Below are positions 1 through 64,000 of a DNA stretch of 64,000 nt, piece by piece; position 1 is the first letter of the stretch; each line of letters begins with the position of its first letter. The DNA is from Aphrocallistes beatrix. Taxonomy: Eukaryota; Porifera; Hexactinellida; Sceptrulophora; Aphrocallistidae. Position numbers and translations under genes: made by a program. Under the pieces are notes generated by a model. That model saw only the letters and a program-made list of their open reading frames with translations. It was not told the origin of the DNA and did no database searches. Location: assembly GCA_963281255.1 (NCBI GenBank), contig OY725493.1, positions 1,921,550 through 1,985,549 on the forward strand. Reading direction: 5' to 3'.

Positions 1-132
1 TTAGAATTTGCTGAAACTTCATAAACTAAATCATGACAATATCAAAGCTATGTGATGAATAAAAAATTGAAAACATGTTTCAGCTAAACTAGTAAATATA
101 CTTGGATGCATTTACAAAGGGAGCGTCTAATC

Positions 133-539
133 TAAAATCAAAATATTTGAATCCAGTTCTTGGGAGTGTCGGATACTATCACCACTCTACCCGACCTCGT
201 CACTGCAACACCTCTAGGCGTCTTCAATACACTTCCTGATTCGGCATTACTCTCAATGGTGTATTTCACATCTCCCTCAGAGCGTACAATGTTCACGGCA
301 TCCTGTCTCCAGTTGCTCACCAGGAAATTACCAGCACAGTCTATGTTGAAGAAGAGTGGAGTTTCAATGGGCGTGGAACCGTTCAGAAAGTAGATATCCT
401 GGCAAGGACTCCCGCTCATGTTGAACACGTGCATGCAAGGCTTGTTATTGTCTAACACGTAGACGTTGTCTCCATGTATCTTCACGTCCACGGGATGGCG
501 GAGGAAGTCGCTTCCAAACGTGTGTTTGAACTCGAGATC
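133..539 (-). repeat. Inverted 407-bp identity tract, arm 1 (3' end of NHL copy 1)
   Basis: The reverse complement of 133-539 matches 3065-3471 with no difference found in a base-by-base read. The tract covers the last NHL repeats, the stop codon and about five bases of 3' flank, then similarity stops abruptly on both sides. Confidence 0.9.
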
Positions 540-1331
540 AGAAGAGTATACTTTAACATTGTTATTGTTGATGTCAGTCACATATACCTCCCCATTATTT
601 TCGTATACAGTGATCCCTTGTGGTTTGAATTTGTGTGTTGAATGTTCTTGATTCACTCCTAAATCGGAAACATTCTTGACGAAGTTAAGGTTGCTACTAC
701 AATCATATCTCAACACATTATGTCCTGCCATATCAGTCACGTAAAGATTATTTTTATCCACAGCTATACCCCAAGGATCTTTCCATTTCTTGTCTTCGAA
801 ATTTTGTTTGAATTCATAATCCATTGAGAATATATTGATTTGGTGGTTTCCGTTATCTACAATGTAGATAAGCTCCTGCTCTTCACTAATGCATACGCTT
901 GTTGGCCGACTCAAATGGCAGTGTTCTATTGTTTGGATCGGCGACATCATGACGGAATATCTCGGCTCCACTTCTTTCACAATCTTACCAAGAACTGTAA
1001 TTTTCTCTTCAAAATCGCTTATATTGCATATAAATTTGATGGAGATGTTACCCATTTCACGAATTTCTTTTTTATTGAATTGTATCTTTTCCGAGAGATT
1101 TTCAAGTTTTTTGCCCTCAATAGAGTCTAAATCGACTTTAATCTGACCTATTCTGTCTTTTCTCTCTACCTCCTCCCCTGATACTTCATTTCTCAAGTTT
1201 TTGATCTCTGAAATCAATTCTGTCTTTCTGAATTGCAGGATTTCAATCAATTTGTCGAATTTTTGAATCGCAATCTTTTCAATTTCATCAAGTTGTACTA
1301 ATACTTTTGTATGTATTCGCGATTCGGCCAT
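138..1331 (-). CDS. Coiled-coil / NHL-repeat protein, copy 1
   Basis: Intronless ORF of 397 residues starting MAESR. Residues about 5-120 are charged and Lys/Glu/Ile-rich, as expected for a long coiled coil. Residues about 135-397 form NHL-type beta-propeller repeats, seen as recurring blocks such as GIAVDKNNLYVTD, GITVYENNGEVYVTD and GVAVTRSGRVVIVSD. The layout matches the C-terminal part of TRIM-NHL proteins, but no RING or B-box cysteines precede it, so E3 ligase activity is not supported. A role as a cytoplasmic scaffold or RNA/protein-binding propeller is inference. It lies head-to-head with a paralogue at 2249-3466, and its last 134 codons are identical to that gene while the N-terminal two thirds are clearly diverged. 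The ATG chosen is the first in frame and matches the start of the paralogue (MAESR). Confidence 0.85.
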   Translation of the reverse strand: MAESRIHTKVLVQLDEIEKIAIQKFDKLIEILQFRKTELISEIKNLRNEVSGEEVERKDRIGQIKVDLDSIEGKKLENLSEKIQFNKKEIREMGNISIKFICNISDFEEKITVLGKIVKEVEPRYSVMMSPIQTIEHCHLSRPTSVCISEEQELIYIVDNGNHQINIFSMDYEFKQNFEDKKWKDPWGIAVDKNNLYVTDMAGHNVLRYDCSSNLNFVKNVSDLGVNQEHSTHKFKPQGITVYENNGEVYVTDINNNNVKVYSSDLEFKHTFGSDFLRHPVDVKIHGDNVYVLDNNKPCMHVFNMSGSPCQDIYFLNGSTPIETPLFFNIDCAGNFLVSNWRQDAVNIVRSEGDVKYTIESNAESGSVLKTPRGVAVTRSGRVVIVSDTPKNWIQIF

Positions 1332-2248
1332 ATTGTGAATTACTCATTTATGATGGTATCTACCTATATATTCTACTCGTATTACTAACACTAGATCTTA
1401 CATTTCACATTAAACCCACCAGGTCTGAATTATTCTCATAACTGTTGAGTCGAAAAGTTTTATCAGATTTCAGTTTTTTTATAAACTTTTCTTGAACGTT
1501 TTATGAGTCAATGTATATCAATTTTCAGTCCAGGTTCCAAGGGACAGGTATTTTGAATTATATAGATTTAAAAGTAAAATCTCCTACAAAACCCGCCTTC
1601 TACTTGACTGGGAAAGCTGGGGTTAAACAAAAAACAATGCTACAATTGTGAAAAATTTTACTTCATTAATTAATACAAAGTTACCAAAACCTCTAAAGAA
1701 CCGCCGTAGGAAGTGTTGGTGTTTCTCAACATATCTCCAAAAGTTTCCATAATTACTGTGAACCAATAACAATCCTGATTAGTATTTCTTAGCACAAATG
1801 TATTACTCAATTAGTAAAGTACTGCTCTGTCTGGTATCAGCTGAGGTGTATTTCCTATGTTTTACCATCCAGATAAGTTTAAACAAAATATCCCATTACT
1901 CTTTCCTCTTACTAAGCTAATTTGTACTTTTAGAAATCTTAATATTAATTGGTCACTAGGCTAAATTTTATACTTGTGTTACGACATTTCCTGTTTGGGT
2001 TTTTAATTTGGCGAAATTTGCGTCGAGTCTACTTTTCATGATAATTATAGATTGTTTGATTAAGTATTATCAAGTTACAGTTTCTATACGTATTGTAGTC
2101 ACCGTTACTATTCATAGTTGCAAGAAATCAAATATCCAACATGGATATAACTTCCTCTCACAAAATGAATAAATAGCCATGATATTAAATCGAGGTAGAC
2201 TACTTTCTGGTTATAATATCCTTGATAAGTTTGAATTAGTTAAGTATA
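1332..2248. promoter_or_regulatory. Shared divergent intergenic region of the NHL pair
   Basis: This 917-bp AT-rich spacer separates the start codons of two head-to-head paralogues and must hold both promoters. I see no ORF, no repeat longer than a few bases and no similarity between the two upstream flanks. No specific promoter element can be assigned. Confidence 0.4.
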
Positions 2249-3466
2249 ATGGCTGAATCACGTCTCTACAGTATGGAGAGTCAACTTGATGAGATTGAGA
2301 CTCTAATTGAGCTTAAGTTTGGAAATATCATTAGGTGTGTCGAAGATAGAAAAATCGAATTGATTTCTAAGGTCAAAAATTATAAAATTGAATTGTCAAA
2401 CCAGAAATTTGAGAGATCAGAGACTTTGAGTGAAATAGGGAAATTGGAACATGCGCTTGGATCCATCAAATCGAATACAATGGAGGACATACAAAGCTCC
2501 CTCTCTAGGCAAATCAGTGTTAAAAGGTCAGAATTATCCTTGAAAAATCAAGGTTCAGTAAAGCTTGTTTGCGACACGTGCGACATTGAGCAATCTATTT
2601 CCCGTCTTGGAACGATTATAGAGGAAAAAATACCAAATTACGGACAAAATACTTGTCCCAACATCTCAATTGCGAAGAGAGGGCACCTTTCGAGCATGTT
2701 TAACAGACCGACTGGGGTGGCTATTGACGAAGAACAAAACCAGATTTTCGTCGTCGATTCAGGAAACCACCGGATCCAGACCTACTCGATGGAATGTGAG
2801 TTTATCCATGAATTTGACAGTAAGCGATTGAAAGACCCCTATGGGATAGCGATACATCATAATAATCTCTATGTTACTGACATTGGATTGCACTCCGTCC
2901 TCAAGTATGATTGTACCTCCACCCCCACCTTTGTCAAATTGATTTCTGATTCCGGGCCGACTCAAAATGGGCTCCGTAAACCACACGGCATTGCTGTGAA
3001 CACCTATACTGGCGACGTATATGTGACTGATGCTAAGAACAATTCAGTGGTAGTCTACTCTTCCGATCTCGAGTTCAAACACACGTTTGGAAGCGACTTC
3101 CTCCGCCATCCCGTGGACGTGAAGATACATGGAGACAACGTCTACGTGTTAGACAATAACAAGCCTTGCATGCACGTGTTCAACATGAGCGGGAGTCCTT
3201 GCCAGGATATCTACTTTCTGAACGGTTCCACGCCCATTGAAACTCCACTCTTCTTCAACATAGACTGTGCTGGTAATTTCCTGGTGAGCAACTGGAGACA
3301 GGATGCCGTGAACATTGTACGCTCTGAGGGAGATGTGAAATACACCATTGAGAGTAATGCCGAATCAGGAAGTGTATTGAAGACGCCTAGAGGTGTTGCA
3401 GTGACGAGGTCGGGTAGAGTGGTGATAGTATCCGACACTCCCAAGAACTGGATTCAAATATTTTGA
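2249..3466 (+). CDS. Coiled-coil / NHL-repeat protein, copy 2
   Basis: Intronless ORF of 405 residues beginning MAESRLYSMESQLDEIE. Residues about 5-130 are predicted coiled coil and residues about 145-405 are NHL propeller repeats (GVAIDEEQNQIFVVDSGNHR, GIAIHHNNLYVTD, GIAVNTYTGDVYVTD). The family resembles the C-terminal half of TRIM-NHL proteins but has no RING or B-box. It is the divergent neighbour of the 138-1331 gene. The N-terminal regions share layout and only moderate sequence similarity, whereas codons from about 273 to the end are identical, which points to gene conversion rather than simple recent duplication. Function unknown. Confidence 0.85.
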   Translation: MAESRLYSMESQLDEIETLIELKFGNIIRCVEDRKIELISKVKNYKIELSNQKFERSETLSEIGKLEHALGSIKSNTMEDIQSSLSRQISVKRSELSLKNQGSVKLVCDTCDIEQSISRLGTIIEEKIPNYGQNTCPNISIAKRGHLSSMFNRPTGVAIDEEQNQIFVVDSGNHRIQTYSMECEFIHEFDSKRLKDPYGIAIHHNNLYVTDIGLHSVLKYDCTSTPTFVKLISDSGPTQNGLRKPHGIAVNTYTGDVYVTDAKNNSVVVYSSDLEFKHTFGSDFLRHPVDVKIHGDNVYVLDNNKPCMHVFNMSGSPCQDIYFLNGSTPIETPLFFNIDCAGNFLVSNWRQDAVNIVRSEGDVKYTIESNAESGSVLKTPRGVAVTRSGRVVIVSDTPKNWIQIF

Positions 3467-3471
3467 TTTTA
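3065..3471 (+). repeat. Inverted 407-bp identity tract, arm 2 (3' end of NHL copy 2)
   Basis: Partner of 133-539 in opposite orientation. Identity begins inside codons for the motif LEFKHTFGSD and runs through the TGA stop into the first bases after it. Confidence 0.9.
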
Positions 3472-3548
3472 TATATTTTGAATATTTTAGTTTAAATCTA
3501 AGTACATATTATATGAACTTCCTCTCTTACAGTGTACGTATACCGAGA

Positions 3549-3665
3549 TTGAATTTTAGGGTGCAGCTAGGGTGCTATGCGGCTAGGGTGCGACAAGGGT
3601 ACTCACAAAATTATTGGGCTGAGGCTTTGGCCTCATGTGCCGCCGCACCCTCGCTACGTCTCTGT
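3549..3665. mobile_element. Degenerate hAT-like MITE fragment
   Basis: The GC-rich block ends GCCGCACCCTCGCTACGTCT and resembles the right part of the element at 61795-61935 (GCCGCACCCTAGCTACGCCT), including a shared ATGTGCCGC segment. The left end is not clean, so this looks like a decayed copy. Confidence 0.45.
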
Positions 3666-3946
3666 GCAGTGGCGTAGCACTGACTCAAAAAGTGGTCCGG
3701 CTAAAAACATGTAAACCATGAGTTGGACTCGGAATTTTGCTATATCATTTGTCCAATAAAAATAAAATTAATAATATTAGAGAAATAATCACATTATTGA
3801 TTATATAAATACTAAGTTACATGTCTTGACTTGAAAATGTACCAAAAATAGCCATTCGGTGTTCGCTACTACAAAATTTATTAGATGCCATTGAGAGATA
3901 TAATTCAGCTAGCAAACTTGATAAATAAGGTCAGACAAAAGATATA

Positions 3947-3974
3947 CAGTTTGTCCCATAATTATTGCAACATA
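3947..3974 (+). repeat. Left terminal inverted repeat of the mariner element
   Basis: 28 bp, perfect match to the reverse complement of 5287-5314. Confidence 0.93.
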
Positions 3975-4063
3975 CATTTTTGATATAAATTTGATTATAT
4001 AGGAAGAGTGAATCGTCTTAAACTAATTCTATTGAGTCTAAAAGTTAATGATAGATATAGTAA

Positions 4064-5047
4064 CTAATAATTAATTTTAAAACCATTGTTTGTGACACAC
4101 AATTCGCAACGTCGCCTCATTGATTTATAGTAGGGCTTTAGAAACTCCGGGGTGATAGAATTCCAAATTTCTTCAAGGCGAGTTTTCATGTCACCAATTG
4201 TCTTTGGACGATTCCTTTTCAGTTGATTTTTTATCCATGCGAATAGGTTTTCGATGGGGTTTAAGTCTGGGCTCTGACTGGGCCAATCTAAGACATTATT
4301 AGGAATGTTGTCTGATATCCACTTCTTCGCCCACTTGCTGGTATGCTTGGGATCATTGTCCTGTATCAAGAACCACTTCTTATCGTGGTAAACCTTGGCG
4401 TTTTCTACCAAATGCCACTCTAATATCTTCACGTAGAAAGCGGCATCCAAATTATGACTAAAAATGCATAAGGGAAACGTCCCCATTGAGGAAAAGGCAG
4501 CCCACATGTGGACTTTACTGGAATGTTTAACAGTAGGAATAACCCGTTTTTGGTCCCCTTTAGTCCACATTCGTACTTTCCCCGCATGCAACCAAAAACT
4601 AGCCTCATCAGAGAATACTGCATGGCACCAATGCTTATTTTTGTTTCTTAGTGCCCACTCAATCCGTTTCAGCCTATTTTTCTCTGACAACATCGGAACC
4701 AAACTAGGATAAGGCTTCGAGTATTTCATCTTCTGAAGGGTCCTATGCACGGTGCTCTTGGACACACTGATACCATGTTTGGCTTCTATATCATTCGATA
4801 TTTCTCTGACTGGCTTTTGCAAATCAGTGTTTACATATTTAGCACATTTATACTTGACGCTCTGATAGAGTTTTGCTGGTCTTCCTGCTCCCTTTCTGTG
4901 TTCAACCGTACCAGTCGAATTGTGTCTCTTAAGAACCCTCCAAACTGTTGTCCGGTTGACACCGATAATGGAAGAAATTTCCTTGACACTGTGCTTCTCA
5001 CCTTCGGAAAGTGTAAGGATCTGTTTACGGATATCCTCTCTTGACAT
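4064..5047 (-). CDS. Tc1/mariner-family transposase, DD35E type
   Basis: 327-residue intact ORF. Residues about 1-50 hold a helix-turn-helix (VKEISSIIGVNRTTVWRVLK), followed by a GRPR-like AT-hook (GAGRPAK, about 53-59) and a second DNA-binding helical region (about 78-110). The DDE catalytic core is visible as D147 in FSDEASFWLHAG, D230 in LIQDNDPKHTS and E266 in SPDLNPIENLF. I count 35 residues between the second D and the E, against 34 in classic Tc1. The element would move by cut-and-paste at TA sites. The ATG is about 270 bp inside the right end, a normal spacing. There is no frameshift or internal stop. Confidence 0.93.
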   Translation of the reverse strand: MSREDIRKQILTLSEGEKHSVKEISSIIGVNRTTVWRVLKRHNSTGTVEHRKGAGRPAKLYQSVKYKCAKYVNTDLQKPVREISNDIEAKHGISVSKSTVHRTLQKMKYSKPYPSLVPMLSEKNRLKRIEWALRNKNKHWCHAVFSDEASFWLHAGKVRMWTKGDQKRVIPTVKHSSKVHMWAAFSSMGTFPLCIFSHNLDAAFYVKILEWHLVENAKVYHDKKWFLIQDNDPKHTSKWAKKWISDNIPNNVLDWPSQSPDLNPIENLFAWIKNQLKRNRPKTIGDMKTRLEEIWNSITPEFLKPYYKSMRRRCELCVTNNGFKINY

Positions 5048-5286
5048 TTTATAACTGGTTAAACGAAAATGATGATTCTCTATGTTAGAACACTATCTCA
5101 GAATGAATTCAGACAAAAATGATGACGCAACAGGAAAAAAATATGGATAATACGAAAAAAAATTATTCAAAAAAATATATCCAAGCTGAAAAATATCGAA
5201 TAACGTACATAGGAACTAAAAATAATGCGTTAGTAGCTTATGCAATGTAAACATAGCTGAAACGTATAGTTCAATGAGAAATAGCC

Positions 5287-5314
5287 TATGTTGCAATAAT
5301 TATGGGACAAACTG
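5287..5314 (-). repeat. Right terminal inverted repeat of the mariner element
   Basis: 28 bp, perfect match to 3947-3974 on the opposite strand, ending at the TA target duplication. Confidence 0.93.
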
Positions 5315-5534
5315 TACATACATTGGAATGCAATAGCACAAACTTATAAGTCAGCAAATAGGAAAATGCATGGTCCGGCCAAAAACCGGACCCGCCGGAC
5401 CGGCTAAAAAAGAAGTCCGGCCAAAAGCCGGACCATCTGATCCTTGCCCAAAAAAGTGGTCCGGCCAAAGCCGGACCTGCCGCACCTACTCCTACGCCTA
5501 TGTCACTGTGTATACCTGCAGTAACATGACATGA

Positions 5535-5634
5535 CAGTGGGGTCTCCCAAAACGGACACTCCGAAAACCGGACATCATCTACAACAGACAAAAACCATGT
5601 CCCCAATGTGTCCGTTATTCGTAGACTCCACTCT
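5535..5634. mobile_element. Pogo/Tc1-like MITE
   Basis: About 100 bp with loosely inverted ends: CAGTGGGGTCTCCCAAAACG at the left, and TGTCCGTTATTCGTAGACTC followed by CACTCT at the right. The ends resemble those of the MITE at 14425-14614 (ends in GGCTCCACTG with internal TGTCCGTTAT). No coding capacity. Confidence 0.5.
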
Positions 5635-5866
5635 ATCCCCTAATTACGAACGATATAATCTGATTTGTATCAAATTGGATCAGGACAAATCATATGAATA
5701 GTGTTATTAATATAAATACCTATTTCCAATTTTGGTTTTGCTAAGGCTTTATTTTGGAGGATGGGAACTGATCCACTTTGCCACTTCACTTCATCTCATT
5801 GAATTTTAATAGCACATAAATCATGGTGTTTACTTCTCGTAACTATTTATAGAATTATGCATTAAG

Positions 5867-6088
5867 CTGCCAAAGATTGAGAAGAGAATCAACAAAGAAC
5901 CGTTTTCATATAAATTCACAGCTCCTGCTGACACAGCACTCAGAGTTATTTTAGCTTTCCAAGGTCACTACCACGAGCCAGATTTCGAGTTAGCGATTAA
6001 CCTAAATCCTGGGATCAAAGAACTCAGGTTAGCTTTTGAGGTCGCGAAAGGTTCGTGGGCTCACGAATTGTTCGAGATGGATTGTTAG
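5867..6088 (+). pseudogene. Orphan coding-like exon, unrecognised
   Basis: A 74-codon open stretch ending in TAG reads like real protein (for example FTAPADTALRVILAF, HEPDFELAINLNP, GSWAHELFEMDC) and has the balanced composition of a coding exon in an otherwise AT-rich, repeat-filled interval. It follows ATTAAG, a possible acceptor. The frame stays open only to a TAA at 5840-5842 and contains no upstream ATG. It may be the last exon of an unseen gene or a relic. I do not recognise the family. Confidence 0.3.
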
Positions 6089-6732
6089 ATATACTTTGAA
6101 CTATTTTAATACAAGCATGCAGTGTTTTTTAGTAAACTTATTAGACTTTTTTGTGCTACATTATCTATGCAATATTCTTTTTCTATATTCAATTAAATAA
6201 TAGACTTTCTACATATTGTATATCAGGGAGCCTGCTGCAGTTAGACAAATATTAAACTGAAAGTTCCTGCATCATTAGTTTTAGAGATAAATATTTCCTG
6301 GAATTGTACAAGCCACGCAACCACACCGGACATTTAATTACCTCATAGTTCAGACTTTTCAAGATTTACAGGTTATTGCTCATGTGCAATTTCTTCAAAT
6401 CAAATAAGGATTTTTTGGCAATACATGCTTTTAGCTGAGGTGGAAACAAAGAACAGTCGTGGAACTACAAAGCAAATATCTACATATAAAACTAAAAATA
6501 GTTTCCATGGATAGAGATATTATCTATATTTTAACCATCGCAATATTGCGTACGTAGATCTGTGGATGATTATGTAATCGTATCATAAAATGATATTTAG
6601 GTAATTTGTAATAGAGGAATTCTTACTATTGTGATTATAACATAACATATCATACCATACTGATGCGTGTGCGGTACAGCACCATACCGTCATAAGCTGT
6701 TACCATGTCATTAATTAATTTCCATACATATG
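6089..6732. other. AT-rich intergenic, nothing recognised
   Basis: No ORF, RNA gene or clear repeat was seen in this stretch. Confidence 0.5.
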
Positions 6733-6869
6733 CAGGCCCGGCGGAAGCAACTTTTTATTGGTCCGGCCAAAGCGGAAGTTGGTCCGGCCAAAAGCAAATT
6801 TGCATATGAAAATAAGCCATAATGGCATAAAATTGGTCCGGACTAGCCGGACCAGTTCCGCCGGCCCTG
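6733..6869. mobile_element. hAT-like MITE of the GGTCCGGCC family
   Basis: 137 bp with inverted ends CAGGCCCGGCGGAA and TTCCGCCGGCCCTG (13 of 14 paired). It carries internal GGTCCGGCC and GCCGGACC blocks like those at 3667-5508. Flanks CATATG and AATATG could be a partial target duplication. Confidence 0.65.
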
Positions 6870-7234
6870 AATATGTGGATACAGACAATCTTTTATATCC
6901 ATAGTCAGAGAGTACACACTGATATCTGAATTATCCTAAAATTCATTTACCTGCCAGCAAGAGTCAGTATAATAAAATATTGCCTAATATTTATACTTTT
7001 TCCTATCTCATTCCTACTCACCCAGATAAGCAAGAACAAGTAAGGGGATTAATTGATCTTAATGCAAGCTCAAGGATAAAAATTTTAATTTTTTCAAAAA
7101 ATAACTATATTTAAACCGAATATTTATTTTCCCCCAAAGCATTTTGTACCCGCATTATACATATCAATAATATCAGGACCTCGGTCTACCTAACTAAACG
7201 GGTGTAGTACTAGAGCACAAGTTGTAGGATACTG

Positions 7235-9194
7235 ATGTCTGGTGTAGATTCAGACCTGCATTCCTGGGTGAGTACCGAACTAGCGGAAATTATAGGATCC
7301 GAGATAGATGGAACGCTGATAGAATATATCATCTCCCTAACTTCTGAAGAGGAGAGACGTGGGTTCCTCGGTGACATCATCCCTAATGGCACATCTGTTC
7401 AGACATTTTTGGACAAGTTCCAAGCTAAACAGTCCCTTAATTCAAAGCCCCCTCTCACTGATGGGTTCGTTCCAATGTTTGACAGCAACTACACGCGTCC
7501 AATCTCTCCCATCCAGCCCAACACCCTTCTCCAAATGCCTCTCATTCAAGATCCTCCACAGACATCAAAGAATCAGAGCACAGTCCCGGTAGAAGAAGAG
7601 CCCACAGATTCCCCCAAACCTTATCTGAAGCCTTCTCAGAATGATATCGTCTACATGCCAGAGAGGAAGCACGTCAGCATTGTAAAGAGTAATTCTCTAC
7701 CTTATGTAGCTATGTGGATACGACCAACTAAATATTTAATATGGCACTGCATTTTAGGTTCAACGAAAAACAGTCACAATCATAGCGAAGAATCAGAGGA
7801 CTCATCAACCAAGAAAAAAACCGGACAGAAGTTCGTTCCTTTCACCAGTTCGGAGGGTTCTCGCATCTCTACTCGGCTTCCTGGCCGACACAGCTGTCAG
7901 TGCATCGGACAGAAGCACACGCTAGTCAACAACTGCCTGGAGTGTGGCAGGGTCGTGTGCTCGCAGGAAGGATCCGGCCCCTGTCTCTTCTGCGGCTCTC
8001 TGGTGTTCTCTCCGAAAGTGCAGGAGACCATCAGGAAGGGAGGGAGGAAGGGAGCGGCTAAGGTCGAGAATATCATGAAGAAGTTTCACATTGAGAATGC
8101 AGAGGAGATTAGAGGGAGTGTGGTATGGCATAGTTTGATAGAGCTCCTGTAGTAGTATTATGATTCCATGAAAGAATCAACTTCTTACCCTAGGATAATT
8201 CTGGAAATCTGAACAAGGCGGTTGCCTACAAGGACCGGCTACTGGAGTATGACAAGACCTGTCAGCAGAGAACGAAGGTCTACGACGATGAGAGCGACTA
8301 CTACCGAGCTACCAAGTGGATGTCTCCCGAGGAAGCTGCGAGAGCGAAGCAGGTTGAAGATGTGCAGCATAAACTCAAACACCCTTCAAAGAGAGGAGCT
8401 GTTGCGGTCACTCTGGATTTCGCAGGCAGACAGGTTAGTCATGCTTGCGCAACTATCCACATACGCTCTATGTGATATTAGTATTCTAGGTGTTGGAAGG
8501 CAGGAAAGCTCAGCTATCAGATCAAGAAGCAGAAGCTTTCATAGCGGGGAACAATCATGATACAGAAGCACAGTACCACACAGCTGAGAATGCTCACCTC
8601 AACACTGACTCACTCGCGCATCCAAACATCCCATTCACTCCAAAGTTTACCCAGGCAGTGGCACGGTCCCATGGGACACGTTCCAATGACGTTTCCGGTG
8701 AGAGTGTCAGCAACTACCGGATACAGGATTCACACCTCTCAGGACTGAGTGATAACGGTGTCTGCCTCAGCATGCACCAGCCCTGGGCCTCCCTCCTGGT
8801 GTCAGGTGTCAAGCGCGTGGAGGGGCGCACCTGGTACACGACACATAGAGGCACACTATGGATCGCTTCCACAGCCCGGATGCCCTGTGAACTGGAGATA
8901 GAGGAGGTAGAGAAACCCTACAGGCGATTGCACGGAGATGTCGACTTCCCTTCCAGCTACCCTGTAGGCACACTGCTGGGCTGTGTCTATCTGAGTGAGT
9001 GTCTGAAACGAGAGGACTACATCTCACTTGGGTTTAGAGATGAGAGCGATTCTCCTTATGGGTTTCTGTGTGAAGATCCTCAGACCCTCAAGATACAAGT
9101 TCCCATTAAAGGCATGCACAAGATTTGGAAGCTTAATAAGAACACTCACAACATGTGCAAGCGCTTTCTCGCTCCTTCTAAACCTGTTTATTAA
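7235..9194 (+). CDS. TRIP4: Activating signal cointegrator 1 (ASC-1), zinc finger plus ASCH domain
   Basis: Four exons are supported by splice signals and frame: 7235-7688, 7758-8122, 8194-8433 and 8490-9194, giving 587 residues against about 581 in the human protein. A C2HC5-type zinc finger lies at about 185-225 (CQCIGQKHTLVNNCLECGRV, then SGPCLFCG). A conserved middle segment includes LLEYDKT, DDESDYYRATKW and TLDFAGRQ. The ASCH domain at about 440-580 contains SMHQPWASLLVSGVKRVEGR, FPSSYPVGTLLGCV and PIKGMHKIWKL. In other animals TRIP4 joins ASCC1-3 as a transcription coactivator and in ribosome quality control and alkylation repair. Introns are 69, 71 and 56 nt. The first has no in-frame stop and a length divisible by three, so retention would only insert 23 residues. 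Confidence 0.9.
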
Positions 9195-9774
9195 GTTGTA
9201 GATTTGCATTTTTCCAAGTCTAAGGACGATAATTAAATATCTTTGTGATCGAATTTTGAGTTTCCGATTCTACTAATAATATCTCACTTTAAATTCCTAC
9301 AAATTCGTATTTTATGGAGGTTAAATCTCATAACATGGTGTCTCACTACATACGTAACATAGTAGACATATTTTGACACCTTATTTGCTATTCTGGAACT
9401 AATCTCGGTTTGTCAAAACAACACACTTTCCTGCAATTTCCAGACAGCATTATCAGGTGTATCTGCAGTCGATGTGGAGCCATAATTATTAATTAATAAA
9501 TTAAACAGCGAAGCTTATTTACAAGTAATGTAATACGGACCATCATATTTGTTCCCTTAGAATGGTACAACACTGTCCTTTGGTGCTATTCAATACTTAT
9601 AATGTACGTTCAGTCATAAATAATGCTCAAGAATATAATTATTATAATCTTTCGTTTCGCGTCGTTTCCTATATCCTAGCAACGATTAATAACAAAGGCA
9701 AAGTGTCCAACCTCAACATTGATCCTCTTCTTCACCCCACTTCTCCCCATCCACACAACACGCTGAGAGTACTG

Positions 9775-12700
9775 ATGGCTACCAGCAACGGACTGACTAC
9801 CGACGGCTGCTACCGCTGTCAGAGAAATGAAGCGTCCATCGAGTGCAACGAATGTCTGGTGGAGAACAAGAGCAGTCTGTACTGCGATGAGTGCTATCGG
9901 CTGGTGCACAAGGGCGGACTCAGCAAGCACAACTCCGTCTCTCTCACGGCCAAGATTCTCAGTGAGCTGCAGACGCGAGCGCGCAGCCTCGAGAGCTCAC
10001 TCTCCGTTGAGAAGCAGAAGGCGAGCATCGAGACTGAGTGCGAGCGGCAGAAGACAGAGATAGACCTGCATCTCAGTCAGGCGCAGAACGAAGTCAAGAC
10101 TGCTTGCAACGCACTCAGGAACACGATTGACACTCAGGAGAGCACTCTTATGCTCAACATCAGTCAGGTACAGTCATCTATCTACCTAGCTAACTATCTA
10201 TCTATCTATCTAGCTAACTATCTAGCTATCTAGCTATCTATCTAGCTAACTATCTATCTATCTATCTAGCTAACTATCTAGCTATCTACCTAGCTAACTA
10301 TCTAGCTATCTATCTATCTATCTAGCTAACTATCTAGCTATCTATCTAGCTAACTATCTAGCTACTCATCAGGTGTAATGCTATGCGATCTAGATCCGGA
10401 ATGTACGACATACCGAGCTGGAAGATCTACGGTTACACGCGATCGAGTCCCTCTCAAAAACTGAGAAGCAAATTAGAACTTCTCTCGATAAACTAAGACT
10501 GGTGACCACTGAAACTCCAAAACCTGACCTCTTGATGATAAAACACCAGCTGGAGCTAGTGGAGAGGGATGGACAGGTGCAGACACCTGTTCTCCCCTGC
10601 ATCTCCTGTGTCTCCCTCCCAGACACTAAACGCCTGGAGAAAGCAATTACAAACTGCCTCACCACTATGCCCATCAACAACCTCTGGAAAATTAACATTT
10701 CAAAAGACATCAAGGTATGCTTATGCTACTGGAGGACTCGAAATTAGTTTCTCTTAAACTTGAATCATTTGCATTATCAAACTGAGTTTGGACAATGTTG
10801 AACTACAAGAGGTGAGCTAGCCTAGTGAACTGTTTTGATTCAGTATCAGATATTCCTGACAATTCCATTCTGAACTCTTAGCTAACTCTATTTATACTAT
10901 CCCTTGCACAGGTGGTCTACATCCAAGAGAGCAGCTGCAGGTTCTTTCTAATGGACAGACAGATGTCTCCGGACCAGGTGCACCAAACCGTGTTCTACCA
11001 TCACTACCGGATACAGGAGAGCTTCCGGCCGCCCGTCACCCCCCTCACCTCCCCCATAGTGGGACAGCTCTGCATCGTCGTGTCTAAGAACAACTGTCTG
11101 ATGCGCGCCATCATAGAAGGGGTATCAGATGACAAGAACAAGGTGAAGGTGTTCTACCTGGACATCGGGGAGAGCGGGATCGTGGACAACAGCCAGAAGC
11201 CGTCAGTGTTCCCCCTGGAAGACAAGCTCCTCTTCTACCCCTTCACCTGCTACTACTGCCAGGTCGACCTGGATTATGACAGTCACGATAGGACCATTGA
11301 GAGACAGGTACACGAGCCATGGCTTACTATAAATCTATTTAAGTGTTCCTGTATTTAACGGTTCTAGCAGGATATGACTTTTCTAATTACAGTCGAAACC
11401 GGTTTTTCTTACTTTGGTTTCTTCTTAACTGATTTTCCAGAACGTATTATTTAACTCATTATGTATTTTACATTTCTTTTGCCGTTTTGTAACAATCGTT
11501 ATAAATTGCATTCACTCTTTTTTAAGCCAAATTACTAATTTGTACTTCGAAATTCTGAGAAAATCCAAATAATAAACGCCCTATATCTTAAATCGTAGAT
11601 AATTCGAGAAATCATAATAATGTTACCCTACCTATCCTATCCCATCAGTTCATTGTCTCTTAACAGTTCACCTGAATCACTTTTTAACTATTTTTCATGC
11701 TATCGGATCTGTATGCGATTTCGACCGTACTACCTCATCGTTTGGTATTTATAACTGATTTGTTGCGTTTGACTGAAGTAATTGCTCTCCAGATTCGGTG
11801 GTTCATACGAGACCTCACTCCGAACGAGAACGGGCTGAGTGCGTGCTTGAAGAAGAAGGAGTTCCTGAAGAGCGGAATAGCCATGCACTTCATCGAGCTG
11901 AAGGACAACGACAGCTCGGAGACGGAGTCGCTGATGGCGCAGCTGCAGGAGCGGATTGACAAGGCGGGAATGGGGCGTAACAAGTCGGACACCATCAAGT
12001 ACCAGGACATCCGAGTTCAGCACAACTCGCACGAGGGTGCGCTTCCCACCCCCTCCATCAAGACAGCAATGCAGATAGACCCTGCGTTCGGCTACCCGGC
12101 TGACATGAGCTTAGTGCAACTGCCTGCGTACAGGAGCATGCCCTATGTACCGGCATTCAGCTACCAGCAACCCTCGCAGATGCCTTCTATCTACTACCCG
12201 AGCTACATCCCGATGGCAGCTGTCAAGTCTCACCACTCCCCCTCTCCTCTCCCCCCTGCGGAACCTGACATCAGCCCTCCTCCGGTCATGCCCAGTATCC
12301 CCACGCCCCCTCTCCTACCTGACGAGGGCCGGCCTCGAGTGCCCGCCGGTGCCAAGGCAGTCTCAAACTCAATTTCCGAAGAGCTTAATGAAGTCATTCA
12401 CATTTCTCGACGGGTACGTATGCGTAATATTGAGCATGTTTATGTAAACCATGAAATAGGATTTCTAACCTATTCATACCAATAATTTAAGCTTAGAAAC
12501 GAAAACATGCATATTCCATTGACATCAGGATTCTCAACGTGTGATGAACAATTTGTGTCAAAATTGTGTTTTTTAAAAATCAAAGTTTGAGAATCCCTTG
12601 TCTCCAGTACATATAAGTACGTACAGTGGTGTTCGCATATTATTAATAGCAGTCGTATTTTGCTCGAAACCAGTCTGCTAGTATGCAACTTACTATCAGT

Positions 12701-15700
12701 ATCAGGGAATAAATCAACAAGCATGCGAATATGCGTGATGATAACATGCTAATAGGCCAGACTGCTGTACCATATACAGTGCCCGGACAAAAGTCCGAAT
12801 TAGTCATTGTTGAAAAGTTTCTCTATTATCTATTATGACTAATTAGAACGTGTTTGTTTCGAATCTAAAATCGGATTACTTGTATTCCTTACCGTTTGGA
12901 AGTATTCGTCTTCAAAAGTAGATCAATTTTAGTAATATTTGTATGTGAAATAATGAAGTGGTCGAATACTTTTGTCCGGGTAGTATATCCGTAACTGAGT
13001 TTATTTCATGGATTAACAAACAGTAATGAATGAGGTAGATAATGCGATATGTACATATCTGTACATAGCACATAGTATTGCACGCACGAGTATGTAGGAC
13101 TTCATACTTCTGTTCTGTACCTTCTGCTCTGCATTTCTCGAAGGCGGGAGAGGGTCCTCTTCGCTGCATACCTCTCCTCCTCTCCTGTAACCATGCTACT
13201 CCCACTCACATCCTCTGACTGACCGTACCATCCGGACAGGTCGAATAGTTCCGTCAGCTCCTCTGCGGCGCTTAGCACCAGACACACTCTATTGTCGTAT
13301 AGCACGTCCACGAGGATTATGAATCTCCTTGCGGAGTCCCTCTCCTTCCGCCCCATCCGCGGCACTCCCGAGAGGAACACCGTCTTGTAGTGCTGGCAGA
13401 TCTGCAGGTAGTCGGCCGCACTGTGCGCTCCCACACACAGCTCTGAGAAGGAGAACCGTGCGATGCTCTCGCAGGATTCCGGCACCTCCAGCTGGCGGCC
13501 TAGGAAGACCAACTTGCGCGGCCTCACCTCCGTCTTCTCTCTCTCCACCGACCGAGCGAACAGCTGTTCGTACTCCTGCGCGGCGCCCGGTTCAGACAGG
13601 TTGAAGTAGGTCCTGCTGCCGCCCTCCGAGCTCCCCCTGTAGTCCCTGCCGGACCGCATGCCGTACACCTCACAGTGCCCCCGCAGCACCGGCAGGAAGG
13701 GCAGGAAGGCGGACCTCTGCAGGCCGTGTCGGTACAGGTCCTCCGGCGCACGGTTGGACGTGGCCACTACCGTGACGCCGCGGCTGAAGAGGCCTGTGAA
13801 GAGACCGCGGAGTATCACTGCGTCCGCGATGTCCGTCACTTGGAACTCGTCGAAGCAGAGCAGCCGCGCTTCTCTGCTCAGCAGCGCCGCTACCGGAGAG
13901 ATGGGGTCCTGCCTGAAGGTGCGAAGAGAAGCCAAGTTGGTTCTGTTTTCTTCTCGCAGGACATTCCTAGGGATGGATAATCTCTCCGCGTGAACGCGTT
14001 GGTGCACCTCTACCATGAACTGACTGAAATGAACGCGCCTCTTTCTCTCCAAGCAGACATTCTCATAGAACAGGTCCATCAGCATGGTCTTGCCCACCCC
14101 CACACTCCCGTACAGGTACAGCCCCCTGGGCGTAGGGGCTGTTCCTCTCAGGACAGAGAACGTCCTTGTCAGCCAGCTAGAGCTGGAGCTGACAGAGTCG
14201 TTACGAGACAATGCATCAGAGACCCCCTGTAGCCGGGACAACACCTCCACCTGGGCCGGATCGTGTGTGAGCTTGTTTAACCTCACCAGTCTCTCGTATG
14301 ATTTGATGAGAAGAGAGGAACCACTCATTTCTCGGTTTAGTGTCAGCGTCCAATCCCTGTACTCACTACTTGTAGCAACGTATGGTTGGAGTAGAAACGC
14401 CACAATGCATACCTTAAATAGATACGGTGAATCCTGTCCATAACGGTCACCCAAGGGAATAGCCAAAATGACCGTTATGTACAGGTGTCCGTTATATATA
14501 TATATATATATATAGTTTAATTTTAATGGGAAAGTCGACTACGGGACTGCTTTTAAGTGTCCGTTATGTACAGATGACCGCTAGATAGAGTGGCCGTTAT
14601 AGCAGGCTCCACTGTATGCGATTTTATTGTTTGAAAGTATACTTGTACAGTTGTACTATATGATTAAGGAAGAGAATATTGGTTGGATGATATCGATTTT
14701 GGCGTTGTGCTACAGTCTATGATGATTCAACAATAACTATGTAGTATTAGTCTATTATTATTTTATTAATTTATCTACAAATATTTTATAATTGTTCTCA
14801 TTAATTTTAGGATTCCAGCCCAGATCCCCCCCCGTATGGAGATATAGAGCTGGAAGTGGAGAGTCTGGAGTGGGACGAGAGGGCCTGGAAAGAGATTAAA
14901 AACATCGAAAATTCTTTCTGGAAGACAGACCTGGAGTCCAAGCTTTACATGAAACTAGCCACAACTCTCGATGCAAACGGGACATTCTGGTCTCTCCATC
15001 AACATACACAGGTGAAGAAGTCTTATACTGCAGCTAAATTTCCTGTCTTATTTTTTGTTCATTAAAATAATTATTCTGAATTCCCACGATATAGAGTTCT
15101 TGTTTTTAAAATGTGAAATCAATTCAAGTCTGTATCTAGGATTCCCGTTTGGAGACGTTCGATCATCTGTTCGAGGAGCTCCAGTCGTACGCAGGCACTC
15201 AATCCACTACAGACAAGCACGCATTCAAGGTCGGACACCTGTGCGCGGCCCAGTTCTATGTGGACAAGAAGTGGTACCGATCCCTCGTCGAGTGCTTGGA
15301 CGGAAAGACAGCCCGCGTGCGCTTCCTGGACTACGGGAACTCTCAAATGACGCAACTTGAGCACTTGCTACACCTGCCACCTCAGTTCTGCCAGCTCCCC
15401 TTCCAGGCCATCCTCTGCTCCATCAACTTCACGACTGAGGTGGTGATCACCAAGGCTCGCAGGGATCGGTTCAATGAGCTCCTGCAGGACAACTCCGTCA
15501 AGCACTTCTCCTGCACCGTGAAGCGGATCGAGGGACCGGTGCACTACCTGCAGATGCACATCCCTCACCCCGACAACCCGGACCAGACCTTGGATGTGAA
15601 TGAAGAGGTGTTTCTCTCAGACTTGCACGTCCCGAATATGGAGCTATCAAACCCGTCCTGGGCGGATTCTATGAAGAGTCCGATTACCCCTGAAGACCAT

Positions 15701-16336
15701 GCCCCAGCCTTCCCTCCCTCGTCTTCTACTTCCGAAAGACAACTGTCTCACTATAAGAACCACAAGGAGACAAGCGAAGACTACAATGAGAGACGACACG
15801 AAACTCCCTCTAGGCCCTCCGAGTACAACTTGAACAGGGGCAACTTTCAGACCAGAGGTCCACCCCGGGAACAAAACCATCAGTACGGGGGGTCGGGCGG
15901 TCACTATCACCAACAAAACTACAATCAACAGAACCGCCACTCGTACCCAGACAGGAGCAGAGGGGACCAGGGGAGACAGAACTGGAGACAGGGAGGCGAT
16001 CCATGGAAGGGCGAATATTCCAAGAGTGTAAGAGGAATACACCCATCAACCCCAAGTCTCTACATAAAATGTGAATACTTTGCTAGCATCCAGGGAAATG
16101 CGATTGTTCAGACCATGGAAAAGGTCCTAGATGGACTTCTCCCACACGTCCAGAACATCGTCCCGGACACCAAATCCGGGGCGCCCATAGTATTCCTAGA
16201 CATAGACACACACGAGCACGCAATGAAAATAATGAGCTTCTTAAATGAGAAAGTGGGGCGGATCGATAGTTTTGATTTAAAAGCAGAATTAGCTCGGAGA
16301 TACAAACTATATTTAGAAGGAAATAAATTCTCTTGA
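9775..16336 (+). CDS. B-box-like zinc finger, coiled-coil, two-Tudor-domain protein (RNF17/TDRD-like)
   Basis: Six exons, all joined in phase 0: 9775-10167, 10394-10714, 10912-11307, 11793-12413, 14811-15011, 15140-16336; about 1042 residues. Residues 10-55 form a Cys/His finger (CYRCQRNEASIECNECLVE, then LYCDECYRLVHKGGLSKH) of B-box type, followed by about 130 residues of coiled coil. Tudor 1 lies in exon 3 (VGQLCIVV, KVKVFYLDIGESGIVD) and Tudor 2 in exon 6 (VGHLCAAQFYVDKKWYRSLV, ARVRFLDYGNSQ). Tudor 2 keeps the DYGN signature of dimethyl-arginine readers; Tudor 1 has DIGE and may not bind. Tyr/Pro-rich and Arg/Gly/Gln-rich linkers suggest ribonucleoprotein granules. By family knowledge this fits germline/piRNA-pathway Tudor proteins. 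A RING could be encoded upstream but was not found. Intron 4 (12414-14810) contains AFG1L on the other strand. Confidence 0.85.
10177..10364 (+). repeat. TATC/TAGC compound microsatellite in Tudor-gene intron 1
   Basis: About 190 bp of alternating CTAT, CTAG and CTAAC tetramer/pentamer units fills most of the 226-nt intron. A higher-order unit (roughly TATCTAGCTAAC) recurs. It is non-coding and likely length-polymorphic. Confidence 0.85.
12777..12983. mobile_element. Tc1/mariner-type MITE in Tudor-gene intron 4
   Basis: 207 bp flanked by TA on each side. The left end is CAGTGCCCGGACAAAAGTCC. The right end, read inverted, is CTACCCGGACAAAAGTATTC. No ORF. It lies 119 bp downstream of the AFG1L stop codon. 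Confidence 0.75.
13102..14466 (-). CDS. AFG1L: AFG1-like mitochondrial AAA ATPase, nested in a Tudor-gene intron
   Basis: Single-exon ORF of 454 residues from the first ATG, or 408 from Met47 (ATG at 14328). Walker A is GSVGVGKT at about 120-127 and Walker B is LLCFDEFQ at about 203-209, where the conserved FDEFQVTDIADA block of the AFG1/LACE1 family continues. Other family blocks are VHFSQFMVEVHQRVH, VVATSNRAPEDLY and FLPFLPVL. Family members act at the mitochondrial inner membrane in quality control of respiratory-chain subunits. The gene lies wholly inside intron 4 of the two-Tudor gene, antisense to it, and is GC-rich compared with the rest of the intron. Codons 1-14 derive from a MITE (14425-14614), so the true start may be Met47 or an unseen upstream exon carrying the mitochondrial presequence. 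Confidence 0.88.
   Translation of the reverse strand: MAIPLGDRYGQDSPYLFKVCIVAFLLQPYVATSSEYRDWTLTLNREMSGSSLLIKSYERLVRLNKLTHDPAQVEVLSRLQGVSDALSRNDSVSSSSSWLTRTFSVLRGTAPTPRGLYLYGSVGVGKTMLMDLFYENVCLERKRRVHFSQFMVEVHQRVHAERLSIPRNVLREENRTNLASLRTFRQDPISPVAALLSREARLLCFDEFQVTDIADAVILRGLFTGLFSRGVTVVATSNRAPEDLYRHGLQRSAFLPFLPVLRGHCEVYGMRSGRDYRGSSEGGSRTYFNLSEPGAAQEYEQLFARSVEREKTEVRPRKLVFLGRQLEVPESCESIARFSFSELCVGAHSAADYLQICQHYKTVFLSGVPRMGRKERDSARRFIILVDVLYDNRVCLVLSAAEELTELFDLSGWYGQSEDVSGSSMVTGEEERYAAKRTLSRLREMQSRRYRTEV
14425..14614. mobile_element. Pogo/Tc1-like MITE overlapping the AFG1L 5' end
   Basis: 190 bp between TA dinucleotides. The right end inverted reads CAGTGGAGCCTGCTATAACG and the left end reads CGGTGAATCCTGTCCATAAC; these align with a few mismatches. 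Internal CCGTTATGTACAG motifs occur twice, and a short (AT)n run lies at about 14494-14513. It contains the first in-frame ATG of AFG1L. Confidence 0.7.
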
Positions 16337-17835
16337 TGAAAACGGGTAGAAGTAGCTTTAAACCTATCTTCTACATAGATTTGGGCTTCTGCTAATACAC
16401 TTTGTTAAAATTGTTACAAATGGTTGGTGCTAAGTGTTTTACTACAATGACTATTCTATTATTGTGTAGGATTGAAACTAATCTTAATATTTCGTATATT
16501 TTGTTAATTAATTCTCTATTCTTGTTTGTACTCTACAGTAATCTTCTTCACTTCTGCTGCTTATACTATCTGGACCTAGTCCAAATGTTGTTGTAGTACT
16601 CAAATTAGTTTGTGATTCTTCTAAGAGTATTGTGATTGGAATTTTGTGATAGTAATTGCCCTTACTCAAACATAATTTCTCAATTCGATTGCTTCATTAT
16701 CATGGCCTTTCAATTTAATTCTAAGTGGGACACTTACTAACGGGCGGCAGAGATCCTGTTCCTAGATTCCTCATCCCAGTTCAGTAGCAGTCATAATGGT
16801 AGCTCCGGCGAGAGCGTAACCGTATAATATTCAAGGGCTTATTTATTTCCGTAGTAAGCGACGACGATACTACCCTAGTGTACGATTGGAATCTAGAACA
16901 TTCAGAAATCATTTGTGCTGTATGCAACTTCTAAAATCTGAAAATATTTTAAATCGGAGGAGCGATGAAAACTTTTACTGGGTTTGAGTTTTATTCGTTA
17001 GCTCCGTTGCCCCTGGAATGTGTCGCGTCATTTCCGGTTTAAGCCATTTTGGGCGGGGAAGCCATAAAATTCGGGGTATTTACTATAAATGGAAAAAACC
17101 CCAAGCCATCCGGGGGATTATATCTATAGTATTAGCTAATAGCTATGCTATTAGAAAAGAGAGGCCAATTGCTCATATTGACTCTCCTGGATTTGCCAGA
17201 ACTCTAGGGTATAGCTACACCTGTCTGTGACCATATGGTGATTGATTGCTCAGTATATTAAGTTGTGTGAATTTGAATGTGTACCAACCTGTGATGGGCC
17301 ACAGTTAAATTCTCCTGGGACCTGGCCCCACCCTCGCACCCCCACTGGGTCTCATAGTGGGGACTGATAGTGCTTTGGAATTTATTCCTATTTGTAGTAG
17401 AGAGATACGTATGATATTTACACCTGTTAAGAATTAGTTAATTTATTATGTAAAATTTTAATTTCATTATCTTTAAGTTTTTGAATGAAGGTATTTGAAT
17501 AATTATATTATTAATATTTTATACAGTACTAGCATTCATCTACTAATTCAGGGATGTTAGAAGCATTCCTGTGAATTGACGGATAATACTCTATGGCTAT
17601 GATAAAAGAATTAATTTTCATTGACTAATCTCAACCAAAGTGTGCAGAATGATTTTCGATAATGGGTCGCTAGAAAATGAAGATTCACTATGGATGTCGG
17701 TTAATGGCTATTGTATCATTTCCAATGAATTCAGAAAATAGATTTGCTTGTTTGTGCTGTAAGGGGCCGAAGGGCTTTATATTGTTCTTCCATTCTTTAC
17801 CTCTTCTCTACCATTATACGATCGATATGGAAATA
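16337..17835. other. Intergenic, no gene recognised
   Basis: After the two-Tudor stop codon only short open frames without family signal are present. The moderately GC-rich patch at 17010-17120 does not read as a recognisable protein. Confidence 0.5.
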
Positions 17836-18017
17836 CAGTAGAACCTCGTTAATACGAGGACCAGGGGACGGTCGAAATTTGTTCATATTATCCTGAATTC
17901 GTATTATAGAGATTTTATTGAGTGATTTACATGTATTTTCCTCGTAGGGGATAAAGTATCCGTTCGTACTATCCGGAGTTTCGTATTATCCGTGTTCGTA
18001 TTAACGAGGTTCTACTG
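17836..18017. mobile_element. Pogo/Tigger-like MITE
   Basis: 182 bp between TA dinucleotides. Both ends read CAGTAGAACCTCGTTAATAC followed by GA, a perfect 22-bp inverted repeat. The sequence style is typical of pogo/Tigger ends. Internal CGTATTA motifs, no ORF. Confidence 0.88.
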
Positions 18018-18067
18018 TATGTATATAACAATATTGCATGTAAAGTAGGAAATTTAGATTGTCTATA

Positions 18068-18190
18068 AGAAATTAAGAATTTAAGAATTTGTCACAAATG
18101 TAAGAATTTAAGAATTTAAGAATTTGTCACAAATTGCATATGAAATTAAGAATTTAAGAATTTGTCACAAATAGTATAAGAATTCCTTAT
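18068..18190 (+). repeat. Tandem repeat with TAAGAATTTAAGAATTTGTC units
   Basis: About three imperfect units, each ending in TTTGTCACAAAT. Unit lengths vary through different numbers of the TAAGAATT sub-repeat. Confidence 0.75.
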
Positions 18191-18369
18191 TTCTACTCTT
18201 TGAACAGTTCCACTAGGACACCTTTGGTGCTGCTCTGGTTCTTTTCTTCACTCCAATCCTCTAGTGGAGAAGATGCATTATTTTATTCTTACAAATACAC
18301 TTGAAACATAATGAACTTCTGTCAGAGATGTTTATTTATCTGAAATATGTCAGGGCTCATCAAGATTTT

Positions 18370-18512
18370 TTGGCGTATCGGACCGATGTACCTTCGAGAG
18401 AAGATCAGGCGTATTGATCGATATTCCTTCGAAAGGAAAGAATAACGGCCGATATTCCTTCGTGATGAAGGCATATCGGCCGATGTTCTTTCAGAGTGAA
18501 TGGATACAGCCA
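18370..18512 (+). repeat. Degenerate short tandem repeat around CGATATTCCTTCG
   Basis: Four diverged units with spacing of about 30-36 bp share (G/C)CGAT(A/G)TnCnTTC. Several contain small hairpins such as CCTTCGAAAGG and CCTTCGTGATGAAGG. Confidence 0.5.
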
Positions 18513-18914
18513 ATACCTCTTAAATTATGTGGAGATCATTGGCAGTGTTCTGTTTAGTACATAATACTGAATAGAACTTTATATGATGAATAGAATTACA
18601 TTCAAGTACATATATATTTTTAATGAAGATCTGGTTACCTTGTCTGAGAATGGTGATTCATCTCTACACACTCCTGCCTAAGCTGAGTGTGTTAGATGTG
18701 CCGGCTTGCTGGCTTCTAATATGATCATACATGTGTGTACGTGTTTGCACTGTCTCTCTACTGTGAATGAATTAATGGCATGCGAAGAAATCAAGAAATG
18801 GGATATTCAAGTTCATAATCTTTCATTCTTGAACAAACAGATATCTGTATTATTCTCCTAAAAATTGTCTTTATCTTAACAACAAGATTGCTCAATTTAT
18901 GTGCATATATTTTA

Positions 18915-19069
18915 CAGTCGACTCCGATTAATGGGACCACTTTTGTCTAGGATAATAGGGTAAAAGTGGTCCAGTTATCCGGAAGGTCAGATTCACCAAA
19001 AAATCTAACAATATTATATTAATCTTGGTTCTGTCCAGGAGAAATGGTCCCATTAACCGGAGTCGACTG
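18915..19069. mobile_element. Pogo-like MITE
   Basis: 155 bp between TA dinucleotides. The ends read CAGTCGACTCCGATTAATGG and, inverted, CAGTCGACTCCGGTTAATGG, continuing as GACCA: 25 bp with one mismatch. A solo end of the same family occurs at 62645. Confidence 0.88.
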
Positions 19070-19680
19070 TATTTTCAAGTATAAATAGCTAGCTACATGT
19101 TAGCCATGGATAATCAAGATTTTTGGGACAGACTATTGTACGAAGAACGTGCATTATGAATTTCAAAATGGCTAAATGGTTTATTTGATAGCAGCCGCAA
19201 GAAAGTTGTTTTTAAAATATCGAAACACGATAATGCGGCACATGTGTTTATGATTTATGAAGATCTGAACTTAATCATTTCTGCACAAATATCTGAACTT
19301 TTGCTGATAATCATGAAACAATCGCGATGAAAATTCTCAGTCTCAATTTATTCGAAATATAAAACAGAACTTTCTTGTAAATCTACTACTGAGGAGCTCA
19401 ATTCATAGCAAATTCATTTTCTTCTACATCTGTTTGGAAACATGCAAGTATAATTATGTATGAGACAAATCTCTTTATTGCGAGAATATGTGATAGGCGA
19501 ATTCCAATGTATTTAATTTCTTCACCTTCGAATTATTATAATTTATCTTATTATTTATCAATGCACATATATACATGTATTTTATCGTGTTTAGTTGTTT
19601 TACTTTAGTATTAAACTTAATAAACGTTGGAGCTGTTATAATAAAATAGAATGTATAAGATCCAAATATGAGTGTAAGCA

Positions 19681-20228
19681 CAGTGGAAGCCGATTAATCG
19701 GGACAATCTATACGGTACGATTTTTTTATATACAAAAGTCGTCGGATAATTGGGACGTCACTTCGGTTAATCGGGACAGAACATGTCTTAGTTCATTCAT
19801 TTATCAAGATTTTTGTCCCGATGAAGCAATAAAAAGGTTGCTTTTCAGGGCATGCCTAATTTCCGGGACGGGACGGGTTAAGATACCTAATTTCCGGGAC
19901 GGGATCCCAGGGACGGGGTCCCGGAAATTAGGCATGCCCTTAGTTCCCGCTTTTCATCGGATGATCGGGATATGAGATCCAATTTGCGATTAAAAGTTAG
20001 TATCCTCGTTTAATCTGGAACGAGATCCGATTAAGCGATTGAAAGTTTAAACTGATTAGTAAATCGGAAAAATAAAATACTCACTTCATATTATATCAAA
20101 TTAAATCTGATTAAATTTATATATACGTATACGTATATGGAAAAACAAATGTTGAAAAAGGTTTCTTATATTGTACAGTGGAAACCGCTTAATCGGGACA
20201 CAGTGTCCCAATTAAGCGGCTTCCACTG
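19681..20228. mobile_element. Nested pogo-like MITE cluster upstream of the ANGEL-type gene
   Basis: The left end at 19681 (CAGTGGAAGCCGATTAATCG) pairs with the inverted right end at 20228 (CAGTGGAAGCCGCTTAATTG). Inside lies a second, nearly palindromic 53-bp unit at 20176-20228 flanked by TA. Motifs of the type ATTAATCGGGAC recur between them. A different palindromic element (19846-19943) interrupts the cluster. The cluster ends 42 bp before the start codon of the next gene. Confidence 0.6.
19846..19943. mobile_element. Palindromic element inserted in the pogo cluster
   Basis: A 23-bp perfect inverted repeat starting AGGGCATGCCTAATTTCCGG brackets a centre with two further CCTAATTTCCGGGACGGGA units. 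The form fits a small foldback or hAT-like MITE. Confidence 0.65.
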
Positions 20229-20270
20229 TATTTCAATTAATCTACAATTACACACAGTTAACTACACGAA

Positions 20271-21737
20271 ATGGACTGGCAATACACTAACTCAGCCCCT
20301 AACTCTGCTCAAAATCTTTCCTACCATCCTTATTTCCCTGTTCCAAACAGAGGAACATATTCCCCAAGTCCGTACATCTCCTATCCATCCAACTACTATG
20401 ACTATTCCTACTATCCCCAATACCATAACTACCTCCAACCCTCCAATTATAATTACTTCCAATCTCCCCAACACCCCATCGATCGTCGTTATCCTACAAC
20501 ATACACTCAATCTTCCCTCACCCCGCCCAATCGTACCCAACATCGTCCACGGAGTAGGAGTTCCACAAGTAGCCACAGGTCCCTTTATCGTGAGGCTTCC
20601 AGCTTGGAGCGCTCTTGGCTAGATATCCCCGATGCTCCACCTGAGAATGGCCCCGTATTCACTCTACTCTGCTACAACATGCTCGCACAGTGCCTGCTGG
20701 ATGAGCACAGGAATTTATATGAACACTGCGCTCCACTCTACTCCAGCTGGGAGTACCGGAAGTACTACCTACTCCAACAGCTGATCGACTCAACAGCTGA
20801 CATCCTGTGTCTGCAGGAAGTGGATGAGACAGCTTACCTTTCTTTCTTCTTACCGAATCTTCGCGAGAGACATTTCAAGGGAACTTACAAGCGCAGAACT
20901 GGAGAGTACACTGATGGTGTTGCGGTCTTCTTCAACACTAACAAATTCGAAGTTGTCGTTTCCAAACCTGTCGAGTACAAACGTAACCTCACCATACTTG
21001 ACAGAGACAATGTCGGCTTGATTCTGAAACTCCGGGTGTTAGGAGACAGCTCCTCTCCGGGCTCCCCCCCTACCAACAACTTCCTGTATGTAGCCTGCAC
21101 CCACTTGCTCTTCAACCCTAAGGCTGGGGACGTGAAGTTGGGACAGGTGTGCGTTCTGCTGGCGGAATTAAGGGAGCTAACATCTCAGGACACCGAGACA
21201 CACCCACTCATTATATGCGGAGATATGAACTGCCTGCCCAACTCCTGTCTCTACTGCTTCCTACGCACCGGCTACCTCAACTACAAGTTCTTATACCGCA
21301 GTGAGGTATCCGGGTATAAGAAACCGCCGAATGGTCTCATCCCCTACCCTCTTCTCTCTGAAGACGCAGGCATCAGCAATGCTTGTAAAAAAGTGGACAC
21401 GTCCGCAGGGCCAGCAGGTGGCAGTGCATCGGACTCCTACACCCTATCACATCCGTACTCGTTCTGCTCCGTGTACCCTCACTCACTTACTGAACCCTCC
21501 CTTGTGACTACCTACCACGGGAGCGCTTTCGAAAATGTTGATTATATATTTTATTCCTGTCCCGTGTTGGAAATCGGAAAAAGAGAAGAGGAATTCAAAA
21601 CTTCAAGAAAGCTTAAACTGTTATCCAGGTACTCTCTACCTTCCAGAAGTGATCTTAGGAACTTTGGTCCTTTACCTAACAAACTCCACTCATCAGATCA
21701 TCTGCAATTAGTTGCTAAATTTTGTTATGTGACTTAA
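20271..21737 (+). CDS. ANGEL2: ANGEL-type (CCR4/Nocturnin family) exonuclease or phosphatase
   Basis: Single-exon gene of 488 residues. Residues 1-125 are Tyr/Pro/Ser/Asn-rich and probably disordered. Residues about 128-488 are an endonuclease/exonuclease/phosphatase domain with the expected catalytic blocks: LLCYNMLAQ (Asn), CLQEVDE (Glu), LLDRDNVGLI-like (ILDRDNVGLI), THLLFNP, ICGDMNCLP (Asp, Asn) and SSDHLQLVAKF (Asp, His). DRDNVGL, the THLLFNPKAGDVKL block and VDYIFYS resemble vertebrate ANGEL1/2 more than CNOT6. ANGEL proteins act on RNA 3' ends or 2',3'-cyclic phosphates and bind mRNAs. The start is the first ATG after an upstream MITE cluster and gives a plausible disordered N-terminus. 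ANGEL1 versus ANGEL2 cannot be separated with confidence here. Confidence 0.85.
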   Translation: MDWQYTNSAPNSAQNLSYHPYFPVPNRGTYSPSPYISYPSNYYDYSYYPQYHNYLQPSNYNYFQSPQHPIDRRYPTTYTQSSLTPPNRTQHRPRSRSSTSSHRSLYREASSLERSWLDIPDAPPENGPVFTLLCYNMLAQCLLDEHRNLYEHCAPLYSSWEYRKYYLLQQLIDSTADILCLQEVDETAYLSFFLPNLRERHFKGTYKRRTGEYTDGVAVFFNTNKFEVVVSKPVEYKRNLTILDRDNVGLILKLRVLGDSSSPGSPPTNNFLYVACTHLLFNPKAGDVKLGQVCVLLAELRELTSQDTETHPLIICGDMNCLPNSCLYCFLRTGYLNYKFLYRSEVSGYKKPPNGLIPYPLLSEDAGISNACKKVDTSAGPAGGSASDSYTLSHPYSFCSVYPHSLTEPSLVTTYHGSAFENVDYIFYSCPVLEIGKREEEFKTSRKLKLLSRYSLPSRSDLRNFGPLPNKLHSSDHLQLVAKFCYVT

Positions 21738-22131
21738 TTAACGGATAATTTCAGTCTATAGATTGCATCTACATATATGCATGACTTGTTGATTTATCAT
21801 GTTTGCAGTACCAATTCATTTCTACCCAAAATATGCATAATATTGCTTATATTTATTAATATCAAAGTTTTTAAGCAATAATTCAAGTTCGAATTTAATT
21901 TCATTAAATGAAAGATGATTTCTAAGAATAGTCAGCAAAATTAGCATCAAAGGGGTTGCATGGGTGTAGAAATATGTTATTTCATATGCTCCTTTTTGCA
22001 TTTAAGTCAAAGTGCGATTCAATGTACCATATACTTCCAATATATAGCCTTTCAAATGAAATAAACTCGGAAAAAAATATTTAATATTAATGTGTATTTT
22101 TCTTATTTTTGAAGTAGCATATTGTTATGAG
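21738..22131. other. Intergenic between ANGEL-type gene and UPF2
   Basis: About 390 bp of AT-rich sequence separates two same-strand genes. No feature seen; presumably it holds the UPF2 promoter. Confidence 0.4.
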
Positions 22132-24829
22132 ATGACTGAAACCGAAGACATTGATTTGGTTGACGAAAATGAGCTGGTCAGTAGAACTGAAGATAATACA
22201 TTTAGGAACAATGAGTGGAATTACAAATAATTTTATCTTGGCTGCAACGAATATTCCAAATCGTAACGAACGAATATTCGACATTCGTTCGTTTGGAAGA
22301 TGTACCCTTAAATTAAACTAAATTAACCCAAAATCTGCTAAAAATTCACGACTAAAAAAGAATTAAAGTTAAAGTCTATGATTAGATGGATTTTATACAT
22401 GCAACTATAGTGGCCATTTAGGATAGCTATTATAAAATATCGGATTTTTAACTTAATCACGATGCAAAAATAAGATGCAGTTCTTTAAAAGTCTTAATTA
22501 AACGAATATTTTTTTGGAAACGAATGAATATCGAATAATTCGGTATGTTCGTTTTAGCCCTAATTGTATTATCTACGTATAATCTATTATCCAGAATTAA
22601 ACAGTCAGTTTTTGAATTATTCATATTTTACAGAAAGCTCGAGAGTGTCTGGAGGAAGCTCTGTGCAAGAATCAAGCGAAGAGAGAATTTTATGACAGAA
22701 ATTATAATGCTAAAAGTATAGTTATACTCTGCACATGTTATTTATATAGTTCAGTTTATAATTGACTTCGTTCATCAGATTTTAGACCAGATCCCGAATC
22801 ATTCAAGTATCTCGATTCTACTCTGAAGAAGAATTCGTCTTTTGTCAAGAAATTAGTTAGTTTCACTCAATATATTTGCCGCACACTTTTTAAAAGTTAT
22901 AAATTATTGTTCTCACACGTTTCTGCATTGCTACACTAAGTACGTATCTGTAGAAGGGAATCACTGAGTCTCAAAAGGATGTACTTGCAGCTGAGTTTGA
23001 AGGATTAAATCTTTCCAAATATTTACAAGAAGCTGTAGGTTACTCAAATCTAACAACCTTTTTTCAATACTACAATTTTAATTTTATAAAATTCTTCTCT
23101 CTTTAGGCAAATGCAATTGTAGAATCTAAGACAAAGGTATCATCAGTCAAGTTCACAAAAAGAGAGAAATTAATTCCAAGCGAAATTTCGCTCGGAAATA
23201 GTTTCTCTCCTTTTGTGAACTTGACTTACGAGAATATTTGCACCAATTACTGACTAAATGTTATGAGCTTCATAAATAGATTAGAAATGTAACTATCCGA
23301 ATGGGAAATATTGGTGTGCGAATACTTTTGGTAGGATAAAGTGTACTTGTGTAGATTTCTATGTTGCTAGATTTATAACTTTTCCCTCTAGTCAAATGAC
23401 ATCGGATCTGTTGTACACCTCTGCTCTCTGTTCCATGTCCGCTACTCAGACTTTTCAGCTCTCTTATGTTCCGAGCTATCCAAGCTATACTCTCCTCCCA
23501 TATCTAGAGATGATGAAAAGGTGTGACTGATAGTTTCAAACGTTATTAAACAATCAGAGTACTTTATAAACACAGGCAAACACGTCATCTTCTATTGCAT
23601 TAAACGTGTTTTGTTGGTAAAGACAAAAAAACCCCCGGTAAAACGGATGAAAAAAGCACGAAAAAATATGAAACAAACAAACAAAAAAATCCTAGCGTTT
23701 TAATATATAAGATATATCTAGATGTTTATATGATAGGATTTAGTATATTATTGAATTAAATGTCCTAATAGCAACAACTGTTGGTTAAGTACAGACTAGG
23801 CTTGCGACTAGTGGGAGAGGTAAGTACAACTGACTACCAAACTAATACTGTATTCTTCTATTCAAGGCAATGCATATTTCTCTAGCTCACCGTTGCTGGG
23901 ATATTCCAAGGGAACGTCGGTGTAAATCTGGTGAGCACCATGCTGAAGAATATTACGATTGTCGACAAAGTTAGTACAACTGAGTCATTTGATGTACGCA
24001 TTGATAATTGGTAGATTACCTTTATTCTCCTCTTTCAGGTTGTACAAGGATTCTTACCTGTCATTGTCAGTTTCACCAAACATTTGGGAGAAGATCTTGC
24101 GTGTATTCCACCTAAAAAATACTTGTAAGGAGATATTAATAAATTGTAATAGTTCTATAATAACAAATAATTTTATAGTTATTAGTGTGCTTCCTATACA
24201 ATTAGTGTTTAGCGAAGTTACAATACTAATTGCATAGGATTCCCATTATTGATCCGGCCGGCCATAGTCACTCCCATTAGTTTAAGAGATAATGACTTTT
24301 TAAATTTGAACGTAGAATTCTTGCTTAAATTTTTTGATGGTGTGACTATATGTACCATACAATATACTCGAATAATCGCCCCCACCAAAGAGGGTGCGAA
24401 ACCTTTTTGCTACCCCTTAGAATAAAGTTTTGTTGTAAATTCTTCCCTCCTACCATTTATGCATTCATTGGTGGGGTTAGAATCTAAGTTGACTAATTCA
24501 TGAATTATAATTAATTACTCAAAATTTGAAACTAAAATAATGAGAAAAATATTTGATATTTCGCTTATAGTGACTGAGCAATGTTAGTGGTATATAACAT
24601 GAGCAACCTTTTAACCACTTTTGGGCATAGAATCTGCACTAATGTTTGAGATTTTGAATAATTCATAATTCTTCATCATCTTTCAATGAATTAGTCAACG
24701 GTTAGAATTGTTATTGTAATTTATTTTATTATTGTTCTATTTATATTAGATTATATTCACAAAGATACAGTTTAGACTTTCCAAAATCTGAAGTGAGTGG
24801 CATCTCTCTCTTACCACAATATAATATAC

Positions 24830-24901
<72 letters not shown>

Positions 24902-27900
24902 GTATATGTATATGACTTGCCCTCTCATAGCTGATTCCTGCTGATTCTCAACACGATGTGCTCTCTCTACTCAGAGACTACTTCACCTCTCAGAAGACTC
25001 GAGTCAGTCAGCTGCACAACGAGCTGAGGCAGATGGCAGCTAAGAACAAGCATGCACTTCAGGTAGGCCAGACAAAGTCATTCATGAAGGAGCATAGCTT
25101 GAGTTCATTTCTGATTGCACCTCTCCTTCACAGATGAAGGGAGAAGTACCAGAGGAAAAAAGGGAAGAGTACGAAAAGGCTCAGAAAAACTTTGAGAAGT
25201 TATCCCAGTCTCTCGCTAGTTTAGCTGTGAGTTGTTCCAGTTGCAATTGTATCTGTACTCTATACTTTACTGTTGTTATTATGCAATGCTAGGATCTGCT
25301 AGAAGAGGAGATGCCCAGCTTTCCAGATCAGCAGAACACGGAAGAAGGACCGAGCATCGGGTTTGAGGTGTTCTGTGGTATGAAACCGTCAGATGGAAAC
25401 TCGTCTAGTTCAAACTTGTGGATAGACGAGGATGCTCGCTCGTTTTACGAGTCTCTTCCAGATCTCAAGGCTTCTATGCCTGGGGTCAGTTCAGTTCATG
25501 ATTTCTTAAACAGTCCATATTCTGTGTAAATTACTGTTTACTTTATATTTGTTAGATTTTATTCGATTCGAATGTCAAATCTTCAGAATTACCAGCTCCT
25601 GAGAACATCAGCCCCACAGAAGACGGTAAATCAGTACATGTGTCAGTACATTCCTAGTTAGAGACGTATTCAAGTTTATTTTAATTCAGATTCAGAAAAA
25701 CTCTTACAAGAGATCAGGGACAGCGAGGATAGCGAAGATCCCATAACAGACGGTAACTTAGTAATATAGATTAATTTTATGCATTTTCAGAATTCAACGT
25801 TATGTTTTCGTTTTCAGGGAAACCAGAAGAAGACGACATCCCTTCCTCTCCGGTGGATCAGGTTGGAGGAGTGGTACCGCAAAGTTCTGTCACCACCTTT
25901 GACAATTTTCTCTCCAACCTTTCTAACTGCATCAACAGGCAGTTGATTGACAACGCCGCCACTCAGTTCATTACCAACTTTAACAATAAAGGAAATAGAA
26001 AGAAACTCATAACCACTCTACTCAGAGTTCCTAGAAACAGGTGTCAACTTCTGCCTCATCTCCACGTTCTAGCGCCTGTTCTAATTCCTCTTACTGCATT
26101 CTCTAGACTGGATCTACTGCCTTTCTACGCTAGGCTCATTGGTATACTGGACCCCTGTATCCCAGACATAGGACAAGAGATAGTGCACTCACTTGAAAAG
26201 GAATTTTACCATCATGTAAGTTAGAGACGTCCGGATCCTGATACATTTTAGTCCAACATGGTTTCATACAATTAATAATATATCGTACCTAGTTTGTGTA
26301 ACAAACTAGTAATATAGCACATGCTGTGGGTAGGTAGGCGTTGGTAATTGAATTTAGTAGTATATTTTAAAACAGATCTGGTTCACCGCTAATATAAGTG
26401 GCAATCTACGAAAACATTTTGGATGACAACAACAGTGTTAAACGAACTGAAAATAAATATACGTATATTATACAAGTACAGTGAGATTTGTACATATAAC
26501 GTAACCTAGCTTATTAATATATTTTACTAGATTTTGATCAGTCCGTTTCCCGAAGTATCTGGTAATGGTAGTCCTATTGGTATCTGATACGGACTAGTGA
26601 GTACTTTACATTGGTTTAGATTACCCATTTTAGTGCAGCTCCTGTAGGGAGATGCCCTTAAGGCATGGACTTATTATTGTTTATTCTACAAACATAAGAT
26701 TATCGAAAGGCATAGTATAATAACGTTTTCATGGCACTTCAAATTTTGTAATATTTATCTAAACTAAATTCTAAAACTCGTCTGAGATCTAAAAGATTAA
26801 TATTAGTTCTTAGTTTACTACGGAAAATATGATAACCTGAATTGTATCTATCAGAATATACATTATTACATATATCGTGCATACTTTTACACTTTTGTAA
26901 CTACTGCTATTTTGACTAATCTTGTCTCTGCCTAGGTACGTAAAAAGGATCAAATCAACATAGAATCCAAGATCAAAAACGTTCGATTCATCGGTAAGAT
27001 TAGTGATATATATATAGAAGATTGTAATCCGTACTGCTTATATGCGGCACATATTCATGATTGTGATCTTTCAGGAGAATTGACGAAGTTCAGAATATGT
27101 AAAAAGGCGCGAGCACTGAAATGTTTATCGGTATGAATATATAAAGCTTCCAATCGTTTGGAATTCATAGCAAAATGTGACTTCTCAAGCTGTTAACTTC
27201 GCTAGATCCTATCTCACGACTTCAGCTACCATCACATTGAGATGGCCTGCTCCTTGCTAGAGAACTGCGGACTGTTCCTCTACAACTCTCCAGATTCGCA
27301 ACCTCGCACCAAAGTGCTACTAGTCAGTGAACTCTGAACTTTCATCATAGAATCTGAGTATTGAACTTACCTTCCTTCTCCAGGACACCATGCTCCGTCA
27401 CAAGAGTACACTCCACTTGGATGCACACTATAACAACATGATAGAGAATGCTTTCTACTATACAGTTCCTTCCGAGCAGCCTAAGGTGCTTGCTTTATGA
27501 CACAATATATTTATACGAGTACATACTACATACATATACTGACATTTTAATTCATTATTTGTTTGCAGAGAGTTGAGAATGCTGCACCTCCTCTCTATCT
27601 CTACATTGAGAAGCTGCTATACAAAGACATGAATAAGCTCAATATTGAAAAGGTATGCATTAATTTCCTTATTACTGGTCTCAATTTTGAGGACAAGAAA
27701 TCCAACCAATCCATGCATTAAGAATATGAGTTAAGAATATTAACCATTCTTATTGAAATCCTAAACTTTATCATCCTATTTCCTCACGGATATTTATAGC
27801 AAAATAAAATTTCTAATTAGGTGCTAAAGCAAATGAGGAAGCTCCCTTGGAAAGATGAAGAGGTAAGGTGGACTAGCGTTATTTTCGTGCTTTTTTCAAA

Positions 27901-30900
27901 CGAGACTTAGATTGTGAATAAAATATTTATCTGCCACGAATGTGATTATTTCTAAATTATTATAATTACCTCCTCTCATAATTAGGTTTTTGAGTTTTCT
28001 GTCAGAGCACTTAGTCGGTCTTGGAAAGTGAAGTATAACAATGTTCACCTCCTTGCCGATCTGATAGGAGGGTTAGTCGCTTATCAGGTACGTCTGATTG
28101 ATATTTTTGTTGAGTTTATAATGTAATACGTATGTACTTAGAATTAGCATGTTTGGTGGTAGAGAGAGTATGGCAAAAAGTAATGCCCACTCTGGCTCAA
28201 CACTCGCCGTTGAAACCTACGAGTAGATTGCTTGAAGGCTATAGGTATTTCATCTAAATCATTTACTGGACTGGAGGCTATTGCAGGAGCGTAACCAAGG
28301 GATGTTTGTGTGGAAAATATTATTAAATTATAAAAATTAATTGCTATTTCCAATCAGAGGGTGCATTGAAGTGTTTGGAGTGATAGCTATCATAGGTAAA
28401 TAGTTAGGTATCAATTTCATTGGGAGAGCCACGAAAACATGGTATTGTCTAAATAATGACTGTGAAGGAGACCAATGGCCATCTATTTGGGAATAGTCTG
28501 TATTTGATAAACTTCTGCATATTTTAGGAAGAAGTAGGAATTCGAGTTGTTGACAGCGTTCTGGAAGAGATACGACTAGGAATAGAGGTGAATGACCCCA
28601 GAATGAATCAACAGAGGCTCTCCACTGTCAAATTCCTTGGAGAGTTGTACAATTCGACTCTAGTAGAAGCGAATGTCATATTCAAAACACTCTACATGTT
28701 CCTCAACTTTGGATTCTCAAATAACACTGATTGTGAGTATTGTATAATAACGAAGACCGTGTATGTATATCATCGCCGGGCGTATATTAATTTTAGCCCC
28801 ATTTACCACCTGATAAAAAAATAATATCTCAGTTATAAGAGACTTTTCAATTAATTTAACCGCTAGGATGAATGTATAAATGGTAGGAAGGGATAATTTA
28901 CAACAAAACTTTATTCTAAGGGGTAGCAGAATATTTTACACCCTCTTTGGGGGGGGCGATTATTCGAGGGCTGGATACTATCATAGTATATACGGTATTT
29001 CGCCAATAAATGATATTTTATTGATTGAACTTAGCTCCTTCAACTCTGGATCCAACTGACAACTACTTCAGAATTAGACTTATTTGCACTCTCCTTGAGA
29101 CGTGTGGGGAGTACTTCGATCATGGAAGCAACAAGAAGAGACTCGACAACTTCTTTGTGTTTTTCCAGGTATTAGTGTCATGTGGATTTGAAGCTTTGTT
29201 TGTCGAAAGCATAGGTTTAATACAGTGTTTTTACATATGCGTTGGTTAGTGCTATGTTTGGATGAAAAAGCGCCCCTTGCCTATTTTGATTGAGTTCAGT
29301 GTGACAGACATGATGGAGAGTTTGCGCCCTAACATATTCTACTATGATAGCTACGAAGAAGCACAGCAAGCAGCTACAGATCTGGAATCTCAGTTTGAGA
29401 GGACGCTCAGTGAGTTAGGAGATCTAACCATTCTACTAGAATTCTAGCTTTACAATCTCACTTGTGCAGGGTACTTGACCTCCAATAACTCCGCGGATCT
29501 TAACGCACATCCAGCTAACGGGGTGATGATTGGGGGTGCGAAGCAGACTCTGTCTGATGATGAAGAAGATGAGTATCGCTGCACTCTCAGTAAGAAGAAG
29601 CAGAATCCGGAGTCGGATGAACACCAGGATGAATTGGTGAGATTGGGCTGTTTGTTTATAATTAATACCGGAGGGATATCCTATCACCAATAGGCTACAT
29701 AAGGTTGTGTTGATTGCGTTTCTCTTAAGATATAAATGGGCCCCATACACCATTTGTTGCATCGTGTATATGGGCTTAATTAATAGTAAGTTGACCCAAC
29801 ATATGTTTCGAATTGAATTCACTTGATATTAGGCAAATCCCACTAATTATTAAATGCTTAATTAACTAATATAGTACATACTGATAAGTATAAACTAAGC
29901 ACTAGATTCATTTGTTTTTATTTTTGATAATTTTGAATAATCAATCAAAATATTTATTTATCCATTCCCCTCAACTAGGACTCCGAAGATGAAATATCAC
30001 CTGACAACCAGGAAGATTACCAAGATGATGTACATTCTATTCTACTTCTTATCTTCATCAAAAAGATATCCCAGTCTGCCTCCATCTTTTTCATGCAGTA
30101 CCATCCAGACATCCTACAATGCACCGCAGTTCAGTGAGTATAGTCTGGCACTATTATTACTCATTGCAATAGGTTTTACTGTGCCAGACTAGACTCACTT
30201 GGCATTGCAGCGTATCTGTAGGATGTCTAGATGGTACTGTGATGAGAAACGTGGAGGGAGACTGGGATATCTTTGTGATATTTTCTTGACTATTATTGTG
30301 CTAGGTTGTTCTTTCTGGTGGGATTAAACACATCCAGTGTCAGGAAGATGAAGATTTTGTGGGTGCATTGGATAAAGCAATGTCAGAAGATATCCAGGTA
30401 ATTATATCCTAATTTTACTCGTGTATGGAGTATTTTCATCAGTAATTTGAATACAGGGAAGAAGATCAGATACCAGCAAGATCCCTGTGGCAGATATTGC
30501 TATTCCAATGAAGCTAAAAGGAATCTCTAACTTCAAACCTGGTACAGGAGCTGCTGCTAGTTTAAATTCTGACTATCCCAACTTTAACATTGTAATATTT
30601 AGGTTCAGATCCTGAACAGAGAGACGAAGAACATTTGAATTTCACTTTAATGATCAAGAAAGGACACAAACCTCAAGTTTGTAGCTGCAAAGTTTGATTC
30701 TTATATAAACTCAACTTTCTTTAACCTACCTTACTTATCTAGTACAAAGCTCTCAAGATCCCTGTGACTGCTACCCTAGCTGCTTCAATCAAACAGCAGA
30801 GACAGGTATTTCTTCATTTTATTTTCGATACTAATAATGATACATTATCAAGAACAAAGTTGTGGAGATTGTACACATTCATTATAACATTTTAATGATC

Positions 30901-31242
30901 TGTGTCGTATTAAATAATAATTTCATTAGTTGCTTATATTGGCATTTTAGGCTGAAATAACAGAGCACGAGAAGATGAAGGAGATGATTCTGAGCTATGA
31001 GAAGAGGAGGAACGAAGAGGATTATCAAGGTATGCCTATAATCCTTTCTTAGCGTCGTATTGTATGTAATAACATTATAACTTGTTTCACATCATCTTAA
31101 TCTTGTAGCTATGCAGCAAGCAGAAATTGAAAAAGATAAACAGCAGCAAAAACGACAGCGAGGTAAGAGATTCAATTCTCAAGAAGGATCCAAATTTAAG
31201 AGTCAGAGCAAGTTCAAAAGCCCCCAAGGAGAAATGCAATGA
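22132..31242 (+). CDS. UPF2: UPF2, nonsense-mediated decay regulator, about 34 exons
   Basis: About 1110 residues (human about 1270). Exons by frame and splice sites: 22132-22176, 22634-22715, 22779-22855, 22954-23034, 23107-23136, 23392-23520, 23790-23819, 23886-23969, 24039-24124, 24931-25062, 25134-25226, 25293-25484, 25556-25625, 25690-25752, 25818-26040, 26107-26215, 26936-26993, 27075-27130, 27206-27322, 27384-27485, 27569-27652, 27821-27862, 27986-28087, 28528-28732, 29035-29168, 29250-29409, 29470-29636, 29979-30029, 30305-30397, 30457-30541, 30603-30676, 30743-30805, 30951-31029, 31109-31242. Three MIF4G domains (SSFVKKL, VRKKDQINIESKIKNVRFIG, RSWKVKYNNVHLLADLIGGL), an acidic linker (DDEEDEYR) and the UPF1-binding tail (DEDFVGALDKAM) are clear. 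The protein bridges UPF1 and UPF3/EJC. The 24124/24931 junction is out of phase by one base, so a small exon is probably missed there. Confidence 0.92.
23146..23225. repeat. 80-nt near-perfect hairpin in UPF2 intron 5
   Basis: The left arm GTCAAGTTCACAAAAAGAGA and the right arm (inverted GTCAAGTTCACAAAAGGAGA) pair for 24 bp with one mismatch. The inner part AGCGAAATTTCGCT is itself palindromic. It lies 9 nt after the donor of exon 5. It could be a tiny foldback MITE or a structured small-RNA precursor. Confidence 0.8.
24341..24480 (+). repeat. Dispersed repeat copy in UPF2 intron 9 (forward)
   Basis: Contains TCGAATAATCGCCCCC, then CAAAGAGGGTG, TGCTACCCCTTAGAATAAAG and TACCATTTATGCATTCAT. 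The reverse complement of 28866-28990 matches closely over the same blocks. No ORF. Confidence 0.75.
24822..24913. repeat. (TA)n microsatellite in UPF2 intron 9
   Basis: About 90 bp of nearly pure TA with a few C or G interruptions. It lies just before exon 10. Confidence 0.95.
28866..28990 (-). repeat. Dispersed repeat copy in UPF2 intron 24 (reverse)
   Basis: Inverted partner of 24341-24480. Read on the minus strand it shows CTCGAATAATCGCCCCC, CAAAGAGGGTG, CTACCCCTTAGAATAAAG and CTACCATTTATACATTCAT. The two copies lie in different introns of one gene in opposite orientation. Confidence 0.75.
30057..30279. repeat. Long inverted repeat filling UPF2 intron 28
   Basis: Arms of about 95-100 bp, diverged in places but alignable throughout, with a short centre. 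Outer blocks are AAAGATATCCCAGTCT and its inverse. Inner blocks are CAGTACCATCCAGACATCCT against CAGTACCATCTAGACATCCT, and GTCTGGCAC. It occupies about 220 of the 275 nt of the intron (30030-30304). Likely a foldback MITE. Confidence 0.8.
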
Positions 31243-31353
31243 TGTGCATACTTGGTGAGAGTTCTTGAAGTATGAATGTTTATTAATCTTATTTTTACAA
31301 TTGGAAGTACCGTCACATATCCTCGAATTCTACGCGACTTTTAATTTTTAGTC

Positions 31354-31481
31354 CTGTTGCATGATATTTCTACTACCGTGATATTCTTCCAATTTGTGAC
31401 GCTCGACACAATTTGGTGGCGATAGTTTGACTAACATAATGGTAGTAAGAATATCACGGTAGTAGAAATATCATGCAACAG
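31354..31481. mobile_element. Foldback MITE just downstream of the UPF2 stop codon
   Basis: Arms of 35 bp (31354-31388 and 31447-31481) are perfectly complementary, starting CTGTTGCATGATATTTCTAC. An inner pair, CCAATTTGTG with CACAATTTGG, extends the stem. It begins 112 bp after the UPF2 TGA and lies before the first AATAAA (about 31496), so it is probably within the 3' UTR. Confidence 0.88.
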
Positions 31482-31598
31482 TCCTACTTCTAACTAATAA
31501 AAAGTTCTTATTTTGAATACAAGAGAATTTTAATTTTTTAAAATGGACACATCATCTATAGGGAGGTGCGATTATTCAATGAAATGTTCGAGTATATA

Positions 31599-31846
31599 CA
31601 GTGGCAGATCCAAGGAGGGGGCATTGGGTGCAATTGCCCCCTCTGTGAATACACATCCAAGTAATCCAACTATGTTTACTGCCAAGTTAAAATTATTGGT
31701 TCATAGGCTCCAAGAATAGAAGGGGATCGATAGTTGAGCATCTAAGAATTAAAAATTTTTCTGGGGGGCAAGCTCCCCAGATCTCCCCTACCGTCGCTCG
31801 CTCTCTGCCCCCCCCCCTTTTCAGAAAACCTGCATCCGGTGCACTG
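31599..31846. mobile_element. hAT-like non-autonomous element
   Basis: About 250 bp running from CAGTGGCAGATCCAAGGAGG to an inverted end CAGTGCACCGGATGCAGG. Next to the ends are GGGGGCA and a C-rich run, typical of hAT MITEs. No convincing 8-bp target duplication and no ORF. Confidence 0.5.
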
Positions 31847-32366
31847 TATACGGTCTATATGTATATTGGGAATCCACTTCCTACCTACATTACCTTCTTA
31901 ATTTTATAGAATAAAATGCTTGTGTCCTATCAATCATTGCCAGCAGATTGATGAAGGGAGATTCGAGATTCAGAGGTCTGAACACAAGTTCTCATTTCGA
32001 ACTTATTATTCACTTTCTAATAAGAATCTTATAAGGTATATACTTGTAGTATTGCTATTCAGACTTCTCACACTTTGGAGTTGTCGAGTTATTAACACTG
32101 TCTGAATTACTCTATTATGTTTGATTATCAAAATTTGGATCCAAAACCGTCAGTTAGAAACAGAATAGTAATTTTTTATTTCCTGAAACTTTCTATTACA
32201 TTTACTGCTGTTTAAAATCATCCGTGTTTCTACGATATTCAGTAAATACTCGTATAATGGAATATCAAAATAGCTAACAAATTCCAAGTCTATGTTCTAC
32301 CTAATTTTTCGCGCCCTTAGAATTAATCTATTACCATGGACTAGTAAGCGACCTAGCTCTTATTGC

Positions 32367-32951
32367 ATGGCTACAGCGGGAGGAGATCAGGTACTGACGT
32401 TTGTCACTGGGAATCCAGGGAAACTCCGAGAGGCCACTGCAATACTGGGAGCCGACCTGCCTTGGAAATTGGTCTCTAATAAGTTGGACCTACCTGAATT
32501 CCAGGGAGAGCCGGACGAGATATCGATAGAGAAGTGTAAAATAGCGATGGAGAAAGTCAAAGGACCAGTACTGATCGAAGATACGTGTCTTTGCTTCAAT
32601 GCACTCAAGGGCCTACCGGGCCCCTACATCAAATGGTTCCTGGAGAAGCTGGGGCACGAAGGCCTAAACAAGCTGCTAGCTGGCTATGAAGACAAGTCCG
32701 CATATGCTCTGTGCACATTCGCGTTTCACTCTGGGAGGAGCGGAGATGAGATCATGCTATTCAGGGGGAAGACAGACGGTCAAATTGTCCCGGCACGTGG
32801 TGACAATAAGTTTGGTTGGGATCCGATATTTCTACCTCTCGGCTATGGCAAGACGTTTGCAGAACTTGATGGAATCTCTAAAAATGCAATCTCCCATCGC
32901 TCTAAAGCTCTGGCTCTGGTCAAGGATCATTTGCGAAATTACCAAAAATGA
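32367..32951 (+). CDS. ITPA: Inosine triphosphate pyrophosphatase
   Basis: From ATG 32367 the product has 194 residues, the same length as human ITPA. It converts ITP/dITP/XTP to monophosphates and PPi, cleaning non-canonical purines from the nucleotide pool. Family blocks in order: [12 protein letters not shown] (nucleotide-binding loop), [38 protein letters not shown] split as [14 protein letters not shown] and [41 protein letters not shown] and ISHRSKALA. The gene is one exon. The frame stays open 25 codons further to an ATG at 32292 ([16 protein letters not shown]...), an Arg/Leu-rich, acid-free stretch that could be an alternative mitochondrial-type leader. The shorter start is preferred on family length. 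Confidence 0.93.
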
Positions 32952-33444
32952 TTGATTATTCAACTATTTTAGTTATTATGTTATAGTGTGTATATGCAGT
33001 AGTGTAGTGTAGTCGTCGTAGACAACTAATAGTAATTAATTTTATCAGTGCAATCCTGTTGCATAGCTATCCTGATTCGATTATTTCTATAAAAAGTTCA
33101 TTTCTATCAAAAACCATACATAGTAAACCAGTCTCCTGATTAGTAAGTGATTTAGTACTGATCAACTGACTTGTTGTCTGGGAAGTATTTTAATGACTAG
33201 AAAAATGGTATTCAGTGATTTTCTGCAATTAATCTTAAAGATTATTCAAAAGAGCTAATTCAGACTTGCTAAACTTGATTTGTTAGGATTAGTTTCAACT
33301 TTCAACTACATACATCTTCTAATTAATCACAAACTACAAACTCTTTTTCAAAAAAGGGTAGACATATACAGTATCCACACCTAAATCCTATACAATACAC
33401 TTATGAGTAGTGGAGATAGTAATAATCTAACGGGGGAAGTAAAA
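32952..33444. other. Convergent intergenic spacer
   Basis: Short AT-rich region between the 3' ends of ITPA and the minus-strand receptor gene. No feature seen. Confidence 0.4.
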
Positions 33445-36400
33445 CTAGAGGCGAGTTTCATGCTCATCCAAACTCTCATAGGGAGGAGGAGATTTAGATC
33501 TCGCACGTATATACTGCACATCTTCTGGAAATGAACTCACATAATGTGATTCTGGAATTTTTTCTTCTTTCTCTTCTTTCTCTTTTTCCGCAACATTGTC
33601 CTCGATTTTAACTCCTTCATATTTATGTTCAGAAGTTAGGGTTTCCGTTTTAGAAGTTGGCAAGGTTGTAGATTTAGTGTGATCCGCGCGTCGAACTCTA
33701 AACTTGAGAGCAGCTGGAGGGTTGGAAGAGCGAGTGGCAGTAGAAGAAGATTCTAGCTTGTTCACCGAATTCTTCTTCCTAGGATTACATCTACGAAGGT
33801 ACTCTAATATTTCAGGCGTACGCAGTGGGTAGAGTATAGCAAACAAAACGCCTTGTAGACCTAGTACGATGGTGAATATGAACGAAACAGCTGAGGTGGG
33901 AGTTGAGGCTGCTATTGAGAATAGCCAGGGTATGCCTAGGATAGGAGAGAGGGTGAAAGATGCGATTAGTACTCCCTTCATTTGTACGACCATTCCCCTG
34001 TTACCCTTGGATATCCTGAAGAGAACTACCGCTGTAATGATTAGGATGATCAAGTTAGTTAAAGTTATCACGATCATAGGGATGATGAAGGATAGATTTG
34101 CGAAATTCGGCTCTTTGCTGAACCAGCAGACCATTTCAGCGTCGTTTATGATGTATTCGCGTGTGATTGAAGGAACTATGATGATGAGAGGGAGCGGGAG
34201 GGTCCAGGCTAGAAGTACCAGGTAGTACCAGACACGTCTCTGACTGGACCAAGCGAATATTTTGATTAGTAGATATATGCCGATCGAGAGAGAAGATGTG
34301 AAGACTAACATCCAGAAATAGTACTGGATTATTAGAATGGCTGTACACCAACCTCTATGACCATATCCACGTGTGGAGGAAAGGAAGAAGATCAGAGCGA
34401 GCAATAGTGCAATAGCGAAATTCATATGTAAGATAGTAGCATCTTTCTGAAACAAGTTTTCCTGTTTGTTACGAGTTTTGAACCAAAGAAATAAGTAGGC
34501 AGCAATGGACAGCAGTAGGCAAATGATTGAAGCAGTACATGTGATGTAGGTTAGGACCTCCAGTGCCGTTATCTCTGCTTGAGAGAGGTTTTGCGTCGTC
34601 ACTGACACTAAAACCCCAAAATGAGTCAGATGGGTAGCGGAACATATGGCGGGACCAGGAGGGACATCATTTGGGTTGGACAGAGTGACGTAATCAAAGT
34701 TGAAACCTTGAGAAAGTATCTGTGAAGACACACAGAAGAGGTCTGATCTAAGCGTTGCATTGTTAACAATGGGCGTGTCGTTGAGAAGCGCAAATGTTAG
34801 ATTGATTGGGTCAGGGAGTTGGGTGATACGGACTCCACTTGACGTGAACAGATTGATGCTAGCTAACGAACTGCCGAGTGCATTACTAGCATCAGTGGTA
34901 TCAGGGGCGTTAGGATCTGTCGTATTCACTCTGATATTCATCAAGAGTGTCTGCACAGTAGGAAACAGAGACAAACTCACTGCTATGCTTTCACTGCTAG
35001 ACTGAAACACAGAAGGTGGAATGGACACAGAAGTCCGAGCTGCTATTAGTGCTGATGCACCTGGTCCCGCGGTCATGCTAAGGTTGGACCCCAGTACCAA
35101 TGGTTCTGTCGCGTCATTCACAAGTGTGACGATAAGAGCAGCAGCTGGTCGTGATATCTCCACCACTATAGTTTGATTCTCCTGAGCAACTGACCCAATC
35201 AGAATACCGATATCCTCAATAGCCTCGACAAGACTGATAATCTGCATCTCTGCTTCACTCTCGCTCACTGATTCAAATGCTGGACTGTTCTCTTCGCTCA
35301 GAATATTAGACGTAGCTTCAACCACATTATCCTGAACATTGGCTAAACTTTCTCTCAGAGCATTTGCGTCTTGGCTAAGGTTAGTTAACGACTGAGTAAT
35401 GACATTAACTGCTTGGGAAGCCACAAGAACTTCCCCGGGAAATAGAGGCCCATTACTTGTGTTTGTTGCCATTGCTAGCATATCTGATAAAATCTCACTT
35501 TCCATAGCTGTGAGAACTCGGGTCTCACTCATTGTATTTGTGGCCTGGATCGACACGAATATGATTCTCTGACAATCAGTGTAATCAACTGGTCCCCATT
35601 CACCTTCCTCACCGCATCCCCGTGTAACGTTTCCGAAGAGTTCTATGTTGATTAGGGAGCATGACACAACTGCTTCTGTTCCTAATTCCGTGACTGGAAA
35701 CGTGACAGGATCTCCGAGGGTATTAACTTCGGTTATAGAGGGACATGAGGGTGTTTCTACTGGAATGCTACAGCTAGCACCTTCAAAGCCGGAATTACAA
35801 GTACATTCAAATCCCACGGGAGGTAAGAGATTGGTGCAATTCCCATTGATACAGTTGCTGGCAATTTCGCATTCATTGATATCCTCACAGGTTCCGACAA
35901 CCATTACGAAACCTTCGAAACAAGTACATGTATAACTCCCTATAGTGTTCACACAGGCACCATTCGGACAAACAGTGGGAGTTAGGGAACATTCATCAAT
36001 ATCTACACAAGTAATTCCATCAAAACGAAAACCGTCGAAACAGTCACAATGATAGGAACTGTTAGGAAAGCCTTCCGAACACAGACCGAAACCACAGGGA
36101 TCAGTAGGGGAACAGAAAGAGAAGATGGATGACACTGACACTAAAATCCCAAAATGAGTCAGATGGGTAGCGTTACATATGGCGGGACCAGGAGGGACAT
36201 CGTTTGGGTTGGATAGAGTGACATTATCAAAAGTGAAACCTTGAGAAAGTATCTGTGAAGATATGCAATAGAGGTCTGTTCTAAGCGTTGCATTGTTGAT
36301 GATAAGCGTTTCATTGAGAAGCGTAAGTGTTATATTGATTGGCTCAGATGGTTGGGTGATACGGACTCCACTTGGTGTGACCAGATTGATGCTAACTAAC

Positions 36401-39400
36401 GGACTGCCTAGCGTATTACTAGCACCAGTGGTATCAGGGGCGTTAGGATCCGTCGTATTCACTCTGATATTCATCAAGAGTGTCGGCAACGTGGGAAACA
36501 GAGACACACTCACTGCTATGCTTTCACTGCTCGACTGAAACACAGAAGGTGGAATGGACACTGCTAGTGCTGATGCACCCGATCCCGCGGTCATGCTAAG
36601 GTTGGACCCCAGTACCAATGGTTCTGTCGCGTCATTCACAAGTGTGACGATAAGAGCAGCAGCTGGTTGTGATATCTCTCTAGTTTGATTCTCCTGAGCA
36701 ACTGACCCAATCAGAATGCCGATATCATCAATGGCCTCAATAAGACTGATAATCTGCATTTCTGCTTCACTCTCACTTACTGATTCAAATGCTCCAGTGT
36801 TCTCCTCGCTCAGAATATTAGACGTAGCTTCAAGCATATTATCCTGAACATTGGCCAAACTTTCTAACAGAGCATTTGCGTCTTGACTAAGGCTATTCAA
36901 CGACTGAGTAATGGCATTAACTGCTTGAGAAGCCACAAACACTTCCCCGGGAAATAAAGGTCCATTACTTGTGTTTGTTGCCATTACTAGCTCATCTGAT
37001 AATACCTCACTCTCCATAGCTGTGAGAACTCGGGTCTCACTCAGTGTCGTTGTGGCCTGGATCGACATGAACGTGATTCTCTGACAACCAGTGTAATCAA
37101 CTGGTTCCCAATCACCTTCCGCATTGCACAGTCGTGTAACGTTTCCGAAGAGTTCGATATTGATTAAAGAACATAGCACAGTTGCTACTGTTTCCAATTC
37201 CGTGACTGGAAACGTGACAGGATCTCCGAGGGTATTAACTTCGGTTATAGAGGGACATGAGGGTGTTTCTACTGGAATGCTACAGCTAGCACCTTCAAAG
37301 CCAGAATTACAAGTACATTCAAATCTCACGGGAGGTAGGAGATTGGTGCAATTCCCATTGATACAGTTACTGGCAATTTCGCATTCATTGATATCCTCAC
37401 AGGTTCCGACAACCATTACGAAACCTTCGAAACAAGTACATGTATAACTTCCTATAGTGTCCACACAGGCACCATTCGGACAAATAGTGGGAGTTATGGA
37501 GCATTCATTGATGTCCTCACACGTTCCGTTGACCATTGAGAAACCTTCGAAACAAGTGCATGTATAATTGCCTATAGTGTTCACACAGGCACCATTCGGA
37601 CAAATAGTGGGAGTTAGGGAGCATTCATTGATGTCCTCACACGTTCCGTTGACCATTGAGAAACCTTCGAAACAAGTACATGTATAATTGCCTATAGTGT
37701 TCACACAGTCACCATTCGGACAAATAGTGGGAGTTATGAAGCATTCATTGATGTCCTCACACGTTCCGTTGACCATTGAGAAACCTTCGAAACAAGTACA
37801 TGTATAATTGCCTATAGTGTTCACACAGTCACCATTCGGACAAATAGTGGGAGTTATGGAGCATTCATTGATGTCCTCACAGGTTCCGACAACCATTACG
37901 AAACCTTCGAAACAAGTACATGTATAATTGCCTATAGTGTTCACACAGGCACCATTCGGACAAATAGTGGGAGTTAGGGAGCATTCATTGATGTCCTCAC
38001 ACGTTCCGTTGACCATTGAGAAACCTTCGAAACAAGTGCATGTATAATTGCCTATAGTGTTCACACAGGCACCATTCGGACAAATAGTGGGAGTTATGGA
38101 GCATTCATTGATGTCCTCACACGTTCCGTTGACCATTGAGAAACCTTCGAAACAAGTACATGTATAATTGCCTATAGTGTTCACACAGTCACCATTCGGA
38201 CAAATAGTGGGAGTTATGAAGCATTCATTGATGTCCTCACACGTTCCGTTGACCATTGAGAAACCTTCGAAACAAGTACATGTATAATTGCCTATAGTGT
38301 TCACACAGTCACCATTCGGACAAATAGTGGGAGTTATGGAGCATTCATTGATGTCCTCACACGTTCCGTTGACCATTGAGAAACCTTCGAAACAAGTGCA
38401 TGTATAATTGCCTATAGTGTTCACACAGTCACCATTCGGACAAATAGTGGGAGTTATGGAGCATTCATTGATGTCCTCACACGTTCCGTTGACCATTGAG
38501 AAACCTTCGAAACAAGTACATGTATAATTGCCTATAGTGTTCACACAGTCACCATTCGGACAAATAGTGGGAGTTATGGAGCATTCATTGATGTCCTCAC
38601 ACGTTCCGTTGACCATTGAGAAACCTTCGAAACAAGTACATGTATAACTCCCTATAGTGTTCACACAGGCACCATTCGGACAAACAGTGGGAGTTAGGGA
38701 ACATTCATCAATATCTACACAAGTAATTCCATCAAAAAGAAAACTGTCGAAACAGTCACAATGATAGGAACTGTTAGGAAAACCTTCCGAACACAGACCG
38801 AAACCACACGGATCAGTAGGGGAACAGAAAGAGGTAGTGAAAATAAAATCAACCTGATTAAAGCTCCTAACACATCCTTCTGCCCCTTGCTGTATGCCTG
38901 ACGCATTTGATGTTAAGGAGTATATCACAAGGTACTGTGTCAGTGGTAGAAGTCCCTGTGCAGTGTGATTTCCCGCTGAACATGCAACGGGTATAACTGT
39001 AGACGAACTATTAAGATCTTCTACGATGAAGTTTAACTCCGCATTGCTACAGTACGAGGCTTGTGTGTTCCAGGTTATAGTGATTGATGCTGGTGCTGCC
39101 TCATGAGTTAAGTTTAGAGAAGACAAACTTTGAGAAGCACCGACATAGAATGAACTCTTAAGATCATACGTACGGAGACCGTCACTATATACTGCTTCTA
39201 TATAGAAGTCGTAATCCAGTAGCGTGAGGAGAGGTAGTTCCCCAGTTAGCGTAGCGTACTCTCTGCAGAAGTAAAAACGATTAGATGGCGGACAAAGGTC
39301 ATTCGAGGGGTCGCGTATAGTTAGAGGAGATACTGTAGGTCCATTTTGATTTGAGCAAGAAGACTCAATCAATGTGAATGATGTACTCCTTGGGTATGCG

Positions 39401-42400
39401 TAAATGACATAGGAATCTAGCCTTTGTGGTAGATTGAAGGGCGGTGGAGGAACCCAAGAAACTTGATAGGTATTCGAATTGAGAGTAGATGGCACTGTTA
39501 CATTTGTTATGACTGGTACCGCGCTAATTGGAAGGTAGGAGACTTGAGGTGAAAAGAGCACTGCAATGTTTGGATCAGTCGTCTGATTGAAACCAGGAAA
39601 TAGAACACTTGTAAACGGAAATATGAACAGAACTATAGCTGCTGGAGATTGATCAAATGCATTTACAAGATCAACAATCTGCTCGCTTATGTTGCATGAA
39701 TTAACGGGAAAATCGCCAATGAACTGAGGGGGCTGGCTGTAAGAAAATACATTTCTAACTCCAGGTACGCAAATACTATTGTTATAGAAGTAAGAATAAA
39801 CATCGTTGAAACCAGAAACTATTATTTCATCCCGAATGAGGGATGTTGGATCATAAAATCCGATTTGTGAAATTGCTGTTTGACCATTCACTTCATAGGC
39901 GATTCCCAGTGCATATCCGTAGCCTGGTATAACTGAAATGATTGCACTCGCGAATTCAGTTGTAACCTTGGAGCAGTTTAGGGTGTCACTCGAATTGAGG
40001 CACAATTCGAAAAATTCTGTAGATGGATTTCCTGGACCAAAATTTCCTCCTTCTTGTCCGAAATTAGTTAAAGATACGAAGGTTATAGTAAGGTTAGTAG
40101 GGTTGAGAACATCTCCGATCACATCTTGGGTTGAGGAATACAACTCTGGGTATGCAAGCAAAGTGTACGTTGTCACTCCTGCCACAGGTTCCCATGTCAC
40201 TCGAATTCTTGACAAGTCTAATATTTCGGTTGTTCTGAGCATGGGCGATGTCGAGATCGGAATAAATAGAAAATAAATGACAGGACAAATCTGGAAGAAA
40301 TTAGCAGTTGAATTATGAAACACACTTCCTTGAATCGTATAAAAAGTATCATAATCGAGATTTGTGATGACGTAGGATCCTATATCACATGGCATCGTGG
40401 CGTCTTCATTTATTATTCCTCCAGAACCTGATAACCCTCTTGGAACTTCGCCATTGAAGTTATTCCCGAACCATGAAATACTAATGAAAGAATTTGGAGG
40501 GCAATAAAATCCAACATTCCATTCCACCTTGATGCTATTTGGTGCGATGAGGGTTGTGTTTGTTTGGGTTTCACTGATTACATGAGTAAACTGGAAATCT
40601 TGTATGGAATAACTATTGAAACTCCCTGGAAAGAAATCAGTTTCAGTGCCATTGATGACGACCCTTATCAACGAGCTAAATCCTGGAATGACCTTAACAA
40701 CGATATTCCGCATGTTATCTACAGATGTACATAAGTAATTGTTGTTGTTTTCGCATGTAAGATTTGCTTGATCTGAGAAAGTTGAATTGAATCTAAAGTC
40801 CAGCAGATAAATTGGCAATTCTGAGGTTCCAGACGGACATGATTCAGTTGCATTTTCAAGAAAGTTTAACTGTAGAGCCTGGACTGGAATCGTTAGGATA
40901 TCTCCAGCGTTTGAAAATGTATCATCTATGAAGATACTGAGTTGTATGGTCTCATAGTCTAAATACTGGAACTCTTCGATATGCGGGAATTGTATAGTAT
41001 TTTCGACATTAATGTCCTGTATTGCTGATTCATAGCCCGAGAAGCAGAGTGGACCACTTGGAGTAGAGACTTCTGTCACAAAATTCGAGAGAAAAAAAGA
41101 GAAAGGAAAAGACGTTGGGTTGATTAATGCTCTTCCTGGTGAACATGGAGCTATGGTTGAATTTGTACGCAGCACATCGGTGTCTATAAATTGTTTCAAA
41201 TGAATAAATATGAACGATTGTGGCTCGCATATACTTATATCCCATTCGACCGCTTGATAGCCGGCTGTTCCTTGACCCGGGAACGCAAAATAATTCAAAA
41301 TGTTTATCGGATAGCTCCTTACTTTTTCGATGAAGTTTGTTCCTTGTTGGCGTAACACAGCCTCAATTATGATTCCCGATGAGTGCGTGGACCCAATATT
41401 CAATTCGACTGATAATGAAAACTCTTGTATCTCAGCTACCACAGAACTACAGTTGTAGGGTAATGTCAGTCCAGGTGGAGGGGGACAAGTGAGGCCGAAA
41501 TCTTGATTTATGGTAACCGCATACTTGTAGTATTCAGTTGGTAAGAAAGTGAAGTCATCAATTGTTGTCTGTGAATCAATATTGGAGCAAGAACCGCCAT
41601 TGAATTGTAATGTGTACGCTGGGAACAGATAAATATTGTAGAAATCAATTATATAACCATTGCTTGGTATCAAGGGAGCAAAATCTACCGATATCTGACC
41701 CGGGAAACGAGTTCGATCATGAAAAGTGATTACTGGCCTATCGACCCCAGGTGTGAGTGGGGAATTGATATTTTCAAAAACGCCTTGCAATCTCACAGAA
41801 GCACAATTATTAGCTGGAATATTAATTTGAGATGTGTTGATGCGAATTTCTGGGTATGCGATAAAACTTCTGTAACTAGCATATATATATACGTACTGTT
41901 GTAAACACGTCGTTCTATCTAGGTTAATGTATGAGTCGATTAGTTGGGTCGGAAATCTATCTTCGCCATAAATAATTGTAATTTGGTTCTGGTTACAAAA
42001 ACTGGAATCAGCTACCCAAGTCACCAATATACGATTTCCTACTGAACTAAGTTGTGACTCGTTTCCAGGTCCACTTGTGGGAAATTCAGAACTTGGAATT
42101 TCAAAGTTAAAATTCAATAGATTCGAGTAGAATTCTGGCGCCTGTATGAATTCGTCTGTCTGGTTGAACTGGATTTGAGGGTAGATAGTGATAATCACGT
42201 AGTCATGGCTATATCCTGGGAAGATGTCAGTTAAGAAATTCAGTTCACTTGTTGAAACACACTTATAGTCTGTTGCGTTGGTAGTGCATGGAGGGAGATC
42301 TTGCAGCGAGATATTAGTCCACTGTGTCGAACGCTCTTTCAATTGAAAAATATAGGCCAAATGAAAGTCACAGTTCGCATTGTAAGTATATATAAAGGTG

Positions 42401-43317
42401 GGAAACACGTAGACCAAGTAACTGAGCACTTCGCCAGCGCGTGCAGCAGGTGGGTTAATCGTGACGTTAGTTTGTGTGGAGTTGTGAGGAAAGTTAGATA
42501 GAGAGGCAGTGTAAAATGAAGGGTCGAAACTAGTGAATGTAGCTGTTTCAGTGATTGCAGTCGAGATTATAAATGAATTCCCGAATATATCACTAACTAA
42601 AAGTCCTATTCCAAATTCTAATGAGCAAACAATTTGGCATATAGCGCCTACTATTGGTAACTCATATACCTCAAGTGTGAAATTGTAGTTTCTAGCGATA
42701 CCCATAACATTAGAATTGACTAGCGTGGAGAGTGGTATGTTACTGACTGTTGCCTGGGAACCATGCAAGGTCAATCTACTGATATCCAGTGTACTTAGGT
42801 CTATTAATTCTGTAAATTGAATGGATATGAAGCCTTGTATTAGATTCACTGTGACAGGTGATAGCTGTAAGGAGGGAGGACTCGTGTCTGGGATCACTGA
42901 CATTGAATGCACTGTTTGTGGACCAAAATCGACTGTAAAATTAGGAGGAACAGAGAGATATGTCGAGTTGCTGTCAACTAGACAGGGCATATTATTATTT
43001 GCATTCTCACCTATTGTTGTAATAATCTGATCACTGTCTGATTGAGATAAAAATAACGAAAAGCTATCAGAAATTTCGAAAAAATCAGTCGTGACAACTA
43101 AGTTATTAAATGTACATACAGTATTGAGATCCGGCGAATTTGAAAGCGAAATGTTGTTTAGATATAGGAAAAACATAGAAACCGGTGAGCTGAGAATTAA
43201 GTCGATGTCTAGCATTCCATTCGAAAATACAAGAGTTGCGTTTGTAATGTTCACAGCTTCAGCTCTCCCTGGGCAGTAGCAGCACAGGATAAGAGCAAGG
43301 GCGAGGATCTTCAACAT
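33445..43317 (-). CDS. Giant adhesion GPCR with EGF array and two GAIN/GPS cassettes
   Basis: Uninterrupted 3290-codon ORF. A signal peptide (MLKILALALILCCYC) is followed by about 1450 residues built from five repeating modules of about 245 residues, each with a W-x(n)-C block such as VEWNVGFYCPPNSF and ITWNTQASYC. An EGF starts at about 1497, and 11 near-identical 40-residue calcium-binding EGFs (DINEC...TCTCFEGF) span about 1540-1979. One more EGF, a HormR-like domain, and a first GAIN ending in a GPS (ATHLTHFGILV, about 2387) follow. EGFs, HormR and GAIN then recur and end in a second GPS (ATHLTHFGVLV, about 2897), 7TM (about 2911-3176, with LGIPWLFSIAA in TM6 and LQGVLFAILYPLRTPEI in TM7) and a 114-residue tail. 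Family knowledge: adhesion GPCRs self-cleave at HL/T and signal by a tethered agonist. Two GPS sites in one chain are highly unusual. Confidence 0.93.
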   Translation of the reverse strand: MLKILALALILCCYCPGRAEAVNITNATLVFSNGMLDIDLILSSPVSMFFLYLNNISLSNSPDLNTVCTFNNLVVTTDFFEISDSFSLFLSQSDSDQIITTIGENANNNMPCLVDSNSTYLSVPPNFTVDFGPQTVHSMSVIPDTSPPSLQLSPVTVNLIQGFISIQFTELIDLSTLDISRLTLHGSQATVSNIPLSTLVNSNVMGIARNYNFTLEVYELPIVGAICQIVCSLEFGIGLLVSDIFGNSFIISTAITETATFTSFDPSFYTASLSNFPHNSTQTNVTINPPAARAGEVLSYLVYVFPTFIYTYNANCDFHLAYIFQLKERSTQWTNISLQDLPPCTTNATDYKCVSTSELNFLTDIFPGYSHDYVIITIYPQIQFNQTDEFIQAPEFYSNLLNFNFEIPSSEFPTSGPGNESQLSSVGNRILVTWVADSSFCNQNQITIIYGEDRFPTQLIDSYINLDRTTCLQQYVYIYASYRSFIAYPEIRINTSQINIPANNCASVRLQGVFENINSPLTPGVDRPVITFHDRTRFPGQISVDFAPLIPSNGYIIDFYNIYLFPAYTLQFNGGSCSNIDSQTTIDDFTFLPTEYYKYAVTINQDFGLTCPPPPGLTLPYNCSSVVAEIQEFSLSVELNIGSTHSSGIIIEAVLRQQGTNFIEKVRSYPINILNYFAFPGQGTAGYQAVEWDISICEPQSFIFIHLKQFIDTDVLRTNSTIAPCSPGRALINPTSFPFSFFLSNFVTEVSTPSGPLCFSGYESAIQDINVENTIQFPHIEEFQYLDYETIQLSIFIDDTFSNAGDILTIPVQALQLNFLENATESCPSGTSELPIYLLDFRFNSTFSDQANLTCENNNNYLCTSVDNMRNIVVKVIPGFSSLIRVVINGTETDFFPGSFNSYSIQDFQFTHVISETQTNTTLIAPNSIKVEWNVGFYCPPNSFISISWFGNNFNGEVPRGLSGSGGIINEDATMPCDIGSYVITNLDYDTFYTIQGSVFHNSTANFFQICPVIYFLFIPISTSPMLRTTEILDLSRIRVTWEPVAGVTTYTLLAYPELYSSTQDVIGDVLNPTNLTITFVSLTNFGQEGGNFGPGNPSTEFFELCLNSSDTLNCSKVTTEFASAIISVIPGYGYALGIAYEVNGQTAISQIGFYDPTSLIRDEIIVSGFNDVYSYFYNNSICVPGVRNVFSYSQPPQFIGDFPVNSCNISEQIVDLVNAFDQSPAAIVLFIFPFTSVLFPGFNQTTDPNIAVLFSPQVSYLPISAVPVITNVTVPSTLNSNTYQVSWVPPPPFNLPQRLDSYVIYAYPRSTSFTLIESSCSNQNGPTVSPLTIRDPSNDLCPPSNRFYFCREYATLTGELPLLTLLDYDFYIEAVYSDGLRTYDLKSSFYVGASQSLSSLNLTHEAAPASITITWNTQASYCSNAELNFIVEDLNSSSTVIPVACSAGNHTAQGLLPLTQYLVIYSLTSNASGIQQGAEGCVRSFNQVDFIFTTSFCSPTDPCGFGLCSEGFPNSSYHCDCFDSFLFDGITCVDIDECSLTPTVCPNGACVNTIGSYTCTCFEGFSMVNGTCEDINECSITPTICPNGDCVNTIGNYTCTCFEGFSMVNGTCEDINECSITPTICPNGDCVNTIGNYTCTCFEGFSMVNGTCEDINECSITPTICPNGDCVNTIGNYTCTCFEGFSMVNGTCEDINECFITPTICPNGDCVNTIGNYTCTCFEGFSMVNGTCEDINECSITPTICPNGACVNTIGNYTCTCFEGFSMVNGTCEDINECSLTPTICPNGACVNTIGNYTCTCFEGFVMVVGTCEDINECSITPTICPNGDCVNTIGNYTCTCFEGFSMVNGTCEDINECFITPTICPNGDCVNTIGNYTCTCFEGFSMVNGTCEDINECSLTPTICPNGACVNTIGNYTCTCFEGFSMVNGTCEDINECSITPTICPNGACVDTIGSYTCTCFEGFVMVVGTCEDINECEIASNCINGNCTNLLPPVRFECTCNSGFEGASCSIPVETPSCPSITEVNTLGDPVTFPVTELETVATVLCSLINIELFGNVTRLCNAEGDWEPVDYTGCQRITFMSIQATTTLSETRVLTAMESEVLSDELVMATNTSNGPLFPGEVFVASQAVNAITQSLNSLSQDANALLESLANVQDNMLEATSNILSEENTGAFESVSESEAEMQIISLIEAIDDIGILIGSVAQENQTREISQPAAALIVTLVNDATEPLVLGSNLSMTAGSGASALAVSIPPSVFQSSSESIAVSVSLFPTLPTLLMNIRVNTTDPNAPDTTGASNTLGSPLVSINLVTPSGVRITQPSEPINITLTLLNETLIINNATLRTDLYCISSQILSQGFTFDNVTLSNPNDVPPGPAICNATHLTHFGILVSVSSIFSFCSPTDPCGFGLCSEGFPNSSYHCDCFDGFRFDGITCVDIDECSLTPTVCPNGACVNTIGSYTCTCFEGFVMVVGTCEDINECEIASNCINGNCTNLLPPVGFECTCNSGFEGASCSIPVETPSCPSITEVNTLGDPVTFPVTELGTEAVVSCSLINIELFGNVTRGCGEEGEWGPVDYTDCQRIIFVSIQATNTMSETRVLTAMESEILSDMLAMATNTSNGPLFPGEVLVASQAVNVITQSLTNLSQDANALRESLANVQDNVVEATSNILSEENSPAFESVSESEAEMQIISLVEAIEDIGILIGSVAQENQTIVVEISRPAAALIVTLVNDATEPLVLGSNLSMTAGPGASALIAARTSVSIPPSVFQSSSESIAVSLSLFPTVQTLLMNIRVNTTDPNAPDTTDASNALGSSLASINLFTSSGVRITQLPDPINLTFALLNDTPIVNNATLRSDLFCVSSQILSQGFNFDYVTLSNPNDVPPGPAICSATHLTHFGVLVSVTTQNLSQAEITALEVLTYITCTASIICLLLSIAAYLFLWFKTRNKQENLFQKDATILHMNFAIALLLALIFFLSSTRGYGHRGWCTAILIIQYYFWMLVFTSSLSIGIYLLIKIFAWSSQRRVWYYLVLLAWTLPLPLIIIVPSITREYIINDAEMVCWFSKEPNFANLSFIIPMIVITLTNLIILIITAVVLFRISKGNRGMVVQMKGVLIASFTLSPILGIPWLFSIAASTPTSAVSFIFTIVLGLQGVLFAILYPLRTPEILEYLRRCNPRKKNSVNKLESSSTATRSSNPPAALKFRVRRADHTKSTTLPTSKTETLTSEHKYEGVKIEDNVAEKEKEEKEEKIPESHYVSSFPEDVQYIRARSKSPPPYESLDEHETRL
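37381..38700 (-). repeat. Coding minisatellite: 11 x 120-bp calcium-binding EGF units
   Basis: Eleven consecutive 120-bp units keep frame exactly and differ by only a few substitutions, at recurring positions (S/F, I/L and D/A substitutions, and SMVNG versus VMVVG). Units 4-7 (37861-38340) and 8-11 (37381-37860) repeat the same order of variants, so a 480-bp block was duplicated on top of the 120-bp unit. The partner cassette downstream has a single unit. Confidence 0.95.
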
Positions 43318-43610
43318 TGCCTATAGGGAGCATATACAAGATATTATAAATATAAATGGCAAAGTGGTGCAGTTGTGTCATCATCAACTGTATCATAAAA
43401 CATTTAAAAATTCGCTTAAACATTTAAATGGCAGTAATAATAAAGTATTAGTGTCAGAATAAATAACCCGCATTTAAAATATTTTAGAATATTTTTAACC
43501 AAAAAAAGACAAATCAATTAGGTAGGTTATTATTATATAATTTGGTCCACCTGCGATGCGAAGTATACTATGTATCCTGGAATAGCGACGCAGTCCTCGC
43601 TGTGACATTC
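43318..43610. promoter_or_regulatory. Presumed upstream region of the giant receptor gene
   Basis: AT-rich sequence immediately 5' of the minus-strand receptor ATG. No defined element recognised; position is the only evidence. Confidence 0.3.
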
Positions 43611-44116
43611 CACTGCAGGGCCGTAGGACGCGGTGCGGCAGGTGCGGCGGCCGCCTAATCAATATTATCGGCTGTCCGCGGCATGGGCCGCGTACCATAT
43701 TTAAGCCATTTAGTGCCAAATTTAAGCTATACATTTGCAATAATTAGACTTTTAAACATCTCCAAGGACCAGCTTGATAATTTAGATCTGTCGGCCATTT
43801 ACAATGAATTTATTAGCGGCAGTGAGCATCGTTTGAGGTTTTTCGGAAAATTTAGTAATGAGAACTAAGATAAGATGCAGAACGGCCTGATAATCCTGCA
43901 GTCTAAGTCACCAAATATGTATACTCTAGTAATTTATTCAAAATAGATTAACTCTCGCTTTTTATTTGGTTGAGTTGCAATACTTATTAATATATTATAC
44001 CATTTGTTTTGTAATTCTAATGTTAAGACTATCCTTGATTATTCTGGGTCAAGACAGGCTCCCCATTGATTCCTTCGCCGCACCAATAAATATTTGCTTC
44101 CTACGGCCCTGCACTG
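43611..44116. mobile_element. hAT-like non-autonomous element, about 500 bp
   Basis: Ends pair as CACTGCAGGGCCGTAGGACG against the inverted right end CAGTGCAGGGCCGTAGGAAG, 18 of 20 matching. The left part is rich in GCGG/GCCG repeats. A short open stretch inside (43683-43868, with QLDNLDLSAIYNEF) may be a transposase relic. No 8-bp target duplication was found. Confidence 0.65.
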
Positions 44117-45125
44117 TACTTATGTGTAATCTTATACTCTACGCTGCTTTTATGTTCGCGATTCTTTTATCTGGCCTTGTACTTCTTTTCGCGTTATTTT
44201 TTTGTACCTAGCTTGCTAGCTCAAGTTCTAGTCCACAGCGTTGGACCAAAGAAATTGATTCAACGAACCATTGGCTGCGCTATGACTCAAGTGACGGAAA
44301 AGTGACTAGGATAGGAGCTATTCAATGCCAAATTGACTGCTAAGCAATAATAAAATGGGATAGCAATTTTGCCAATCGCCGACAAAAAAGTAAATTATCC
44401 CCTGTAACATGAAAATATCATCCATTACCTATTCCTCTAATGGGTTTACAATTTGAATTGTATGCGAATCACTTCTAACACCTGCTAGTAGACACGTATG
44501 TAAATGTTAAATTCACAACACAGGAGCGCTTTGAAATATCTTAAAAATATAGAAACTACTTACCATCTAATTTGAAGTAGCGATCAAGTTGAAAAGGCAA
44601 AATGAAGATTTTTCTTTCAATCAATTACTTTCTTATTTATAGGTAGACTAGATTAGTCCGATAAGTTAGATACTGCGTAAGCTGAAATCAAATTTCTTAA
44701 GATTTATTAATTTAGTAGTAAATTACTCCCTACGCTCTAGGCATTGTAGTTTTTGAATCAAACGAATTAGTTTACCACAACTTGACATTCAATACAATGT
44801 CTATCCTAATTAGATGGAGGTAATGTGTCATTTCTAAACAAGATAAAGTGATACTTTTGATATTTTTGGCACTGATTAACAATCAAAAATATTTTATTAG
44901 AAATTGGAATTGTTCTATTAATATAATACGTATTTAATTGTAAACATGACACGTTGCATTATTTTCCTACAGGATTGCACACATCATTATTTCGAATAGG
45001 CTCAATTCATTGACCTCACTGCGAATCTTAATTTAGATTTGATATCTGTGCAAATTATCTTTCAAACTGAATAGAAATAATTTTAGAATTAAACCTACAC
45101 AATTGTTCGAAAAACTTTATTCCAA
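44117..45125. other. AT-rich intergenic, nothing recognised
   Basis: About 1 kb without coding signal or clear repeat, upstream of OTULIN. Confidence 0.5.
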
Positions 45126-47265
45126 ATGGATTATTATGGCGCCGCGACAATACCTCCTCCAATCAAACTGCCAGATCCAATTGCAACCGGATATCCGAGT
45201 GCTACTAGTGTAGGTATCCCCGTCACATTCAGAGATTACATTACTACTGATTGGATTGGAACGACCAACAAAGCAGAGGCTATTAGAAATGTAAATATGT
45301 ATGTGTATTTTTCATATTTAGATCTCCAAGCCGCCAGTACAAGCTGGCGATGTCTGTTTGATTTATCAATTGATGGCTATACTAACTAAATTCACGAATT
45401 TATATGGTTCATGTTTTGATAGGGATACTGCGAGCTAGAGAAGGCGGGGTACAGCCATCTGCTTCCGATCCGTGGAGATAATTACTGTGCCATCCGTTCC
45501 ACTCTCTTTCAGACCTTTTCTATGGAGCAATTCAATCAATGTCTTCTTGCAGACATGAAGGCACCTAAAGTCGAAAAGATGGTAGCTAAACTAATTCACT
45601 CCTGCATTCTATTCTAACGTTTTATTCTATTTATTATGAATAGAACATAGCTCCGATGTTCGAAAGATTCCCAATTCTTAACGAATGGACATTCGCTAAT
45701 AAAGAAGAATTCCGTTCAGAAGGCTCTCCACAAGAAGTATTGGAATTGTGTATTGGAAGCCTGGCTTTAGAAGTTAGTTTCGTAACCAAAGGTTTTAAAA
45801 CTTTTAATGAAATTTTCCATAAATGGTAAAGCAATGCAGTTTTCACCAAGTAAGATTATAGTGCATCCTGGTGATCTTATTACCTGATATTCGCTTTTTG
45901 TTAAGTATGTTTAATCAAAATTGCAAATAAATAAAATAAAACAAGTGTAATTTGAAAGAAGTAGAAATCCTAAGTATAATTTTGAAGAATTCTAGATAAC
46001 ATCACTTCATTCTATTTTCAGGTTGAACAAATTCGACTTCGCCCTAAGAGGATGGATAGAATGCTCTACTTTTATGACAATCTGAACACAAAAAAAGAGC
46101 TATATGACTACTCTCTCATGGAATCTATCAAGTACTTCATGTTTGTCAAGGTAGCTGAGTTCTGGGAGTTGTACAAGAAAGGGGAAAAACTTCCAAACGG
46201 CATGGATCACTTCTTTCTAAGGGAAACAGCTTCATCACTTGAAGATTATTTCAGAAACCATTTGAACCAAACAGGAGATACTGGAGGGCTAGAAATGGTA
46301 GAAATTTGCAATGATAATATATACTATTAAAACTCAATTGTTGTCGGTTCATTTGTTTGTCCATAAATGATAAAAAAGACCATACGCTGTAGAAAGCAAA
46401 AAGCTTTATATAGGCAACTACACTCACTGACAATGATGTATTGGTTTTGAAGCTAAATATGAGAGTATGACGTCACAACGGGATTTTAGTAACTTCCTTA
46501 TTCTTTATCTTATCAGCACGAAATTCAGTCAATATAGAAAACCACTTAAGTTTAAGCATTCTACTGTTTTTAAATTTTTTTGTTGAGAATTTGGTCATGC
46601 ATGCACCTATGAATATTTTTTCCCCAAAAAAACAATTGATATATTTCTCAAGAAATCTCAATTTTGCTCGCTGCGGAAGGTTTCTCTCCTTTTTGAAATA
46701 TCTTTTATTTCGATAGTCTTTCTCACGGATCTGTTCACTTCGACGACAGGCTCGAAGAGTGCCTTTCCAAATTCCTCCATAAGATGGGGTAGGAACTGTA
46801 CCGGATTAACACAACTTCACAAATAGAATTTTTAAACCACACAAATTGATTACATCATTTGAGTTTGGTTTCAAATTCAATGAGGTTTGCCGTTTACGTC
46901 AGAAATTAAATAATGACTTGCGAGGCCTCAGAGCGGCTTTTGTGAGTGGGAGTGGGATTTTTGTATAATGATTATTGTAAAAAAATGATCAAATTGGATA
47001 ATTTGATAAATTGAATTTGTGTAGGGTTTTGATAGTTTATTGCACTTAGATCGAGATGTTCTTACTGGGGTATGCCTTGGGGTTACAGATCAGAGTCGTA
47101 CGTCTATCCTCTTTCGGAAATGAAGATTTTATTTCCTGCTATCCTCCTGGCGATTATCCTGTGGAGAAAGTCATTACGATTTCATCTGAAGACGATAGAC
47201 ATTACAATGTCATAGCAACCCTGGATAACATGGAAGAGTTTCTTAAATACCTGACTTTGCCTTGA
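45126..47265 (+). CDS. OTULIN: OTULIN-type linear (Met1) ubiquitin deubiquitinase
   Basis: Five exons: 45126-45290, 45423-45581, 45644-45772, 46022-46297 and 47050-47265, all phase 0, giving 314 residues (human 352). The OTU catalytic cysteine is C77 in RGDNYCAIRSTLFQ, almost the human RGDNYCALRATLFQ. The catalytic His/Asn are H294 and N296 in EDDRHYN. The substrate-side block RNHLNQTGDTGGLE and IEMFLLGYALG also match OTULIN rather than other OTU proteases. OTULIN cleaves Met1-linked ubiquitin chains and opposes LUBAC (HOIP) in NF-kB-type signalling. The N-terminus starts MDYYGAATI, resembling the HOIP-binding PIM (DMYRAADE in human) placed at the extreme start. The last intron is 752 nt; the others are 62-249 nt. 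Confidence 0.9.
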
Positions 47266-47529
47266 AAATTATATGATAATATAGTATATTAAACACTTGT
47301 TTTGTTAAATATTATACGTTGACACATGTTTCCGGTTTGTCAACTTTGTACGCACAGAACACTTCCGAAATAATATTTTATTTCTTAATTATTGCAACAT
47401 GATTATACAAAAGAATATAAATTAATAAGGAAACGTGCCCGTTTGGAGGAATGCAACTTATTGTCTATTGAGTTATCTAGAAAAGTTCACCATTCTGACT
47501 GTACTGCTGAATAATCTAACATTTTGCTG

Positions 47530-47795
47530 ATGCCAACGAATGGAGTAAAACTGTAAATATAATCAATTTTTATGTTCTTGTTAATTAATAATTAATTTTA
47601 GGAATGTTCTATTTCCGGTCATGATATGCTCGATGAAATATTTATGGTAAAATTTGTCCTTTTAAATTAAATTTATTTTTTCCGGAATTATAATTTCTTC
47701 AGGCAATGCTGAATTATCGAACTTTCGATGCAAGATTTTGGCGAAGGATTGTACATTGTATGGAATCAAATTTGGGTTTGTGCAGCGATACTTAA
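47530..47795 (+). CDS. Possible tiny three-exon gene, about 50 residues
   Basis: ATG at 47530 opens exon 47530-47544 (MPTNG). GT..AG introns with phase-0 joins then link 47602-47646 (ECSISGHDMLDEIFM) and 47703-47795 (AMLNYRTFDARFWRRIVHCM then ESNLGLCSDT, TAA). Donors GTAAAA and acceptors TTTTAG and TTCAG are plausible. No family recognised. It could also be a chance chain or a terminal part of a longer transcript. Confidence 0.22.
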
Positions 47796-48219
47796 TTCAT
47801 TCATTAGCCACTGCTAGTATGGATATGGTACTGTCTCTACTAGTTATGCGCGATTTTAGTGAATTAATACACTGGTTTAACTGAATTGCAGTTAATTAAC
47901 TCCAATCATTTACGATAAATTCCTCTCTTAACATAACCATGATGTGTTAATTATTCCTTTGTGATTCTGGTTTACTATCCAAGTTAATATTCTTTTCAAT
48001 ACGGGAGAACTTAGGATAAAGCTTGAAACCTTGTGGCTTATACTCGTAATTGTTGCAGTCTATTCACTATTGAAATCCTACCATATTATACAGTACTATG
48101 AACATTAGTGCTCTCGTTTGAGCCAAACTCGATCTGAATTGTCACTGGATTTGAAGCAGCACATAAGGCGTTATTTCGTATTATACCTACGTAATACCTA
48201 CTCAAACTCTGTTTAGTGT
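47796..48219. other. Intergenic, nothing recognised
   Basis: AT-rich; no coding or repeat signal seen. Confidence 0.4.
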
Positions 48220-49827
48220 TTGAATATGATTGAAAACAAAAGAAAAAGATCTATACAGAATTCTGCTATAAATATATCAGATAAGAGCAAACGTAGAAAG
48301 CCTTGTCCTCTAACCAAACAACTTCTCAGCATTCCTAAGTGTGATATTAAGCATTCTCGTTGTCGGCTGAGGCTGCCTGCTTCCCTCACATTGCACTGCT
48401 ACAGCGAGAACTCAGAACGCAGACATAGTGAAGTGCTGAGCATAGCAGAACTCCCTGGCACTGTGTACGACCTGAAACAGGTCATATCCGATGCACTGAA
48501 CATTCCCATCATCTGTCAGCTGCAGCTGTCTCTCCACGACTTGATCCTGTTTGACAACCAGCCATTCGTCGAGGAGGTTCCCCTTAGGGAGGGGGATCAC
48601 ATGAAACTCCTTTACTATGGAAAATCAAAGCATAACGAATATAATGCTCTGATTAGGCATGGCAAGGAGCTGTTACAATTTCAGAACTACCATATACGCC
48701 CGAGCAAATCTAACAGCACACCTCGAAATTTAGACGCGGATATCTCAGACTTGGTTACGATCATGGATCACATGTATCAAGCAATACTCCTTCCATGGAG
48801 AGATGAGTCCACCACCTGTCACAGACTCTACTTCACCAGCGAGAACCTGATCGATAGGGTTATAGAGATTTGGGAGTGGGCTGGTGACTACAGATCAGAG
48901 GAACTGTCTCAGTCATGCATGTTGGTGTTATGGGACTTTGGAGAAAACTTGGAGGAGAGGTTGATTCTTATGGAGAAGGATGTTCACAAGATTGCTCTTG
49001 ACATTTTTATTGCTCCTGGAGCTTCTGAAATTCTACGGTTCGGGTCGATTGGATTGTTAGCAGGATTTGGGGAATTCCCTGCCGGCCAGAAGTTCCTAGG
49101 AACTAATTTAAAGTTTTTGACGAAGTTAGTTGACTATTTCAACAAAACTAAGGATAGGTCTGCCATGAGCATAGCCAGCACTCTCCTCTTCACTCTAGCA
49201 AGCCACTCCAGTGTCCCCGTTGTAATGGAGAAAGCTGGGACGGTAGAACAACTAAGCTTATGCCCGCTATCACTAACTTTCTCCTCCGTCTATGACCTAG
49301 ATGTTACCTACGGACTGATATTATTTTACATGGCCTTATTACGCAATCCCAAATTCTCCCTTCCAGACGGCTACTCTCCCGCATATTTCAAGATCAAATT
49401 CCAGCAACAGCGTAACGCTGTTTCAGACACAAACATTGCCGAAATGGAGGAAGGAAAGGGGAATTCGTGGGGATCTGTCCTCCCCTTCATCGAAATGCTC
49501 TTCATTCCACCCACCGCTCCGCTGTACAAGTACAAAAACTGCCGCGGATTGGTGGACAGCTATCTAGATATGGCTATCACCATCCTCTCCGCCACCTTCA
49601 TCGATGAACAGAATATTAAACTCTGTCTGAAAGAGGATCTCTACGGCTATCTAGTTATTCTCTCTTGGAAGTACAAAACCTATCCCCGCATGCGAACTTT
49701 TATGAAAGAACTCATCACCCGTTTCAACCCTGTTATCGACCGAGTGCCATCCCTGCTACATATCGCAACGAGTGAGCACGCTCTCCAGTTTAACGGGCTA
49801 GGGGCGACATTAGAATTTATTAAATGA
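48220..49827 (+). CDS. Ubiquitin-like-domain protein with helical-repeat C-terminus, unrecognised
   Basis: Intronless ORF of 535 residues. Residues 1-35 are basic and nuclear-localisation-like (ENKRKRS, KSKRRKPC). Residues about 48-135 look like a ubiquitin fold: beta-type strands (LTLHCYSE), a helix-like LKQVISDALNIP, LILFDNQPF and a closing REGDHMKLLYYG. The remaining 380 residues are mostly amphipathic helices with Leu/Ala-rich repeats (SIASTLLFTLASHSSVPVVM), as in ARM/HEAT-like proteins. I cannot name the family. A ubiquitin- or ubiquitin-ligase-related adaptor role is a guess from domain layout and from its place next to OTULIN, which may be coincidence. Confidence 0.8.
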   Translation: MNMIENKRKRSIQNSAINISDKSKRRKPCPLTKQLLSIPKCDIKHSRCRLRLPASLTLHCYSENSERRHSEVLSIAELPGTVYDLKQVISDALNIPIICQLQLSLHDLILFDNQPFVEEVPLREGDHMKLLYYGKSKHNEYNALIRHGKELLQFQNYHIRPSKSNSTPRNLDADISDLVTIMDHMYQAILLPWRDESTTCHRLYFTSENLIDRVIEIWEWAGDYRSEELSQSCMLVLWDFGENLEERLILMEKDVHKIALDIFIAPGASEILRFGSIGLLAGFGEFPAGQKFLGTNLKFLTKLVDYFNKTKDRSAMSIASTLLFTLASHSSVPVVMEKAGTVEQLSLCPLSLTFSSVYDLDVTYGLILFYMALLRNPKFSLPDGYSPAYFKIKFQQQRNAVSDTNIAEMEEGKGNSWGSVLPFIEMLFIPPTAPLYKYKNCRGLVDSYLDMAITILSATFIDEQNIKLCLKEDLYGYLVILSWKYKTYPRMRTFMKELITRFNPVIDRVPSLLHIATSEHALQFNGLGATLEFIK

Positions 49828-50047
49828 TCAGTTAATTTATTCAAAACTCTATATTACATTTGTGTATGTTTATTTTATTAACTGCATTGCTGCGAATGGT
49901 TCAATTAATCTAGCCATTTACTGGAGAGTGTGCTCACTCCTAAAACTCCTTTTAAGACAGCCAATGAGATTCAACTTTACAAACCTATTTACAATACATT
50001 ATGTATAAATACGGGAATTTCTGATACATAAACCTTATATTCCTTGT

Positions 50048-50416
50048 TTGAAATTAATGCTCAATTCAAGAGTATGCAACTTCGTGCATAACGATGAAAT
50101 TTGGAAGGACCATGTGAAGAGGGAGTTGGACTTACAGAAAAAGTGGCCAGAAACTTGGGGCTTCCTTGCTCAAGGAACAGAAGAGAAGAATGCGAAAGAA
50201 AAAGTGTTGGAGAAGAAAGAAGCAACAGATCAAGATCAAGACAACAAGGATTCGGTACAGGATTCAAAGTTTGAGTATCCTAAGACCGATGCCCAGAAGA
50301 TTGGGTACAAGGTGACCGAGCTACCAACTTACCAAACTGAAAAGAAGTATGGCAAGTTTGCAAAGGGGAAATATGGAATTGATAAAGTTCTAGATTGGCC
50401 TCCTGAGAGCTTTTAG
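50048..50416 (+). CDS. CIMIP1: CIMIP1 / C20orf85-like ciliary microtubule inner protein
   Basis: 122-residue single-exon ORF. The block DEIWKDHVKRELDLQKKWPE followed by TWGFL matches the signature of C20orf85-type proteins (human DEIWKYRLKAESEARQNWPQ then NWGFL). The middle is Glu/Lys/Asp-rich and low complexity. The C-terminal part has KIGYKVTELPTYQTEKKYGK and ends near DWPPESF. Family members sit inside axonemal doublet microtubules of motile cilia. Human length is 137, so this is near full length. The ATG at 50048 is the first in frame; Met4 is an alternative. Confidence 0.7.
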   Translation: MKLMLNSRVCNFVHNDEIWKDHVKRELDLQKKWPETWGFLAQGTEEKNAKEKVLEKKEATDQDQDNKDSVQDSKFEYPKTDAQKIGYKVTELPTYQTEKKYGKFAKGKYGIDKVLDWPPESF

Positions 50417-51746
50417 TCAATACATCAAATTCTTCCATAGATTCATTTCTTTCTGTTTGTCTGCAATCTGTCTAATTACTCCTATTTGAAGTCACATTGA
50501 CACAATTACCATTCCTATCCAATTACTGTCCTGCTTTTCAGTTCTTCAGGGTCCCGGTCAGTGTAAACAACAACGACAACACAACAACAAACTATATCCA
50601 TCAATAATATAGTCTTAATAATGTCTGGGTAGATTATGTAGTAGTATGTTGACGATCTTCATTACGTAAGTATACTTGTAGGATATTATATATGGAGTAA
50701 TCCATCACAAGGAGATTAGATACATCTATTTTATGCTGAAGTCTGTTTAGTATTGCTCTGTATTCAGAGAGGAGGACTGATTCAGCAAATTAAGGAGATA
50801 ACTATATCAATAATTTTCAATGAAGTGGGGGTGACATCTCGAGTTATTTTGGTTGTCTTGAAAGTTTGTCTACATCATACAAGCTAAACTGAGGTAAGTA
50901 TACTTCTACAATACTGACTCTGTTAATGTATACAACATTCAAAAACTATAAATATATATTTTATTTTATTTGTCTAAATTGCAAAAAATTCAGTGGATTG
51001 AAAGGTTCTATAGAGAAATACGACCAGAATAAAGTGAGTTTGAGTAAAATAATAAAAGTTTACTTAAATACAATGATATTATCTTATATAGTACAACGTT
51101 TAATATTTTGTGTTTGGAGATGCTTACCGATAAATGCTAGAAACAAATTTACAACTTAAGTTCAAAGATTAATTAATTACAAGCGTACTTCGCGCACTTG
51201 CGTAGCGGAGCCAGAGAACATTTCGTGTCCGCAGAGTCGCCCTGTGTGCACCTGGGGATACCCAATTATTCAGAGGCCCTCTACGGATGCCTAATATTGA
51301 TTACTTCTCTAATCCATTGGAAATGTGTTTACAATATGTATCCATTGTAAACAAAAGCAAGATAAATAATAACATAGAGAAATGCGGTTGTTTATTTATA
51401 ACCAATGAATTGTTATTAGGTAATTATTACCTGATACAAACATTCAAACTTCATTCGTGAGTATGCTCCATTAGTACGTGTAGCTATCTGCAACAAAAAA
51501 GGCAGGTACCTGCTCTTGGTGAGACCAGACCATTTTATTAATTACACAATTTACACTGTAAATCCATGATGATTAATAATATTATTTCAGTTTATTTAAT
51601 TCTCATAGATAACTCAGAAATATTATTTTAAACATACATGAACTAAGTCACTTTATTATGTGCAAGACTGGATTATGTTAACCAACTAGTCGTAAACCTC
51701 CGCCACTGCCACAGATATTATATTATGAAATACCCTTTTCTAGGTT
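50417..51746. other. Intergenic upstream of the plus-strand receptor
   Basis: 1.3 kb, mostly AT-rich, with one GC-richer patch at about 51185-51290 that has no coding or repeat assignment. No gene recognised. It presumably includes the promoter of the receptor at 51747. Confidence 0.45.
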
Positions 51747-54700
51747 ATGAAAGAAACTACAGTGTTAATTTCATGCCTGCTATTCTCAATATTTTATTTT
51801 AATGGCTCGTTAGCACAATCACCTTCCATTGTCAGTGCAAACAGTTCATTGTCTTTCGCTCAACAAAACATCCTCATCACCGTTACGTTTAACCAACAGG
51901 TTAGCTCAAACGATTTTGTGTTGAATAATTTTCTTAATCCAATCCTGATTGATGATGACCTCTTACCTCTAACACTCTCAAACTCGAGCACCTTCACATC
52001 TCCAAATTGTACTTTTTTGGTTTTTGCAGATTTTATCTCAAACAGGCTCTCTACCACTCACAACTTTACGCTTGGCTTATTATATACAAATGAAATAAAA
52101 TTGGGAATCGGTAATAATCCAGATATAGAATGTCTATCGGGCATTAACTCCACCTACTTGGAACTCTTCGTCCGAGACAGTGATTTTCTGCCTTCTTCAT
52201 TAATCTCCCAACTCAATGTTATTCCTGACTCGACTCCTCCGCAAGTCAGTTTTTTTACTATTAATTTTCAGTTGGGAGTGATTGTTATAAATTTCTTGGA
52301 ACCTATTATTGTTGAAACACTGAATATTTCAGGGTTTTTTATCCAAAATATCAATTCCCAAACCCAAGTCTCGAGTTTATTTCCATTGTCTAGTCTTACG
52401 AATTCAGATGTAAACAGTGATGATAATTCTTTGTCCTCTCTTAACGCTGTTATATTTCTCGAGATATTTGAGCTCTCAATGTTAAGCAGTCTCTGCCCGA
52501 GCAACGCTTCTTGTATTGTTCAGCTTCCCTCAGATGTCAGCATTGTGAGTGATGTGTTTGGAAATGTCCTCGTTGAACCGATTCCTAGCGCAATCCGAGT
52601 TGGCCTAGCCAATCTATTTGTTGAGTCTGAATTCACATCTTCATTACTTAGAGCGATCCCCGTCAGCAGTAACCAAGTAATCCTATCCTTTTCTATTCCA
52701 GCCAACCTTCGTCCTTCCGATAGAGTTTCTTATAGGATATTTGTATTTCCAGAGGCAGCGAATTATTATCGAGGAAGCTGCGATTTCGTATATGGTTATC
52801 GGAACCAGTTAGATAGGGAAAAACGCTCTATCTCCCCTTCATTGGTCTGTCAGAATTCTACAGAATATTCCTGTTACATTACGGAGGATAGCAGTCTGGT
52901 TGTCAGCATTACCGAAGGATTCGATACCATCTTCCTTCTTGATACAGTGTATCCGAACATCCAATTCAACGCCTCTGGCAATAATTTCATCCTATCGACT
53001 GGTGACTTTTATAAACTCTTGCTTGAAATTGAGTTTTTTCAAGACTTAGGATCTCAACCAACGGAAATTCCTCTCATCGATAATTTAACTGATCCTTTTC
53101 CACTCAAGAATCGCGCTCTCTTGGAATGGAAAGTTCCCGATCTAAGTTTCTGTGACGAGCATAGAATTACGATTCGTTACCCTGATCCTATCTCCGCAAT
53201 TGATCTTGATGATGAGACTGTATGTGGATCTCAGTTTGTGTATGTTTATCTGCCGGATGGTGGGAGCTGTCGCACCGGCAAATGTATAGACGTTGAAGTA
53301 CGCATCATTTCGCCCAGCGTCCTTCTACCTAATGGTACTTGTGCCTACGCTACCATTCCATTATTTGGTTCTCTTTTTGTTGAATTTCAGGAATTCGAAA
53401 ATCGTCCTACACGTGGGATTTCTCTGAATTTTTTTAATAATATGGATGGAGTTGATATTCCAGTTGTTGAATCGATTACAACATATGCAGGACTCTCAGA
53501 GGTCCTTAGCCATCTTATAAGCTGGTCTTACTTCCCACTATCTCCCTTTGATTACTTCAATGTATACGTCTTTCCAGTATATGGACTGCAATATGACGGA
53601 GGTTCTTGCGATAATATTGATTTTCAAACTTCCAATTCTGAGTTCAGCTTCTATCCGACAGAATACTATAAATATGGCGTGAGTATCCCTAACCAGGCAG
53701 ATTTCAACCTATCCTGTCCAACCAATTCTGAATTGTCGCTTCCTTATGAGTGCTATTCAGCCTTCAGTTACGATCGTCAGATTTCTGTAAATATAAGCAC
53801 GCAATTTGCTGTCGGTGTGATAGTAGAAGCTGTCTTCTTCACAGCCGGGAATGGGGCGAGAATAAAGGTGCAAAGTTACCCCGCCATCTACTCGGCATGG
53901 TCTATTGACCGGGATAGCACACAGGGCAGGACGTATCAACGGATCTCTTGGGATACCAATCTATGCCTTGACGCAATGTCCTCCGTTTTATTTATGGTCT
54001 CTGAATTGGAACTTGACAGTCGTCGTTCCATAGGTTCTACCGATCCCACCTCTTTCCATGGAAACTATCTGATTCCTTGTACGAATACGCCAGCATTGAT
54101 CACAGAATTACCAGCATTCTTTGCAGGTACCGGATACATATTTAACGAGCTACAGATAGGAAATAAGGATTTGTGCTTGAGTGGGTTAGAATCAATTCAG
54201 GTTGACAGATTTTCTTTTACACAAGATGCTGCAGCAGTTGATTTCAAATATACAAATTACTTCACACTTTCATTGAGCATTCCTATCGACGGTGAATTTA
54301 ATCAACCAGCATCTGTTCAAATAATCCCATCGACTGTCAACAGTGTCTCGATTAATGCCTCTCAATTTGACATCTGTCCCATCGTAGTCAATGGTCAATT
54401 GCCGGCTGAGTACCTTATCACATCTTTTCAAGTCAATGTGAGTAATTTCTTTTCCCCAATTTGTGAGAACACTACTTCTTCCACGTGCGTGTTCGTTGAA
54501 AATACATCCAATCTAACGTTTAATGTTACTCCGGGTTTTAACAATCAGATCTTTGTCGGCACAACAGGACAAATTTTGAGTCTTATCCCTGGGTCCACGG
54601 ATCCCATGTTTCGCATCCCTACGATCAGCGACCCTGATCTATTAGAAAGTCAGAAACTTCTGTACACTAATGTACGCCTTGTTTCTAATAACAGCATTCT

Positions 54701-57700
54701 TGTGGAATGGGACACTGATTTTTACTGTCCACCCGGGTCATATATGAATATCTATTTCGAAATGGAAAATGATCGACGAGAAGTCATCTTAGAAGATGAA
54801 GAGAATATTCCCTGTCAAGTTGGACGTTACATGTTGGAAAATACAAAGTACTCTGCTGTTTATTCCTTTTATGGAACTGTATTTTTCAATTCCACAACGA
54901 TTTTTCCCAGCTGTCCAACCTTAAGTATACTGTTTGATTTCGTAAAGACTCCAGAATTTATTCAAATTATCGAACTGATAGATTTCGAAAATGTCTATGT
55001 CCAGTGGGACTCTGTTGCAGGAGTTTCCTCCTACACGCTACTAGCAGTTCCCAAAAGTATTATGTTTTTCCAGGATCCTATTGGGTCAGTTTACTCCTCG
55101 AGTACATTTGAACAATTTTTTGACTACACTTCATCTGTCCCTATTGATGTTATTTTTCAGATGTGTCTCAATTCAAGTGAAGATCTCACATGTTCCAAAC
55201 TCACCACATCTAACACTAACGCGATCATATCCATACTCCCTGGTTATGCATACAGTTTAGCTGTGGCTTATGAGCTCCAAAATAATATTACTATCCAGCC
55301 TGAATCGTTTTACGATCCAGAAAAGGATTTAGAAGCAAGGACTACTATATCTGAATTTAACAATATTCTTCTGTACAATTACAGCGCTGAAATATGCACG
55401 AATAATGTGAGAACAGTGTTTTTTTATTCTACTTTTAGAAATAATCCGCTCCTCTTCAGAGTAGATTCTTGTCAGAATAGCACGAGTGAACTGCCAGTAA
55501 CTGATTTCCCAAACACCACGCCACTAGTGCTATTTATATTTCCCTATCAGGAAGTCAGGTACCCAGGAACCCTTTCATTCCTAATTCCACCAGCAAGCGT
55601 CGCTATTCTGACTGAGGGAATATTTTCCCGCCTTCCCGGAGCTGCAGCCCCTGTACTGACTACCGTTCAGCCCCCAGTTGAATCTAGCTCCAACCTCTAC
55701 CAGGCCCAATGGACTGATTCCCCAAGTTTCCCTATCGCACAGGAGTTTGAGTCTTATACGCTGTATGCATTACCTTTTTCAAGGAATTTTACGTTGAGCG
55801 GAGAAGCATGTCCACAGTTCATTTATCCAGGATGTTTCTTCGGCTCCCCTATAACTCCCCTTCAAGAACGTAGTATTATATTCGACCTGTGTCCTTATTC
55901 CGGAAATTTCTATTTCTGTCAGGAATTTTCTACTGCCATTGAGGGGCAAATAGCTCTATTTCCACTGTTGGATTATTCATTCTTCGTTGAGTCTCAGTTT
56001 GACGGAGGACTCAGGGCGTACTTCATTGAGGACGGCATAAATGTGGTTGCTACTCAGGACCTTATGGAGTCATTGAACCTAACTTACCAGGTGACCACTG
56101 TCTCTATCGAGATACAGTGGGATACTTCTGCAGCTTTCTGTGCAGACTCTACGCTTGCATTTCTTTATCAGACGCAAATCAATCCGAGCATATCAGTTGC
56201 TTGCACAGTTGGAAGTTACTCGATCGAACCACTTCAACCCAACACTGAATACGAGATCCTCCTCTACTTCGACTACGACCCAACACGTTTGTACCCAGGT
56301 CCAGATCAGTGCATTCGAAATCGCCCTATCATTGCTTTCAATCCTTTCCCAGTCACGTTTTCAGTCTGTTTAACACAACAACCTTGTGATCCATTTGGAA
56401 TGTGTTCCGAAGGATTTTCTAACAATTCCTTCCACTGCGACTGTTTGACTGGGTATGAGTTCAATGGAAACACCTGTGTCGACATAAACGAGTGTAGTGC
56501 GGATATCAACCCTTGTAACAATGGCGCCTGTGCTAATACGGAAGGTAGTTTCACTTGCACATGTTATGAAGGGTTCGAGCTAGTTAACAATCAATGTGTG
56601 GATATAAATGAATGCGATATTCCGGATAGCTGCATCAATGGCGAATGCACGAACCTCCTACCCCCTGATAACTACCGTTGTGAGTGCCAGCCTCTGTTCG
56701 ACGGTAGAACCTGTAACATTTCCGTTGAAACTCCCACTTGTCCTTCCTTCACTGAAGCCAACGAATTCGGCGATGACGTAACATTCCCCGCGACACCGAG
56801 AGGGGAAGATGCTCTGGTGAGCTGTTCACAGTTGGACATTACTCTGTTCGGTAGCATTTCTAAACGATGTAACAACGAACTTGAATATGAAGCAACTAAT
56901 TTTAATAACTGTGTGAGCGCTACCTTTTTGTCCCTTCAAGTATCCAGAACACAAAATGGGGGACTTTTTTCTTCTGAAGAGAGTATCGCACAATCTCTGC
57001 AACTTGCCTCTGCTACTGACGACGACAATCGCGTTCTGTTTCCGGGTGAGATTAATGAGGCAGTAGCAGGATTAGAAGCAATAACCAATTCATTAACGAA
57101 CTTGACAGGTGCGGTCCTAACAAGCACCCTCGCTCAGGTACAAGATAACGTAGTTACCATAGCCTCGAACATTTTCAGGGGTGAGAACATGGCTGTGATT
57201 TTAGCTACACCTCAAACACAAACACAATCTTTAGCATCAGTTGTTGTGTTGAGTGTTGAGACACTTGGGACTTTAATTGGCTCTGTACTTCCAGTCAACA
57301 CCAGTTTGGTAATTGATTCGACCAACGCTGCACTAGTGGTTGCTGTAGTTAGCGATCCCGATGAACCGCTTGTAATTGGACCTAACTCTAACATTCGGGG
57401 TAACCAGTCTGCATTGGTCCGGGCACAAGCCTCGGTATCTATTCCTGCCTCAGTTATCCGAGCAAACGATATCGGGAATGGGGTTGAAGTGAGTTTTTCT
57501 GTCTTCCCTAATCTAGCGGAGTTACTAGGAGAAGTGAGTGCAAATGTTTCTCTCACAGCAAGAGAGACGAGTATTAACGATACGCTGGGTACTGGAATCT
57601 CCAATTTGAACATTTTTACAAGAGGTGGCGGTCGAGTGGAACAACTCAATGAAGATATTCTTCTGACATTCGGTTTAATATTTGATCCACCCATCCTAGC

Positions 57701-59108
57701 GAATAGCATCAAATTTCGCATTGTATATTCTTGTGTCTCTTCCCGGTTCTTAGATGAAGGATGGGTAGGGAGCGGGACCACTCTCTCCAATGAGGAGGAG
57801 GTACCTCCAGGACCTGCTGAATGCTCTGTTTCTCACCTTACTAACTTCGCTGTTTTAGTTTCTGCACGTTCGTTGAACTTTACTCCAGGAGAGACGCTTG
57901 CTCTTAAGATCCTCTCTTACGTCACCGGGATCCTCTCCATTCTTTTCCTACTCGTTTCTATTGCAGCCTACATCATTCTCTGGTGGAGAACGCGTAAGCA
58001 AAGCACAAGTCTGTTCAAGAAAGATGCTACGATTCTTCACTTTAATTTCGCCGTGGCTCTTTTCCTCGCGTTGATATTTTTTATGGCCTCGGCTGGGGCA
58101 TATGATAATAGAACGGCTTGTCTGGCAATGACAATCATACAATACTACTTCTGGCTCTCAGTGTTCACTGCTTCTCTCTCCATCGGAATTTATCTTCTGA
58201 TTAAAATTACCGCTTGGAACGTTGAACGTCGGCTCTGGCATTTCTTAGTTATTTTTAGTTGGTCCATTCCAGTTCCATTTTTGATAATTACACCTTCTCT
58301 GACTCACAGTTACATAATCGACGATGTGGATGAGATTTGCTGGCTGAGTAATGAGCCTAAGTATGCAAGTTTGGCCTTTATAATGCCAATGGTTGTAATC
58401 ACAAGTATCAACTTGATATTCCTAATAATAACATCAGTAATTCTTTTCAGAGCATCAAAAGGAAACAAAAGTATTTATACCCAAGTCCGTAGTGTGCTGT
58501 TTGCTACCCTCCTCTTAGCACCTTTGCTCGGGATTCCCTGGCTATTCTCTATCGTTGCTTCTCTACCCACTCCTGCTACTGCTTTCATTTTTGCCATCGT
58601 GCTAGGTCTGCAAGGCGTGTTGTTCTCAATCCTCTATCCACTCCGCACTCCAGAAATTATCAAGTATGTTTTCCTTTGGAAGCCCACTCATGGCGAATCT
58701 TTGCAAAAATACAGTAGCTCGAATACGGGCACTAAAACAACTGGTCCGTCCGCCTTAAAATTCCGCATCAATCGTAAACCAGACAATACTAACAGTGGGA
58801 ATGTTGAGAATGTTTATTCGCAAGCGAAACCCAGCATTGTGGTTGAGGCTAGCGAAGCACCGAACGAACTACTCGATATCAAACTGGAGCCTGTCACCAT
58901 TGAGAGTTCGATACGCTCGATTTCAATGCGTCCAAACCTGAAAGACACCGAAATGCAAAAGCTGGATACTACAACTGCTGTGTTTGAAAAGCAGATTTCT
59001 GAGCCTCACTATACAAAGTCTATCCCGGCTGATAATGACGAGTTCCAGGGATCTTTGTCTCTAAAGTTGCCCTACCATAGCCTCTCTATTGATGAGGCTG
59101 ACCAATAA
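51747..59108 (+). CDS. Giant adhesion GPCR, paralogue with single GAIN/GPS
   Basis: Uninterrupted 2453-codon ORF, paralogous over its length to the minus-strand receptor. A signal peptide (MKETTVLISCLLFSIFYFNG) is followed by five modules of about 245-270 residues with blocks such as LLEWKVPDLSFC, VEWDTDFYCPPGSYMN and IQWDTSAAFC. Three EGFs lie at about 1540-1660 (DINEC twice, calcium-binding type), then a HormR-like domain (about 1664-1725) and GAIN with GPS at about 2030 (CSVSHLTNFAVLV; HL/T cleavage residues present). 7TM is at about 2050-2310 (HFNFAVALFLALIFFMA, LLGIPWLFSIVA, LQGVLFSILYPLRTPEI), and a 140-residue tail follows. The EGF-HormR-GAIN cassette is single, against duplicated in the paralogue. 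Predicted surface receptor of the B2/adhesion family; ligand unknown. Confidence 0.93.
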   Translation: MKETTVLISCLLFSIFYFNGSLAQSPSIVSANSSLSFAQQNILITVTFNQQVSSNDFVLNNFLNPILIDDDLLPLTLSNSSTFTSPNCTFLVFADFISNRLSTTHNFTLGLLYTNEIKLGIGNNPDIECLSGINSTYLELFVRDSDFLPSSLISQLNVIPDSTPPQVSFFTINFQLGVIVINFLEPIIVETLNISGFFIQNINSQTQVSSLFPLSSLTNSDVNSDDNSLSSLNAVIFLEIFELSMLSSLCPSNASCIVQLPSDVSIVSDVFGNVLVEPIPSAIRVGLANLFVESEFTSSLLRAIPVSSNQVILSFSIPANLRPSDRVSYRIFVFPEAANYYRGSCDFVYGYRNQLDREKRSISPSLVCQNSTEYSCYITEDSSLVVSITEGFDTIFLLDTVYPNIQFNASGNNFILSTGDFYKLLLEIEFFQDLGSQPTEIPLIDNLTDPFPLKNRALLEWKVPDLSFCDEHRITIRYPDPISAIDLDDETVCGSQFVYVYLPDGGSCRTGKCIDVEVRIISPSVLLPNGTCAYATIPLFGSLFVEFQEFENRPTRGISLNFFNNMDGVDIPVVESITTYAGLSEVLSHLISWSYFPLSPFDYFNVYVFPVYGLQYDGGSCDNIDFQTSNSEFSFYPTEYYKYGVSIPNQADFNLSCPTNSELSLPYECYSAFSYDRQISVNISTQFAVGVIVEAVFFTAGNGARIKVQSYPAIYSAWSIDRDSTQGRTYQRISWDTNLCLDAMSSVLFMVSELELDSRRSIGSTDPTSFHGNYLIPCTNTPALITELPAFFAGTGYIFNELQIGNKDLCLSGLESIQVDRFSFTQDAAAVDFKYTNYFTLSLSIPIDGEFNQPASVQIIPSTVNSVSINASQFDICPIVVNGQLPAEYLITSFQVNVSNFFSPICENTTSSTCVFVENTSNLTFNVTPGFNNQIFVGTTGQILSLIPGSTDPMFRIPTISDPDLLESQKLLYTNVRLVSNNSILVEWDTDFYCPPGSYMNIYFEMENDRREVILEDEENIPCQVGRYMLENTKYSAVYSFYGTVFFNSTTIFPSCPTLSILFDFVKTPEFIQIIELIDFENVYVQWDSVAGVSSYTLLAVPKSIMFFQDPIGSVYSSSTFEQFFDYTSSVPIDVIFQMCLNSSEDLTCSKLTTSNTNAIISILPGYAYSLAVAYELQNNITIQPESFYDPEKDLEARTTISEFNNILLYNYSAEICTNNVRTVFFYSTFRNNPLLFRVDSCQNSTSELPVTDFPNTTPLVLFIFPYQEVRYPGTLSFLIPPASVAILTEGIFSRLPGAAAPVLTTVQPPVESSSNLYQAQWTDSPSFPIAQEFESYTLYALPFSRNFTLSGEACPQFIYPGCFFGSPITPLQERSIIFDLCPYSGNFYFCQEFSTAIEGQIALFPLLDYSFFVESQFDGGLRAYFIEDGINVVATQDLMESLNLTYQVTTVSIEIQWDTSAAFCADSTLAFLYQTQINPSISVACTVGSYSIEPLQPNTEYEILLYFDYDPTRLYPGPDQCIRNRPIIAFNPFPVTFSVCLTQQPCDPFGMCSEGFSNNSFHCDCLTGYEFNGNTCVDINECSADINPCNNGACANTEGSFTCTCYEGFELVNNQCVDINECDIPDSCINGECTNLLPPDNYRCECQPLFDGRTCNISVETPTCPSFTEANEFGDDVTFPATPRGEDALVSCSQLDITLFGSISKRCNNELEYEATNFNNCVSATFLSLQVSRTQNGGLFSSEESIAQSLQLASATDDDNRVLFPGEINEAVAGLEAITNSLTNLTGAVLTSTLAQVQDNVVTIASNIFRGENMAVILATPQTQTQSLASVVVLSVETLGTLIGSVLPVNTSLVIDSTNAALVVAVVSDPDEPLVIGPNSNIRGNQSALVRAQASVSIPASVIRANDIGNGVEVSFSVFPNLAELLGEVSANVSLTARETSINDTLGTGISNLNIFTRGGGRVEQLNEDILLTFGLIFDPPILANSIKFRIVYSCVSSRFLDEGWVGSGTTLSNEEEVPPGPAECSVSHLTNFAVLVSARSLNFTPGETLALKILSYVTGILSILFLLVSIAAYIILWWRTRKQSTSLFKKDATILHFNFAVALFLALIFFMASAGAYDNRTACLAMTIIQYYFWLSVFTASLSIGIYLLIKITAWNVERRLWHFLVIFSWSIPVPFLIITPSLTHSYIIDDVDEICWLSNEPKYASLAFIMPMVVITSINLIFLIITSVILFRASKGNKSIYTQVRSVLFATLLLAPLLGIPWLFSIVASLPTPATAFIFAIVLGLQGVLFSILYPLRTPEIIKYVFLWKPTHGESLQKYSSSNTGTKTTGPSALKFRINRKPDNTNSGNVENVYSQAKPSIVVEASEAPNELLDIKLEPVTIESSIRSISMRPNLKDTEMQKLDTTTAVFEKQISEPHYTKSIPADNDEFQGSLSLKLPYHSLSIDEADQ

Positions 59109-60324
59109 TAATATGTGTTTAAGTAAGAAACTAAACTCAATAGGAGTCATGTATATTATAGTTTGTATTAATAAGTATGGATTTTTGAGATTTCCTCAGT
59201 TGTGTATTTACTGCATCTATTCTCTCTACATTGTTTTATTAGTATATGTTCATTGTACCTGAGTTATTTCAATTATTTTAGTTGATCTAGTGTGAATCCC
59301 TGAGTTCTTAATTGATAAGTTTATAATGGTATGAAAAGCCATCGCATAATTGCCGACTAAAAATACCTCTCAACTACTTATAAAATACGTATTAAATTTC
59401 GGCATACACTAATCTAGTGTGAGGGTGAAATTTATCGCTTGCACCAAATTATGTAATTTTATAGAATTTAAAAAGGAATGAATATGAGAAACTAAATAGA
59501 CATTTTTTTATTGACAGGAATAAATCATAGCCTACTTAATATTAAGTAGGCTATGAATAAATGTATCTTGCCTCTTCTTCCAATTCTTCCAATAATATAC
59601 AAATTGTTGAACATATTCAATGTATTGGTGGAACATGACGGGGACACGCTAGCTCGCCACCACTGGTGGGCCACACGTTTCTTGGAAATATTTTTGTTGA
59701 TAACTGTTGTCTTTTTACGGTGGATTTTGGAGAGTTTTAGTCCTGTAGCGAAAAGGGGATGCTTCCTGAACATTATTTGACGATTTGCCATTGTATTGTG
59801 TTGTTTTGGAATTCGAGTGTGCCCCACCTGGCCTCACCCTCCCGCCGCCACTAACAAGATAATATTCATTATTTGTCAGTTAGGTTTACTATATAACATA
59901 TTGGGGAGGCGAAAATATACTTCCGCCGATGTCCCCCCCCCTTGCCTCTCAGAATCTCGGCCTATGTATGTAGAGTGGTTAGTAGGACTGGTAGATATAT
60001 AACATACTTGTGTACATACGTATTTTAATGAAGAATTCATTAATGAATAAGAGCAATACCAGCTATTACATTCAATTACTGCTAAAAGTATTTCCATAAA
60101 TGTAACTAACATTAACACAAATTGAAAGACTATACTGTCTACATGATGGAGAAATTTTGATCAATCATTTAGCTCACAAATAGCCAATGAGAGTAAGACT
60201 ATATACCTAGAACACGCAGATCCATGCAGAGAGAGAAAAATCTGTCAGAAAACAGTTCTAATTAGTTATGGGGTGATGCATAATGAAAGTTCTATCCATC
60301 AAATTTATGGGTTGTTATACTCAT
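59109..60324. other. Intergenic with a short palindrome
   Basis: No gene recognised. GC-richer patches at 59635-59690 and 59815-59870 have no assignment, and a C9 run occurs near 59932. Confidence 0.4.
59525..59556. repeat. 32-bp perfect palindrome
   Basis: TCATAGCCTACTTAAT and its exact inverse meet with no spacer (centre AATATT). It could be the apex of a foldback element, a cruciform-prone site or the terminator-like end of an unseen transcript. Confidence 0.9.
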
Positions 60325-61215
60325 TTATGAAAACAGTTGGATTAAAACCGTTTGATGAAAACCGTTGCTTCTGTGATCTACGTTAGTTTCTGAGTTTCGT
60401 ACGCATTTGCTAGAGCAGCAACATTCCTGGCAATCACTTTTAGGTTCCAATATCTTCATGTTCACTGTTTCCAGAGCATTGATCTGATTTGATCTGTTGA
60501 ATTCTCTAACTTCGTTTAACTTATTATATTGATATTCCCACTTCCACACTAGAAATTCAATGAAATCTTTTTCCTTGTGAATGTCGTCTAAGAAAGCTCT
60601 AAGCGTACTGTTGAAATTTTCCTCTGTCATCTTTATCCCTTTGACCGCAAAAGTTTTCAAAATCCCGAGCTGTGCTGAAAACAAAGATTTTTTTACCAAA
60701 TCCACGAATTTTTCTGACCGTTCCCAATTTACATCTTTCTTCTCCATGTAATTATACATCTCCAATTTACTAATCCTGAATTCTCGGTTCTCTTTATCCA
60801 GTGCTGACAGCTGGTTAATCTCCTCCATGTATGCAGGGCAGTCTCGTGTGTAGCAACGGGGTAGATGCTCTGCCTTTGAAGATTGGACAGAAGAAGGGTG
60901 TTCCTCTGTTCCATGTTGATACATCCCTTTTGTACCGATACTATATGGTATAATTTGAGGATTCGAAATTATTGCATCAGTATCGCATTGTTCGCGCCAA
61001 TTTTGTTGGGATTCAAGGTGAACAGCGGCTGGAGTATAAAAAGATTGATGCGGGGGTATTCTTGTACTCGCAGAGAAAGCAGTGGAGTATCCTGAAATTG
61101 CAGGGTTAATCGGATGTAATTGGAATGCCTGCGAATGTATCTGGTGAAATGGGAGAGGTTTAGTGTAGATGTTTGAGGCAGAATAATGAGGTTCAATTGT
61201 ATTTGTGCTCTGCAT
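60325..61215 (-). CDS. Hypothetical protein, helical centre and Cys cluster
   Basis: 296-residue ORF without introns. Residues 1-115 are rich in Tyr, Pro, His, Ser and Gln and look disordered. Residues about 125-250 are charged and helical with many aromatic residues (LVKKSLFSAQLGILKTFAVK, EFLVWKWEYQYNKLNEV). The C-terminus has a cysteine cluster, CQECCCSSKC. I recognise no family. Length, balanced composition and a sensible domain gradient support a real gene or a large exon. Neighbours give no functional clue. Confidence 0.55.
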   Translation of the reverse strand: MQSTNTIEPHYSASNIYTKPLPFHQIHSQAFQLHPINPAISGYSTAFSASTRIPPHQSFYTPAAVHLESQQNWREQCDTDAIISNPQIIPYSIGTKGMYQHGTEEHPSSVQSSKAEHLPRCYTRDCPAYMEEINQLSALDKENREFRISKLEMYNYMEKKDVNWERSEKFVDLVKKSLFSAQLGILKTFAVKGIKMTEENFNSTLRAFLDDIHKEKDFIEFLVWKWEYQYNKLNEVREFNRSNQINALETVNMKILEPKSDCQECCCSSKCVRNSETNVDHRSNGFHQTVLIQLFS

Positions 61216-61794
61216 ATTTGAGTAGCCTTGATAGTTGTGTGTTTTGAGAATTAATGATATCTGTATTTATTTATTTAAATTTATAGGTTTGTACGTTGCT
61301 TGGTAATAATTGAGGCATAAAACTACCGACCAAAATAGGGAAAACACAGACAACTATATCTGTATAGTATTACAGTAGAAATGTTACGTCTGCAAATTTG
61401 AATGGATATGTAGTAGATAATGGTATTGAGCAACTCAACTAATGCGAAGAAACTAAAAGTACTAAAATTTTAGTCCAAACCAAATAGTACCCACATCTTG
61501 TTGAGTAGTACTCGACATTCCGGTGTTTTTTTAACTTAAGCCACCGAATTTTATCAAATTTTGGTTTATTAACGCATTTAAAAGTTGGTAGAGAGACATC
61601 ACCAAATTTTAACATTGAAGACGAGCACTGATACTAAGTAATATTAATTAATTTTGGTAGTTAGGAATTTTAGGTTTTAATACATTAACAAGCAAAAATT
61701 TACAGCCTTAATTAAGAACATACATAATTCTTAATATAGGCGTGACATTTCGGAAAATAATATCACTAAACCTGGTTTCGCAATGATCCTCAGG
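61216..61794. other. AT-rich intergenic, nothing recognised
   Basis: No ORF or repeat was seen before the hAT-like MITE at 61795. Confidence 0.4.
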
Positions 61795-61935
61795 CAGAGC
61801 CGCAGCCAGCCCAATTTTTAGGGTGCGGCAATTCGGTGAGAGAGTTGCGGCACCCAATGCTAATTAAATGTTAGTGGGCACAGCCTTTGGGGTTGCGGCC
61901 TAGGCCGCATGTGCCGCACCCTAGCTACGCCTCTG
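61795..61935. mobile_element. hAT-like MITE
   Basis: 141 bp with ends CAGAGCCGCAGCCAG and, inverted, CAGAGGCGTAGCTAG (12 of 15). Flanking octamers TCCTCAGG and TTCCCAGG agree at 6 of 8 positions, as for an aged hAT target duplication. The inside is rich in TGCGGC motifs. A decayed relative lies at 3549-3665. Confidence 0.7.
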
Positions 61936-62317
61936 TTCCCAGGCTCCCACAAACATAAAACTGGCGGATATGGTACCTAGTGACCCGCATTGGGCCACTC
62001 ACACCTGAGAGACCCATGGTACAAGATTGAGGAAACAGTGATCGTAAAAATAACAACCAATATTGTGCTGTGGGAGAAATTTTCCTGAATTTCTCTATAT
62101 TTCGGGAATCTTTTCGATATTCATAATATTTAAAATAGATCCTGATATCGGTCACTTTCCGATATATCGGTATCGATATTTGGCATTATTTGCATAACTC
62201 ACTCCTCGCTATTTGTTAGCAAAAAATATTTTCCAATTATGGATTGTGGAGTGGTTCATGAATCATGATCCTTGAAATGTTGATTTCTTTGTTTGATTGT
62301 TCAAGTTGTAGACTTAT

Positions 62318-62614
62318 ATGATGACAGAGACGGAGACAGAATCTCACGCGAGCAGCACTTTACATTCTAGGAACACGTTCGAGAAAGATCGTTTTAACAG
62401 TAGCTTAATCCCGTCCCATTCCACCGACTTCGCTCCTGACGAGGAATCTCTGCCAGACCTATTGGTATTGCCACGAAGGAAACATTCCGCCGAAAAAGAA
62501 TGTCTATTTAATACGATTTTTGTATTTATTTTATTGCCTACTGCTCTGTGTTTTTTTGCCTCAATTCTGATTGCAGTGTGGGGTGAACAATGGCTGAATG
62601 TAACTAATAGTTGA
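62318..62614 (+). CDS. Small single-pass membrane protein, hypothetical
   Basis: 98-residue ORF. Residues 1-62 are hydrophilic and Ser/Glu/Thr-rich. Residues about 64-87 are one strongly hydrophobic segment (LFNTIFVFILLPTALCFFAS) likely to span a membrane. A short tail (GEQWLNVTNS) with a possible N-glycosylation site follows. No family recognised, and it could be one exon of a larger gene. Confidence 0.4.
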   Translation: MMTETETESHASSTLHSRNTFEKDRFNSSLIPSHSTDFAPDEESLPDLLVLPRRKHSAEKECLFNTIFVFILLPTALCFFASILIAVWGEQWLNVTNS

Positions 62615-62644
62615 AGACTTTTATTATGTGCGTATTTATAAATA

Positions 62645-62700
62645 CAGTCGACTCCGCCAATGGTTACATCGGATCCTGACATTTTGTCCCAATAAATTAA
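62645..62700 (+). mobile_element. Solo end of the CAGTCGACTCCG pogo-like MITE family
   Basis: CAGTCGACTCCGCCAATGG preceded by TA resembles the ends of the element at 18915-19069. No matching right end was found, so this is a truncated or decayed copy. Confidence 0.55.
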
Positions 62701-63924
62701 GAGTAAACGATTGTGAGCAGGGGCGCCGAACTTTGAGAATAATTAGCCCATTGATGGAGCTTCTACGGGGCTCACATCTGAATTTAGTATTGCGCCTATG
62801 GACCATTTCCGAATCTAGAGAGGGCTCCAGTCCCCCGGATCCGGCGCCTATGATTGTCAGGGTCGTAGTTCAGTGAAAATCAAGCGTGATGACTTTGTCC
62901 ACTCGCCTACACCCAAGATGTGGTGATAGGCAGCGAAGAAAAAATAACTATGATTGGACTGCCTCCGTTTTGGTAGAAAGGAATTCGCACAGTTTTCCCA
63001 TCTTAGTACTGTATTCCTTGTTGCCTAGAGGCCTGGCATCGGATGGAACAGTCGAGGGACAAGCCGGGATTAACCGTATCAGGGGATTCATTCAGGAATG
63101 ACTCTCTCCATGCAATCAGACCAGTGAGCGCTAGCTCTCCAAGCATATTATCGAACTAGGTGGGTCGTCGATTGTTTTAAAAATTTAATGAATTTATCAA
63201 AATCTTATTGAAAATATTCCCTCATATTTCTCAATCGGATTTCTTACACAACCAATAATAATCCTCACTTGTAGACTAGGAACCCACGCCTCTATCCTTT
63301 CCAAAGCTCGACATTCGACCATTTATTATGTCCTGGGTTCTCACCTGAAAGCCAAGTTTTTTCTGAAATGAAGTAATTTCAGAAATATTCTATCGGACTC
63401 CACAAGGAATTGAAGCATGAATGGTTCCTTGTCTGTCTCCTCATTAGAGGTTCAGCTGCTGTATACGCACATACTCTAATTAGTCTGCTTCTGCTTCGAA
63501 TATTATATATCTGATAGACCGCAGCTGTCCTGAATAATTTGATAGCTCCATGAATTCCTTTCATTCTGATAAGTGGTGCTCAGATGGAGATAAAGTTTCT
63601 GTGGAAGGCATTTGAGAAAATCTAGAAAAACGCTGGATTGGAATTCAAGTTAGATTCAAGCAACATTTCGGATATTTGTACAAAATTCCATTGGAACATT
63701 ATCCAGACCATGTTTGTGTTCAGCTAACAGACAGTTTTTGATGTTGAATTGGAAAATTTTAAGCATTTGCTCCATCGGAGTTTGATAATATTTATATCGA
63801 ACATGGGAGACAGGACTGAAATTGTCCCTTTAACAATCCACAAATAATATAAATTCCTTTTGAACATTGGAAAGTGTATCATCTTGGACGATTTAGCGAG
63901 CACTTGGACATTGATCACCAGGCG
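62701..63924. other. Intergenic, no gene recognised
   Basis: Mixed-composition sequence with short frames only and no family signal. Confidence 0.4.
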
Positions 63925-64000
63925 ATGACATTCTTAACCAGACAGCAGCCACGGAACGGCTTTGTGAGGTCCCTGCGTCTCCTCCACTCCACCGGCTGGC
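63925..64000 (+). CDS. Possible first exon of a gene leaving the window
   Basis: ATG at 63925 opens a frame to the window edge reading MTFLTRQQPRNGFVRSLRLL and onward, with a sharp rise in GC content. The Arg/Leu/Ser-rich, acid-free composition would fit a mitochondrial targeting peptide. Only 25 codons are visible, so the call is weak. Confidence 0.28.
   Translation, partial: MTFLTRQQPRNGFVRSLRLLHSTGW

Follow-up and report, generated by a model that had tools for sequence, protein, structure and literature searches.

The window, the whole stretch of 64,000 nucleotides analysed here, carries on its minus strand a gene (gene A) that encodes a predicted adhesion GPCR in one uninterrupted frame. 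The initial annotation had reported a single 3290-codon frame at this place, and we recovered that frame together with its strand, which had not been given. From the N-terminus, the chain runs through a leader, a long N-terminal region, an EGF array, HormR, GAIN, a HL↓T tripeptide (the arrow marks the putative cut), a further EGF block, a second HormR, a second GAIN, a second HL↓T, a 7TM domain and a tail (Table 1). The N-terminal ectodomain gave only a weak fn3 match (20.3 bits against a cut-off of 25), and the chain between the first GAIN domain (GAIN1) and the first following EGF cysteine reads THFGILVSVSSIFSF. The number of 120-bp units in the EGF array may be uncertain in the assembly.

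Table 1. Positions of gene A, its domains, related receptors and other frames (window coordinates unless a contig is named).
Feature	Position	Strand	Remarks
Gene A (P0001), single-ORF adhesion GPCR	33445..43317	-	3290 aa, without internal stop
Long N-terminal ectodomain, aa 27-1495	38833..43239	-	behind hydrophobic leader (leader read by eye)
EGF region of block 1, aa 1496-2018	37264..38832	-
Tandem EGF array	37381-38708		11.1 units x 120 bp, 96% matches
HormR copy 1, aa 2019-2080	37078..37263	-	below Pfam cut-off; matches HormR-GAIN structures
GAIN copy 1, aa 2081-2395	36133..37077	-	Pfam, genome-cassette profile, predicted fold
GPS 1, H2385-L2386↓T2387	36157..36165	-
Last GAIN1 strand / tethered-agonist-like THFGILVSVS	36130..36159	-	continues via SIFSF to EGF cysteine
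EGF block 2, aa 2400-2522	35752..36120	-	interval from GAIN1 to HormR2
HormR copy 2, aa 2523-2584	35566..35751	-	20.5 bits, below Pfam cut-off
GAIN copy 2, juxtamembrane, aa 2585-2906	34600..35565	-	Pfam, genome-cassette profile
GPS 2, H2896-L2897↓T2898	34624..34632	-
7TM domain, 7tm_2 (PF00002), aa 2918-3158	33844..34566	-	65.8 bits
Paralogue B, 2453 aa	51747..59108	+	EGF, one GAIN cassette, 7TM; outgroup, single-GAIN comparison
Paralogue C (L026)	about 0.18 Mb away, same contig		one GAIN cassette
P0003, double-GAIN adhesion GPCR	L025 2094-5348 = C17:797093-800347	+	1088-codon frame, 7TM
ORF with Tc-type transposase helix-turn-helix and DDE_3 domains	4064-5047	-
NHL-repeat ORFs, two, divergent	138-1331 and 2249-3466	- and +

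Gene A has a 7tm_2 domain, a GAIN domain and, in both copies, a GPS tripeptide of the form H-L/I-S/T (HLT). The second GAIN domain (GAIN2) lies beside the first transmembrane helix, the 7TM match starting at residue 2918, 20 residues past T2898. Copy 1 is not juxtamembrane, since EGF domains come after it. By its sequence, gene A thus has the main testable defining features of an adhesion GPCR. GAIN-bearing, self-cleaving proteins outside this family are not known to be 7tm_2 receptors. That the GAIN domain and self-cleavage occur outside adhesion GPCRs too is stated in passages of a 2026 adhesion GPCR review (PMC13197933).

We examined how well each cassette is recognised. The Pfam GAIN model (PF16489, cut-off 26.5 bits) matched copies 1 and 2 with 45.6 and 42.3 bits as separate fragments, and with 47.2 and 43.8 bits in a scan of the genome. 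A GAIN profile was also built from 14 other cassettes of the same genome, with both copies of gene A and paralogues B and C excluded. It matched residues 1997-2395 (97.1 bits) and 2501-2905 (109.6 bits), each match spanning about 390 of the 399 profile positions. The best domain among 400 shuffled sequences reached 4.5 bits, which rules out chance similarity to GAIN.

The initial annotation had suggested structure prediction of the first copy as a check, and copy 1 is indeed predicted to fold as HormR-GAIN. The model was built on an 18-row alignment, mostly of other receptors, and may miss mild damage from deletions. Nine of the 11 Foldseek matches of this model at E<=0.001 are adhesion GPCRs; ranks 10 and 11 are axonemal microtubule entries. 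Copy 1 alone, searched with phmmer against PDB sequences, gave no match at E<=10, and only the 18-row family profile, again mostly other receptors, reaches GAIN structures (6vhh, E 8.7e-32). A HormR fold thus lies ahead of GAIN in the predicted structure of copy 1, as had been proposed, although the Pfam HRM model (PF02793, cut-off 26.2 bits) recognises neither copy at its threshold (16.9 and 20.5 bits). Both cassettes, described at the outset as complete, are present with their HL↓T. The completeness of copy 1 holds less well: it has 377 residues against 384 in copy 2, the difference being two in-frame deletions, one of 2 residues and one of 5, and it has changed faster.

The HL↓T motifs lie where the initial annotation had put them, at residues 2385-2387 and 2896-2898. 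With the Pfam GPS model (PF01825), the gene A protein had no match at E<=1; this model and the four GPS cysteines are an optional refinement, not demanded of every adhesion GPCR. Each copy has two GPS cysteines, not four, and no GPS tryptophan, and reads CxAxHL↓T in place of the usual CxCxHL↓T, so that the second GPS cysteine is missing and the GPS is atypical in sequence. Two conserved disulfides at the GPS are described for GAIN domains in passages of PMC13197933. Since the second cysteine is absent, both copies of gene A have probably lost one of these disulfides, leaving one of the two cysteine pairs found in known adhesion GPCRs. The same cysteine is missing in several single-GAIN receptors of this genome, so that its absence does not set the double receptor apart. 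Copy 1 also keeps those GPS residues that are conserved among the cassettes of the genome and present in copy 2, and a single V to I change separates the core of its peptide from the copy 2 peptide.

Paralogues B and C resemble gene A in having a long ectodomain, EGF domains, a GAIN cassette and a 7TM domain, and differ from it in having one cassette each. Between copy 1 and copy 2 of gene A, identity is 89.9% in DNA and 84.9% in protein, whereas between copy 2 and the cassette of paralogue C it is 97.6% and 96.6%. The 7TM domains of gene A and C share 98.2% of their DNA, and over the whole span of EGF block 2 through the end of the 7TM the two genes match at 95.5%. Ahead of the EGF array a single 126-base match was found between them, at 71%. 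In the cassette tree, copy 2 groups with paralogue C with support of 92/85, just under the star mark of the tool; 5 of the 15 forks of this tree are open and a long-branch warning applies elsewhere in it. Together, the identities, the extents of the matches and the tree suggest that cassette 2 and the 7TM are a C-type block set behind a GAIN1 of another lineage. We infer that gene A arose between receptor paralogues, either through fusion or through a duplication that gene conversion then modified; the second route, with C as partner, is possible. The junction would lie right behind the last GAIN1 strand. A plain internal tandem duplication is not the best reading and is disfavoured as the sole origin, because cassette 2 and the 7TM are nearer to paralogue C than to cassette 1, copy 2 groups with C, and the two cassettes of a second double receptor, P0003, group with different paralogues.

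P0003 carries two GPS matches (PF01825) in one frame, at C17:798092 and C17:799184. It is the only same-frame pair among the 91 PF01825 matches in the genome at E<=1, and gene A is the only same-frame pair among the 10 PF16489 matches at E<=1. As these six-frame scans scored only the best candidates and miss atypical GPS sites, those of gene A included, the count of double receptors is at least two. P0003 belongs to a receptor family other than that of gene A and is only distantly related to it. Its GAIN domains are assigned from the GPS model, a profile of its own family and alignment. PF16489 found no match in either copy, and its scores with the 14-cassette profile are circular, since that profile includes the P0003 cassettes. 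The profile of the P0003 family alone matches the GAIN domains of ADGRG3, E5 and L3 (E 1.4e-5 to 9e-5).

In P0003, the DNA of the two cassettes agrees at 68.9%. L047/L048 are the closest paralogues of cassette 1, L049 is the closest for most of cassette 2, and the greater part of the 7TM and tail has its closest counterpart in L045; all four paralogues are single-GPS receptors in the frames read. Likewise, the two cassettes group with different paralogues in the tree, with support of 97/100 and 95/99, both starred. P0003 is thus, in its sequence relations, a mosaic of neighbouring paralogues. The C17 receptor genes seem to have two exons: by eye, a Ser/Thr-rich stalk exon with a conserved GTAAGT donor and, after an ATAG acceptor and in phase, a GAIN-7TM exon. 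Cassette 2 of P0003 starts, by eye, at the base that corresponds by homology to the one with which this exon begins in the paralogues, with the junction near L025 3213-3240. Double-GAIN receptors arose at least twice in this genome, probably by recombination, which suggests that receptor families with long coding exons can build them in this way.

A probable Ser/Thr-rich stalk exon lies upstream of P0003, in the frame C17:794024-795593, and the P0003 junction looks as if joined at a splice acceptor. On the same contig, L036 (C17:1025000-1031500) and L037 (C17:808000-815000) encode 7tm_2 receptors that are about 1670 codons long and contain very long repeats rich in Ser, Thr and Pro; their 7TM domains are close to those of the P0003 family, without GAIN, and their frames hold no GPS among the matches listed.

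We propose, with a probability of roughly 55%, that gene A is a chimeric adhesion GPCR in which an ordinary juxtamembrane GAIN is joined by an upstream GAIN that serves as a second break point. GAIN1 and GAIN2 would both fold and cleave themselves in the ER, and the double cut would yield a non-covalent assembly of three pieces: residues 1-2386, 2387-2897 (511 residues) and 2898-3290 (393 residues). GAIN2 and the peptide beginning at T2898 would carry out ordinary signalling. When the distal part is pulled, GAIN1 and GAIN2 would bear the load in series, and either could yield. If GAIN1 yielded first, the outer ligand-binding arm would be shed while GAIN2 and its agonist remained capped; if GAIN2 yielded first, the ordinary agonist would be freed. 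GAIN1 would thus limit force or serve as an outer module that can come off; it would not supply the same 7TM with a second agonist. Dissociation of isolated GAIN and Stachel is given as 95-160 pN in passages of PMC13197933. A broader claim, that double-GAIN adhesion GPCRs are a real and recurrent class in this lineage, three-piece receptors whose release is graded by force in two stages, the outer GAIN shedding the ligand-binding arm while the agonist stays silent and the inner one firing it, is one that we put forward tentatively and regard as doubtful.

The competitor that we take most seriously, although we hold it to be less probable than not, is a young chimera without new function. GAIN1 would then be a folded spacer left by recombination, cut poorly or not at all, and only GAIN2 would be processed, so that the receptor works like its single-GAIN paralogues. 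Relative-rate counts of unique changes gave, with paralogue B as outgroup, 20 in copy 1 of gene A against 7 in copy 2 (p=0.019); set against paralogue C, copy 1 has 20 to 8 (p=0.036), and GAIN1 of gene A may be under weaker or different selection. This acceleration, the two deletions in copy 1 and the absent second GPS cysteine all weigh against full function of GAIN1. So does the apparent youth of the chimeras, suggested by low divergence from their nearest paralogues: dS is 0.055 between copy 2 and C, and 0.073-0.077 between the P0003 cassettes and their nearest paralogues over the last two thirds of the cassettes. Furthermore, according to passages of PMC13197933, cleavage efficiency depends on formation of the 7TM and on the distance of GAIN from the ER membrane; weaker cutting would thus be expected at GAIN1, which lies far from the membrane. 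Against a mere spacer, copy 1 retains its last strand and its predicted fold, together with HL↓T and both of the GPS cysteines still present. Likewise, copy 1 of P0003 keeps HL↓T and is not accelerated (12 against 10, p=0.83). Copy 2 of P0003 depends on the outgroup, with 17 against 7 (p=0.064) with one and 15 against 13 (p=0.85) with another.

The dN/dS ratio is 0.44 between copies 1 and 2 of gene A, and 0.75, indicating weak constraint, between copy 2 of P0003 and L049. We rejected dN/dS as proof of cassette function, since the divergence between copies 1 and 2 may largely predate the chimera. Nor is the open frame through GAIN1 evidence for its function, because a stop or frameshift there would kill the whole receptor.

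That copies from paralogues or haplotypes were wrongly joined in the assembly, or that alternative splicing takes one cassette out of the real protein, is improbable. The adjoining array of 11 near-identical 120-bp EGF units is hard to assemble, and genomic DNA is compatible with splicing. Yet the copies differ at about 10% of their bases, which excludes a single locus that was counted twice. No stop interrupts the frame, and the junction (about 36120-36130) falls between domains. A query spanning it has a single full-length match in the assembly. The same architecture is seen again on another contig, where the cassettes are 69% alike, and since it arose at least twice in the genome an assembly slip becomes less likely.

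The idea that opening of GAIN1 exposes THFGILVSVS as an agonist, so that the free N-terminus of the internal fragment activates its own or a neighbouring receptor, draws on the near identity of the two peptide cores and is very improbable, as known agonists adjoin the first transmembrane helix (passages of PMC13197933) and this peptide is followed directly by EGF domains; canonical action on its own 7TM is unlikely because it starts 511 residues ahead of the C-terminal fragment.

The known systems closest to gene A are the HormR-GAIN-7TM adhesion GPCRs ADGRL (latrophilins), ADGRB (BAI) and CELSR. In known adhesion GPCRs the GAIN domain sits just outside the membrane, as passages of PMC13197933 describe, whereas gene A adds an upstream GAIN with EGF domains between the two. 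What sets gene A apart is this second, non-juxtamembrane GAIN in an otherwise known type of receptor. In searches of the open-access literature, we came across no adhesion GPCR described with two GAIN domains; the initial statement that no such family is described is uncontradicted there, passages of the 2026 review (PMC13197933) included. The wording "two GPS" in a passage of PMC5548486 refers to a pair of GPS mutants of dCIRL. Predicted double-GAIN proteins may already stand unnoticed in domain databases. Whether mechanical release of the GAIN-held fragment is a driver of signalling is an open question for adhesion GPCRs, and a natural two-GAIN receptor with close single-GAIN relatives would test which break point yields first. 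Gene A would also test self-cleavage of a membrane-distant GAIN and signalling by an upstream peptide.

Five TGF-beta matches in the genome point to an animal; a search for Wnt gave no match, and neither did its control. Across the genome, 7tm_2 matches at E<=0.001 occur at 134 places, many of them halves of split genes. Dozens are densely clustered at C4:4.94-5.99 Mb, many split near domain position 105/109. GPS matches at C1:759611, C11:114206 and C1:8577845 lie in frames of 464-2134 codons with no same-frame 7tm_2 among the matches listed, and these are perhaps polycystin-like or spliced genes. An isolated fragment at C1:10170906-10171098, in a 97-codon open frame, shows 66% protein identity to 65 residues of the HormR region and is either a relic or an exon.
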